Assembly (NCBI RefSeq): GCF_016792905.1
Contig: NZ_JAEULP010000022.1
Location: 1-44,862, forward strand
DNA length: 44,862 nucleotides
Direction: 5' to 3'
Origin: Tabrizicola sp.
GTDB taxonomy: Bacteria > Pseudomonadota > Alphaproteobacteria > Rhodobacterales > Rhodobacteraceae
The notes beneath the pieces were generated by a model. It saw only the letters and a program-made list of their open reading frames with translations, ran no database searches and was not told the origin of the DNA. Below, piece after piece: positions 1-44,862 of the stretch; the stretch's first letter is position 1, and each line of letters begins with the position of its first letter. Both the position numbers and the translations under genes were made by a program.

Positions 1-446
1 CCCACAAGTAGTGAAGCTGACACTCACATCATCGGTCCATCCCCTCGCAGGAACTTCCCTAGTGAGCCGATATGCGCGTCTCCGACGCCGATGCGCCCAA
101 ACCGCCCGCATATCCCTTCATTCATTCAAATTTCAAAGAGCCATCGTCAGACAAAAAACGTGCGATCCGCCAATTCCTTGGCGTATCCCTTCGCGCCTTG
201 CCTTCAGATTTTCCGAACTTCCGCTTCCGTCGCCAGCCGCTTCCGTCCGTCACCGTCGCGTCTCCGCTTCGGTGAGGGGGTATTTACGGAGAGGCCGCGG
301 CGCCCGCAAGAGCAAAAAACGCGTTCCTCGCAAAATTTTCGCAGATGGCGGAAAACAGCGCAAAATCTGGTGGTTGGCGCAAGAAACCCCACAATCAACG
401 CGGCACGGCGGCAATATTCTTGCCTTGGCAGCCTTGCCGGAACGGT
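1..446. other. Gene-free stretch at the window edge
   Basis: I see no convincing gene here. Open frames are short and have arginine/serine-rich, low-complexity translations, as expected for non-coding GC-rich DNA. Composition shifts to less GC-rich with A/T runs, for example the caaaaaacgcg tract near 314 and the AAAATTTT core near 331-338. The text around 270-340 (ggggtatttacgg, then cgcaagagcaaaaaa) reminds me of spacer sequence near rRNA operons in Rhodobacteraceae, but that is from memory and unverified. The stretch lies downstream of msrQ, whose stop codon is at 447-449. Confidence 0.4.
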
Positions 447-1055
447 TCAGGCCGCGGCCGGACGGCGCGGGCGGGCCTTGGGCAGCAGCCGCAGCGCCAG
501 CAGGCCAAGGCCGAGCGTGAGGTAGACGAGGATTTCCGTCGTCCACACCTTGGACAACAGCGCCAGATGGATCACGCCGGCCAGAATCGCCACATAGGCC
601 AGCCGGTGCAGCCGGTTCCAGGCCGCCGCCCCCATCCTGCGGATCGCCCCATTCCAGGAGGTCGCGGCCAGGGGAATCATCGCCGCGAATCCGATCATCC
701 CCAGGATCACGAAGGGCCGCTTGGTCAGGTCGCCCGCCATCTCGCCCCAGCGCAGCCCCATGTCGAGCCAGACCCAGGCCACAAGGTGCAGGCTGACATA
801 GATGAAGGAGAGCAGCCCGAGCGCCCTGCGGAACCGGAGCAGGTTCAGCCCCGCCCGCCGCAGAGGCGTGATCGCGAGCGACGCCAGCAGGAACTGCAAA
901 CCGCGCAGGCCCAGCCCCCGCTCGATCGCCTTGACCGGGTCGGGACCGATGCCACCGAAGATCGCGCCCCAGACCAGGAAGCCCAGGGGCACCAGCCCCA
1001 GGACATAGACCACCCAGGTCGGGACCCGTCGTGCCTGCCGGTTCAGCCAGTCCAT
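447..1055 (-). CDS. msrQ: MsrQ, haem-binding membrane subunit of the MsrPQ system
   Basis: This 202-residue integral membrane protein has about six hydrophobic helices and belongs to the ferric-reductase-like transmembrane family (formerly YedZ). MsrQ takes electrons from the quinone pool through b-type haem and passes them to periplasmic MsrP, which reduces methionine sulfoxide in envelope proteins. Histidines lie in predicted helices (the SLHLVAW segment near residues 87-93 and the IHLALL segment near 162-167), as expected for haem ligands. The ATG overlaps the msrP stop by one base (TGATG), so the two genes are translationally coupled. Length is normal for the family. A paralogue without an MsrP partner lies at 41429-42037. 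Confidence 0.93.
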   Translation of the reverse strand: MDWLNRQARRVPTWVVYVLGLVPLGFLVWGAIFGGIGPDPVKAIERGLGLRGLQFLLASLAITPLRRAGLNLLRFRRALGLLSFIYVSLHLVAWVWLDMGLRWGEMAGDLTKRPFVILGMIGFAAMIPLAATSWNGAIRRMGAAAWNRLHRLAYVAILAGVIHLALLSKVWTTEILVYLTLGLGLLALRLLPKARPRRPAAA

Positions 1056-1957
1056 CAGTAGTCGACCTTGAGGTCCTGCCCGGCATACAGCGACGCCACC
1101 TCGGCCTCATAGCCGTTGAACATCAGCGTATCCTGCCGTCCACCGAACAGCCCGGCGCCGATGCGGCGTTCCGAGGCCTGGCTCCAGCGCGGATGGTCGA
1201 CGGCTGGGTTCACGTTGGAATAGAAGCCGTACTCGTTCGGTTGCAGCATGTTCCAGGTGGTTTGCGGCATCTTGTCGACCAGGCTGATCCGCACGATCGA
1301 CTTGATCGACTTGAACCCGTATTTCCACGGTACCACCAGCCGGATCGGCGCGCCGTTCGGCTTCGGCATTGCCTCGCCGTAAAGCCCGGTCGCCAGGATC
1401 GTCAGCGGATGCATCGCCTCGTCCAGCCGCAGCCCCTCGCGGTAGGGCCAGTCGATGAAGGGCGAGGCCTGGCCCGGCATTTCTTCCGGCCGCAGCAGCG
1501 TTTCGAAGGCCACGAATTTCGCGTCGGACTGCACGCCCACGCGGTTCAGAAGCCCCGCCAGCTCGAAGCCGATCCAGGGGATGACCATCGCCCAGGCCTC
1601 GACGCAGCGGAAACGGTAGATGCGTTCCTCCAGCGGCTGACCCTTGACCAGGTCGGCGAGATCATAGGTGCCGGGCCGGTCGACCATTCCGTCGATCACG
1701 ACCGACCAGGGGTCCACGGTCAGACTGCCTGCATAGTCCGACGGGTCGCTCTTGCCGGTGCCGAATTCGTAGAAGTTGTTGTAGGTCGTGATGTCTTCCA
1801 GCGAATTCGGCGCGTCACCGGTCGAATACTTGCTGGGTGCGGCCTCGATCCGGGCCATGGCGGGCGTCGCAGCCAGCGCGGCGGCCCCGGCGATCAGCTG
1901 GCGGCGGTTCAGCCAGAGCGGTTTCGGAGTCACATCGGACCAGGTCAGGCGGCGCAT
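1055..1957 (-). CDS. msrP: MsrP, periplasmic protein-methionine-sulfoxide reductase (molybdoenzyme)
   Basis: MsrP (formerly YedY) is a molybdopterin enzyme that repairs oxidised methionines in the periplasm, using electrons from MsrQ. The chosen 300-residue product starts at ATG 1957, with a GGAG Shine-Dalgarno about nine bases upstream. It opens with a twin-arginine signal (NRRQLIAG near residues 15-22), followed by a hydrophobic stretch ending ATPAMA. The oxidoreductase molybdopterin-binding fold follows. FRCVEAW near residues 116-122 carries the cysteine expected to coordinate molybdenum. [11 protein letters not shown] near 210-220 is also characteristic of the family. The frame stays open 58 codons further upstream, but that would bury the Tat motif, so I reject the longer start. 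Confidence 0.94.
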
Positions 1958-2322
1958 CGGCTTGCTCCATGCGGGTTTCGCCAAGGATGCGCCATCTTGA
2001 ATGAAAGGCAAAACAATCCGCCTCACGTCTGCGCCAGACGGTTGAAACATTGCGCGCGCCGGTAGCGGCTGTCCACGCAGGACAGGCGGGGCGGCGCAAA
2101 TGGAATCAACCGTTTGGCCGCGGGCATTCACGATTCGTCAAGCATGACACCGCAGCCTGCACCCGCCACACGCATCCGCCCGTGCCCGATCCCGCGTCAA
2201 GTCACCCTTTCCGACCCAGAGGCCACGCGCTTTTGACGGGCCGCTCACGGTTTGGCCTTTGCCGCATGCGGGAATTGGGCGTAGCCTTTGACCCAACGTC
2301 ACTTTCGGCCCCGGATCCCGCC
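1958..2322. promoter_or_regulatory. Divergent intergenic region between msrP and the caspase-like gene
   Basis: This 365-bp gap separates divergently transcribed genes and must hold both promoters. I see no confident -35/-10 pair and no RNA gene. A short symmetric stretch (GCCGCATGCGGG, near 2261-2272) and the GGAG ribosome-binding site of msrP are the only discernible signals. Open frames that cross the gap are extensions of the two flanking genes. Confidence 0.4.
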
Positions 2323-3828
2323 ATGTTCCGCCGACTGATCGCCCTGCCGCTCTGCCTTCTGCTGCTGGTCAGCGCTGCCCTGGCCGAAACCCGGGCGAAG
2401 GATCGGGTGGCGCTCGTCTTCGGCATGGCCAATTACCAGAACGTCACCGCGCTGCGGAACACGATCAGCGACGCGGGCGCGCTGGCGAAGACGCTGGAGG
2501 ACATCGGCTTCGACGTCGATGTCCGGATGGACGCCACGAAGGAGGAAGCCCTCGCCGCGCTGGACAAGTTCGCCTTCGAGGCCGAAACCGCCGACATCGC
2601 GCTGATCTACTTCGCCGGGCATGGCGTCTCCGTCCAGGGAACCACCTTCCTGTTCCCGGTCGACGCAAAGATCAGCGAGGCGCGGGACATCGTCACCGCT
2701 TCGGTCACGATGGACCAGATGCTCGCGGCCCTCGACGGTGCCCGGAAGATGTCGATCCTGATCCTCGACAGTTGCCGCAACAATCCACTGCCCGACGTGA
2801 TCGACCTGCGTGACCCCGAGGTCGCCAAGGGCCTGACCACCGGCAAGGGCGGGCTCGCCGCCCCCTCGCCCGACCGTGGCACGCTTGTCGCCTATGCCGC
2901 GCGGGACGGCGAGGTGGCGCTGGATGGAAGGGGCGCGAACAGCCCGTTCAACATCGCGCTGCGCGCCAACATGGTGAAGCCGAATGTCGAGATCGGCCTT
3001 CTCTTTCGCCAGGTGCGCGATGACGTCCTTGCCGCGACCGACAACCGGCAGGAACCCGCAACCTATGGCTCGCTGCCGGGTGAGCCCTTCTATCTGACTG
3101 CGGACGCCAGCACCGGAGCGGCAGAACCGGGGGTCGAGGATCTGGCCATTGCCTGGCAGCGCGTCGTGGATGCCGACCGCGCGAGCCTGGAGAAATCGGC
3201 CGCGGCCGGGGACACCCGTTCCATCGTCGGGCTGGCGCTGGCCAAGCTTGACCGGCAAGGCACCGACTACGATCCACAGGCGGCGCAGGCACTGCTGGAG
3301 AAAGCGGTGGCGGCGGGCGACCCGGATGCGAAGTACCGGCTGGCCAAGGTGCTGGAGGGCGGGATCGGCGTCGACCCCGACCCCGCCCGCGCACTGAAGC
3401 TGTACGAGGAGGCGGCAGAGGCGAAGATTCCCGCCGCCCTGAACGACATGGGCTATTTCCACTTCACCGGCGAACTTGGCCTGCCGGTCGACCGCGACGC
3501 GGCTCTCGCGCTCTTCCGCGAGGCCGCCGCGCAGGGCCATACCGAGGCAATGTTCAACGTGGCCTCCTTCGCCGCCAACGGTCTGGTTCCGGACCTTGGC
3601 CCGAAGGACGCCGCCGACCTGTTGTATCGCGCCCTGCGCGGCGGCAGCGAGCTGGCGCTGGATGGGCTTCTGAACAACGCCGACAAGTTCCCGAAGGAAA
3701 CCTGGGCCGACCTGCAGGCCACCCTGGCTGAAAAGGGGCTCTATGACGGCAAGGTGGACGGTTCGTTTGGTCCAGGCACCCGGCGGGCGATCCTTGCAGC
3801 TTACGGTATTTTTGAAACGGAGAACTGA
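2323..3828 (+). CDS. Secreted caspase-like (peptidase C14) protein with Sel1 repeats and a peptidoglycan-binding-like C-terminus
   Basis: The 501-residue product begins with a Sec signal peptide (residues 1-21, cut after SAALA). A caspase p20 fold follows (about 26-250) with the His-Cys dyad visible: YFAGHG (His100) and LDSCRNNP (Cys151). Residues about 290-450 contain Sel1/TPR-like helical repeats with alternating AAAQGH and LGxxY patterns. The last 50 residues (GLYDGKVDGSFGPGTRRAI) resemble a peptidoglycan-binding type 1 repeat. The ATG at 2323 is the only start that exposes the signal peptide. The next gene starts one base after the stop, so they form an operon. Caspase-like proteases in Alphaproteobacteria are poorly characterised; the layout suggests a periplasmic protease or scaffold near the cell wall. 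Its substrate is unknown. Confidence 0.85.
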   Translation: MFRRLIALPLCLLLLVSAALAETRAKDRVALVFGMANYQNVTALRNTISDAGALAKTLEDIGFDVDVRMDATKEEALAALDKFAFEAETADIALIYFAGHGVSVQGTTFLFPVDAKISEARDIVTASVTMDQMLAALDGARKMSILILDSCRNNPLPDVIDLRDPEVAKGLTTGKGGLAAPSPDRGTLVAYAARDGEVALDGRGANSPFNIALRANMVKPNVEIGLLFRQVRDDVLAATDNRQEPATYGSLPGEPFYLTADASTGAAEPGVEDLAIAWQRVVDADRASLEKSAAAGDTRSIVGLALAKLDRQGTDYDPQAAQALLEKAVAAGDPDAKYRLAKVLEGGIGVDPDPARALKLYEEAAEAKIPAALNDMGYFHFTGELGLPVDRDAALALFREAAAQGHTEAMFNVASFAANGLVPDLGPKDAADLLYRALRGGSELALDGLLNNADKFPKETWADLQATLAEKGLYDGKVDGSFGPGTRRAILAAYGIFETEN

Positions 3829-3829
3829 A

Positions 3830-4471
3830 ATGACAAAATCAATCCTGACCGCATTTCTATTCGCTCTCGGCCTCCTCTTCTTGCTCCCGGTAGGTGCCGC
3901 AAGGGCAGACTGTCTTGAACCGGAAGTCGAGTCCGTGCCACCGGATCTCGATCTTTCGGTCGGCCTGCTCCGCATTTCCTGTCAGGATGGCAGCCCGCAC
4001 CCGGCTCACATCGTCAACACCAACGTCACCAAGGCGATCGTCAAGATCCTGCAAGGTGCCGACAAGACCTGCGACGCGCGCATCGACCTGCGCTACCGGA
4101 TCGACTGCCTCCGGCTCTATTACCTGAAAGTCGCGGCAAATCTGCCGGACTCCGGTGACTACCTGCCGATCAAGACGGCGATGCTGGATGCGGCCGGAAA
4201 GCTCGATGCCATCGTCACGAAATATGAGGACGACATGGCCCCGCCCCTTCGCCTGCGCGAAGGCCACAAGCCCATGGCCAAACGGTTGCCGCCGGTGCGC
4301 GCCGTCAAGGAGGGTTTCGCCGACGAGGCCGCCGCCGAGGCCGCCGCGGTGGTGAAGGAAACCGAGTTGATCATCATCCGATCGGGCGGCGACCCGGCCC
4401 GTCGGACGCAGGCCTACACCGATGTGGCGGCAGCCGTCGAAGACAACCTGGTGATCCTGCGCTCGGCCTGA
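3830..4471 (+). CDS. Exported protein of unknown function, partner of the caspase-like gene
   Basis: This 213-residue protein has a clear Sec signal (residues 1-26, cut after GAARA) and no recognisable domain. The mature part has four cysteines in its first 80 residues, which may form disulfides, followed by alpha-helical, charged sequence. The start at 3830 is set by a GGAG site eight bases upstream. It lies one base after the stop of the caspase-like gene, so both are almost certainly co-transcribed. Co-export suggests it could be a partner, substrate or inhibitor of the protease; that is inference from position only. I do not recognise the family. Confidence 0.75.
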   Translation: MTKSILTAFLFALGLLFLLPVGAARADCLEPEVESVPPDLDLSVGLLRISCQDGSPHPAHIVNTNVTKAIVKILQGADKTCDARIDLRYRIDCLRLYYLKVAANLPDSGDYLPIKTAMLDAAGKLDAIVTKYEDDMAPPLRLREGHKPMAKRLPPVRAVKEGFADEAAAEAAAVVKETELIIIRSGGDPARRTQAYTDVAAAVEDNLVILRSA

Positions 4472-4497
4472 ACTGAAAGGGCGCCGTAGGCAGAACT

Positions 4498-4525
4498 GCC
4501 CACCCTACGTTTCGGTAGGGTGGGC
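4498..4525. repeat. GTAGGGTGGGC palindrome between convergent genes
   Basis: A perfect 11-bp inverted repeat, GCCCACCCTAC and GTAGGGTGGGC, is separated by GTTTCG. It lies between the ends of the exported-protein gene (4471) and clpB (4544). A further GGGC/GCCC pair follows at once (GGGCGATCCGCCC). It has no U-run on either strand, but could act as a bidirectional terminator or 3' mRNA stabiliser. Related GTAGGGTGGGT / ACCCACC hairpins occur at 19309 and, more distantly, 14322. Confidence 0.7.
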
Positions 4526-4543
4526 GATCCGCCCACGCCTCTC

Positions 4544-7159
<2,616 letters not shown>

Positions 7160-7454
7160 CGGTCATTCCCCTTTCATGAAGCGCCTTGCCTGCGGTGCCC
7201 GGGTTTCCAGCCCACCGCTCAAGGCCTTGACCCTCACTTGGGCGTGGCCCGCTTTCTTTGCAATCCCCGCTTGCGCAAAAACCACACTGCGCGAAAACCC
7301 GGCGCAGGGCCATGAGATCGGCCTTTCCTTGCCGATCCACGCCGCACGCATCGGCGGTATCGGGCTGGCCCTTGTCCGACAGCGCAACCTTGCCTTGCAT
7401 CCTGTCGCGGCACCTCCCCATCCTCGGTGCTTCCGAAGACGAAAGGCCCAAGGC
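7160..7454. promoter_or_regulatory. Divergent intergenic region between clpB and a small unknown gene
   Basis: About 295 bp with no gene that I can support. The clpB ribosome-binding site lies at 7165-7175 on the minus strand. A less GC-rich patch at 7250-7290 (gctttctttgcaat, cgcaaaaaccac) is the likely promoter zone, but I cannot name -35 and -10 elements with confidence. Confidence 0.35.
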
Positions 7455-7892
7455 ATGAGCGACGCCAAACTCCCCCTGATCCACAAGGCCCCGGTCGAGG
7501 GCCTGGCGATCCATGTCTCCCGCACCGGCCTGTCCATCGGTGACGCCGCCCGGCTCGACCGGCTGTCCGATGGGCGGATCGGCGTCTTCGCCCGGCTGAG
7601 GAAGCCGATCCTCGGTGTCATCCCGCATCACCGCGAAGGGCTGGTCGGCCACCTGGGTCCAGTGGCGGAAGAGATCATCGCCCCCTCGCTTGCCCATGGC
7701 GACGACCTGCGCGTCCGGATCATCGACCTGACGCCCGAGCATCTGGCCAACGGCTACCCGCCCGAGGTCTACATCTCGGTCTGGGGCGACCCGCGCCACC
7801 TGCAACCCGTGCTCGCCGCCGTCGACCTGCCGCTTCCAGAGGCGCCGAAGCCGAAGGCCCCGAAGGGCCTCAGCGGCTTGCGCCCGGCCTAG
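7455..7892 (+). CDS. Conserved small protein of unknown function, possibly HIRAN-like
   Basis: This 145-residue soluble protein has no signal peptide. The order GLAIHVSRTGL - GVFARLRKPILGVIPH - GHLGPVAEEIIAPSLAHGDDLRVRI gives a weak impression of a HIRAN-type small beta fold, in which a value is checked for identity and the chain then returns to the L-G-x-L-x2-x2-A pattern. I cannot confirm this by eye. The tail is rich in Lys, Pro and Ala (KPKAPKG). The start at 7455 follows an AAGG-rich stretch. Its stop shares the four bases CTAG with the stop of the convergent propeller gene. Function unknown. Confidence 0.7.
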   Translation: MSDAKLPLIHKAPVEGLAIHVSRTGLSIGDAARLDRLSDGRIGVFARLRKPILGVIPHHREGLVGHLGPVAEEIIAPSLAHGDDLRVRIIDLTPEHLANGYPPEVYISVWGDPRHLQPVLAAVDLPLPEAPKPKAPKGLSGLRPA

Positions 7893-8713
7893 GGCTCGTA
7901 GCGCACATAGGCGAAGGCGCTGGAATCCGGCGCCCACGAGGGAACGTTGATCGTCCCCTGCCCGCCGGTGAACTCCCGCACCCGCCGCCGGTTGCCACCC
8001 TCGGGGTCGCACAGCACCAGCGCCACCTCCAGGTCCGCCGGATGCCCGGTCGTCCCCGGCGGATACGCGAGATACAGAAGCTGCCGCCCGTCCGGCGAGG
8101 GATGCGGGAACCAGTTGACGAACTGATCCTCGAACAACTGCCGCTGCGCCGAACCATCGGCGCTCATCACCCAGATCTGCGCATGCCCCGTGCGGTCGCA
8201 GTTGTAAAAGATGCACTCCCCGTCCGGCGAAAAATCCGGCCCGTCGCAATGCCCCTCGCCCATGGTCAGCCGCTTCTCCTCCGCCCCCGGGACCAGCGTG
8301 TAGACGTCGATCACGCGCGACCCGCCCCGCGCCGCGACATAGGCCAGCACCCGCCCGTCGGGCGAGACCCCATGCCACCAGCTTGGGCTGCCAGGCGACA
8401 CCCTCACCGGCTCCCCGCCAGAGACCGGCATCACATAGACCTGCGACCCTTCGCCCTCATGATGCGAGGACAGGATGATCGCCGCCCCGTCCGGGCTGAT
8501 CCCGTGGTCGTTGTTGCACTTGACCGCCGCGCCCGCGTCCACCGGCACCAGCGCGGGCTTGTCCAGCGGCACCCGGAACAACCGCCCCTCGCCGTTCACC
8601 AGGAGCCAGTCGCCGGACGGCGCCCAGTTCGGCGCCTCGATCCGCCCCTCGACCGCCAGCACCTCGCGCACCTTGCCCGAGGCGACCTCATAGGTCTCGA
8701 TGATGCTGCGCAC
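7889..8713 (-). CDS. TolB-like beta-propeller protein (WD40-like PD40 repeats), probably cytoplasmic
   Basis: The 274-residue product is built from repeated blades of the TolB/PD40 type, marked by recurrent SPDG or SPDGxxL turns (for example HGISPDG, HGVSPDG, DFSPDG, HPSPDG) alternating with short beta strands. There is no signal peptide, so it is not TolB itself. Some oligogalacturonate-lyase and dipeptidyl-peptidase propellers look similar, but no catalytic domain follows. I chose the GTG start at 8713, because a GGAGG site lies six bases upstream; a TTG six codons earlier would overlap that site. It is the last gene of a minus-strand run that includes ROK kinase and cutC, but a repeat-bearing gap separates it from the previous gene. 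Confidence 0.75.
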   Translation of the reverse strand: MRSIIETYEVASGKVREVLAVEGRIEAPNWAPSGDWLLVNGEGRLFRVPLDKPALVPVDAGAAVKCNNDHGISPDGAAIILSSHHEGEGSQVYVMPVSGGEPVRVSPGSPSWWHGVSPDGRVLAYVAARGGSRVIDVYTLVPGAEEKRLTMGEGHCDGPDFSPDGECIFYNCDRTGHAQIWVMSADGSAQRQLFEDQFVNWFPHPSPDGRQLLYLAYPPGTTGHPADLEVALVLCDPEGGNRRRVREFTGGQGTINVPSWAPDSSAFAYVRYEP

Positions 8714-8743
8714 GGGTTGCCTCCAATTCAACTAAAATTGCGC

Positions 8744-8804
8744 TTTCATACTGGCGCACATATCCCGCAGGGGGTCCGGGGGACGCGAAGTCCCCCGGCG
8801 GCCG
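8744..8804. repeat. Dispersed CCAAATATCC-type repeat, copy A
   Basis: The copy reads TTTCATACTGGCGCACATAT, then CCCGCAGGGGGTCCGGG, and runs into a strong hairpin (CCGGGGGA / TCCCCCGG, 8777-8798) and GACCAGAGGCG. It shares order and sequence with copies at 15329, 19481 and 37919. It lies between the start of the propeller gene and the stop of the upstream unknown gene, where the hairpin may end or attenuate transcription. Confidence 0.6.
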
Positions 8805-8815
8805 ACCAGAGGCGT

Positions 8816-9589
8816 CTACTCCCGGGATTTCGCAACCAACAGCCTCTTCGGCCGCAGCCCCTCCGCCGCCTTGAACAGCGAGAAGGTCTGGTTGACGTAG
8901 TTCACCACGCCCGAGACCTTCTCCAGATAGGCCTGCAATTCCGCCGTCCGCTCCGCCTCGACCACCTGCACCGACCGCGACGGATCCATTCCCTCGAACT
9001 GCACATAGAACAGCGGCTCGCCCCGCTTCAGGATCAGGTCCTTCTTCGGCTCGTGCCATTCAAAGGCCCACATCAGGGGCCGCGGCCAGATCGAGATCGG
9101 GAAGCGCCCGCCGAAGATCGTGCCGGGCAGGGGATCGGGCCGGTAATGCGCAAAGGCCGCCAGCTGGGTCAGGTAGACCATCTCGTCGGCGACGAAATAG
9201 TAGGGCAGGTGCAGTTGGATCGTCGGGCGGTCGGGGAAACGCCATTCCGCCTCGCTCACCAGCGTCAGCACTTCGTTCAGCTTCGAGGACCGGATCGGCG
9301 AGGACGCCCCCGCCCGGTTCACCAGCACCGGCTTGCCCTTGTCGTCGCGCTGGAACCCGATGTGCAGATCGAACGGGCATTTCACCATGAAATACCGGCT
9401 TTCCAGCTGGATCACCGCCGGACAGCGGCTGGCCGACTTGGCGTGCGCCTTGTTCGGCGGGCGGATCACCACACGCTCCGGCGGGTCATACAGCACCGCG
9501 CCCTTGTCCTGCGCCAGGAACCAGCCCACGGTCAGCGGCCCCGACCCCGGACCCTCCTCCGGGCGGTCGTAATCCAGCCTCAACTCCAT
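8816..9589 (-). CDS. Conserved protein of unknown function
   Basis: I do not recognise this 257-residue protein with confidence. It is soluble, with no signal peptide or membrane helix, and mixed alpha/beta. Aromatic-rich motifs stand out: YFMVKCPFDLHIGF (about 66-79), QLHLPYYFVADEMVYLTQ (about 124-141) and MWAFEWHEPKKDLIL (about 171-185), followed by a helical C-terminus. The ATG at 9589 has AGGAG eight bases upstream and begins nine bases after the cutC stop, so it belongs to the ROK-cutC operon. Its place behind a sugar-kinase-like and a CutC-like gene gives no clear functional hint. Confidence 0.7.
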   Translation of the reverse strand: MELRLDYDRPEEGPGSGPLTVGWFLAQDKGAVLYDPPERVVIRPPNKAHAKSASRCPAVIQLESRYFMVKCPFDLHIGFQRDDKGKPVLVNRAGASSPIRSSKLNEVLTLVSEAEWRFPDRPTIQLHLPYYFVADEMVYLTQLAAFAHYRPDPLPGTIFGGRFPISIWPRPLMWAFEWHEPKKDLILKRGEPLFYVQFEGMDPSRSVQVVEAERTAELQAYLEKVSGVVNYVNQTFSLFKAAEGLRPKRLLVAKSRE

Positions 9590-9598
9590 CGCCCGCTC

Positions 9599-10393
9599 CT
9601 ATTCCAACGCCGTCTTCAGGGCACGCACCGCATCCGCGTCAGTCTGCCGCCACAGGGCAGGCGCAAAACCCATCTCGACCGCCCGGCCCGTGACCGGGAT
9701 CGTGGCCGAACATGAGGCATGTATCTCGGTGATGCCAAGCGCTTTCAACTGCGGCGCATTGACGGGCGTCACCCCCGACCCCGGCATCACCGTGATCCGC
9801 CCCGCAGCCTGTTTCACCAGCGCCGCGATCCGCGCCGCGCCTTTCTCCGCCGTAACCTCTGCGCCCGAGGTCAGGACGCGGTGAAAGCCCAGCGCCACCG
9901 CATCCTCCAGCGCCGCGCTCATGTCCGGCGCCAGGTCGATGCAGCGGTGCAGGACCAGTTCCAGAGGCGCCGGAATTATTGAAAATTCCGCTTCGGAGCC
10001 TTCAAAGGCTCCGGTCCGATTTCTTTGAAGAAATCGACGACCCTCCATCCCCACCGCAGCCGCCACCAGCCGCCGCAGCACCGTCCCGTCCAGCCGCCCG
10101 TCCGGCAACGAGGCCCCGAGCACCACCCCCGCCAGACCGGCCGCGCGAACCGCGCCGATTTCCACCTCCATCATCCCGACTTCCGCCTTGGACCAGACGA
10201 AATCCCCCGCGCGGGGTCGGATCATGGCGACAACGGGCACCCCACACTCCGCGGCCAGCCCGATCAACCCCGCCGAGGGCGTCAGCCCGCCCAGCGCCAG
10301 CGCCGCGCACAACTCGATCCGCTCCGCCCCTCCGGCGACCGCCTGCGCCAGCCCCTCCGCCGTATCGACGCAGACCTCCAGCCTCACCCCCAT
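9599..10393 (-). CDS. cutC: CutC family protein carrying an in-frame palindromic element
   Basis: CutC proteins are TIM-barrel proteins named for copper homeostasis in E. coli, although that role is debated. This 264-residue copy has the family motifs: LEVCVDT at the N-terminus, GGAERIELC (21-29), GGLTPSAGL (35-43), IRPRAGDF (58-65), the LHRCIDL version of the usual FHRAFD (148-154), RVLTSG, and MPGSGV near the C-terminus. Between VGMEG and APLELVLH there is an extra segment absent from normal CutC. Residues 120-141 are encoded exactly by a 66-bp triple-palindrome repeat (9971-10036). The start overlaps the end of the ROK gene by ten bases. Whether the barrel still folds is unknown; the frame and all other motifs are intact. 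Confidence 0.9.
   Translation of the reverse strand: MGVRLEVCVDTAEGLAQAVAGGAERIELCAALALGGLTPSAGLIGLAAECGVPVVAMIRPRAGDFVWSKAEVGMMEVEIGAVRAAGLAGVVLGASLPDGRLDGTVLRRLVAAAVGMEGRRFLQRNRTGAFEGSEAEFSIIPAPLELVLHRCIDLAPDMSAALEDAVALGFHRVLTSGAEVTAEKGAARIAALVKQAAGRITVMPGSGVTPVNAPQLKALGITEIHASCSATIPVTGRAVEMGFAPALWRQTDADAVRALKTALE
9971..10036 (-). repeat. 66-bp triple-palindrome element inside cutC, copy 1
   Basis: Three consecutive 20-bp palindromes lie at 9971-9990, 9994-10013 and 10017-10036, separated by 3-bp spacers. Their cores on the plus strand are GGAATTATTGAAAATTCC, GGAGCCTTCAAAGGCTCC and GATTTCTTTGAAGAAATC. The whole is 66 bp, that is 22 codons. Read on the minus strand it begins precisely on a codon boundary of cutC and has no stop. 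A second copy with the same order, orientation relative to the minus strand and length lies at 32871-32936. The match between two unrelated loci shows that this is a mobile or dispersed repeat, not native cutC sequence. Confidence 0.9.
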
Positions 10394-11253
10394 GCCGCCA
10401 CCCCCGCCATCGCCGCGCCGAGAAGCCCCGCATCCGCCCCGCATTCCGCAGGCACCAGCAAGGGCCCCTTCGTCCGCCGCAAAATCCGCACCCGCACCGC
10501 CTCGTCCAGATAGCCGACCAGCCCCGGCGCGCGGCTCAGCCCGCCGCCGACCGGCACGACATCGGCGCCCACCACGTTCACCACCATCGCCAGGGGCCCC
10601 GCCACCAGGTCCCGCCACAGCGCCATGGTCTCGCCCGCCTCCGCCTCGCCCGCGATCCAGTTGGTGATGATCGCCTCCGCCCCCAGCAGTTCCGCCGTGC
10701 GCTTCCGATGCAGCCGCTCCAGCCCACGCGCGGACCCGACGGTATCCACGCAGCCCACCTGCCCGCAGCCGCATTGAAAGGCGAACTCGCCCCGGATCAC
10801 CGGCCCGTGCCCCCATTCCCCGGCATAGCCCCCCGCCCCGGTCACGACCTGCCCGCCGATCACCAACCCGCCGCCGACGCCCGACCCCAGGATCACCCCG
10901 AAGACCGAGCCATGCCCCCGCCCCGCGCCCTGCATCGCCTCGGCCAGCGCAAAACTGTCGGCGTCATTCAAGACCTTGACCGGTAGGCCGGTCGCCGCCT
11001 GAACCTCCGGCCCGAGCCGCCGCCCGTCAATCGCCGGAATATTCGCCACCTTCCCCACGCCCGTCGCAGGATCGACCACCCCGGCAATGGAAATCGCGAT
11101 TCCCGTCTCGCGCCCGGTCGCGAACCCCGCCACCGCCGCCGTGAACGCCGCCTCGTCACCCAGCGGAGTCGCCACTTCCCCCAGTGGTCGCAATGCTCCG
11201 TCCCAGACCGCCGCCTTGATCCGGCTGCCACCGATGTCGAATGCCAGGATCAT
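10384..11253 (-). CDS. ROK family sugar kinase
   Basis: The 289-residue protein has the ROK fold that phosphorylates hexoses or amino-hexoses with ATP. The N-terminal phosphate loop is AFDIGGSRIK (4-13). The catalytic aspartate lies in VLNDADSF (Asp97). The zinc-binding ROK signature is visible as GHGPV followed by CGCGQVGCVDT (about 161-180). Glucose, fructose, mannose or N-acetylglucosamine could be the substrate; the sequence does not decide. No transporter or other sugar gene is adjacent. It leads the minus-strand operon with cutC, which starts ten bases before the ROK stop, and then the unknown gene at 8816. Confidence 0.88.
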   Translation of the reverse strand: MILAFDIGGSRIKAAVWDGALRPLGEVATPLGDEAAFTAAVAGFATGRETGIAISIAGVVDPATGVGKVANIPAIDGRRLGPEVQAATGLPVKVLNDADSFALAEAMQGAGRGHGSVFGVILGSGVGGGLVIGGQVVTGAGGYAGEWGHGPVIRGEFAFQCGCGQVGCVDTVGSARGLERLHRKRTAELLGAEAIITNWIAGEAEAGETMALWRDLVAGPLAMVVNVVGADVVPVGGGLSRAPGLVGYLDEAVRVRILRRTKGPLLVPAECGADAGLLGAAMAGVAAWG

Positions 11254-11328
11254 GCCTCACCCCGATTTTCCGCCAGTCTTGACAGGCTGACCCCGCCCCG
11301 TCAAACCGCCCCAAACCCGGAGGCCCCC

Positions 11329-12033
11329 ATGACCGCAGATGACCGCCTGATCGTCGCCCTCGACGTGCCGAACGTGGTGCAGGGCCTCGAACTCGTCGCC
11401 CGCATCGGCGAGGAGGCCAGCTTCTACAAGATCGGCCTCGGCATGCTGACCGGCGGCGGTCTCGCACTGGCAAACGAACTCAAGCACGAGCAGGGCAAGC
11501 GCATCTTCCTCGACATGAAGCTCTTCGACATCGGTGCCACCATCGAAGCCGCCGTCCGGGGCCTTGCGCAATACGACCTTGACTTCCTCACCGTCCACGG
11601 CGACCCTCAGGTCGTGACCGCCGCCGCCACCGGCAAAGGCGGCACAAACCTCAAGATCCTCGCCGTGACCGTCCTCACCTCGCTCGACCGCGCCGACCTG
11701 GACGCGAACCTGATCAAACCCGGCGACATCCACCAGATCACCCTCGAACGCGCCGCCCGCGCCTTGGCTGCCGGGGCCGACGGTGTGATCGCGTCGCCGC
11801 AAGAGGCCGCGATGATCCGCGCCCTGCCCGAGGCGAAGGGCAAGCTGATCGTCACCCCCGGCGTCCGCCCTGCGGGGGCCGCGACGGGCGACCAGAAACG
11901 CATCGCCACCCCGCACCAGGCGATCACCGACGGGGCCGACCACATCGTCGTCGGCCGACCCGTCTGGCAGGCGAAAGATCCCGCCGCCGCTGCCCGCGCG
12001 ATCACCGGCGAGCTACCGCCCCGTCAAGCCTAG
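11329..12033 (+). CDS. pyrF: Orotidine 5'-phosphate decarboxylase
   Basis: PyrF carries out the last step of UMP synthesis, decarboxylating OMP. The 234-residue product has the expected substrate-binding aspartate in LIVALDVPN (Asp12), the lysine in FYKIGLG (Lys34), and the catalytic D-x-K-x2-D array in LDMKLFDI (Asp62, Lys64, Asp67). The phosphate-binding end of the barrel is seen in VTPGVRP and the C-terminal VVGRPVW. A CGGAGG site lies about six bases upstream of ATG 11329. It is transcribed divergently from the ROK operon and appears to be a single gene, as pyrF often is in Rhodobacteraceae. Confidence 0.96.
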   Translation: MTADDRLIVALDVPNVVQGLELVARIGEEASFYKIGLGMLTGGGLALANELKHEQGKRIFLDMKLFDIGATIEAAVRGLAQYDLDFLTVHGDPQVVTAAATGKGGTNLKILAVTVLTSLDRADLDANLIKPGDIHQITLERAARALAAGADGVIASPQEAAMIRALPEAKGKLIVTPGVRPAGAATGDQKRIATPHQAITDGADHIVVGRPVWQAKDPAAAARAITGELPPRQA

Positions 12034-12167
12034 GATTTTCCGACGAAATATCCCGAACATCGCCCTCGCTGCCACTTGCGGCGAATTGCCCGATCAAAAG
12101 AATCAGCCTTTACAAATCCGAGCAATTTGGTCAGAGAAAGGGAAATCCCGACTGAAAAGGTTTCCTG

Positions 12168-13418
12168 ATGCGCTATCTGTCCGCCCTGGCCCTGTCGACC
12201 GCGCTTTGCGCCCCCGCCTTCGCCACCACCCCGGACGAAGTGGTCAGCCATTATGCCGACATGGCCCTTGCCGGCTACCAGGACAGCCTGACTACCGCGC
12301 AGACCCTGCAAGTCACCGTCGCCGCGCTGATCGCCACGCCCTCGGACGAAACCCTGCAAGCCGCCCGTGACGCCTGGAAAGCCGCCCGCATTCCCTACCA
12401 GCAGACCGAAGCCTTCCGCTTCGGCAACCCGATCGTCGACGACTGGGAAGGCCGGGTGAACTCCTGGCCGCTGGACGAAGGCCTGATCGACTACACCTCG
12501 GGCGACTACGGCAACGAGGAAAACGCGCTGGCCACGCTGAACGTCATCGCAACGCCGAAATTCACCCTATCCGGCAGGGAGATCGACGCCAGCACGATCA
12601 CGCCCGAGCTGATTTCCGGCACCCTGCACGAGGCCGACGGGATCGAGGCCAACGTCGCCTCGGGCTATCATGCCATCGAATTCATGCTCTGGGGCCAGGA
12701 TCTGAACGGCACCAACCCCGGCGCGGGCGCCCGGCCCTATACCGACTACGCCGCTGGGGACGCCTGCACGAACGGCAACTGCGACCGCCGCGCCGCCTAT
12801 CTCCAGTCCGCGACCGACCTCCTGGTCAGCGACCTGACCGAGATGGTCGACAACTGGGATGAAGACGGCCCCGCCCGCGCCGCCGTCACCGCCGACCCGC
12901 AGAAAGGCATCCTCGCCATGCTGACCGGCATGGGCAGCCTCTCCTACGGCGAGCTTGGCGGCGAGCGGATGAAGCTTGGCCTGATGCTCAACGACCCCGA
13001 GGAAGAGCATGACTGCTTCTCGGACAACACCCACAACAGCCATTTCTACGATGGCCTCGGCATCCGGAACGTCTATCTCGGCTCCTACACCCGGACCGAT
13101 GGCAGCACCGTCCAGGGCCCGTCGCTCTCCGAACTGGTCGCCGCCGCCGACCCGGCCGTGGACACGCAACTGAAAGCCGAACTCGACGCCTCGGTCGCTG
13201 CCCTTCAGGCGGTGAAGGACGCGGGCGACGCGGGCAAGACCTATGACACGCTGATCGCCCCCGGCAACGCCGAAGGCGAGGCGCTGATCATGGGCGCCGT
13301 CAGCGCGCTCGTCACCCAGACCGCCTCGGTCGACCGCGCCGTCACCGCGCTTGGCCTCTCCAAGGTCGAATTCGAAGGCTCCGACAGCCTCGACAACCCC
13401 AACGCCGTCTTCCAGTGA
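12168..13418 (+). CDS. Imelysin family periplasmic iron-binding protein (first copy)
   Basis: This 416-residue exported protein belongs to the imelysin (formerly peptidase M75 / IrpA) family, linked to iron uptake. The signal peptide is residues 1-19 (cut after APAFA). The imelysin GxHxxE signature is intact as GYHAIE at 166-171, within GYHAIEFMLWGQD. The second half repeats the helical bundle typical of the family. A run of CTNGNCDRR gives two cysteines. The start follows an AAAAGG site. The [2Fe-2S] gene bfd starts four bases after the stop, so the pair is co-transcribed. The 134-bp upstream gap contains a CAAAT/ATTTG inverted pair at 12113-12129, a possible but unproven operator. Confidence 0.93.
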   Translation: MRYLSALALSTALCAPAFATTPDEVVSHYADMALAGYQDSLTTAQTLQVTVAALIATPSDETLQAARDAWKAARIPYQQTEAFRFGNPIVDDWEGRVNSWPLDEGLIDYTSGDYGNEENALATLNVIATPKFTLSGREIDASTITPELISGTLHEADGIEANVASGYHAIEFMLWGQDLNGTNPGAGARPYTDYAAGDACTNGNCDRRAAYLQSATDLLVSDLTEMVDNWDEDGPARAAVTADPQKGILAMLTGMGSLSYGELGGERMKLGLMLNDPEEEHDCFSDNTHNSHFYDGLGIRNVYLGSYTRTDGSTVQGPSLSELVAAADPAVDTQLKAELDASVAALQAVKDAGDAGKTYDTLIAPGNAEGEALIMGAVSALVTQTASVDRAVTALGLSKVEFEGSDSLDNPNAVFQ

Positions 13419-13422
13419 TGCC

Positions 13423-13671
13423 ATGATCGTCTGTCACTGCCAGTCCATCACCGATCACGACATCCGCGCGGCGGTGGACTGGATGCGCGCAGCCGATGCC
13501 GACACGGTGATCACTCCCGGCAAGATCTACCACGCGCTCGGCAAGCGCGCCGATTGCGGGGGGTGCATGCCCCTGTTTCTCAACACCATGCGCGCGAACG
13601 AGAATTTTCGCGTGCCTGGCAAGGATGCGGTCCCGGTGCTGCGCCGCCCGAGGATCATTGCCGCAGAATAG
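13423..13671 (+). CDS. bfd: Bacterioferritin-associated [2Fe-2S] ferredoxin
   Basis: Bfd reduces the iron core of bacterioferritin so that stored iron can leave. The 82-residue product has the four cluster cysteines in family positions: Cys4 and Cys6 (IVCHC), Cys45 and Cys48 (DCGGC). It starts at ATG 13423, four bases after the imelysin stop, and lies 161 bp before bfr. In many bacteria bfd and bfr are adjacent, so its placement is as expected; its translational coupling to an imelysin is less usual. The C-terminal tail after the second cysteine pair is basic. Confidence 0.92.
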   Translation: MIVCHCQSITDHDIRAAVDWMRAADADTVITPGKIYHALGKRADCGGCMPLFLNTMRANENFRVPGKDAVPVLRRPRIIAAE

Positions 13672-13832
13672 CCTAGTTTTTCTATAAACTTCTGGAAAGG
13701 CAGGGAAATCCCGCCTCCGCACCCCTGTCGCGCTGGACAGGGCGGCTGGATCGGCCTAACTTCGCCTCGACTCCAGCCAGGCAGCACCGCCCCAGCCAGG
13801 GTCAGCCCCGCACAGCGCGAAAGGATCCGGCC

Positions 13833-14318
13833 ATGAAGGGCGACGCGAAAGTCATCGAATTTCTCAACTCTGCGCTCCGGTCAGAGCTGACTGCCGTCAG
13901 CCAGTACTGGCTGCACTATCGGCTTCAGGAAGACTGGGGCTTCGGTCACCTCGCCGACAAGTCGCGGGCCGAATCGATCGAGGAGATGCATCACGCCGAC
14001 CGCCTGATTGCACGGATCATCTTTCTGGAAGGCCACCCGAACCTGCAGAAGCTCGACTCCCTGCGCATCGGCCAGTCGATCCGCGAGACCCTGGAATGCG
14101 ACCTCGCCGGGGAATACGACGCGCGCACCCTCTACATCGAGGCGCGGCAGCACTGCGACAAGGTCGGCGACTACGTCTCCCGCGCGCTTTTCGACGACCT
14201 GATCGCGGACGAGGAAGGCCATATCGACTTCCTCGAAACCCAGATCGGCCTCTTCGACAAACTCGGCGCCGAACGCTACGGCCTCCTCAACGCCAAACCT
14301 GCCAGCAAGGCGGAATAG
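13833..14318 (+). CDS. bfr: Bacterioferritin
   Basis: This 161-residue subunit assembles into the 24-mer, haem-containing iron store. All ferroxidase residues align with the E. coli numbering: Glu18, Tyr25, Glu51, His54, Glu94, Glu127 and His130. The haem-ligating methionine is Met52. Length is typical. AAGGA lies about eight bases before ATG 13833. The 161-bp gap from bfd probably carries its own promoter, but read-through from the imelysin-bfd unit is possible. A GGTTGGC/GCCAACC hairpin follows four bases after the stop. Confidence 0.97.
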
Positions 14319-14321
14319 CGC

Positions 14322-14340
14322 GGTTGGCTGGGTGCCAACC
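14322..14340. repeat. GGTTGGC hairpin after bfr
   Basis: A perfect 7-bp inverted repeat, GGTTGGC and GCCAACC, with loop TGGGT, starts four bases after the bfr stop and runs into CCACCATGCC. The GGGT...AACCCACCAT text resembles the GTAGGGTGGGT family at 4498 and 19309. It may end bfr transcription, although no U-run follows. Confidence 0.5.
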
Positions 14341-14552
14341 CACCATGCCATCGACCACCCATTCGAATGCCTGGCGCGATAGCCGGGCATTTCCTTTGAC
14401 GATCCGGTGTTCGTCCTCGCCCTCCCCCTCTCCGCCTGCCGCAAAGACCATTCCTGGCACCGGACGCCGAGGCAGGTCGCCGAAGTGCGAACCATCTTGA
14501 GATCAAGTATCCGCGTGAATGTTCGCTCGATGCCCCCGCGAGGCGCAAGAAG

Positions 14553-15092
14553 ATGTCGGTATCCTATGAGACCATTGAGTGTGAGCGCTGCGGCTATGCT
14601 GAAACCAGCTTGGTGACAGCAGGAAAGTTTGTCTGGTCGGACGGCAGCGAGGAATACTGGTTCAGCCGACAACTTGCGGTCTGCAAGAATTGCGAATGCG
14701 TTGTCGCAATGGAGGAGTTTCCGGAACCGGCTGTTCTGGCCGAGGCGCGGAAACGCCTTGGCAGCTATTGGCGTAAGCTCACCAGGAACTACGGAGTTGA
14801 TGACGTGGGCATGATGGCACGCAGCAAGGGGCTTGCAGTGGCGGAGAAAGTCATCGCGTTGCAGCGCAAGCCCGTTTGCCTTTCCTGCGGCAGCGCGAAC
14901 GTAGCGCCGCTCGTGACCCCTGACGATGGTGGTTCCGACGACACGCGGATTCGATCCTTGGGTATCCAGCATCCGGGATGCGGTGGAATGCTGACGATTT
15001 ACGGATCTGGTGGTGATCGCGCAGCACCGCTGGAAGTGACGCGAATCTACGACCTCCATGGAAGGCAGATAGGGACGCGACCCGGATGGTAG
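14553..15092 (+). CDS. Zinc-ribbon-like protein of unknown function, AT-richer than its neighbours
   Basis: The 179-residue product has four cysteine pairs in two blocks: CERCGY (10-13) with CKNCEC (44-49), and CLSCGS (about 109-112) with HPGCGG (about 139-143). These could bind one or two zinc ions. No signal peptide or membrane helix. I do not recognise a family. Codon use is clearly less GC-rich than flanking genes (for example gaa, tca, agt, att and gga are common), which points to recent transfer. It sits alone between bfr and a 699-bp repeat-bearing gap, and interrupts what is usually a compact iron cluster. The ATG at 14553 has a weak GAGG-like site upstream. Confidence 0.65.
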   Translation: MSVSYETIECERCGYAETSLVTAGKFVWSDGSEEYWFSRQLAVCKNCECVVAMEEFPEPAVLAEARKRLGSYWRKLTRNYGVDDVGMMARSKGLAVAEKVIALQRKPVCLSCGSANVAPLVTPDDGGSDDTRIRSLGIQHPGCGGMLTIYGSGGDRAAPLEVTRIYDLHGRQIGTRPGW

Positions 15093-15328
15093 GATTGTTA
15101 TCTGTTCACTGAGTCCTTGACGCTGTTCAGCCGTACCGATGAGCACGGGCGCGCAATTTCACGCACCATTCCTCACCGACACTCTTGCAAGTCGGCCGCC
15201 AGCCCGCTCTCCCCTCGGTGAACCGGGCCAAACGCGGGTCTCACCCGACCCTCACCACCGGGCCAGACCCGCCTTGATCCCAAATCGCCCGGCGCAAGAC
15301 CCGTCCACACCATGCGCCCAGCCCTACC

Positions 15329-15429
15329 TTTCACCTGTCCCCAAATATCCCCGCCGGAGGCCCTTCGCCCGAGCCGGTTGGCCGCAAGGCCAGAGGCGAG
15401 AGAAAGGCTTGCGCGTCAGCGCTCAATTT
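15329..15429. repeat. Dispersed CCAAATATCC-type repeat, copy B
   Basis: Starts TTTCACCTGTCCCCAAATAT, then CCCCGCCGGAGG. The tail reads GAGCCGGTTGGC, a small hairpin GGCCGCAAGGCC, AGAGGCGAG, GGCTTGCGCG and CAGCGCTCA. The same tail, in the same order, follows copy C at 19481, so these two are the longest copies of one family. Copies A (8744) and D (37919) keep mainly the head. Confidence 0.7.
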
Positions 15430-15491
15430 GCGAACCGCCGCCGCCCACACGACGCCCCCCCGCCCGTCCCGACGGCCAGCCCCAAGCGCCT

Positions 15492-15515
15492 CCCCTCCCC
15501 CACCGTGGGGAGGGG
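15492..15515. repeat. CCCCTCCCC/GGGGAGGGG hairpin
   Basis: A strong G/C hairpin with arms CCCCTCCCC and GGGGAGGGG and CACC/GTG near the tip, followed by more G-rich sequence (ccgggggtggggggc). Similar short GGGGAGGG palindromes are common in intergenic DNA of Alphaproteobacteria. No U-run follows, so a terminator role is uncertain. Confidence 0.5.
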
Positions 15516-15585
15516 CCGGGGGTGGGGGGCATCGCGCCAGATTCCGATTCGCTCCGAATGGTTAACGCCCAAGTCCCCCTACGCA

Positions 15586-15628
15586 CGTATGGCCGCTTTC
15601 CAGACGCATTCCATACGGTTTCCATACG
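15586..15628 (+). promoter_or_regulatory. Phased TTCCATACG direct repeats, possible operator
   Basis: TTCCATACG occurs at 15609-15617 and again at 15620-15628, so the repeats are 11 bp apart, about one helical turn. An inverted CGTATGG lies at 15586-15592. This cluster is about 165 bp upstream of the di-haem oxidoreductase gene and could bind a regulator of the iron operon. I do not recognise it as a Fur, RirA or Irr site. Inference from spacing and symmetry only. Confidence 0.35.
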
Positions 15629-15791
15629 TAAATCCTTCGGCCAACCTCTTGATCTAACGCACCGAACTCTCCGCCGCCCCGACGCCACCCCCCAAGATCG
15701 TGAAACACCCCCTGCGACCCCCCGCCGCAGCCTTATTTTCCGATTGAAACGCTCGGAAAAGCGGCGCTATCTCCCGGCAAAGGAGCCCACC

Positions 15792-17300
15792 ATGCGTTTC
15801 GCCACCGCTCTCATCTGCCTGATCGCCGCCCCCGTCCTGGCCCAGGACCTGGATGACCGCCACCTCCCCGTCCTGCCCCGCACCGACAAGGACAGCGCGA
15901 AGATCGCCAAAGTCCTCGCCCCACCCGCCGATTTCACCAAGCCCGAACCCTTCGAGGCCAACCCCGGCGGTGCCGCCACCGTCCGCGACATCGCCACCGC
16001 CGACGCCTTCAGCCAGCACTCCGCCAACATGGCCTTCGAGCGCGAGATGGACTTCAAGCTCGGCAACGCGCTTTTCCGCAAGACCTGGGTCGCCGCCCCC
16101 TCCTCCACGGCCGCCTCCGACGGCCTCGGTCCCCTCTACAATGCCCGCGGCTGCCAGGATTGCCACCTGAAGGACGGTCGCGGCCATACCCCTCCCACCC
16201 CCGACGCCAGCCGCGTCTCGATGTTCCTCCGCCTCTCCGTCCCCGGCGGCCCAGCCCCCGAAGGCATCGCCGACTGGATCGCCACCTCGCCCGACCCGAC
16301 CTATGGCGGCCAGCTGCAGGACCTCGCCGCCCCCGGCCATGCCGCCGAAGGCCGGATGGACGTGACCTGGACAGAAACCCCCGTCACCCTGGGCGACGGC
16401 ACCGTGGTCAACCTCCGCACCCCCGCTTACGTCTTCGCCGACCCCGCCTACGGTGCCCCGGCGCCGGACATCATGCTCTCGCCCCGTGTCGCCCCCCAGA
16501 TGATCGGCCTCGGGCTTCTGGAGGCCATCCCCGCCGCCGACATCCTCGCCAAGGCCGATCCCGACGACACTGACGGCGACGGCATCTCCGGTCGCCCGCA
16601 GATCGTCCCCTCCGTCGAATTCGCCACCCCCATGCTCGGGCGCTTCGGCCTGAAGGGCGGCGCCCCGACCGTCAAGGAACAATCCGCCGGGGCCTTCGCC
16701 GGCGACATGGGCCTCTCCACCGTGCTCCACCCCGACCCCTGGGGCGACTGCACCAAGGGCGAACAGACCTGCATCGACGCCCCCCACGGCCAGGAACCCG
16801 GCATCCGCGACGGGCTGGAAGTCGACGGCCCCAGCCTCGACCTCGTCACCTTCTATGCCCGCAACCTTGGCGTCCCGGAACGGCGCGGTGTCGACGACCC
16901 CAAGGTGCTGAAGGGCAAGGAATTGTTCTACACCACCGGCTGCCAGTCCTGCCACACGCCGAAATACGTCACCAACCGCCTCAAGGACCAGCCGGAGCAG
17001 AGCTTCCAGCTGATCTGGCCCTATACCGACCTTCTCCTGCACGACATGGGCGAAGGCCTGGCCGACAACCGCCCGGAGGGCCGCGCCACCGGCAGCGAAT
17101 GGAAGACCGCACCGCTTTGGGGCATCGGGCTGACCGAACAGGTCTCGGGTCACAGCGAATTCCTGCACGACGGTCGCGCCCGCAGCCTGATCGAGGCTAT
17201 CCTCTGGCACGGCGGTGAGGCACAATCCCAGCGCGACGCCGTCGCAGCAATGACCACCGAGGACCGCGAGGCCCTCCTTGCCTTCCTGGGAAGCCTCTGA
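15792..17300 (+). CDS. Di-haem oxidoreductase (DUF1111 / thiol oxidoreductase family)
   Basis: The 502-residue protein has a signal peptide (1-17, cut after PVLA) and two c-type haem motifs, CQDCH at 121-125 and CQSCH at 384-388, as in di-haem oxidoreductases related to cytochrome c peroxidase. It acts in the periplasm. In many proteobacteria such a gene lies between two imelysin genes in an iron-uptake cluster, where it may set the iron redox state; the reaction is not established. AAGGAG precedes ATG 15792 by seven bases. Its stop overlaps the start of the second imelysin by one base (TGATG), so they are translationally coupled. Confidence 0.93.
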   Translation: MRFATALICLIAAPVLAQDLDDRHLPVLPRTDKDSAKIAKVLAPPADFTKPEPFEANPGGAATVRDIATADAFSQHSANMAFEREMDFKLGNALFRKTWVAAPSSTAASDGLGPLYNARGCQDCHLKDGRGHTPPTPDASRVSMFLRLSVPGGPAPEGIADWIATSPDPTYGGQLQDLAAPGHAAEGRMDVTWTETPVTLGDGTVVNLRTPAYVFADPAYGAPAPDIMLSPRVAPQMIGLGLLEAIPAADILAKADPDDTDGDGISGRPQIVPSVEFATPMLGRFGLKGGAPTVKEQSAGAFAGDMGLSTVLHPDPWGDCTKGEQTCIDAPHGQEPGIRDGLEVDGPSLDLVTFYARNLGVPERRGVDDPKVLKGKELFYTTGCQSCHTPKYVTNRLKDQPEQSFQLIWPYTDLLLHDMGEGLADNRPEGRATGSEWKTAPLWGIGLTEQVSGHSEFLHDGRARSLIEAILWHGGEAQSQRDAVAAMTTEDREALLAFLGSL

Positions 17301-18256
17301 TGCGTATCCTCTTCCTGTCGCTCGCCCTTGCCGGCCCGGTCGCTGCCGACACCGCCGCCGTGGTGCGCGACCATGCCCGGCCCGGCTATGCCGCCTTCGA
17401 CGAAGCCGCCGGACGCCTGGCCGATATCGACAGCTGCGACACCGAAACCTTGCGGAGCGCCTTCCAGGCCACTTATGACGCCTGGCTTGCGGTAGAGCAC
17501 CTCCATCTCGGACCGGCCGAAGACGAGGGCCGCTCGCTTGCCATCCTGTTCTGGCCCGATCCCAAGCGCCTCGGCGCCAAGGCGCAGACCGCGCTCCTCG
17601 TCGGCGATCCCGCGGCCCTGACCACCGAGGCCATGGCCCAGCAATCGGTCGCCGCGCGCGGCCTCGCAGGACTTGAACGCCTGCTCTATCCGGCCGAAAC
17701 GCTCCCTGCGGATCCCTGCCCGCTGATCGAGGCCACCGCGAACGACCTGTCCCGAGCCGCCGCCGTGCTGGACAACGAATGGGGCGGGTTCGGCGATCTT
17801 CTCATGACGGCGGGCCAGCCCGGCAATGATCGCTACCTGTCCGAGAAGGAGGCGACGCAGGCGTTGTTCACCCAGCTTGCCACCGGGCTTGAGTTCGTGG
17901 CCGACCGCCGCATCGGCCGCCCCCTCGGCACCTTCGACAAACCGCGCCCCGATCTCGCCGAAGGCATCGCCTCGGGCCGGGCGCTGGCCAACATCACCCT
18001 GTCGCTCAAGGCGCTGCGCGACCTTGCCCTGCGGCTCGACCCCGACAGCGCAAAGACCCAGGCCGCCTTCGACCATGCGATCGGCCTGTCCGAGACGCTG
18101 AACGATCCCCTGCTCGACCACATCACCGACCCGCAGGCCTGGCTGAAGCTGGAAATCCTGCAACAGGCCATCCGCGCCACCCGCGACACCGCGATTGCCG
18201 AAATCGGCCCGGCGCTTGGCGTCGAGCTTGGCTTCAATTCGCAGGATGGTGACTGA
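17300..18256 (+). CDS. Imelysin family protein (second copy)
   Basis: This 318-residue exported helical protein is the shorter imelysin type found downstream of the di-haem oxidoreductase. The signal peptide is short (1-16, cut after PVAA). The GxHxxE motif is degenerate: the equivalent region reads ARGLAGLERLLYP (about 118-130), so the histidine is lost, which is common in this branch. Start and stop overlap both neighbours by one base (TGATG at 17298-17302 and at 18254-18258), which indicates tight coupling within a three-gene unit. Role in iron uptake is inferred from family and context. Confidence 0.9.
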   Translation: MRILFLSLALAGPVAADTAAVVRDHARPGYAAFDEAAGRLADIDSCDTETLRSAFQATYDAWLAVEHLHLGPAEDEGRSLAILFWPDPKRLGAKAQTALLVGDPAALTTEAMAQQSVAARGLAGLERLLYPAETLPADPCPLIEATANDLSRAAAVLDNEWGGFGDLLMTAGQPGNDRYLSEKEATQALFTQLATGLEFVADRRIGRPLGTFDKPRPDLAEGIASGRALANITLSLKALRDLALRLDPDSAKTQAAFDHAIGLSETLNDPLLDHITDPQAWLKLEILQQAIRATRDTAIAEIGPALGVELGFNSQDGD

Positions 18257-19302
18257 TGCAGCGCCGCACCTTCCTTGCCAGCTTCGCCGCGACGCTTGCC
18301 CCCCGCCTGACCTGGGCCGATGTCGGCGCCCCCGCCTTCCTGGCCGCCGGGAAGCGCGGCGAGGACTATTTCCTGCACGGGCTGTCCGTCACCGGCGCCT
18401 CGCTCTTCCAGTTGCCTTTGCCCGGGCGCGGCCATGCCGCCGCCGCACATCCGACCCGGGCCGAGGCCGTCGCCTTCGCGCGCCGCCCCGGTACCTTCGC
18501 CCTGGTGCTCGACTGCGCCACCGGCGAGATCCGCCACCGCCTGACCCCGCCCGAGGGGATGCAGTTCAACGGCCACGGCGCCTATTCGCCGGATGGCTCC
18601 CTCCTGATGACCTCCGAGGTCGTCGCAGACACGTCCGAGGGTCGGATCGGGCTCTGGGACACCGCCCGTTACACGCGGCTGACCGACTGGCCCAGCCACG
18701 GCATCGGCCCGCATGAGGTGAAACGTCTCGCCGATGGCCGTCTCGTGGTGGCGAACGGCGGTATCCAGACCGATCCTGTGGACCGGACCAAGCTGAACAT
18801 CCCGGACATGCGGCCGAACCTGACGCTGCTGGCCGAGGATGGCGCCCTGATCGACCAGATCGACCTGCCAGACCTGCACCAGAACTCGATCCGCCACCTT
18901 GCGCTGCAAGGCGACAGCATTGCCTTCGCCATGCAATGGGAGGGCGACCCGGCGGAACCCGTGCCGCAGCTTGGCCTCTGGACCCCGGGGCAGCCGCCAG
19001 TCCTCTGCCCCCCGCGCGAAGCCGAGGCCTTCACGATGCAGGGCTACGCAGGCTCCGTCGCCGCCACGACGGACCGCATCCTGATTACCTCGCCCAAAGG
19101 GGGCGCGCTGATGCTCTTCGACGCGGGCGGCAGTCCTGTCGCCACGCATCTGCGCGCCGACCTCTGCGGCGCGGCCACGGCGTCGGGGGCTTTCACCGTG
19201 ACCGACGGTCAGGGCGCGATCTGGTCCGTCGACGATGAGGGTCTCACCCCGCTCGGCACCGATGAAACCCAGTGGGACAACCACCTCGTCGCGTTGACCT
19301 GA
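18256..19302 (+). CDS. DUF1513 family beta-propeller protein with Tat signal
   Basis: The 348-residue product opens with a twin-arginine-like signal (QRRTFLASFAATL, residues 2-14) cut after LTWA, and then has the repeated blade pattern of a seven-bladed propeller. DUF1513 proteins accompany imelysin and di-haem oxidoreductase genes and are thought to act in periplasmic iron handling, but no reaction is assigned. HGAYSPDG and GPHEVKRLADGRLVVANGG are typical family segments. Last gene of the operon; its stop is followed by a GTAGGGTGGGT hairpin seven bases later. Confidence 0.9.
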   Translation: MQRRTFLASFAATLAPRLTWADVGAPAFLAAGKRGEDYFLHGLSVTGASLFQLPLPGRGHAAAAHPTRAEAVAFARRPGTFALVLDCATGEIRHRLTPPEGMQFNGHGAYSPDGSLLMTSEVVADTSEGRIGLWDTARYTRLTDWPSHGIGPHEVKRLADGRLVVANGGIQTDPVDRTKLNIPDMRPNLTLLAEDGALIDQIDLPDLHQNSIRHLALQGDSIAFAMQWEGDPAEPVPQLGLWTPGQPPVLCPPREAEAFTMQGYAGSVAATTDRILITSPKGGALMLFDAGGSPVATHLRADLCGAATASGAFTVTDGQGAIWSVDDEGLTPLGTDETQWDNHLVALT

Positions 19303-19308
19303 GCCCCT

Positions 19309-19374
19309 GTAGGGTGGGTGAAACCCACCATCCTGCGGGAACCATCCTGCTCGAACGGTGGATCGGCATCCACC
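19309..19374. repeat. GTAGGGTGGGT / ACCCACC hairpin cluster
   Basis: GTAGGGTGGGTGAAACCCACC gives a GGGT-GAA-ACCC hairpin, and 30 bases on GGTGGAT-CGGC-ATCCACC (19357-19374) gives a second perfect hairpin. CCATCCTG recurs between them. The first hairpin lies just after the stop of the DUF1513 gene and may terminate it. It is related to the palindrome at 4498. Confidence 0.6.
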
Positions 19375-19480
19375 CTGCAAGCCTCTCCGCCGCCGCAGGA
19401 TGGGTACTCTGCCCACGCGCTTCCTGTCATGTTCCCCTGTGCGCGGACGACATCGCTCGCCACTTCCGGCCCCCAACCCC

Positions 19481-19598
19481 TTTCACCTGGCACCAAATAT
19501 CCTCAGGGGGTTCGGGGGGCGAAGCGCCCCCGACAACCGAGCCGGTTGGCGCTTGCGCCAGAGGCGAGACAAGAGGCTTGCGCGCCAGCGCTCACTTT
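19481..19598. repeat. Dispersed CCAAATATCC-type repeat, copy C
   Basis: Head TTTCACCTGGCACCAAATAT, then CCTCAGGGGGTTCGGGG, hairpin GGGGGGC-GAA-GCGCCCCC (about 19515-19531), then GAGCCGGTTGGC, hairpin GGCGC-TT-GCGCC, AGAGGCGAG, GGCTTGCGCG, CAGCGCTCA. It is the most complete copy, combining the G-rich hairpin of copy A with the tail of copy B. Confidence 0.7.
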
Positions 19599-19680
19599 GA
19601 AAGGCGCCCGTCCCTCGGCACCCCGCCCGAAATCCTTGCCAAACCCCTAACGCCCGCGCACAAGCCGTTGATTTCAAATG

Positions 19681-19707
19681 CCCGAAAAATCTGTCCACCG
19701 TGGACAG
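19681..19707 (-). terminator. TGTCCACGGTGGACA terminator-like palindrome after mtaB
   Basis: On the minus strand, directly after the mtaB stop, CTGTCCACGGTGGACAG forms a 7-bp stem with a 3-base loop and is followed by ATTTTTCGGG. This is the layout of a rho-independent terminator. The same sequence in the same sense orientation follows the ThDP enzyme gene (28046) and the acyl-CoA dehydrogenase gene (38054). Confidence 0.65.
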
Positions 19708-19708
19708 G

Positions 19709-20980
19709 TCACGCCAAGAGCCGCGCCCCGTCCTGCCCCGCGATGCGGATTTCCCGGATCGCCCCCTCCGGCTGGTCCGCCGCGAAGGCGACCTCGGTGA
19801 ACTGCTCGGTCCGTCCGACCCGCGGCCCCTCGGTCAGGACCCGGTGGGTCTGCCCGACCTGGGCCACCAGATGCCGCCCAAGGACCTCGTGCCCCAAGGC
19901 CCGCAGCCGCGCCGCCCGCTCCCGGATTTCCGGGCCCCTGACCTGCGGCATCCGCGCCGCCGGGGTGCCCTTGCGGGGCGAAAAGGGAAAGACATGCAGG
20001 AAGGTCAGCCCGCAATCCCGAACCAGATCCAGCGACCGCTGGAACATCGCCTCGGTCTCGGTCGGGAACCCCGCGATGATGTCGGCCCCGAAGACCATCT
20101 CCGGCCGCAAGGCGCGCACCTCCTCGCAGAACCGGATCGCGTCGTCCCTGAGATGCCGCCGCTTCATTCGCTTCAATATCAGGTCATCCCCCGCCTGCAG
20201 GCTGAGATGCAGGTGCGGCATCAGCCGCGACTCGGTCGCGATCGCCTCGATCAGCGCCGGGTCGGCCTCGATGCTGTCGATCGAGGAAATCCGCAACCTA
20301 GGAACCGACGTCAGCTTCAGGATCCGGCGCACCAGATCGCCCAGCCGCGGCTCTCCCGGCAGGTCGGCCCCCCATGAGGTCAGGTCCACGCCGGTCAGCA
20401 CCACCTCGTTGAAGCCCCTGTCGACCAGCCGGTTGATCTGCTCGACCACCACCCCCGCCGGAACCGATCGCGAATTGCCCCGGCCATAAGGGATGATGCA
20501 GAAGGTGCAACGATGGTCGCAGCCGTTCTGGACCTGCACATAGGCCCGGTGCCGCCCGAAGCCGTCGATCAGATGCCCCGCGGTTTCCCTGACCGACATG
20601 ATGTCGTCGACCTGCACCCGCTCGGTCGCGCCGATCAGGCCCGGGGCCGCGATACCCTTCCAGGTCTCGGCCTGCATCTTCTCGTGGTTGCCGACAACCC
20701 GCGTCACTTCGGGCATTGCCGCGAAAGTCTCCGGCTCGGTCTGCGCCGCGCAGCCGGTGACGATGATTGCCGCCCCCGGATTCTCCCGCGACAGCCGCCG
20801 GATTTCCTGCTTGGCCTTCCGCACCGCCTCGCCCGTCACCGCGCAGGTGTTGACGATGACCGCTTCCGACAGGCCCGCCGCCGCCGCCAACTCCTTCATC
20901 GCCTCGGTCTCATAGGCGTTCAGGCGACACCCAAGGGTCGCGAAGACCGGGGGCTTCACGGGGCGGGTGGGTGCGTTCAT
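19709..20980 (-). CDS. mtaB: MtaB, tRNA (t6A37-C2)-methylthiotransferase
   Basis: MtaB is a radical-SAM enzyme that converts t6A37 of ANN-decoding tRNAs to ms2t6A. The 423-residue product has the N-terminal cluster cysteines (Cys18 in LGCRLN, Cys46 in NTCAVT, Cys77 in GCAAQ) and the radical-SAM triad CDHRCTFC (Cys154, Cys158, Cys161), followed by [10 protein letters not shown], typical of this family. A TRAM-like C-terminus follows. The start overlaps the dapF stop by four bases (ATGA). Two unrelated genes here, mtaB and Sua5/TsaC at 39890, act on the same t6A37 position. Confidence 0.95.
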
Positions 20981-21816
20981 CTGTTGGCCGCGATATACTC
21001 GGGCGACAGCACCCCGTCGAAGACTCGCGCCACCGGCCCGGTCAGCCAGACGCCATCGTCACGCCAGTCAACCTCCAGCGTGCCACCATCCGCCTCCAGC
21101 ACCACATGCCGCCCGGTCAGGCCACGCAGGTGCGCCGCGACCGCTGTCGCACAGGCGCCGGAGCCACAAGCGAGCGTGATCCCCGTCCCCCGCTCCCAGA
21201 CCCGCATCCGCAGGTGGTCGGGACCAAGCAGCGAGGCAAACTCGACATTGGTGCGCTGCGGGAACAGCGGGTCATGCTCATGGCCCGCACCCACCGCCAC
21301 AAGGTCCACCGCCTCGGCATCCGGGACGAAACGCACAGAATGCGGGTTGCCCATGCCGACGGCCACCGGATCGCCCGGAAGCGGCAGGTGCAGCGCGTCG
21401 ACCTCGCGCGCCAAGGGCACCTCGCGCCAGTCAAGCTGCGGCTGCCCCATGTTCACCGCGACCCGGCCATCTGCCAGCCGCTCGGCCCTGAGACCGCCCC
21501 GCGCCGTAACTAGCGAGGCTTCTTCGGCCCCGATACCGCGCATCACATAGTCCGCCACGCAGCGGGTGGCATTGCCGCAGGCCCCGGCCTGCGAGCCGTC
21601 GCTGTTCCAGAACACCAGCCCGAAATCCGCGCCGTCTGCATCGGTGATCTCGGCCAACTGGTCGAAGCCCACGCCGCGGTTCCGGTCGCCCAGCGCGCGG
21701 GCCAGCCCGGCCGTCATCACCGCCCCGCGCCCGCGCGAGTCGATCACCACGAAGTCATTGCCCGCGCCGTGCATTTTCATGAACGGCAGGCCGGTCCGGG
21801 GAGTCATGTCCTTCAT
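20977..21816 (-). CDS. dapF: Diaminopimelate epimerase
   Basis: DapF converts LL- to meso-diaminopimelate for lysine and peptidoglycan. The 279-residue product has both catalytic cysteines, Cys80 in GACGNATRC and Cys217 in LACGSGACA, and the family start region [14 protein letters not shown] start at ATG 21816; an ATG three codons on (21807) is possible, as the ribosome-binding site is weak in both cases. The frame is open 15 codons further upstream, but I see no support for using it. It is the first gene of the dapF-mtaB operon. Confidence 0.95.
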
Positions 21817-21911
21817 GCCCCGGCATATACGCCCGCGGCCCAAGATTTGCCAGTGCCGCATGCTTTTGCCCTTGACCCCCGTCCCCGGCTTGCCTAATCA
21901 GCCGCCTCGTG

Positions 21912-21987
21912 GGGCCGGTAGCTCAGTTGGTAGAGCAGCTGACTTTTAATCAGCGGGTCACAGGTTCGAATCCTGTCCGGCTCACCA
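21912..21987 (+). tRNA. tRNA-Lys (anticodon TTT)
   Basis: A full 76-nt cloverleaf including the encoded CCA. Acceptor GGGCCGG pairs with CCGGCTC, with one G-T pair. The D arm is TAGCTCAGTTGGTAGAGC. The anticodon stem GCTGA/TCAGC encloses CTTTTAA, giving anticodon TTT. The T arm has GGTTCGAATCC. A strong terminator follows eight bases later. Confidence 0.98.
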
Positions 21988-21994
21988 CCCACAG

Positions 21995-22031
21995 AAAGGC
22001 CCGGGTCCTGCGACCCGGGCCTTTTGCGTTT
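21995..22031 (+). terminator. Terminator after tRNA-Lys, likely bidirectional
   Basis: AAAGGCCCGGGTC, loop CTGC, GACCCGGGCCTTTT and a T-rich tail make a strong intrinsic terminator for the tRNA. On the minus strand the same stem is followed by CTTTC, so it can also end the winged-helix membrane gene, whose stop begins at 22031. Confidence 0.9.
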
Positions 22032-22735
22032 CAGATCATGCGGATCGTATCCTTGCCCACCGCCAGCATGTAGCCGCGGCGGGCGATGGTCTTGACCAGA
22101 AGCTCGCTGACAAGCTGGTTGCCCAGGGCGTCGCGCAGCCGTTTCACGCGCGTCGCCCCGGCGGCTTCGTCGCAGTCGGCCTCGTTGCGGCCCGAGATCA
22201 CCGATTCAATCTGCGCGCCAGTCAGCACCTCGTCATCCATCCGCGCCTCGGCGAGAACCGACAGCGTCTCCAGCGCGGCCTCGGTCAGCTGGAATTCCAG
22301 GTCGTTGATGTAGACCGCCCGCGCCTCGCGGCTGATCATCAGGCTTGCCACCTGGATGCCTGACCGCTGGATCGCGGAGATCCGGCGGTTCAGCGCGATG
22401 ATCATGACAAGGAATACCAGCGCGGCAATGAGGAGCGCGGTGGAGAAGACCAAAAGGACGAAGATGACCGAACGGTAGCTGGCCAGCACCGAGGAAAAGG
22501 CCGTGCCCGATTGCGCCAGGATTTCCAGAAGCTTGATCTCGGCCCCGGTGTTCAGATTGTCGTTCTCGACGAACAGCCGTTCGACCCGGGCGTTGAACGC
22601 GTTCGCATCCGGCAGGTTCAGGAACAGGAACAGCGCCGCCCCCAGAAGGATGAGGACGATGGCGGCAATTCCGAAGGCGACGACACGGTTGCCGGCCTTG
22701 AGGCTTTCAGTAACGGAGGAAGTAGTCTCCGGCAC
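22031..22735 (-). CDS. Membrane-anchored protein with a C-terminal OmpR/PhoB-like winged helix
   Basis: The 234-residue product has two membrane helices (about 18-40 and 88-115) around a short periplasmic loop of about 45 residues. A C-terminal domain (about 140-230) reads as an OmpR/PhoB-type winged helix: LEFQLTEAALETLSVLAE, VLTGAQIESVISG, RVKRLRDALGNQ, and the wing KTIARRGYMLAV. ToxR/CadC-type regulators have the DNA-binding domain before the membrane helix; here it comes after. I choose GTG 22735, which has AAAGGA about six bases upstream; a TTG six codons earlier overlaps that site. It overlaps the end of the preceding exported-protein gene by 29 bases. Likely a membrane-bound transcription factor; its signal and targets are unknown. 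Confidence 0.75.
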   Translation of the reverse strand: MPETTSSVTESLKAGNRVVAFGIAAIVLILLGAALFLFLNLPDANAFNARVERLFVENDNLNTGAEIKLLEILAQSGTAFSSVLASYRSVIFVLLVFSTALLIAALVFLVMIIALNRRISAIQRSGIQVASLMISREARAVYINDLEFQLTEAALETLSVLAEARMDDEVLTGAQIESVISGRNEADCDEAAGATRVKRLRDALGNQLVSELLVKTIARRGYMLAVGKDTIRMI

Positions 22736-22991
22736 TCGCTTTCCTTTCTGCAAGACCTTCCGGCCCGAATGTGGACAGAACGTTCAGCAGCGTCCAGCCG
22801 TCGGCCGCCAGTCTCGGCGCCAATTCGCCTTCGGCCGCGCCGGGCGAGCAGTTGGCATCGGACACCTGCGCGACACCGTAGTGCAGTTGCAGCGGCTCGT
22901 CACGCTTGGCCTTGTAGTCCGCATAGCACTCTGCCGCCGCCGGTCCGGCCAGGGCCAGCGCTAAGGCTGCAGAGGTGATCAGTCTTTTCAT
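22707..22991 (-). CDS. Small exported protein of unknown function
   Basis: This 94-residue protein has a signal peptide (1-20, cut after GPAAA) and a mature part of about 74 residues with two cysteines (Cys22, Cys48), likely a disulfide in the periplasm. No domain is recognised. The start at 22991 has GGGAAG upstream. Its 3' end overlaps the start of the winged-helix membrane gene by 29 bases, so both are in one operon. It could be a periplasmic partner or sensor for that protein; this is inference from position. Confidence 0.75.
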   Translation of the reverse strand: MKRLITSAALALALAGPAAAECYADYKAKRDEPLQLHYGVAQVSDANCSPGAAEGELAPRLAADGWTLLNVLSTFGPEGLAERKASAGDYFLRY

Positions 22992-23051
22992 CTTCCCGCT
23001 CCGGAAAAGGAGGCTGCTCGATTGCTGACGGACAATGCGCGGGCGCGCACT

Positions 23052-23097
23052 GATATTCAATATCACGCCGGATTCTGGCGTTCCGCTATCGGATAGC
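23052..23097. promoter_or_regulatory. Two short perfect palindromes in a divergent intergenic region
   Basis: GATATT-C-AATATC (23052-23064) and GCTATC-G-GATAGC (23085-23097) are both perfect 13-base inverted repeats, 33 bases apart from start to start (about three helical turns). They lie in the 254-bp gap (22992-23245) between the operon of the winged-helix membrane protein and the exported protein at 23246. They are candidate operator sites for both directions; no direct proof. Confidence 0.4.
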
Positions 23098-23245
23098 AAG
23101 TCGGATTTTCCGCACCGCTATGGCCTAGCAGGCAGGCGATATTGCTTACGGCGAAACCCCGGGGCGAGGCTTGGGTCATCGGGCCGGAGACGCCATTGGC
23201 AACAGGCCGCCCCGAGGAAACGAAGACCGTCACAAGGAGCCAGCC

Positions 23246-23707
23246 ATGTCCGTCGAATTCAGAAGCAAGTCGTACCGCATCGCGTCGCACGGCATTGCCG
23301 AGACGACTCTCTCGGGTCGCCGGCTGGCCGCGATGATCACCGGAGGCGCGGCAGCCCTGGCGCTGGTGCTGGCCACAGCCATTCCGGCCCGGGCCGAGCC
23401 CAATGACCTGACGAAGGCGCTGATTGCGGCCCTGGTGGTCGGCGCCATCGCGCACGAATTGAACGACAAGGACAAGCCCGCGCCCGAACCGGCGAAGTCG
23501 AAGCGCGTGCCGTCGGTCTGCGCGATCTCCATCGACGGGGCCGAGCGGTCGGTCACGCTGTTCCCGGAAAGCTGCCTGCGCAAGGAAGGCTTCGACTATC
23601 GCCTGCCGCGCTACTGCGCGAACAGCGCCACCATCTTCGGCAAGCGCGACCGGGTCTATTCGGCACAGTGCCTGCGCGAGGCCGGGTTCCGGGTTCCGGG
23701 GCGCTGA
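23246..23707 (+). CDS. Exported protein of unknown function with conserved-looking cysteines
   Basis: The 153-residue product has a long N-terminal region of about 30 residues, then a hydrophobic segment (about 31-50) ending ATAIPARA, which looks like a signal sequence cut before EPND. A second apolar stretch (LIAALVVGAIAHEL) may be a helix packed on the membrane. The mature part has four cysteines (in PSVCAIS, ESCLRKEGF, RYCANS, AQCLREAGF), and the two C-L-R-[KE]-[EA]-G-F motifs form an internal repeat. AAGGAG lies seven bases before ATG 23246. A terminator follows at 23783. Not recognised beyond that. Confidence 0.75.
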   Translation: MSVEFRSKSYRIASHGIAETTLSGRRLAAMITGGAAALALVLATAIPARAEPNDLTKALIAALVVGAIAHELNDKDKPAPEPAKSKRVPSVCAISIDGAERSVTLFPESCLRKEGFDYRLPRYCANSATIFGKRDRVYSAQCLREAGFRVPGR

Positions 23708-23782
23708 TCCCGGGGACATCGAAACGCGGGCCGCCGAGGCGGCCTTGAACGAAGCGGGACGGCCCTAGCCCCGCTTCCGTCT

Positions 23783-23819
23783 GGGGGGCGGGAGGGTGAG
23801 CAGCTCCCGCCCCCTTTTT
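23783..23819 (+). terminator. Terminator after the exported-protein gene
   Basis: GGGGGCGGGAG, a nine-base loop, CTCCCGCCCCC and five T residues form a textbook rho-independent terminator, 75 bp after the stop at 23707 and before rnhB. Confidence 0.88.
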
Positions 23820-23849
23820 CTGCCTCCGGTTCCGGGATAGGTCCGGATC

Positions 23850-24482
23850 ATGGCTGGCATCCTTCCCGACTTCACCCATGAGACCGAGGCGATGGCGCGT
23901 GGCGCGTGTCGGGTGGTGGGCGTTGACGAGGTCGGTCGCGGCCCCCTCGCCGGACCCGTGACCGCCTGTGCCGTGCGGCTTGATCGTGGCCGCATTCCGC
24001 AGGGCCTGCACGATTCCAAGCTGCTGACCGCCGCGCGGCGCGAAGCCCTGTTCGACGCGATCATGGCGGTGGCCGAGGTCGCGGTCGCCCATGCCTCGGT
24101 CGAGGAGATCGACAGGTTGAACATCCTGCGCGCCAGCCACCTGGCGATGGAGCGGGCGGTGGCGGGGCTTCAGGCCGACCATGCGCTGATCGACGGCAAC
24201 CTGATCCCGCGCGGACTGGGCTGCGCCGCGACGGCCATCGTGAAGGGTGACGCGCGCTGCCTGTCGATCGCGGCGGCCTCGATCGTGGCCAAGGTCACGC
24301 GCGACCGGATCATGGTGGATTTGGCGCAACAACACCCCGGCTACGGCTGGGAGGCCAACGCGGGCTACCCGACAAAGGCGCATCTGGAGGCACTGCAAAT
24401 CCTAGGTGTAACCCCTTGGCATAGGCGTTCCTTCCGGCCGGTCCACAACATCTTGTATCAAGGGAATTCTGTAACTTCTTGA
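23850..24482 (+). CDS. rnhB: Ribonuclease HII
   Basis: RNase HII cuts RNA in DNA-RNA hybrids and starts ribonucleotide excision repair. The 210-residue protein has the [14 protein letters not shown] signature with the two catalytic acidic residues (Asp24, Glu25), DSKLLT (about 52-57), and the [10 protein letters not shown] block (about 143-152). Length is normal. The ATG at 23850 fits the family start. ccrM follows 89 bp later, an order common in Rhodobacteraceae. Confidence 0.96.
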
Positions 24483-24530
24483 TTCAAAAAAGAATTTGAC
24501 GGCGAATCGGCTCTGACTCATGATTCTGGG
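24478..24530 (+). promoter_or_regulatory. Cluster of four GANTC sites upstream of ccrM
   Basis: GANTC, the target of CcrM, occurs at 24481 (GATTC), 24504 (GAATC), 24515 (GACTC) and 24522 (GATTC), four times in 46 bp. The 89-bp gap between rnhB and ccrM is AT-rich and probably holds the ccrM promoter. In Caulobacter, ccrM transcription responds to the methylation state of GANTC sites in its promoter; a similar feedback is inferred here. Confidence 0.6.
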
Positions 24531-24550
24531 CAAGAACGGCACATCAATGA

Positions 24551-25693
<1,143 letters not shown>

Positions 25694-25738
25694 CATTGGA
25701 ACACGCCTGTCCCCCGGACCGCCTGGGGGACACCTTTA

Positions 25739-25768
25739 CCCCGCCGAGATGTCTCGGCGGGGTTTTTT
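25739..25768 (+). terminator. Terminator after ccrM
   Basis: CCCCGCCGAGA and TCTCGGCGGGG are perfect 11-base arms with a 2-base centre, followed by six T residues. This is a strong rho-independent terminator 45 bp after the ccrM stop. Confidence 0.92.
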
Positions 25769-25841
25769 CCTGTGACGCGGCCATTTGCGCGAAGGGCACC
25801 GGGACTCCCCTTTCCCGGAAAAGTTCTGCTATTGGGTCAGC

Positions 25842-26486
25842 ATGGTCTTTCGACGGCGCACCCCCCTGACCCTGCCGCAGAAGCTGCGCGCTTTTGTCCT
25901 GCCGCCCGGAGGCTGGCGCCGGTCCCTCACCTATCTGCGGCTGCGCCTGACCCGGATTTCCGACCAGCCGCACCGCGTGGCGCGCGGCATCGCCTGCGGG
26001 ATGTTTGTCGGCTGCACCCCCTTCTTCGGTCTGCACCTGCCGCTCGCCGCCGCGCTGGCCTGGGCCTTCCGCGGCAATGTCGTCGCGGCGCTGCTCGGGA
26101 CCGCTGTCAGCAACCCTGTCACGATCCCGCTGATGGCGGTCCTGTCGCTGGACCTTGGCCGGGTGATCCTGGGCGATGGCCTGACGCTGCCCTTCCGCGA
26201 GATCATGACCGCCTTCGGTCAGGCGGGGGACGAGATCACCCGCAATATCGAGGCGATCTTCACGCCCGCAGTCATGCACTGGGACAAGCTTGCCCAGTTC
26301 TGGCACGAGGTCTTCCTGCCCTATCTGGTCGGAAGCCTCGGGCCGGCACTTGGTGCAGCACTTCTCGGCTACTGGATCAGCCTGCCGATGATCGAAGCCT
26401 ACCACACCATGCGGGCCAGACGGCGCGAGGCGCGGGCGCGGAACCGTCCCGAAAGCACCCGAGACAGCTTCACCAAGGAGAATTGA
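25842..26486 (+). CDS. DUF2062 membrane protein
   Basis: This 214-residue inner-membrane protein has the DUF2062 pattern: a basic N-terminus (VFRRRTPL), PHRVARGIACGMFVGCTPFFGLH (about 45-67), a helix ending in GNVVAALLGTAVSNPVT, and a C-terminal helix (VGSLGPALGAALLGYWI). The tail is highly charged. Function is not known; some family members are linked to cell-envelope lipids or to glycosyltransferases. I start at ATG 25842. The frame is open further upstream, but it would run close to the ccrM terminator. The ThDP-enzyme gene begins one base after its stop, so they are co-transcribed. Confidence 0.85.
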   Translation: MVFRRRTPLTLPQKLRAFVLPPGGWRRSLTYLRLRLTRISDQPHRVARGIACGMFVGCTPFFGLHLPLAAALAWAFRGNVVAALLGTAVSNPVTIPLMAVLSLDLGRVILGDGLTLPFREIMTAFGQAGDEITRNIEAIFTPAVMHWDKLAQFWHEVFLPYLVGSLGPALGAALLGYWISLPMIEAYHTMRARRREARARNRPESTRDSFTKEN

Positions 26487-26487
26487 G

Positions 26488-28032
26488 ATGAACGGCGCGG
26501 AAACCCTGGTGAAAACCCTTCTGGCCAGCGGTGTGCGTATCTGCTTCGCCAACCCCGGCACCTCCGAGATGCATTTCGTCGCGGCATTAGACCGCCATCC
26601 GGAGATGCGCTGCATCCTGTGCCTGTTCGAGGGCGGCGTCTCAGGCGCGGCTGATGGCTATTATCGGATGACGGGCGAGGTTGCGGCGACGCTCCTGCAC
26701 CTTGCCCCCGGCTTCGGCAATGCCTTCGCCAATCTGCACAACGCACGCAAGGCGCAAAGCGGGGTGCTGAACATCATGGGCGACCATGCCGACTATCACC
26801 TGCGCTTCGAGGCGCCGCTCAAGGGTGACACGGTGGGGGTTTCTCAGGCCGTCTCGCACTGGACAAGGGTTTCCGGTGCGGCTGGAAAGGTCGCGGGCGA
26901 TGCGGCCGAGGCGGTGCAGGCGGCGCGGGCGAAGGGCGGGCAGATCGCCACGCTGATCCTGCCGGCGAACACGGCCTGGGAAGCGGCGGAAGGGCATGCG
27001 GTGGCCGCAGAACCCCCGGCCCTGCGCCGCCCGTCGCAGGGGGAAATCAAGGCCGCCGCGCGGGCGCTGCGCCAGCCAGGGGCGGTGCTGCTGCTGGACG
27101 GCCCGGCGCTCTACACCGACCTCGGGCTGCTGGCGAAGCGCCTGACCAAGGCCTCGGGTGCGCGGCTGATGCAGCCCTTCTTTGCCAGCCGCTTCCGGCG
27201 CGGTGCGGGTGTGGTGAAGTTCGAGCGGATGGCCTACCGGATCGACGACAACCTGAAGCTTCTGGCCGGGGTGCCTTCGCTGGTGCTGTGCGGCACGACC
27301 CGCCCCGCCGGGTTCTTCGCCTATCCCGGCCTGCCCTCCACGCCCGACGACCCCGACACCCGGCTGATCGAGCTGTGCGGCCGCGAGATGGATATCGCAT
27401 GGACCTTGCAGGCGCTGGCGGGGGAGTTGGGGGAGGCGGCGCTTGGGCCGGAGGATTTCGTGGCCGAAGACCTGCCTCCGCTGCCGGACGGGGCGCTGAC
27501 CGTGGCCAAGGTCGGCGAGGCGGTGGCGGCGCTGATGCCGGACAACGCCATCGTGGTGGATGAGGGGATCACCGCCTCGTACTTTCTTGCGCCGGGGCTG
27601 AAGCGAGCGCGGGGGCATGACGTGCTGACGATCACCGGCGGGTCGATCGGCTTTGGCCTGCCGAATGCGGTGGGGGCGGCGGTGGCCTGCCGGGACCGCA
27701 AGGTGGTGGTGATGGAGGGCGACGGGTCGGGAATGTACACGCTCCAGTCGCTGTGGACGATGGCGCGGGAGGGGCTGGACGTGACCACGGTGATCTTCGC
27801 GAACCGGGGCTACCAGATCCTGCGCGAGGAACTGGCGGCGATGGGGGTGAACGAGGTCGGACGGAACGCGGCGCGGATGTTCGACATGGATGGCCCCGCG
27901 CTGGACTGGGTTGCGCTGGCCAAGGGGCATGGGGTGCAGGCGGTGCGGGTCGATGACATGGCCGGGTTCAACGCGGCGTTTGCCGAGGCGATGGGGCAGC
28001 GGGGGCCACGGCTGATCGAGGTGGTGTGCTGA
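26488..28032 (+). CDS. Thiamine-diphosphate-dependent enzyme, acetolactate synthase / benzoylformate decarboxylase-like
   Basis: The 514-residue protein has the three ThDP domains. The pyrimidine domain has the catalytic glutamate in LFEGGVSGAADGY (Glu48). A central domain follows. The PP domain has the metal-binding GDGSGMYTLQSLW and, about 27 residues on, FANRGY, which takes the place of the usual NN or NxG. It is called acetolactate synthase large subunit in many genomes, but it lacks a partner small subunit here and its sequence is closer to the benzoylformate-decarboxylase / MdlC side. The real substrate is unknown. The start is one base after the DUF2062 stop. A terminator-like palindrome follows. 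Confidence 0.85.
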   Translation: MNGAETLVKTLLASGVRICFANPGTSEMHFVAALDRHPEMRCILCLFEGGVSGAADGYYRMTGEVAATLLHLAPGFGNAFANLHNARKAQSGVLNIMGDHADYHLRFEAPLKGDTVGVSQAVSHWTRVSGAAGKVAGDAAEAVQAARAKGGQIATLILPANTAWEAAEGHAVAAEPPALRRPSQGEIKAAARALRQPGAVLLLDGPALYTDLGLLAKRLTKASGARLMQPFFASRFRRGAGVVKFERMAYRIDDNLKLLAGVPSLVLCGTTRPAGFFAYPGLPSTPDDPDTRLIELCGREMDIAWTLQALAGELGEAALGPEDFVAEDLPPLPDGALTVAKVGEAVAALMPDNAIVVDEGITASYFLAPGLKRARGHDVLTITGGSIGFGLPNAVGAAVACRDRKVVVMEGDGSGMYTLQSLWTMAREGLDVTTVIFANRGYQILREELAAMGVNEVGRNAARMFDMDGPALDWVALAKGHGVQAVRVDDMAGFNAAFAEAMGQRGPRLIEVVC

Positions 28033-28045
28033 TTCAGCAGAGTGG

Positions 28046-28069
28046 GTGTCCACGGTGGACAGATTTTTC
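28046..28069 (+). terminator. TGTCCACGGTGGACA terminator-like palindrome after the ThDP gene
   Basis: TGTCCACGGTGGACAG followed by ATTTTTCG lies 14 bases after the stop of the ThDP enzyme gene, in sense orientation. The same hairpin plus T-run is found after mtaB (19681). It would also face the 3' end of the convergent alkB-type gene. Confidence 0.65.
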
Positions 28070-28138
28070 GAGTGAACGATTTCAATGACTTGGTCGCGGA
28101 CATTCATGAAAAGTTAACTTCTCAGCACTTGCCGTCGT

Positions 28139-29254
28139 TTACCCCGCCACCGGGTTCAGTGCCTTGTTGTAAGGGTGCCAGTCGGCGATGTCGGGGTAGT
28201 GTTGCCGACGCCAGGCCTTCACCCGGCGGTTCATGATCCGCTTCCACAGGGGCGGGACCATCGCGGCCATGGTCATCAGCGGATAGCCGTAGGGCAGTTG
28301 CGGGGCCTCGTCCTCGGCATAGGTTTGCAGCACCGGAAAGCGGCGGTCGGGCTTGTAGTGGTGGTCGGAATGGCGCTGGAGGTTGATCAGGAGCCAGTTC
28401 GAGGCCTTCTGGTCGGCGTTCCAGCTGTGACGGGGCAGGACATGCTCGTACTTCCCCTCGCCCAGGTGGCGGCGGGTGAGGCCGTAGTGCTCGATGTAGT
28501 TGACCAGCTCCAGTTGCCAGATCGCGGTGAAGGCCTGGACCAGGAAGAGGCCGAGGCCCTGCCAGCCTCCCAAGCTTAGGGCCAGGGCGAGGAAGCCGGC
28601 TTGCAGCAGGGCATAGCGCCAGAAGGGGTTGCTGCGGTGCCACCGGGTCAGGCCCCTGCGGGCCAGCATTGCGGCCTCGGCAGCCCATGCCGATTGCGGG
28701 CATTGCCGCAGGACGCGGGGGAAGAAGCGGTGGAAGCCTTCGTTGTAGCGCGCCGTCACCGGGTCGCGCGGGGTGCCGACGTGGAGGTGATGGACGCGAA
28801 GATGTTCCGAGCGGAAGTGCGAGTAGAGCACCGAGGCGAGCAGGAGGTCGGCCAGCCAGCGTTCAAGGCGCGATTTCTGGTGCATCAGTTCGTGGGCGTA
28901 GTTGATGCCGATGGTGCCCGAGACGACGCCCATGCCGAAGAAGAGGGCGATCTTCTCGCCGGTGTCGAGGTGGGCGGCGCGGGGGACATACCAGAGCATC
29001 AGGGCGAGGAGAGCGATCTGGATCGGGAACCAGACCAGCGTGACCATGCGGTAGGCGGTCAGTGCGGCGTCGGGCGTGCCGGGGTCGGGGTTTTCGGTGT
29101 TCCGCCCGGTTATCGCGTCGAGGAGGGTGAAGAGCCACCAGGTCGACAAGGGCAGGAGCGCGATGGTCCAGCCGCCCTGCACCATGCCGAGGACGGCAAG
29201 CGGCGGCAGGCAGAGGGACAGCCAGAACGGCAGGGCTTTCGGGAGCGGGCTCAT
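28139..29254 (-). CDS. Alkane 1-monooxygenase-like membrane di-iron hydroxylase (AlkB type)
   Basis: The 371-residue membrane protein has about six helices and the eight-histidine di-iron array of the AlkB/fatty-acid-desaturase superfamily: HELMH (121-125), HFRSEHLRVHH (146-156), and LQRHSDHH (about 317-324), plus the AlkB-specific NYIEHYGL. AlkB hydroxylates medium-chain alkanes at the end carbon, using rubredoxin. The glycine usual in EHxxGHH is Val here. No rubredoxin, rubredoxin reductase or alkane transport gene is nearby, so electrons must come from elsewhere. Substrate could be alkanes or other apolar compounds. I leave the symbol open. Confidence 0.88.
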   Translation of the reverse strand: MSPLPKALPFWLSLCLPPLAVLGMVQGGWTIALLPLSTWWLFTLLDAITGRNTENPDPGTPDAALTAYRMVTLVWFPIQIALLALMLWYVPRAAHLDTGEKIALFFGMGVVSGTIGINYAHELMHQKSRLERWLADLLLASVLYSHFRSEHLRVHHLHVGTPRDPVTARYNEGFHRFFPRVLRQCPQSAWAAEAAMLARRGLTRWHRSNPFWRYALLQAGFLALALSLGGWQGLGLFLVQAFTAIWQLELVNYIEHYGLTRRHLGEGKYEHVLPRHSWNADQKASNWLLINLQRHSDHHYKPDRRFPVLQTYAEDEAPQLPYGYPLMTMAAMVPPLWKRIMNRRVKAWRRQHYPDIADWHPYNKALNPVAG

Positions 29255-29359
29255 GGGCCGGAGTGTAGCGGAATGGCGGGGCGGCTCAACGGGTGAGGGT
29301 GTCGCGGCGGTTTGCCCATTCCTCCTGACGCGGGGGAGGGGAGGCGCATGGGGCAGGTC

Positions 29360-30403
29360 TCAGCTTCCGATCCGGTGCCGGGCAAGGTCCCAGGCCTTGC
29401 GCATGACGGTAGGCAGATCGGCGGGGCGGAAGGCCGCACGGGGGATCAGGTCGCCACGGGTGGGGGGGCCGTCGACATGTCCGGCGTGGACGCGCAGGAT
29501 CAGGTGGAAATGGGTGAAGGTGTGGCGGACCTCGCCGATCTCCTGCCAGTCGGCCTTTGCCGGGGCCTCGCCGCCCTGCCCGTCCCAGCCGTCGCCCGGA
29601 ATGCCCAGCATCCCGCCGAGAAGACCCCGCTCGGGGCGCCGTTCCAGCAGGATCGCCCCGTTGCGGTGGCCAAGCCAGAGTTTGCCGTGGCGCGTGGGTT
29701 TGTCGGGCTTCGGCGACCTGCGGGGCAAGTCGGACTGGAGGCCTTCGGCGCGGGCGCGGCAGGCATGGTTCCACGGGCAGATGCCGCAGGCGGGCGAGCG
29801 CGGGGTGCAGATCGTTGCGCCAAGGTCCATGACGGCTTGGGCGTAATCTCCCGGGCGGATCGCCGGGGTCAGGCGGGCCGCGAGCGCGGTGAGTTCCGGC
29901 TTGGCGGCGGGCAGCGGCGTTTCGACGCGGTGCAGGCGGGCCATCACCCGTTCGACATTGCCGTCGACCACGGTGGCGGGTTCGTCGAAGGCGATGGCCG
30001 CGATGGCGCTGGCGGTATAGGGGCCGATGCCGGGAAGGGTCAGGAGGCCCTCTCGCGTCGTCGGGAACTGGCCGCCATGCAGCGCGACAACCGCACGGGC
30101 GCATTTCAGGAGGTTCCGGGCGCGGGCGTAATAGCCGAGGCCGGCCCATTCGCCCATCACCTGCGCGTCTTCGGCAGCGGCAAGCGCGGCGACCGTCGGC
30201 CAGCGGGCGGTAAAGCGCTGGAAATAGTCCTTCACGGCGGCGACCGTGGTCTGTTGCAACATCACCTCGGACAGCCAGACGCGGTAGGGATCGGGCCGGA
30301 CGCCTGCCGCACGGTCCTGCGGCGAGACACGCCAGGGCATGACACGGGCGTTGCGGTCGTACCAACCAAGAAGCTGGAGCGCGAGGGATTCGGGGGTGTC
30401 CAT
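29360..30403 (-). CDS. mutY: A/G-specific adenine glycosylase
   Basis: MutY removes adenine paired with 8-oxoguanine. The 347-residue product has the catalytic glutamate in LSEVMLQQT (Glu46), the helix-hairpin-helix LPGIGPYTA (123-131), the catalytic aspartate in VVDGNVERV (Asp147), and the [4Fe-4S] cysteines C-x6-C-x2-C-x5-C (199, 206, 209, 215). A Nudix-like C-terminal domain for 8-oxoG recognition follows (about 230-345). The ATG at 30403 matches the family start. The frame continues far upstream but has no domain there. It is divergent from dciA. Confidence 0.95.
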   Translation of the reverse strand: MDTPESLALQLLGWYDRNARVMPWRVSPQDRAAGVRPDPYRVWLSEVMLQQTTVAAVKDYFQRFTARWPTVAALAAAEDAQVMGEWAGLGYYARARNLLKCARAVVALHGGQFPTTREGLLTLPGIGPYTASAIAAIAFDEPATVVDGNVERVMARLHRVETPLPAAKPELTALAARLTPAIRPGDYAQAVMDLGATICTPRSPACGICPWNHACRARAEGLQSDLPRRSPKPDKPTRHGKLWLGHRNGAILLERRPERGLLGGMLGIPGDGWDGQGGEAPAKADWQEIGEVRHTFTHFHLILRVHAGHVDGPPTRGDLIPRAAFRPADLPTVMRKAWDLARHRIGS

Positions 30404-30544
30404 CGGAACGACAATAGCCTGTGGGGTGCGGGCGGCCAGAGGGGGCGGATAACCCCGCCATAACGCATTGTTTATTCCTGTTTCAGCCTTCGCTCTGGCG
30501 GGGGCGGGTGCTTGCGGTAGAATGCAGCCCAAGGACAGGAGCAG
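30404..30544. promoter_or_regulatory. Divergent promoter region, mutY / dciA
   Basis: This 141-bp gap separates divergent genes. A less GC-rich patch near 30451-30486 (ataaccccgccataacgcattgtttattcctgttt) is the likely promoter core. I cannot assign -35 and -10 boxes. AGGAG at 30535-30541 is the dciA ribosome-binding site. Confidence 0.35.
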
Positions 30545-31069
30545 ATGAGCCGCAAACCCCTTCCCTCGCCCAGCGCGGACCACCGGATGCGGGGGTTCGA
30601 ACCGGCCTTCGGGCTGATGAAGGATGCCGTCCGCTCCGCCGGGGAATCGCGCGGCTTTGCCGTGGCGCGGCTTCTGACCCATTGGGCCGAGGCGGTAGGC
30701 GAGGACATGGCGCGCAAGACCCGGCCGGTGAAGGTCGGCTACGGGAAAGGCGGCATGGGGGCGACGCTGACGCTCTTGGTCAAGCCCGCCGAGGCGCCGA
30801 TGGTGCAGATGGCGCTGCCGCAGCTGAAGGACCGGGTCAATGCGGTCTATGGCTATGCGGCCATCAGCCATATCCACCTGACCCAGACCGCCGCCACCGG
30901 CTTTGCCGAAGGGCAGGCCGAGTTCACCCCGGCGCCGAAACCCGCGAAGGCCCCCGACCCCGCCACGACTGCCCAGGCGCAAGCTGTGGCGAAGGGCGTC
31001 GCCGACCCAAGCTTGCGCAGCGCGCTTGAACAGCTGGCGCAAAACATCTTAACTCGCCCGCGATCTTGA
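30545..31069 (+). CDS. DUF721 family protein, DciA-like
   Basis: The 174-residue protein belongs to the DUF721 family, whose members include DciA, the loader of the replicative helicase DnaB in bacteria without DnaC. The conserved part is residues about 20-115: MKDAVRSAG, WAEAVGEDMARKTRPV, LTLLVKPAEAPMVQMALPQL and VNAVYGYAAISHIHL. The C-terminal 60 residues are Ala/Pro-rich and probably disordered, ending in a short helix. AGGAG lies seven bases before ATG 30545. A thioredoxin-fold gene follows 28 bp on, as in many Rhodobacteraceae. Alphaproteobacterial DUF721 proteins may differ from canonical DciA, so I leave the symbol empty. Confidence 0.85.
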   Translation: MSRKPLPSPSADHRMRGFEPAFGLMKDAVRSAGESRGFAVARLLTHWAEAVGEDMARKTRPVKVGYGKGGMGATLTLLVKPAEAPMVQMALPQLKDRVNAVYGYAAISHIHLTQTAATGFAEGQAEFTPAPKPAKAPDPATTAQAQAVAKGVADPSLRSALEQLAQNILTRPRS

Positions 31070-31097
31070 TATCCGGACTCACGAAGGACCCTGACCC

Positions 31098-31733
31098 ATG
31101 CTGAAACTGAACCGCCGGGCGATGATCGCCCTTGCCGCTGCCGCCACCGCGGCGATGACCCCGGCGCTGGCGCAGGAAACCACCACCGCCGAGACTCCGG
31201 CCGCCGCTGGCCCTGGCGATTTCTCGCTGGGTTCGCCGGACGCCAAGGTGAAGATGGTGGAATACGCCAGCTTCACCTGCCCGCACTGCGCGCATTTCCA
31301 CGAAACCGTCTTCGGCCAGCTGAAGAAGGACTATATCGACACCGGCAAGGTGCATTTCACCCTGCGCGAGGTGTATTTCGACCGCTACGGCTTGTGGGCC
31401 GCGCTGATCGCGCGCTGCGGCGGCGAGATGAAGTATTTCGGCATCCAGGACATGCTGTTCGCCAAGCAGGCGGAATGGGCCGCGTCGGATGATCCGGCAG
31501 TGGTGGTCGAGAACCTGAAGACCCTTGGCCGGTCCGCCGGGCTGGAAGATGCGGCGATGGACGCCTGCCTGAACGACCAGGCCAATGCCGAGGCGCTGAT
31601 CACCCAGTTCAAGACCAACTTCGAGGCCGACGGGGTGGAAGGCACGCCGACCCTGTTCATCAACGGCACCAAGTATTCCAACATGGCCTATGAGGACCTG
31701 AAACCGATCCTCGACGCAGAGCTGGCAAAGTAA
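31098..31733 (+). CDS. DsbA family thiol-disulfide oxidoreductase
   Basis: This 211-residue periplasmic protein has a signal peptide (1-25, cut after TPALA) and a thioredoxin fold with CPHC (Cys61-Cys64) and the cis-proline in VEGTPTLFING. A helical insert lies between. It may oxidise or isomerise disulfides in exported proteins, several of which in this window carry paired cysteines. The stop is directly followed by the ATG of the CoA-transferase gene with no spacer, and dciA lies 28 bp upstream, so all three may be one unit. Confidence 0.92.
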   Translation: MLKLNRRAMIALAAAATAAMTPALAQETTTAETPAAAGPGDFSLGSPDAKVKMVEYASFTCPHCAHFHETVFGQLKKDYIDTGKVHFTLREVYFDRYGLWAALIARCGGEMKYFGIQDMLFAKQAEWAASDDPAVVVENLKTLGRSAGLEDAAMDACLNDQANAEALITQFKTNFEADGVEGTPTLFINGTKYSNMAYEDLKPILDAELAK

Positions 31734-32867
31734 ATGGCCGCGACCCTGGAAGGCATCCGCGTCATCGAGCTGGCGCGGATTTTGGCTGGACCCTGGGCCG
31801 GGCAGACGCTCGCCGACCTGGGCGCCGACGTGATCAAGGTCGAGGCGCCGGAAGGTGACGATACAAGGCGCTGGGGGCCTCCGTTCATCGAAAGCCACGG
31901 CGAGAAGACCGCCGCCTATTTCCACTCGGCCAACCGGGGAAAGCGGTCGATCACCTGCGATTTCCGCACGGCGGAGGGGCAGGAAATCGTGCGTCGGCTG
32001 GTGGCCGATGCGGACGTGGTGATCGAGAACTTCAAGGTCGGGGGGCTGGCGAAGTATGGTCTCGACTGGGAGAGCTTGCGCAAGGTGAACCCCCGGCTGA
32101 TCTACTGTTCCATCACCGGCTTCGGGCAGGACGGGCCCTATGCGCATCGGGCCGGGTATGACTTCATCATCCAGGGCATGTCGGGGCTGATGTCGGTCAC
32201 CGGCCCTGCGGACGGGCAGCCGCAGAAGGTGGGGGTTGCCGTCACCGACATCTTCACCGGCGTCTATGCGGCGACGGCGATCCTTGCCGCACTGGTGCAG
32301 CGCGGACGGACGGGCGAGGGCCAGCAGATCGACATGGCGCTTCTGGACGTGGCGACCAGCGTGATGGCGAACCAGGCGATGAACTATCTGGCAAGCGGCA
32401 AGGCACCGGGGCTGATGGGCAACGCGCATCCGAACCTTGCGCCCTATGCGGTGTTCGACTGCAAGGATGGCTGGCTGATCCTGGCCACCGGGAACGATGC
32501 GCAGTATCAGCGGCTGTGCCGGATCCTGGGGCTGGAGGCGATGGCCACCGAGCCGCGTTTCCTGACCAACGCCGACCGCATCGCCAACCGGGCCGAGATG
32601 ACCGAACGGCTGACTGCGGCGACGAAGACCTGGGCGAAGGCCGATCTTCTGGCCGCCTGCGAGGCTGAGGGGGTTCCGGCCGGGCCGATCAACGATCTGG
32701 CCGAAGTTTTCGCCGATCCGCAGGTGGTGGCGCGGGGGATGCAGATCGCGCCGGAAGGGATGAAGGGCGTGCGGAGCCCGATGACCTTCTCGGGCGCCGA
32801 ACTGGCGCTGGACCGACCCGCACCAAGGCTGGGGCAGCATCAGGAAGAGGTGCTGGGGAAGGTGTAG
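31734..32867 (+). CDS. CaiB/BaiF family CoA-transferase
   Basis: The 377-residue family III CoA-transferase moves CoA between carboxylic acids. Conserved parts are IRVIELARILAGPWAGQTLADLGADVIKVE at the N-terminus (described here as two blocks, residues 8-19 and 20-37), NRGKRSITCDF (68-78), the FGQDGPY segment (130-136), and Asp172 in VTDIFTGVYA, which aligns with the catalytic Asp of formyl-CoA transferase. Substrate cannot be told from sequence. It starts at once after the DsbA stop (taaATG). Its 3' end faces lpxK, with the 66-bp triple palindrome between. Confidence 0.9.
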   Translation: MAATLEGIRVIELARILAGPWAGQTLADLGADVIKVEAPEGDDTRRWGPPFIESHGEKTAAYFHSANRGKRSITCDFRTAEGQEIVRRLVADADVVIENFKVGGLAKYGLDWESLRKVNPRLIYCSITGFGQDGPYAHRAGYDFIIQGMSGLMSVTGPADGQPQKVGVAVTDIFTGVYAATAILAALVQRGRTGEGQQIDMALLDVATSVMANQAMNYLASGKAPGLMGNAHPNLAPYAVFDCKDGWLILATGNDAQYQRLCRILGLEAMATEPRFLTNADRIANRAEMTERLTAATKTWAKADLLAACEAEGVPAGPINDLAEVFADPQVVARGMQIAPEGMKGVRSPMTFSGAELALDRPAPRLGQHQEEVLGKV

Positions 32868-32870
32868 AAC

Positions 32871-32936
32871 CGGAGTTTTCGAAAACTCCGCTGCGAAGCC
32901 TTTGAAGGCTTCGGCTCGATTTCTTCGAAGAAATCG
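32871..32936 (-). repeat. 66-bp triple-palindrome element, copy 2
   Basis: Three 20-bp palindromes, at 32871-32890, 32894-32913 and 32917-32936, are spaced by 3 bp. Cores are GGAGTTTTCGAAAACTCC (perfect), GAAGCCTTTGAAGGCTTC and GATTTCTTCGAAGAAATC (perfect). The copy fills the gap between the convergent CoA-transferase and lpxK genes almost completely: it begins four bases after one stop and ends two bases before the other. Arm differences from copy 1 are compensated on both sides, which suggests selection for pairing or palindromic gene-conversion. Confidence 0.92.
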
Positions 32937-32938
32937 GG

Positions 32939-33928
32939 CTAGAGTCCCAGCCGGTCGAATGCGGTGTCCATCTCCGACCAATCCTCGACCTGCAACCTGA
33001 CCACCAGCGTCAGCACCTTCGCCCGCCACTGCGGCGGCAGGCGGGCGGCGTCCTTTTCGGTCGTCACCAATTGCGCCCCGGCCTGGTCGGCCTCCATCTC
33101 CAATCGCCGCAGCAAGGTTTCCGACAGGGTTTCATGATCCCCCAGCGCCTCGCCCCGGATTACGTCTGCCCCCTGGGCGCGGAGGGTGGCGAAAAAGCGG
33201 GAGGGATCGGCTATCCCGGCAAATGCGAGCACCCGCTCACCTTTCCAGTCCATCCCCATCTGCAGGGGCTGCAACTGCCCGCGCAGGCGGGGAAGGTCGA
33301 GCGGTCCCCAGATGGCATCGAACTGCACCTGCGCCGCGCTGTCGCCGATGGCCAGCACCAGATCGGCGCGGGAAAGGCCCGTGGCCACGGGCTCGCGCAG
33401 GGGTCCTGCCGGAATGCAGCGCCCGTTGCCGAAGCCACGGGCGGCGTCCACGACGACAAGGCCAAGCGAGGGCTTCACCGCCGGGTTCTGGAACCCGTCG
33501 TCCATGAGGATCGCCCCGGCCCCGGCCGCCTCGGCCGCGCGAACCCCCGCCGCGCGGTCCCGCGCCACCCAGACCGGCGCGAAGGCCGACAGGAGTAGGG
33601 GCTCGTCGCCCACCTCCTCGGCGGTATGGCGGCTGTCGTCCACCCGCAGCGGGCCTTCGAGCCGTCCGCCATACCCGCGGCTGACCACATGCACCTTGCG
33701 CCCCCGGGCGGAGAGCCGCTCGATCAGCGCGATCACCGTGGGCGTCTTGCCGGCACCGCCCGCCGTCAGGTTGCCGACGCAGATCACCGGAACCTGCGGG
33801 ACATAGCCGGGCTGCCGGAGCCGCCGTGCCGTGGCTGCGGCGTAAAGCCAGCCGAGCGGCGCCAGCGCGCGTGGCAGAAGGCCCGGGCGGTCCGGCGGGC
33901 GCCACCAGAAGCCGGGCGCGCGCATCAT
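32939..33928 (-). CDS. lpxK: Tetraacyldisaccharide 4'-kinase
   Basis: LpxK phosphorylates the 4' position of the lipid A disaccharide at the inner membrane. The 329-residue product has an N-terminal membrane-associated helix (PLGWLYAAATARRL), the Walker A-like VGNLTAGGAGKTP (51-63), and SRGYGG and DDGFQNPA (LpxK signature DDGxQ). The start overlaps the waaA stop by four bases (ATGA). The stop lies two bases from the triple-palindrome element. It works after LpxB and before WaaA in the pathway. Confidence 0.95.
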   Translation of the reverse strand: MMRAPGFWWRPPDRPGLLPRALAPLGWLYAAATARRLRQPGYVPQVPVICVGNLTAGGAGKTPTVIALIERLSARGRKVHVVSRGYGGRLEGPLRVDDSRHTAEEVGDEPLLLSAFAPVWVARDRAAGVRAAEAAGAGAILMDDGFQNPAVKPSLGLVVVDAARGFGNGRCIPAGPLREPVATGLSRADLVLAIGDSAAQVQFDAIWGPLDLPRLRGQLQPLQMGMDWKGERVLAFAGIADPSRFFATLRAQGADVIRGEALGDHETLSETLLRRLEMEADQAGAQLVTTEKDAARLPPQWRAKVLTLVVRLQVEDWSEMDTAFDRLGL

Positions 33929-35121
33929 TCCTCGCCGTCCATGATCGCGCGGAGGCGGGTCAGGATGCCCTCGGTCACTTCAGCGCCGTCGCTTGCCACC
34001 ATCCAGGCCGCCTGCGCCAGCCGTGCGGCGCGATCCGGCGCCAGGAGATCGCCCAGCGCATCGCCAAGATCGCTGGCCGACGCCACCGCCCGCGTCGCGC
34101 GCGCCGCGCCAAGCCGCGCAAAGACCGGCCCGGACTGCCCGGTGCGCGGCCCGTGAAGGATCGCCGAGCCCAGCGCCGCAGCTTCCATCGGGGTGCGGAC
34201 CGGACCCTTGCCCAGCAGGCTGCCGCCAAGGAACGTCACCGGGGCGAGCCGATACCAGAGCCCGTATTCCGCCGGGTTGTCGACGACGAAGACCTCGATG
34301 TCGGGCTCGGGTTCCTCGTCCCGCGCGCGCTGCGCCACGGCCCAGCCCATGCCCGCCTCCAGCTTGCGCGCAAGGGTCGCGGCCCGGGCCGGATCTTCCG
34401 GCATGAGGATCAGCAAGAGCCGGTGCGAATGTTGCAGCGCCTTGCGGTGCGCCTGCAGGACCGCCTCTTCCTCGGCTTCGATCACACCCGCGGCAAACCA
34501 GACCGGCCGTGCCGCCAGGAGGCTGGCCAGCGCGGCGCGCTCCGCCTCCAGCCCCGGCAGGACGGCACTCTCCTCCTCCATCCGTCCGGTCACGGCCACC
34601 GCAGACAGCGCCGCGCCGCCCTTGCGGAAGGCGCGCGCGGCGGCCTCGTCCACCGCCATGATCGCCCGGAACCGCGCCAGCGCCGAGCGCATCAGGCCGG
34701 GATACCAGCCATCGCGTTCGCGCAGGAAGGCCGGGGCCTTGCCGTTCACCACCAGCATCGGGATCTTCCGCTCGGCGGTTTCATGCATCACGGCGGGGCG
34801 CAGCTGGCCACCGGCAAAGACAGCGATTTCCGGGCGCCAGTGGTCAAGGAAGGCCCGGGCATCGACCGGGCTGTCGACGGGCGGCGGCTGGACGATCACG
34901 CCGGGCAGCGACGCAACCGGAACCGGGGCGGTCAGGAGGACCGGCAGGCCGTCCTCCTCGACCAGGCGCCGCGCGAGCGCGCGCATCGGGCTGACAAGGC
35001 CCTCACCCGGTGCGTGCAGCCACAGAAGCCGCCCCGTCGGCCGGGCGGGCCGGGTCTGATCCTCGCCCGGCTCGCGCCGTTGGCCCAGGTTGTAGAGCGT
35101 CAGGCCAAGCGGGGAGGCCAT
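33925..35121 (-). CDS. waaA: 3-deoxy-D-manno-octulosonic acid (Kdo) transferase
   Basis: WaaA (KdtA) adds Kdo to lipid IVA. This 398-residue GT-B enzyme has the N-terminal acceptor domain with LWLHAPGEG (the RxGE-like region near residues 33-41) and the C-terminal CMP-Kdo domain with FVVDNPAEYGLWYRLA and FLGGSLLGKGPVRTPMEAAALG. Length is a little short but in range. The gene sits between DUF4170 (3 bp upstream) and lpxK (4-bp overlap), a known order in Rhodobacteraceae. Confidence 0.93.
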   Translation of the reverse strand: MASPLGLTLYNLGQRREPGEDQTRPARPTGRLLWLHAPGEGLVSPMRALARRLVEEDGLPVLLTAPVPVASLPGVIVQPPPVDSPVDARAFLDHWRPEIAVFAGGQLRPAVMHETAERKIPMLVVNGKAPAFLRERDGWYPGLMRSALARFRAIMAVDEAAARAFRKGGAALSAVAVTGRMEEESAVLPGLEAERAALASLLAARPVWFAAGVIEAEEEAVLQAHRKALQHSHRLLLILMPEDPARAATLARKLEAGMGWAVAQRARDEEPEPDIEVFVVDNPAEYGLWYRLAPVTFLGGSLLGKGPVRTPMEAAALGSAILHGPRTGQSGPVFARLGAARATRAVASASDLGDALGDLLAPDRAARLAQAAWMVASDGAEVTEGILTRLRAIMDGEE

Positions 35122-35124
35122 GGG

Positions 35125-35370
35125 TCAGAGCCCAAGCTCCTCGGTCGCCGATCCGGCCCGGGCCTCGTCGCGCAGGCGGTGGATATGGGCGATGAAATAG
35201 CGCATGTGCGCGTTGTCGACGGTGCGCTGCGCCTCGCCCTTCCAGGCCTTGAACGCGCTTTCATAGTCGGGAAAAATCCCGACGACGTGAATCTGGCTGA
35301 CGTCGCGGAAGACGTTGGTCTGGGGGTCCACCAGCTCGCCACCGAAGACGAGATGCAGGCGCTGGGTCAT
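35125..35370 (-). CDS. DUF4170 family protein
   Basis: The 81-residue protein matches the small DUF4170 family: QRLHLVFGGELVDPQTNVF, HVVGIFPDYESAFKAWKG, AQRTVDNAHMRYFIAHIHRL. It is cytoplasmic, alpha/beta, of unknown function, and regularly lies before waaA. I start at ATG 35370, with AAGGAA eight bases upstream; an upstream in-frame start is less likely. Its stop is three bases before the waaA start, so it leads the DUF4170-waaA-lpxK operon. A role in lipopolysaccharide synthesis is suggested only by position. Confidence 0.9.
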   Translation of the reverse strand: MTQRLHLVFGGELVDPQTNVFRDVSQIHVVGIFPDYESAFKAWKGEAQRTVDNAHMRYFIAHIHRLRDEARAGSATEELGL

Positions 35371-35530
35371 TTCAGGCTTCCTTCGGATCAGGCGCGGCGA
35401 CACTACCTGCTTCCTGGGGGCGGGGGAAGTCCGCGCCGCGCCTCTTGCGTTGGGAACCCCGAGGGGTCACATTCCTGTCAACGCGGCGAATGATGATCTT
35501 CGGCGTGGTTTTGGAACGGAGGACTTGACC

Positions 35531-36412
35531 TTGGATCTTGATTTTCTCATCGGCTGGCCGGGTGTCTACCTCGCCATCGCGCTTTTCATCATTCTCTGCA
35601 TCTTCCTGGGCGTGCGGATCGTGCCGCAGTCGGAGAAGCATGTGGTCGAACGCTTTGGCCGACTTCGGGCGGTTCTGGGGCCGGGGATCAACTTCGTGGT
35701 GCCCTTCCTGGACCGGATCGCGCACAAGGTTTCGGTGCTGGAACGCCAGCTGCCGAACGCCAGCCAGGATGCAATCACCGCCGACAACGTGCTGGTGAAG
35801 GTCGAGACCTCGGTCTTCTACCGCGTGACCGAACCGGAAAAGACCGTCTACCGCATCCGGGACGTGGACGGGGCGATTGCCACCACGGTCGCCGGGATCG
35901 TGCGGTCGGAAATCGGCAAGCTGGAACTGGACCAGGTGCAGTCGAACCGCGCCCAGCTGATCGAACGGGTCCGCGAACAGGTCACGGCGATGGTCGATGA
36001 CTGGGGCGTCGAAGTGACCCGGGCGGAAATCCTGGACGTGAACCTGGACGAGGCGACCCGCGCCGCGATGCTGCAACAGCTGAACGCGGAACGCGCGCGG
36101 CGGGCGCAGGTGATGGAGGCCGAGGGCAAGAAGCGCTCGGTGGAGCTTGCCTCGGACGCCGACCTCTACGCCGCCGAGCAGGCCGCCAAGGCCCGGCGCG
36201 TGACGGCGGATGCCGAGGCCTACGCAACGGGGGTGATCGCGGTCGCGATCAAGGAGAACGGGCTGGAAGCGGCGCAGTTCCAGGTCGCGCTGAAGCAGGT
36301 CGAGGCCTTGCAGGCGGTGGCCTCGGGCCAGGGCAAGCAGACGATCCTGGTGCCGGCGAATGCACTGGAAGCCTTTGGCGATGCGTTCAAGATGCTGAAA
36401 GGACGGGGCTGA
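35531..36412 (+). CDS. SPFH domain (stomatin/paraslipin, QmcA-like) membrane protein
   Basis: The 293-residue protein has one N-terminal membrane helix (VYLAIALFIILCIFLG, about 12-27), then the SPFH/Band 7 domain (about 29-190: VPQSEKHVVERFGR, GPGINFVVPFLDR) and a C-terminal coiled coil rich in Ala, Glu and Arg (about 190-260). Such proteins form large ring assemblies on the inner membrane and work with NfeD, whose gene begins one base after its stop. I choose the TTG at 35531: GGAGG lies eight bases before it, and the protein then starts MDLDFLIGWPG, as usual in the family. No ATG fits. Confidence 0.88.
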   Translation: MDLDFLIGWPGVYLAIALFIILCIFLGVRIVPQSEKHVVERFGRLRAVLGPGINFVVPFLDRIAHKVSVLERQLPNASQDAITADNVLVKVETSVFYRVTEPEKTVYRIRDVDGAIATTVAGIVRSEIGKLELDQVQSNRAQLIERVREQVTAMVDDWGVEVTRAEILDVNLDEATRAAMLQQLNAERARRAQVMEAEGKKRSVELASDADLYAAEQAAKARRVTADAEAYATGVIAVAIKENGLEAAQFQVALKQVEALQAVASGQGKQTILVPANALEAFGDAFKMLKGRG

Positions 36413-36413
36413 C

Positions 36414-36695
36414 ATGATGGCGACCCTGATGGGAACCTGGTGGGCCTGGGTGATCCTGGGCTTCGCGCTCGGGGTGCTTGAGGTGCTTGCGCCGGGGTTC
36501 ATCTTCCTTGGCTTCGCGATCGGGGCGGTGGTGACGGGTGTGCTGGTCGGAATTGGCGTCCCCGCCGGACCAACGGCGCTGATCCTGGTCTTCGCGGTGG
36601 TCTCGGTGGTCGCCTGGCTGGTCCTGCGCCGACTGGTCGGGGTTCGGGAAGGCCAGGTCAAGGTCTGGGACCGCGACATCAACGACAACCCCTGA
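36414..36695 (+). CDS. NfeD-like membrane protein (short form)
   Basis: A 93-residue protein with two or three membrane helices (WWAWVILGFALGVLEVLAPG, FLGFAIGAVVTGVLVGIG, LILVFAVVSVVAWLVL; each within 20 residues) and a short tail. It matches the membrane part of NfeD; the usual OB-fold domain is nearly absent. NfeD and SPFH proteins act together in membrane organisation. It starts one base after the SPFH stop. Confidence 0.88.
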   Translation: MMATLMGTWWAWVILGFALGVLEVLAPGFIFLGFAIGAVVTGVLVGIGVPAGPTALILVFAVVSVVAWLVLRRLVGVREGQVKVWDRDINDNP

Positions 36696-36704
36696 GCCAT
36701 CGGG

Positions 36705-37859
36705 GTGGAGTTCACCGGGGCCAAGGCGGCGCTGTTCTGCGGGGCCTCGGTGCTGACCTACCTGCGCGACGAAAAGCCGGGCCTGCGCTGGCCCGGTCTT
36801 TGGGATCTTCCCGGCGGGGGCCGCGAAGGGGCGGAGGGGCCGGAAGACTGCCTCCTGCGCGAGCTGTGGGAGGAGTTCGGCCTGCGGCTGGCGGCCGGGC
36901 GACTGGTCTGGCGGCGGGTGTTTCCCTCGACGGTGGAGGCGGGCCGGAGTTCGGTCTTCTTCGGGGGATGGCTGTCCCCGGACGAGGTGACGGCGATCCG
37001 CTTCGGGGACGAGGGGCAGCGCTGGGAGCTGATGCCGGTCGCGGGGTTCCTCGACCATGCGCGGGCCGTGCCCGAGATGCAGCGGCGGGCCGGGATCGTG
37101 TGGAGCGACCTGTTGCCCGGCCAGGGCCATCGACGGCTGCCAGCGCGCGACAGCCTTGCGTCATGGGGCGTTCCCGGATTTGCTGAGGCAAGTCCGAACC
37201 GTAGACAGGAGCCACCCATGACCGAGGAAATCGTCAAAGGCCGCGATGTCACGATCCGCTTCGATGGCGGACGCTGCGTCCATTCCCGCAACTGCGTGCT
37301 TGGCCATCCCGAGGTCTTTGTGCCGAACGTGCAGGGCGAATGGATCCATCCCGATGCGGCCAGCGCCGAAACGGTGATGTTCACGGCGCTGGCCTGCCCG
37401 TCCGGCGCGATCCGGGCATTCCGCAACGACGGATCGGCAACATCCGACACGCCGCCCGTGGTGAACACCGTCCGGGTTCGTGAGAACGGGCCGCTGGCGG
37501 TCGAGGCCGAGCTGCAGATCAGGGGCGAAGCACAGGCCACGCCCCGCGCGACGCTGTGCCGCTGCGGCCAGTCGCAGAACAAGCCGTTCTGTGACGGCGC
37601 CCACGCCGCCGCCGGGTTTACGGCGACCGGAGAACCAGCCGCGAAGGAGTTCAAGGCGCTGGAGGTGCGGAACGGCCCGCTGAATGTCGAACCGCAGCCC
37701 AACGGACCGTTGATGGTGATGGGCAATCTGGAGATTGTCTCGGGCACGGGCCGGACGCTCCACAAGGTGACGAAGACCTGGCTCTGCCGCTGCGGGCATT
37801 CGGCGAACAAGCCCTATTGCGATGGCAGCCACAAGGCGGCGGGATTCGTAGCGGACTGA
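36705..37859 (+). CDS. Nudix hydrolase reading in frame into an iron-sulfur / CDGSH protein
   Basis: From GTG 36705, ten bases after nfeD, one frame runs without a stop for 384 codons. Residues 1-150 are a Nudix domain with the full box G-x5-E-x7-REL-x-EE-x-GL (residues 38-60: GREGAEGPEDCLL then RELWEEFGL). Such enzymes hydrolyse nucleoside diphosphates linked to other groups. Residues 151-171 are linker-like, encoded by a stretch with a 9-bp hairpin (37175-37196) and a good ribosome-binding site. From residue 172 it matches a separate protein (next entry). It may be a true fusion or a Nudix gene that lost its stop codon; both products could be made. Confidence 0.65.
   Translation: MEFTGAKAALFCGASVLTYLRDEKPGLRWPGLWDLPGGGREGAEGPEDCLLRELWEEFGLRLAAGRLVWRRVFPSTVEAGRSSVFFGGWLSPDEVTAIRFGDEGQRWELMPVAGFLDHARAVPEMQRRAGIVWSDLLPGQGHRRLPARDSLASWGVPGFAEASPNRRQEPPMTEEIVKGRDVTIRFDGGRCVHSRNCVLGHPEVFVPNVQGEWIHPDAASAETVMFTALACPSGAIRAFRNDGSATSDTPPVVNTVRVRENGPLAVEAELQIRGEAQATPRATLCRCGQSQNKPFCDGAHAAAGFTATGEPAAKEFKALEVRNGPLNVEPQPNGPLMVMGNLEIVSGTGRTLHKVTKTWLCRCGHSANKPYCDGSHKAAGFVAD
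37175..37196 (+). repeat. Hairpin between the Nudix and CDGSH coding parts
   Basis: CGGATTTGC and GCAAGTCCG form a 9-bp stem (one G-T pair) with loop TGAG, 21 bases before the internal ATG. It sits at the linker of the joined frame and may be a relic of a terminator or an RNA structure that tunes the second start. Confidence 0.5.
37218..37859 (+). CDS. Mono-cluster ferredoxin-like / double CDGSH iron-sulfur protein (internal start)
   Basis: This 213-residue unit has an N-terminal 4Fe-4S mono-cluster domain (Fer4_19 type: RCVHSRNCVLGHPEVF, ALACPSGAI; residues 19-64) and two CDGSH-type domains: C-R-C-G-x5-KPFCDGAH (Cys114, Cys116, Cys125, His129) and C-R-C-G-x5-KPYCDGSH (Cys190, Cys192, Cys201, His205), each binding a [2Fe-2S] cluster. 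CDGSH proteins take part in redox or iron-sulfur sensing. ATG 37218 has CAGGAG seven bases upstream, which supports an independent start within the longer Nudix frame. The role is unknown. Confidence 0.8.
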   Translation: MTEEIVKGRDVTIRFDGGRCVHSRNCVLGHPEVFVPNVQGEWIHPDAASAETVMFTALACPSGAIRAFRNDGSATSDTPPVVNTVRVRENGPLAVEAELQIRGEAQATPRATLCRCGQSQNKPFCDGAHAAAGFTATGEPAAKEFKALEVRNGPLNVEPQPNGPLMVMGNLEIVSGTGRTLHKVTKTWLCRCGHSANKPYCDGSHKAAGFVAD

Positions 37860-37918
37860 GGGTATGCCTCCTCGCGCGATGCATGTCTCGCCGGAAGGGC
37901 AAGGTGGCTTGGCATGTC

Positions 37919-37965
37919 TTTCATACTGGCCCAAATATCCCCGCCGGAGGCATCCGCGGGGAGGA
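37919..37965. repeat. Dispersed CCAAATATCC-type repeat, copy D
   Basis: TTTCATACTGGCCCAAATAT, then CCCCGCCGGAGGC, matches the heads of copies A (TTTCATACTGG) and B (CCCCGCCGGAGG). The hairpin and tail of the longer copies are missing. It lies in the 214-bp gap between the CDGSH gene and the convergent acyl-CoA dehydrogenase gene. The rest of this gap is an AT-rich patch (37998-38056) without a gene. Confidence 0.65.
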
Positions 37966-38053
37966 GGAGACGAACGACGAGCATGTCCTTGGGCAAAGGT
38001 TTCGAAATCGTTACCGTCCACGAACAAATATATGATATAAAACGATAATCCAG

Positions 38054-38073
38054 AAATGTCCACCGTGGACAGA
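38054..38073 (-). terminator. TGTCCACGGTGGACA terminator-like palindrome after the acyl-CoA dehydrogenase gene
   Basis: On the minus strand, directly after the stop, CTGTCCACGGTGGACA is followed by TTTCTGG. The hairpin is the same as after mtaB and the ThDP gene; the T-run is shorter. It abuts the stop codon just as in mtaB. Confidence 0.6.
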
Positions 38074-39777
38074 TCAGGCCGCGAGGTCGTCTGCCCCCAC
38101 CGCGTAAAGCCCTGCCGCCCCTTCCTTCGCCTGCGCCAGAAGGGCGCCATGCTCGGGCAGCAGCCGCCGGATCATGACCCGGGCCAGCGCCTCCCGCCCC
38201 GGATCGGCCTGCATCGCCTTCAGGTGGGCAGCGCCCCCCAAAACCAGCGAAAAGGCCCGCAGGTAGGGCACCGCCCCGGCAAAGCGGTCGTTCAAGGGCA
38301 TCGCCACCAGCGCCTCGGTCGCCTCGCGCAGCGCCTCGGCGGCGGACCAGACGTCACCGGCAAGATCGGGGCGGGCAGACCGCGCGGCCTCGGCCCCGCG
38401 CTCGACCTCGTCGATCAGCCGGAACGCCGCCTCGCCGCCATCGGCCATCTTGCGGGCCACGAGGTCCATCGCCTGGATGCCGTTGGTGCCCTCGTAGATC
38501 GGCAGGATGCGGGCGTCGCGCAGGAACTGCGCCGCACCGGTTTCCTCGATGAAGCCCATCCCGCCGTGGATCTGCACCCCCTGATGCGCGACCGAGCAGG
38601 CGGTGTCGGTGCCGTAGGCCTTGGCGATCGGGGTCAGAAATGCCGCACGGGCCTGCCAGTCGGCATTGCCGGTGGCACTGGCCATGTCGATGGCAACGGC
38701 GCAGGACAGGGCGATGGAGCGCGCCGCGAAGACCTCGGCCCGCATCGCGGCCAGCATCCGGCGGACATCGGCGTGGTCGATGATCGTCCCCTGCCCCGCG
38801 ACCGGGGTCGCGCCCTGCCTGCGGTCCATCGCATAGGCCAGCGCGTGCTGCAGCGCGGCTTCCGCGACCCCCACGCCCTGCGCGGCGACCGAGAGCCGGG
38901 CGTTGTTCATCATCGTGAACATTGCCGCCATTCCCTTGTGCGGCGCGCCGACCAGCCAGCCCTTTGCCCCGTCGAACTGCATCACGCAGGTCGGGCTGCC
39001 GTGGATGCCGAGCTTGTGTTCCAGGCTGACGACCCGCAGGCTGTTGCGGTCGCCCAGCTTGCCGTGAGCGTCGGGGATGAACTTCGGCACCATGAAGAGG
39101 CTGATCCCCCTGGTTCCTTCCGCCGCGTCCGGCAGGCGGGCCAGGACCAGATGGCAGACGTTCGGGGTCAGGTCGCTGTCGCCCCAGGTGATGAATATCT
39201 TCTGGCCGGAGATCGCGAAGGTCCCGTCCCCGTTCGGCACCGCCTTGGTCCTAAGCGCGCCGACATCGGACCCCGCTTGCGGTTCGGTCAGGTTCATCGT
39301 GCCGGACCATTCGCCGGAGGTGAGGCGGGGCAGGTAAAGCGCCTTGATCGCGTCGCTGGCGTGGTGTTCCAGCGCCTCGATCTGGCCCTTGGAGAGGAGG
39401 GGTTTCAGTTGCAAGGCGAGACAGGCGCCGGACATCATGTCGTCGACCCCGAGTGCCAGCGAGATCGGCAGGCCCATGCCGCCATGCGCCGGGCTGGCTG
39501 CCATGCCTACCCAGCCGCCATCAGCAATCGCGCGGTAGCCTTCGGCGAAGCCGGGCGAGGAGACGACGGCACCGTTCTCCAGCCGGGCCGGGGTGTGGTC
39601 AGCGCCCTTGTTCAGCGGCGCGAGGATATCGGTCGAGATGCGGCCCGCCTCGGTCAGGATCGCCTCGGCGAGGTCGGGGGTCGCTTCGGAAAAGCGGGGG
39701 GTTGCGGCGACCTCGGCGAAGCCCACGACGTGGTCGAGGATGAAGCGGATATCCTTGACCGGGGCGCGGTAGGGCAT
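38074..39777 (-). CDS. Acyl-CoA dehydrogenase (long form, DmdC-like)
   Basis: The 567-residue flavoprotein oxidises an acyl-CoA at the alpha-beta bond and passes electrons to ETF. It has the dehydrogenase signature MNLTEPQAGSDVGAL, FITWGDSDL and the catalytic glutamate region PIYEGTNGIQAMDL, plus the longer C-terminal extension found in the subgroup that includes 3-methylmercaptopropionyl-CoA dehydrogenase (DmdC). DmdC paralogues are common in Rhodobacteraceae; without neighbours from DMSP breakdown I leave the substrate open. ATG 39777 has GAGGAG seven bases upstream. Monocistronic. Confidence 0.92.
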   Translation of the reverse strand: MPYRAPVKDIRFILDHVVGFAEVAATPRFSEATPDLAEAILTEAGRISTDILAPLNKGADHTPARLENGAVVSSPGFAEGYRAIADGGWVGMAASPAHGGMGLPISLALGVDDMMSGACLALQLKPLLSKGQIEALEHHASDAIKALYLPRLTSGEWSGTMNLTEPQAGSDVGALRTKAVPNGDGTFAISGQKIFITWGDSDLTPNVCHLVLARLPDAAEGTRGISLFMVPKFIPDAHGKLGDRNSLRVVSLEHKLGIHGSPTCVMQFDGAKGWLVGAPHKGMAAMFTMMNNARLSVAAQGVGVAEAALQHALAYAMDRRQGATPVAGQGTIIDHADVRRMLAAMRAEVFAARSIALSCAVAIDMASATGNADWQARAAFLTPIAKAYGTDTACSVAHQGVQIHGGMGFIEETGAAQFLRDARILPIYEGTNGIQAMDLVARKMADGGEAAFRLIDEVERGAEAARSARPDLAGDVWSAAEALREATEALVAMPLNDRFAGAVPYLRAFSLVLGGAAHLKAMQADPGREALARVMIRRLLPEHGALLAQAKEGAAGLYAVGADDLAA

Positions 39778-39889
39778 GGGTCTCTCCTCAACTCGGCTTG
39801 GCAAAACGGGGGGGCTGCCGTAAGGACGGCCCCATGCAACGCTAACGGTTTCGCGTTGTCCTTCAAGCCGGACGCTGCGTCAGAGCATC

Positions 39890-40834
39890 ATGACCGCCAC
39901 CCTTGCCCCAGATGACGCCGGGATTGCAGAAGCCGCCCGCCTGCTTGCGGCGGGAGAGCTTGTCGCCTTCCCGACCGAGACGGTTTATGGCCTCGGCGGC
40001 GATGCGCGGTCCGACCGGGCGGTGGCGCGGATTTACCAGGCGAAGGGGCGGCCCAGTTTCAACCCGCTGATCGTCCACCTGCCCGACCTTAAGGCGGTCG
40101 AGGCGATTGCCGAGGTGGGGCCGAAAGCGCGGATGCTGGCGCAGGCGTTCTGGCCGGGGCCATTGACGCTGGTGCTGCCCTTGCGCAACGGGGCGGGGAT
40201 TTCGCCGCTGGTGACGGCGGGGCTGTCGACGGTGGCAGTGCGAGTGCCTGCGCATCCCCTGGCGCAGCGGCTGTTGCGGGCTTTCGGCGGGCCGCTGGCG
40301 GCGCCTTCGGCCAACCCTTCCGGGCGGGTGTCGCCGACGCGGGCGGAACATGTGCTGGAGGGGCTGACAGGCCGGATCGCGGCGGTGCTGGACGGCGGAC
40401 CCTGCGCGGTGGGGCTGGAATCGACCATCATCCTCGCCGACCCCGAGCCGGTGCTGCTGCGGCCCGGCGGCCTGCCGGTCGAGGCCGCGGAGGCCGCCTT
40501 GGGCGAGCCGCTGGCGACGGGCGGCAACGCGGGCAAGCCGACCGCGCCGGGGCAGCTGGCATCGCATTATGCGCCCGAGGCGATGGTACGGCTTGATGCG
40601 ACGCAGGCACGTCCGGGCGAGGTGCTGGTCGGGTTCGGCGCGGTGAAGGGGGCGTTGTCGCTGTCTGCGGCTGGCGATCTGGTCGAGGCGGCGGCGCGGT
40701 TGTTCGACGCCCTGCGCGAGGCGGACCGGCTGGCGGGACCGCGTGGCCGCATCGCCTTCGCGCCGGTACCCGAGACGGGCCTGGGCCGGGCGATCAACGA
40801 CAGGTTGCGACGGGCGGCGGCCCCGCGGACCTGA
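39890..40834 (+). CDS. Threonylcarbamoyl-AMP synthase (Sua5/TsaC)
   Basis: This enzyme makes threonylcarbamoyl-AMP, the first step to t6A37 in tRNA. The 314-residue product has the YrdC domain (about 10-200: GELVAFPTETVYGLGGDA, KGRPSFNPLIVH, PGPLTLVLP, SANPSGRVSPT, STIIL) and a C-terminal Sua5 extension (about 230-310). The latter makes it the Sua5 type rather than short TsaC. Start ATG 39890. It lies 112 bp from the divergent acyl-CoA dehydrogenase start. Confidence 0.94.
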   Translation: MTATLAPDDAGIAEAARLLAAGELVAFPTETVYGLGGDARSDRAVARIYQAKGRPSFNPLIVHLPDLKAVEAIAEVGPKARMLAQAFWPGPLTLVLPLRNGAGISPLVTAGLSTVAVRVPAHPLAQRLLRAFGGPLAAPSANPSGRVSPTRAEHVLEGLTGRIAAVLDGGPCAVGLESTIILADPEPVLLRPGGLPVEAAEAALGEPLATGGNAGKPTAPGQLASHYAPEAMVRLDATQARPGEVLVGFGAVKGALSLSAAGDLVEAAARLFDALREADRLAGPRGRIAFAPVPETGLGRAINDRLRRAAAPRT

Positions 40835-41006
40835 AGCGCTTTGGGTGGATTGTTGATTTCGTGCCGATCGGGTGCGAATTGTGGCTTTTTGGTGAAATTT
40901 CCCCGTTCTGACTTGCGTTGACCTGTGCGATAGTTTCGCCGGGCCTTAGAGCCTGAGCTATCAGAAAGCTTGCCGATCAAGGCAGGGCAGCAAAGGGAAC
41001 CGTGAG

Positions 41007-41378
41007 ATGCTTAACGAATTCAAGGCCTTCATTGCGAAGGGCAACGTCCTCGACCTCGCCGTCGGTATCATCATCGGCGCGGCCTTCACCGCCATCGTCA
41101 CCTCGCTGGTCGATGACCTGATCCAGCCGCTGATCGGCATGATCATCGGCGGGATCGATTTCTCGTCCTGGGGCTTCTCGATCGGTGACGCCAAGTTCGC
41201 CATTGGCAACTTCATCACTGCGGTCATCAAGTTCCTGATCGTGGCCTGGGTGGTGTTCCTGATCGTGAAAGCGGTCAACAAGATGATGCCCAAGAAGGAA
41301 GAGGCCCCGGCTGCGCCTGCCGGTCCGTCGGACAACGATCTCCTGAAGGACATCCTGGCCGAGCTGAAGAAGAAGTAA
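41007..41378 (+). CDS. mscL: Large-conductance mechanosensitive channel
   Basis: MscL opens under membrane tension to release solutes on hypo-osmotic shock. The 123-residue subunit has the MscL pattern: cytoplasmic amphipathic start [19 protein letters not shown], first helix ([20 protein letters not shown]), a short periplasmic loop with GIDFSSW, second helix ([20 protein letters not shown]), and a charged C-terminal helix [12 protein letters not shown]. The channel is a pentamer in the inner membrane. GTGAG just before the ATG and CAAAGGGA further upstream give the ribosome site. The terminator is at 41397. Confidence 0.97.
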
Positions 41379-41396
41379 GCCACCCGGATCGTGAGG

Positions 41397-41424
41397 AAAG
41401 GCCCGCACCTTGCGGGCCTTTTTT
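41397..41424 (+). terminator. Terminator after mscL
   Basis: AAAGGCCCGCA, loop CCT, TGCGGGCC and six T residues form a strong rho-independent terminator 18 bp after the mscL stop. The A-run on the 5' side lets it serve the convergent gene on the minus strand as well. Confidence 0.92.
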
Positions 41425-41428
41425 CATT

Positions 41429-42037
41429 TCAGGCCGCGGCGAGCGGCGCGCGGGGGCGCAGGTACCAGTACCAGAGGCGGTAGGCCCAGAGCGCGACCAG
41501 CGGGGCGAACTGGATTGCCGGGGCCTGCCAGCTGCCCCAGTCATGCAGCGCGGCCCAGTGGATCAGCACCAGCACGGCGGCGGGGTAGGCGGCGCGTTGC
41601 AGGGTCTTCCAGCCGCTGTGCAGCCAGCGTTGCGCGGCGTTGTTCGAGGTGACGGCCAGCGGCAGGAAGAGAGCCATGGCCAGCCAGCCGGTCCAGATGA
41701 AGGTTTCGGGCAGAGCCTCGATGATGCGGGCCAGCGTGCCCCGGTCGATGACATAGACCAGCGTGTGCAGGGCGGCATAGACGAAGGCTGCAACCTCGAT
41801 GTCGCGGCGGTGGTGCATCAGCCAGCGCGGCCACTGGCGGCCCTTGAACAGGAGCATCAGGCCCGAGGCCATCATGCCGATGATCATGAGGCGCGCGGCC
41901 CATTCGCCGGTCGGGTGCAGAAGGCGGTGGAAGGCCCGGTCATCGTCACCCAGAAGCGGGCTGATCATGGTCAGGGCGGGAAGGGCTAGGACGGCCCAGA
42001 GGGCGAGGGTCGAAGGTTTGTAACCTGGAAATGTCAT
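41429..42037 (-). CDS. Stand-alone ferric-reductase-like transmembrane protein (MsrQ paralogue)
   Basis: This 202-residue protein has about six membrane helices and, like MsrQ at 447, belongs to the ferric-reductase-like transmembrane family. Histidines suited to haem binding are in AAFVYAALHTLVYV (about residue 90) and LVLIHWAALHDW (about 158-165). The motif AVTSNNAAQRWLHSGWKTLQRAAY matches ATSWNGAIRRMGAAAWNRLHRLAY of MsrQ in position. No MsrP-like or flavin-reductase gene is adjacent, so its electron acceptor is unknown. The start codon is directly preceded by an 8-bp hairpin (42038-42061), with no other clear ribosome site. Confidence 0.82.
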   Translation of the reverse strand: MTFPGYKPSTLALWAVLALPALTMISPLLGDDDRAFHRLLHPTGEWAARLMIIGMMASGLMLLFKGRQWPRWLMHHRRDIEVAAFVYAALHTLVYVIDRGTLARIIEALPETFIWTGWLAMALFLPLAVTSNNAAQRWLHSGWKTLQRAAYPAAVLVLIHWAALHDWGSWQAPAIQFAPLVALWAYRLWYWYLRPRAPLAAA

Positions 42038-42061
42038 GGGGCACCTGTTGTCTGGTGCCCC
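42038..42061 (-). promoter_or_regulatory. Hairpin directly abutting a start codon
   Basis: On the minus strand GGGGCACC-AGACAACA-GGTGCCCC lies flush against the ATG of the ferric-reductase-like gene. The perfect 8-bp stem could hide the ribosome site (AGGTG) and control translation. It could instead be the terminator of ald, whose stop is 32 bp upstream, though no U-run follows. Confidence 0.5.
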
Positions 42062-42092
42062 ATATACGCCGCAGCGCAGCAGTTCCGTCGCG

Positions 42093-43211
42093 TCAGAGTT
42101 TCAGGGCCTCGGCCGCCGAAATCACCGGCAGCCCAAGCGCCACGCCGACGGCTTCGTAGGTCAGCTTCCCGGCATGGACGTTCAAGCCGTTCAGGAGGTG
42201 CTTGTCATCGGCGCAGGCCTTCTTCCACCCCTTGTTGGCAAGCGCCAGCATGAAGGGCATGGTCGCATTGCCAAGCGCCTGGGTCGAGGTGCGGGCGACC
42301 GCGCCCGGCATGTTCGCCACGCAGTAGTGCATGATCCCGTCGACTTCATAGATCGGGTCCTGATGCGTGGTGGCGCGCGAGGTCTCGAAGCAGCCGCCCT
42401 GGTCGATGGCGACGTCGACAAGCGCGGCGCCGGGTTTCAGCTCTTTCAGCTGGGCTTTCGAGATCAGCTTGGGTGCCGCGGCGCCGGGGATCAGGACCGC
42501 GCCGATGATCAGGTCGGCCTCACGCGCGAGGGCGATTGTGTTCCCGGCGCTGGCGTAGGCGTTCTTGAACTGGCCGCCGAACACGTCGTCCAGATAGCGC
42601 AGGCGGTTGATGGACCGGTCAAGCACGGTGACATCCGCGCCCATCCCGGCGGCGACCTTGGCCGCATGGGTGCCGACGACGCCGCCGCCGATGACCAGAA
42701 CCTTGGCGGGCGAGACGCCGGGCACGCCGCCCAAGAGGACGCCACGGCCGCCATTGGCCTTTTGCAAGGTCCAGGCGCCGACTTGCGGGGCCAGGCGACC
42801 GGCGACTTCCGACATCGGCGCCAGAAGCGGCAGGCCGCCCCGGTCGTCGGTGACGGTTTCATAGGCGATGCAGGTCGCGCCCGATGCCAGAAGATCCTTG
42901 GTCTGCTCCGGATCGGGGGCGAGGTGGAGGTAGGTGAACAGCACCTGGCCCGGGCGCAGGCGCTTGCGTTCGACGGGTTGCGGTTCCTTGACCTTGACGA
43001 TCATGTCGGCCTTGGCGAAGACCTCTTCCGCCGTGTCGACGATCTTCGCACCGGCGGCGACATAGTCGGCATCCGCGAAGCCTGCGCCAACCCCGGCCTT
43101 GGTCTCGATGATCACGTCATGACCATTGTTGACGGCTTCGCGTGCGGCATCCGGGGTCATGCCGACGCGGAACTCCTGCGGCTTGATTTCTTTCGGGCAT
43201 CCGATTTTCAT
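42093..43211 (-). CDS. ald: Alanine dehydrogenase
   Basis: Ald interconverts alanine with pyruvate and ammonia using NAD. The 372-residue product has the N-terminal signature [16 protein letters not shown], catalytic Lys75 (IVKVKEPQ) and His96 (TYLHLAPD), and the Rossmann motif [14 protein letters not shown] (about 170-183). Length is typical of the hexameric enzyme. GGGAGAG lies nine bases before ATG 43211. The divergent Lrp-type gene at 43352 is its probable regulator. Confidence 0.97.
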
Positions 43212-43351
43212 GTGTTCTCTCCCTTGGGCGTTGCGCCCTGTGGGCGCAATCCTGATCCGATTCCGTGGCGATGCTTTGAATTCTGGTTGGCGCGACGCGG
43301 GGTTCGGCGTAGGTTCTTCGACAAATACCCTCATCAGCCGAAGAATATTCA
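43212..43351. promoter_or_regulatory. Shared ald / lrp control region with inverted repeats
   Basis: This 140-bp divergent gap has a perfect TTGCGCCC-TGT-GGGCGCAA hairpin at 43231-43249 (in the ald leader), GAATTC at 43278, an inverted pair TTCTTCG (43314-43320) and CGAAGAA (43339-43345), and the palindrome GAATATTC (43343-43350) just before the Lrp start. AT-rich inverted pairs spaced by about 18 bp fit what Lrp/AsnC proteins bind; which one is used is inference. Confidence 0.45.
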
Positions 43352-43816
43352 ATGGCCCTTGAACTAGACGCCACCGACCGGCGCATCCTGACGGTGCTGC
43401 AAAAGAACGGCCGGATCACCAATGCAGAACTGTCCGAGGCGATCAATCTCTCGCCCTCCGCCTGCCACCGCCGGGTGCAGCGGCTGGAGGAGGACGGATT
43501 CATCGCCGGATATGTGGCATTGCTGGACGCCCGCCGCATGGGCCGGATGACCACGGTCTTCGTCGAGATCACCCTGCAAAGCCAGGCCGAGGACCTGCTC
43601 GATGCCTTCGAGCGCGAGGTGGCGCGCGTGCCGGACCTCCTGGAATGCCACCTAATGGCGGGGACGGCGGATTACCTGTTGAAGCTGATGGCCGAGGATA
43701 CCGAGGATTTCGCCCGCATCCACCGGCAATTCCTGTCGCGCCTGCCGGGCGTGCGCCAGATGCAGTCCAGTTTCGCCTTGCGCACCGTGGTCAAGACGAC
43801 GGCGTTGGCGGTCTAG
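43352..43816 (+). CDS. Lrp/AsnC family transcriptional regulator, probable ald regulator
   Basis: The 154-residue protein has an N-terminal helix-turn-helix (LDATDRRILTVLQKNGRITN, then LSEAINLSPSACHRRVQRLE, residues about 5-47) and a C-terminal RAM ligand-binding domain (about 65-150) that binds amino acids and forms octamers. It is divergent from ald, as are AldR-type activators that respond to alanine in Alphaproteobacteria. The stop shares the four bases CTAG with the convergent TetR gene. Confidence 0.93.
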   Translation: MALELDATDRRILTVLQKNGRITNAELSEAINLSPSACHRRVQRLEEDGFIAGYVALLDARRMGRMTTVFVEITLQSQAEDLLDAFEREVARVPDLLECHLMAGTADYLLKLMAEDTEDFARIHRQFLSRLPGVRQMQSSFALRTVVKTTALAV

Positions 43817-44400
43817 GCAGCCTGCAGATACCCCAGCACCGCGCGGCGGGTGCGGTCGGTCAGGGCGGAGCGGTCGGCCTCATGCGCCTCGCTCGCGGCG
43901 TCGATCATGCCGCGGAGGATGGCAAGGACATCCTGCGCCGTGGTTTCCGGGCGCGAGATCCTCAACTCTTCCAGCCGCGCGGCGATCAGCACGGTGATCC
44001 GGGCCGAGAATTCGGCGGCCTCGGGATCAGGCGGAAGCTGGGTGCGCGCAAGGTTCAGCGTGCGCGACAGCGAGGGCCGCGCGAGGTAATGTGCAACGGT
44101 GGCTTCGGTCAGCCCGTCGACCAGACGGGTCAGGTCATGCGCCGCGTCCGAACTGACGATGCGCTCCACCGCTTCCAGAAGGTTGGCCCGTTCGGCCCGG
44201 ATCAGTGCGGCCAGAAGCGCGATCTTGCCGGGGAAGTACTGGTAGAGCGAGCCGATGGAGACCCCGGCCCGTGCGGCGACCGCGTTCGTGGTCAGGGCAT
44301 CGAGGCCGCGGCCCGAGCAAAGATCGGCGGCCGCGGCGAGAATCCCTTCGACCTTGGCTCGGGACCGGTCCTGGCGGGGTTGTTTGCGAAGCTCGATCAT
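43813..44400 (-). CDS. TetR family transcriptional regulator
   Basis: This 195-residue protein has the TetR DNA-binding domain at residues about 12-60: ILAAAADLCSGRGLDALTTN, VAARAGVSIGSLYQYFPGK, ALLAALIRAE. The ligand-binding part is helical and not assigned. I start at ATG 44400; the frame is open 51 codons further, but the earlier stretch has no domain. No target operon is adjacent, as the upstream neighbour is rpsU and the downstream one is the convergent lrp. A related site for its own control may lie in 44401-44560, which has no gene. Confidence 0.9.
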   Translation of the reverse strand: MIELRKQPRQDRSRAKVEGILAAAADLCSGRGLDALTTNAVAARAGVSIGSLYQYFPGKIALLAALIRAERANLLEAVERIVSSDAAHDLTRLVDGLTEATVAHYLARPSLSRTLNLARTQLPPDPEAAEFSARITVLIAARLEELRISRPETTAQDVLAILRGMIDAASEAHEADRSALTDRTRRAVLGYLQAA

Positions 44401-44565
44401 GCCGCAACGGTAGGGTGCCGGGGCACGCCGGAAAACAGCAAAATGTGGCAACAATTGGAAATAGATTGTTGATGCCCGCCCAAGTTGCACCACGGTGCCG
44501 CCACAAAGTTGCCACACAATCTGCGGTTGCCGATTGGCGTCTCTTCCGGTCATGTCCGGCCAATG

Positions 44566-44594
44566 AAAAACCCCCGGCCAGGGGCGCGGGGGTT
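44566..44594 (-). terminator. Terminator after rpsU
   Basis: On the minus strand AACCCCCG, a loop of about ten bases, CGGGGGTTTTT form a rho-independent terminator about 40 bp after the rpsU stop at 44634. Confidence 0.85.
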
Positions 44595-44633
44595 GATCGG
44601 GCGGGAATCGCTTCCCCAGAGTCGCTTGACGTC

Positions 44634-44840
44634 TTAGAGACCGCCTTCGCGCTGAAGCTTCTTCCGGGCAAGTTTCCTTGCACGGCGGACCGCTTCGGCC
44701 TGTTCGCGTGCCTTCTTGACGGAGGGCTTCTCGAAATGCTGCTTGAGCTTCATTTCCCGAAACACCCCTTCACGCTGAAGTTTCTTCTTCAGAGCACGGA
44801 GAGCCTGTTCGACGTTGTTGTCGCGGACGCTGACCTGCAT
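44634..44840 (-). CDS. rpsU: 30S ribosomal protein S21
   Basis: The 68-residue basic protein matches bacterial S21 from end to end: [39 protein letters not shown], then a highly basic helix with [18 protein letters not shown]21 helps mRNA start-site selection on the 30S subunit. The upstream AGGAAGG on the minus strand is its ribosome-binding site, at the very edge of the window. As in many Alphaproteobacteria, it stands apart from dnaG and rpoD. Confidence 0.97.
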
Positions 44841-44862
44841 GTGGTTGTCACCACCTTCCTAA

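Follow-up and report, generated by a model that had tools for sequence, protein, structure and literature searches.

The window analysed here is a 44,862-nucleotide stretch of a Tabrizicola sp. contig, and it carries two copies of a short palindromic element, one read as part of the cutC gene and one lying between convergent genes (Table 1). The first-pass annotation had described the element as a 66-bp unit of three 20-bp palindromes with 3-bp spacers, and this is what copy 1 contains, with palindromes A (9971–9990, 8 of 10 pairs), B (9994–10013, 9 of 10 pairs), and C (10017–10036, 9 of 10 pairs). The second copy that it had reported, with the same architecture in a noncoding gap, is also there: its palindromes follow each other in the same order A-B-C with 10, 9, and 10 of 10 pairs, and it fills the 71-bp gap (32868–32938) in which the CoA-transferase gene and lpxK converge. 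Single palindromes of such quality are common in the window (41 places versus a mean of 46 in 20 Markov simulations); triplets at 23-bp spacing occur at only two places, the two copies, and in none of the 20 simulations, and the C motif with up to three mismatches gives four matches (two sites, both strands) where 0.01 are expected. Rfam at gathering score over the window yields one tRNA and nothing on the element, and at E ≤ 0.1 over six element loci three tRNAs and a cobalamin riboswitch, again none on the element; a cobalamin riboswitch at 162–379 (minus strand) of locus L005 lies about 1.1 kb away from an element copy. Elsewhere in the window, 2323–3828 (plus strand) encodes a protein with a caspase domain (Peptidase_C14), Sel1 repeats, and a weak peptidoglycan-binding match, and our own gene finder called no gene in the 1.4 kb of 14319–15743 despite ORFs of 172–179 aa.

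Table 1. Element copies and the genes that hold or flank them, in window coordinates
Feature	Position	Strand	Remark
cutC (PF03932), 264 aa plus stop	9599..10393	-	22-residue element-encoded stretch inside
Triple-palindrome element copy 1	9971..10036	+	read as cutC codons 120-141 on minus strand
CoA-transferase family III gene	31734..32867	+	stops 3 nt ahead of copy 2
Triple-palindrome element copy 2	32871..32936	+	between convergent genes
lpxK, tetraacyldisaccharide 4'-kinase gene	32939..33928	-	ends 2 nt past copy 2

Translation bears out the claim that copy 1 sits in cutC exactly on a codon boundary, in frame and free of stops, with the repeat and nothing else making up the 22 codons (RFLQRNRTGAFEGSEAEFSIIP). 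The Pfam CutC match to the window protein is split in two stretches, and the residues that flank the insert place are contiguous both in human CutC (3iwp, 149/150) and in E. coli CutC (1twd, 113/114), which confirms the earlier statement that the latter has no extra residues there. In the predicted structure (modelled from two sequences, with pTM 0.74 and mean pLDDT 70, versus 34–53 for four other models), CutC forms a barrel and the insert falls between helix 103–112 and strand 145–150, in the segment that joins helix 4 to strand 5, where it is modelled with a short strand (118–124) and a helix turn (134–137). Alpha-beta loops in such barrels lie opposite to the strand ends that bear the active sites.

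Searches of the host genome and its relatives with the 66-bp unit uncovered a dispersed repeat family. Queried with copy 1, BLAST hits the host genome at 24 places, and queried with copy 2 at 28; copy 2 is absent from the former, and the worry that it might be a chance match is answered by its own 28 places and by a covariance model that lists both copies. Most host copies are full A-B-C units; six of the 24 first found (L010, L012, L016, L017, L020, and L024) are partial or altered and were left out of covariance model R1, which was built from 19 of 25 copies. At E ≤ 0.01 on both strands, this model returns 67 rows in the host genome that we collapsed to about 34 places, the weakest of which may be chance, and all 23 exact C palindromes of the genome fall within these 34 places (control 0). 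All copy numbers are lower bounds, with the BLAST and model lists scoring part of the candidates (e.g., 22 or 150). Copies are present in 20 of the 24 other genomes of the genus that were searched and in none of 16 genomes of other families, and collections of phages and plasmids gave no match at E 1e-5. Across the family Rhodobacteraceae, 10 of 295 genomes sampled evenly from 294 genera match at E ≤ 1e-8, and these belong to nine genera including the own one, i.e., to eight further genera; among the matches listed, named carriers are Tabrizicola, Pseudogemmobacter, Gemmobacter, Xinfangfangia, Rhodobacter sp., and Fuscovulum. One genome of another genus (G102) has two palindromes only. Several loci from other genera (L202, L203, L204, L205, L206, L207, L211, L215, and L221) keep the three-palindrome build with different arms, and in L207 the second base pair is altered in all three palindromes simultaneously. 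The true spread of the element may thus be wider than what the covariance model sees. The element is also carried by a 4.26-Mb chromosome from a metagenome assembly titled Exiguobacterium profundum isolate SSD5 (CP059262.1, our L118); this name looks wrong, the element being otherwise seen in Rhodobacteraceae-like records.

Units of the family are 66 to 68 bp long, with CGGAGTTTTCGAAAACTCCG (or a variant with A-T in pair 5) as typical arm of A, CGGAGCCTTCAAAGGCTCCG of B, and CGATTTCTTCGAAGAAATCG of C. In a set of 211 copies, Watson-Crick pairs make up 93–100% at the nine outer positions of every palindrome, and pair 5 of A is GC in 102 copies, AT in 86, CG in 15, TA in 2, and something else in 6. 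Part of the material comes from an exact pattern over B and C that found at least 112 stretches (the best 80 of 112 shown), a sampling that biases the pair statistics of B and C toward perfect pairs and leaves A unaffected. The pair just outside A is formed in 86% of copies (56% when shuffled, z 12.0) and the one just outside C in 76% (38% when shuffled, z 12.5), which brings A and C to 22 bp each. No such covariation is seen for the pair flanking B (27% paired versus 42% shuffled); B is 20 bp long, and 191 of the 211 copies have TG or CA at its centre. Judged by these alignments, palindromy is maintained through paired changes. An outer stem closing the three hairpins into a cloverleaf had been suggested by GG upstream and CC downstream; pairing between the two flanks across the element shows no excess over shuffles, so this stem was rejected, and what covaries is the outer pair of A and that of C.

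Is this constraint one of RNA? On the sense strand of co-directional spacers, G-U pairs are no commoner than A-C pairs (18 versus 19, and 14 versus 20 in a later, better-scoring set), which argues against a purely RNA-level constraint. Downstream of the element, neither strand carries a U-run (the share of T reaches 0.29 at most over +1 to +12, that of A 0.26 at most over -12 to -1), which excludes a canonical intrinsic terminator. Wobble pairs are in no excess on the transcribed strand, and the constraint looks symmetric between strands. Intrinsic terminators between convergent genes are hairpins right behind stop codons that can be used from both sides. The element is like them in exactly these respects but differs in its lack of a U-run, in being a repeated family sequence, and in what would be a small share of convergent gaps; its roughly 34 places are presumably far fewer than the convergent gene pairs of the genome, which speaks against a general terminator.

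The first-pass annotation had proposed a family of protein-invading palindromic repeats, and it is here that we part from it: the in-frame insert in cutC stands, but the family does not mainly invade proteins and instead hugs the 3' ends of genes. Of 256 distinct copies scored in the fetched loci (those of one genome under two names merged by identical flanks), 245 are intergenic and 11 lie within genes predicted by our home-made gene finder, namely nine in cutC, one at a glycosidase start, and one in a C-terminal tail. Even this coding share is overstated, given that eight of the nine cutC copies entered through cutC searches; a second glycosidase copy (G043) scored too low for the scan and is outside the 256. 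Of the 245 intergenic copies, 203 have a stop codon no more than 30 nt away, with a median distance of 9 nt to the gene 3' end over 355 ends, and where both neighbours are known (239 intergenic copies) these are convergent in 118 cases, co-directional in 114, and divergent in 7, compared to 179, 735, and 247 among 1161 element-free spacers. Both neighbours are shared with another copy for 117 of 221 intergenic copies (41 clusters, in an earlier set), orientation is identical in all 134 same-site pairs, and spacer identity is 0.643 in same-site pairs (127 pairs) versus 0.441 in random ones, so that many copies are inherited in place. At the gap that holds copy 2, among 20 genomes with both neighbours, only three have the full unit (G000, G007, and G016), which weighs against a 3'-end role; G047 has an A-C double without B, G011, G008, and G006 have decayed units, and what the others show there is a remnant, a different hairpin, or almost nothing (the right neighbour was not located in another 10 genomes). 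In three congeners (loci L357, L361, and L370), the equivalent gap contains an unrelated AT-rich hairpin.

Among known repeats, the element comes closest to REPs, which the available part of PMC3733652 describes as short palindromes that lie for the most part between genes in convergent or co-directional arrangement, with convergent ones mostly less than 20 bp from 3' ends. REPs are also read in frame within proteins in several genera, and in recB of two Xanthomonas species they occupy about the same site (PMC3733652, same portion); the idea that in-frame palindromic repeats would be new beyond Rickettsia therefore falls. Like REPs, our element is a short, dispersed palindromic sequence found mainly between genes near their 3' ends and occasionally in frame. 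Unlike them, it has three different palindromes in fixed order, REPs being mainly singletons and dimers as far as the same text goes, it occupies about 34 places in this genome, and it lacks GTAG/CGTC tags at its ends. Within 8 nt of 422 ends (211 copies), GTAG/CTAC occurs 27 times versus 6 in a control 40–48 nt away, an excess that is probably due to nearby TAG stop codons, and CGTC/GACG occurs 22 times versus 25. The RAYT Y1 transposase (PF01797) is not found over cut-off in any of 32 genomes, with two weak matches, in a search whose control gave matches in 5 of 14 well-known genomes. The element is thus best read as a REP-like family without GTAG/CGTC tags and with no RAYT over cut-off in those 32 genomes.

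Two other groups of repeats also share traits with it. In the accessible portions of PMC10969869, PMC2635572, and PMC3733652, RPEs are palindromic repeats of about 150 bp whose in-frame reading adds residues to the products of functional genes, both internally and N-terminally. The in-frame copies in protein genes are a likeness (cutC in 9 of 27 genomes, a glycosidase N-terminus in 2 of 6), whereas the size of 66 to 68 bp and the 245 of 256 intergenic copies set our element apart from RPEs, many of which are intragenic by that description. Enterobacterial RU/ERIC repeats, a class of small mobile sequences, are likewise intergenic with some intragenic, coding copies, and are set apart from our shorter element by their 103–168 bp units as given in the available text of PMC2759123; the part of PMC7901474 at hand concerns dif only. 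In-frame palindromic repeats as such are hence already known from REPs and RPEs. The three-palindrome order of this family is not described among the open-access PMC matches listed, none of which describes the repeat family, and five core palindromes searched as letters in open-access PMC text gave no match.

Taken as a whole, we think that the element is probably a REP-like triple-palindrome family that acts at gene 3' ends and whose cutC copy is a tolerated by-product. The palindromes would spread slowly, in the manner of REPs, and settle behind genes, where three hairpins may terminate or shield transcripts arriving from either side; a two-way 3'-end element would be their usual role. Copies would seldom survive in coding DNA. 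The one in cutC may be a by-product of the family's spread that is tolerated because its length is a multiple of three, its frame is free of stops (which also holds for 182 of 211 intergenic copies when read in the cutC frame and strand), and its loop presumably points away from the catalytic end of the barrel. The palindromes themselves would then persist by a process at the nucleotide level, such as hairpin selection or hairpin-templated repair, and not through the peptide.

Presence of the cutC copy across the genus is patchy. We surveyed 32 genomes, the own one included, of which 28 have a cutC match and 27 are evaluable (in G014 the match covers the C-terminal part only), with CutC lengths taken from tblastn matches that may be clipped by a few residues. 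The insert is present in 9 of the 27 and absent from 18, and the 9 carriers have it at the identical site, in the same orientation and frame, with every reading frame open; their alleles are 25–28 codons longer than empty ones. In other genera, a cutC match was obtained for two (G168 and G326) of eight genomes with copies of the repeat family, and both are empty. The first-pass annotation had named, as grounds against its proposal, that all close CutC homologues might share these residues with no similar repeat elsewhere; the opposite is found, with homologues lacking the insert in 18 genomes of the genus as well as in E. coli and human and with relatives of the repeat throughout the genome.

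Regarding how this pattern arose, we lean slightly toward one old insertion followed by many precise losses or allele exchange, as opposed to repeated insertions at one site. All nine carriers lie on one side of a well-supported branch of the ClpA tree, together with 11 empty rows (20 rows in all), and the other 10 rows are 6 empty genomes and 4 without cutC (two rows are imperfect, G018 with a stop in the extracted piece and G016 with 708 of 871 residues matched). Moreover, a paired change in A that is rare among intergenic copies (5 of 211) is common to G004 and G021, and G020, G009, and G021 share the rare spacer TCC. In the cutC trees, however, whose bootstraps were both yet to settle, a starred branch separates some carriers from others, and this disagreement with the ClpA tree makes exchange of cutC alleles a likely part of the history. 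The three trees (cutC and ClpA) require 6, 7, and 8 gains or losses of the insert, and shuffled labels need equally few in 60, 173, and 396 of 500 trials, which is no clear clustering. Nor do the spacers of the cutC copies betray a common origin, with an identity of 0.476 (7 copies) against 0.441 for random pairs and 582 of 2000 random sets as high, and no footprint is visible by eye in the empty alleles.

A purely selfish repeat, copied by a trans-acting enzyme that needs the palindromes and found at 3' ends only because these are harmless sites, is possible if rather doubtful. It would accommodate the copies in coding DNA (cutC and the glycosidase start), the wobble pairs without strand bias, the simultaneous change of the second base pair in L207, and the difference at cutC between sisters of the ClpA tree (G001 empty and G020 with insert; G000 with insert and G044 empty). 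On the other side, a search for target-site duplications at the copy ends yielded none that are clear, the direct repeats (6 nt in 2 copies, 5 nt in 4, and 4 nt in 16) being raw counts without a chance control, and the Y1 transposase stays below cut-off as described above. These counts, together with flank pairing that does not exceed shuffles, are also what a comparison with MITEs, which have terminal inverted repeats and target-site duplications, brought to light. The 117 of 221 copies at shared sites in fixed orientation further imply that movement is slow. A more specific scenario, in which the element is precisely gained or lost across the genus at a fixed site, orientation, and frame of a functional cutC by a mover other than RAYT and is kept palindromic at the nucleotide level with its peptide drifting, strikes us as unlikely, and we put it forward very tentatively.

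It is far less probable still that the 22 residues are a domesticated peptide kept for the benefit of CutC. The nine carriers with identical site, orientation, and frame, all of them open, would fit this idea, but how the insert evolves does not. Outside the insert, cutC has a pN/pS of 0.37 (pS 0.43), compared to 1.17 (pS 0.14) inside it, or 1.02 for the seven well-formed copies, and 0.71 for intergenic copies read in the cutC frame; identities at codon positions 1, 2, and 3 are 0.88, 0.80, and 0.84 in the insert versus 0.82, 0.85, and 0.62 in the rest of the gene. By this measure cutC outside the insert is under purifying selection and the insert is without amino-acid constraint, and the contrast in both statistics, from nine sequences, points to an insert that changes as DNA while the remaining cutC is kept as a protein. 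Seven of the nine cutC copies retain their palindromes; in G008 and G021 these have partly decayed and the residues have changed along with them, and the 18 of 27 evaluable genomes without the insert evidently do without these residues. Across the nine copies, 94.2% of pair cells stand, more than in all 500 shuffles, and the covariation score is above 500 of 500 shuffles, in tests that related sequences can pass without any structure; further pair types show no excess (4 versus 4.8 in shuffles). It thus seems to be a nucleotide-level process rather than the peptide that keeps the palindromes in cutC. An assembly or annotation artefact, to which the several metagenome assemblies among the genomes might lend some colour, can practically be discounted given nine separately assembled carriers with differing cutC sequence around the insert and a family of 256 distinct copies in the fetched loci.

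The carriers and non-carriers of the genus amount to a natural series for one gene, with some cutC alleles holding an in-frame palindromic repeat and others empty. Such a series offers a direct test of the old question of whether repeats of this kind are selected for their peptide or only tolerated, and the comparison made here, on nine sequences, points to the latter. The family also defines a three-palindrome 3'-end element with relatives in eight further genera at the strict limit.

Beyond cutC, the element is found at the start of a glycosidase gene (MGH1-like) behind sugar permease genes in G000 and G043, two of the six genomes whose start is visible. In the relatives G017, G044, G019, and G023, the glycosidase starts with MFDF directly at the permease stop, in three of them with overlapping TGATG. 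G000 and G043 have lost that ATG (RLFDF) and have a new one further upstream, so that the element becomes part of a new N-terminus, in the orientation opposite to that in cutC. The true start could lie elsewhere than at the new ATG, a caution that the available part of PMC3733652 raises for REPs at gene starts; on inspection, G000 has no in-frame ATG, GTG, or TTG between the element and the conserved part of the glycosidase. The B palindrome of G043 has wholly different arms that are again 9 of 10 paired and stays in the glycosidase frame of G000, as though an exchange of entire arms could leave the gene intact. At the other end of a coding sequence, the C-terminal tail of a DUF2834 protein (L111) terminates inside the element.
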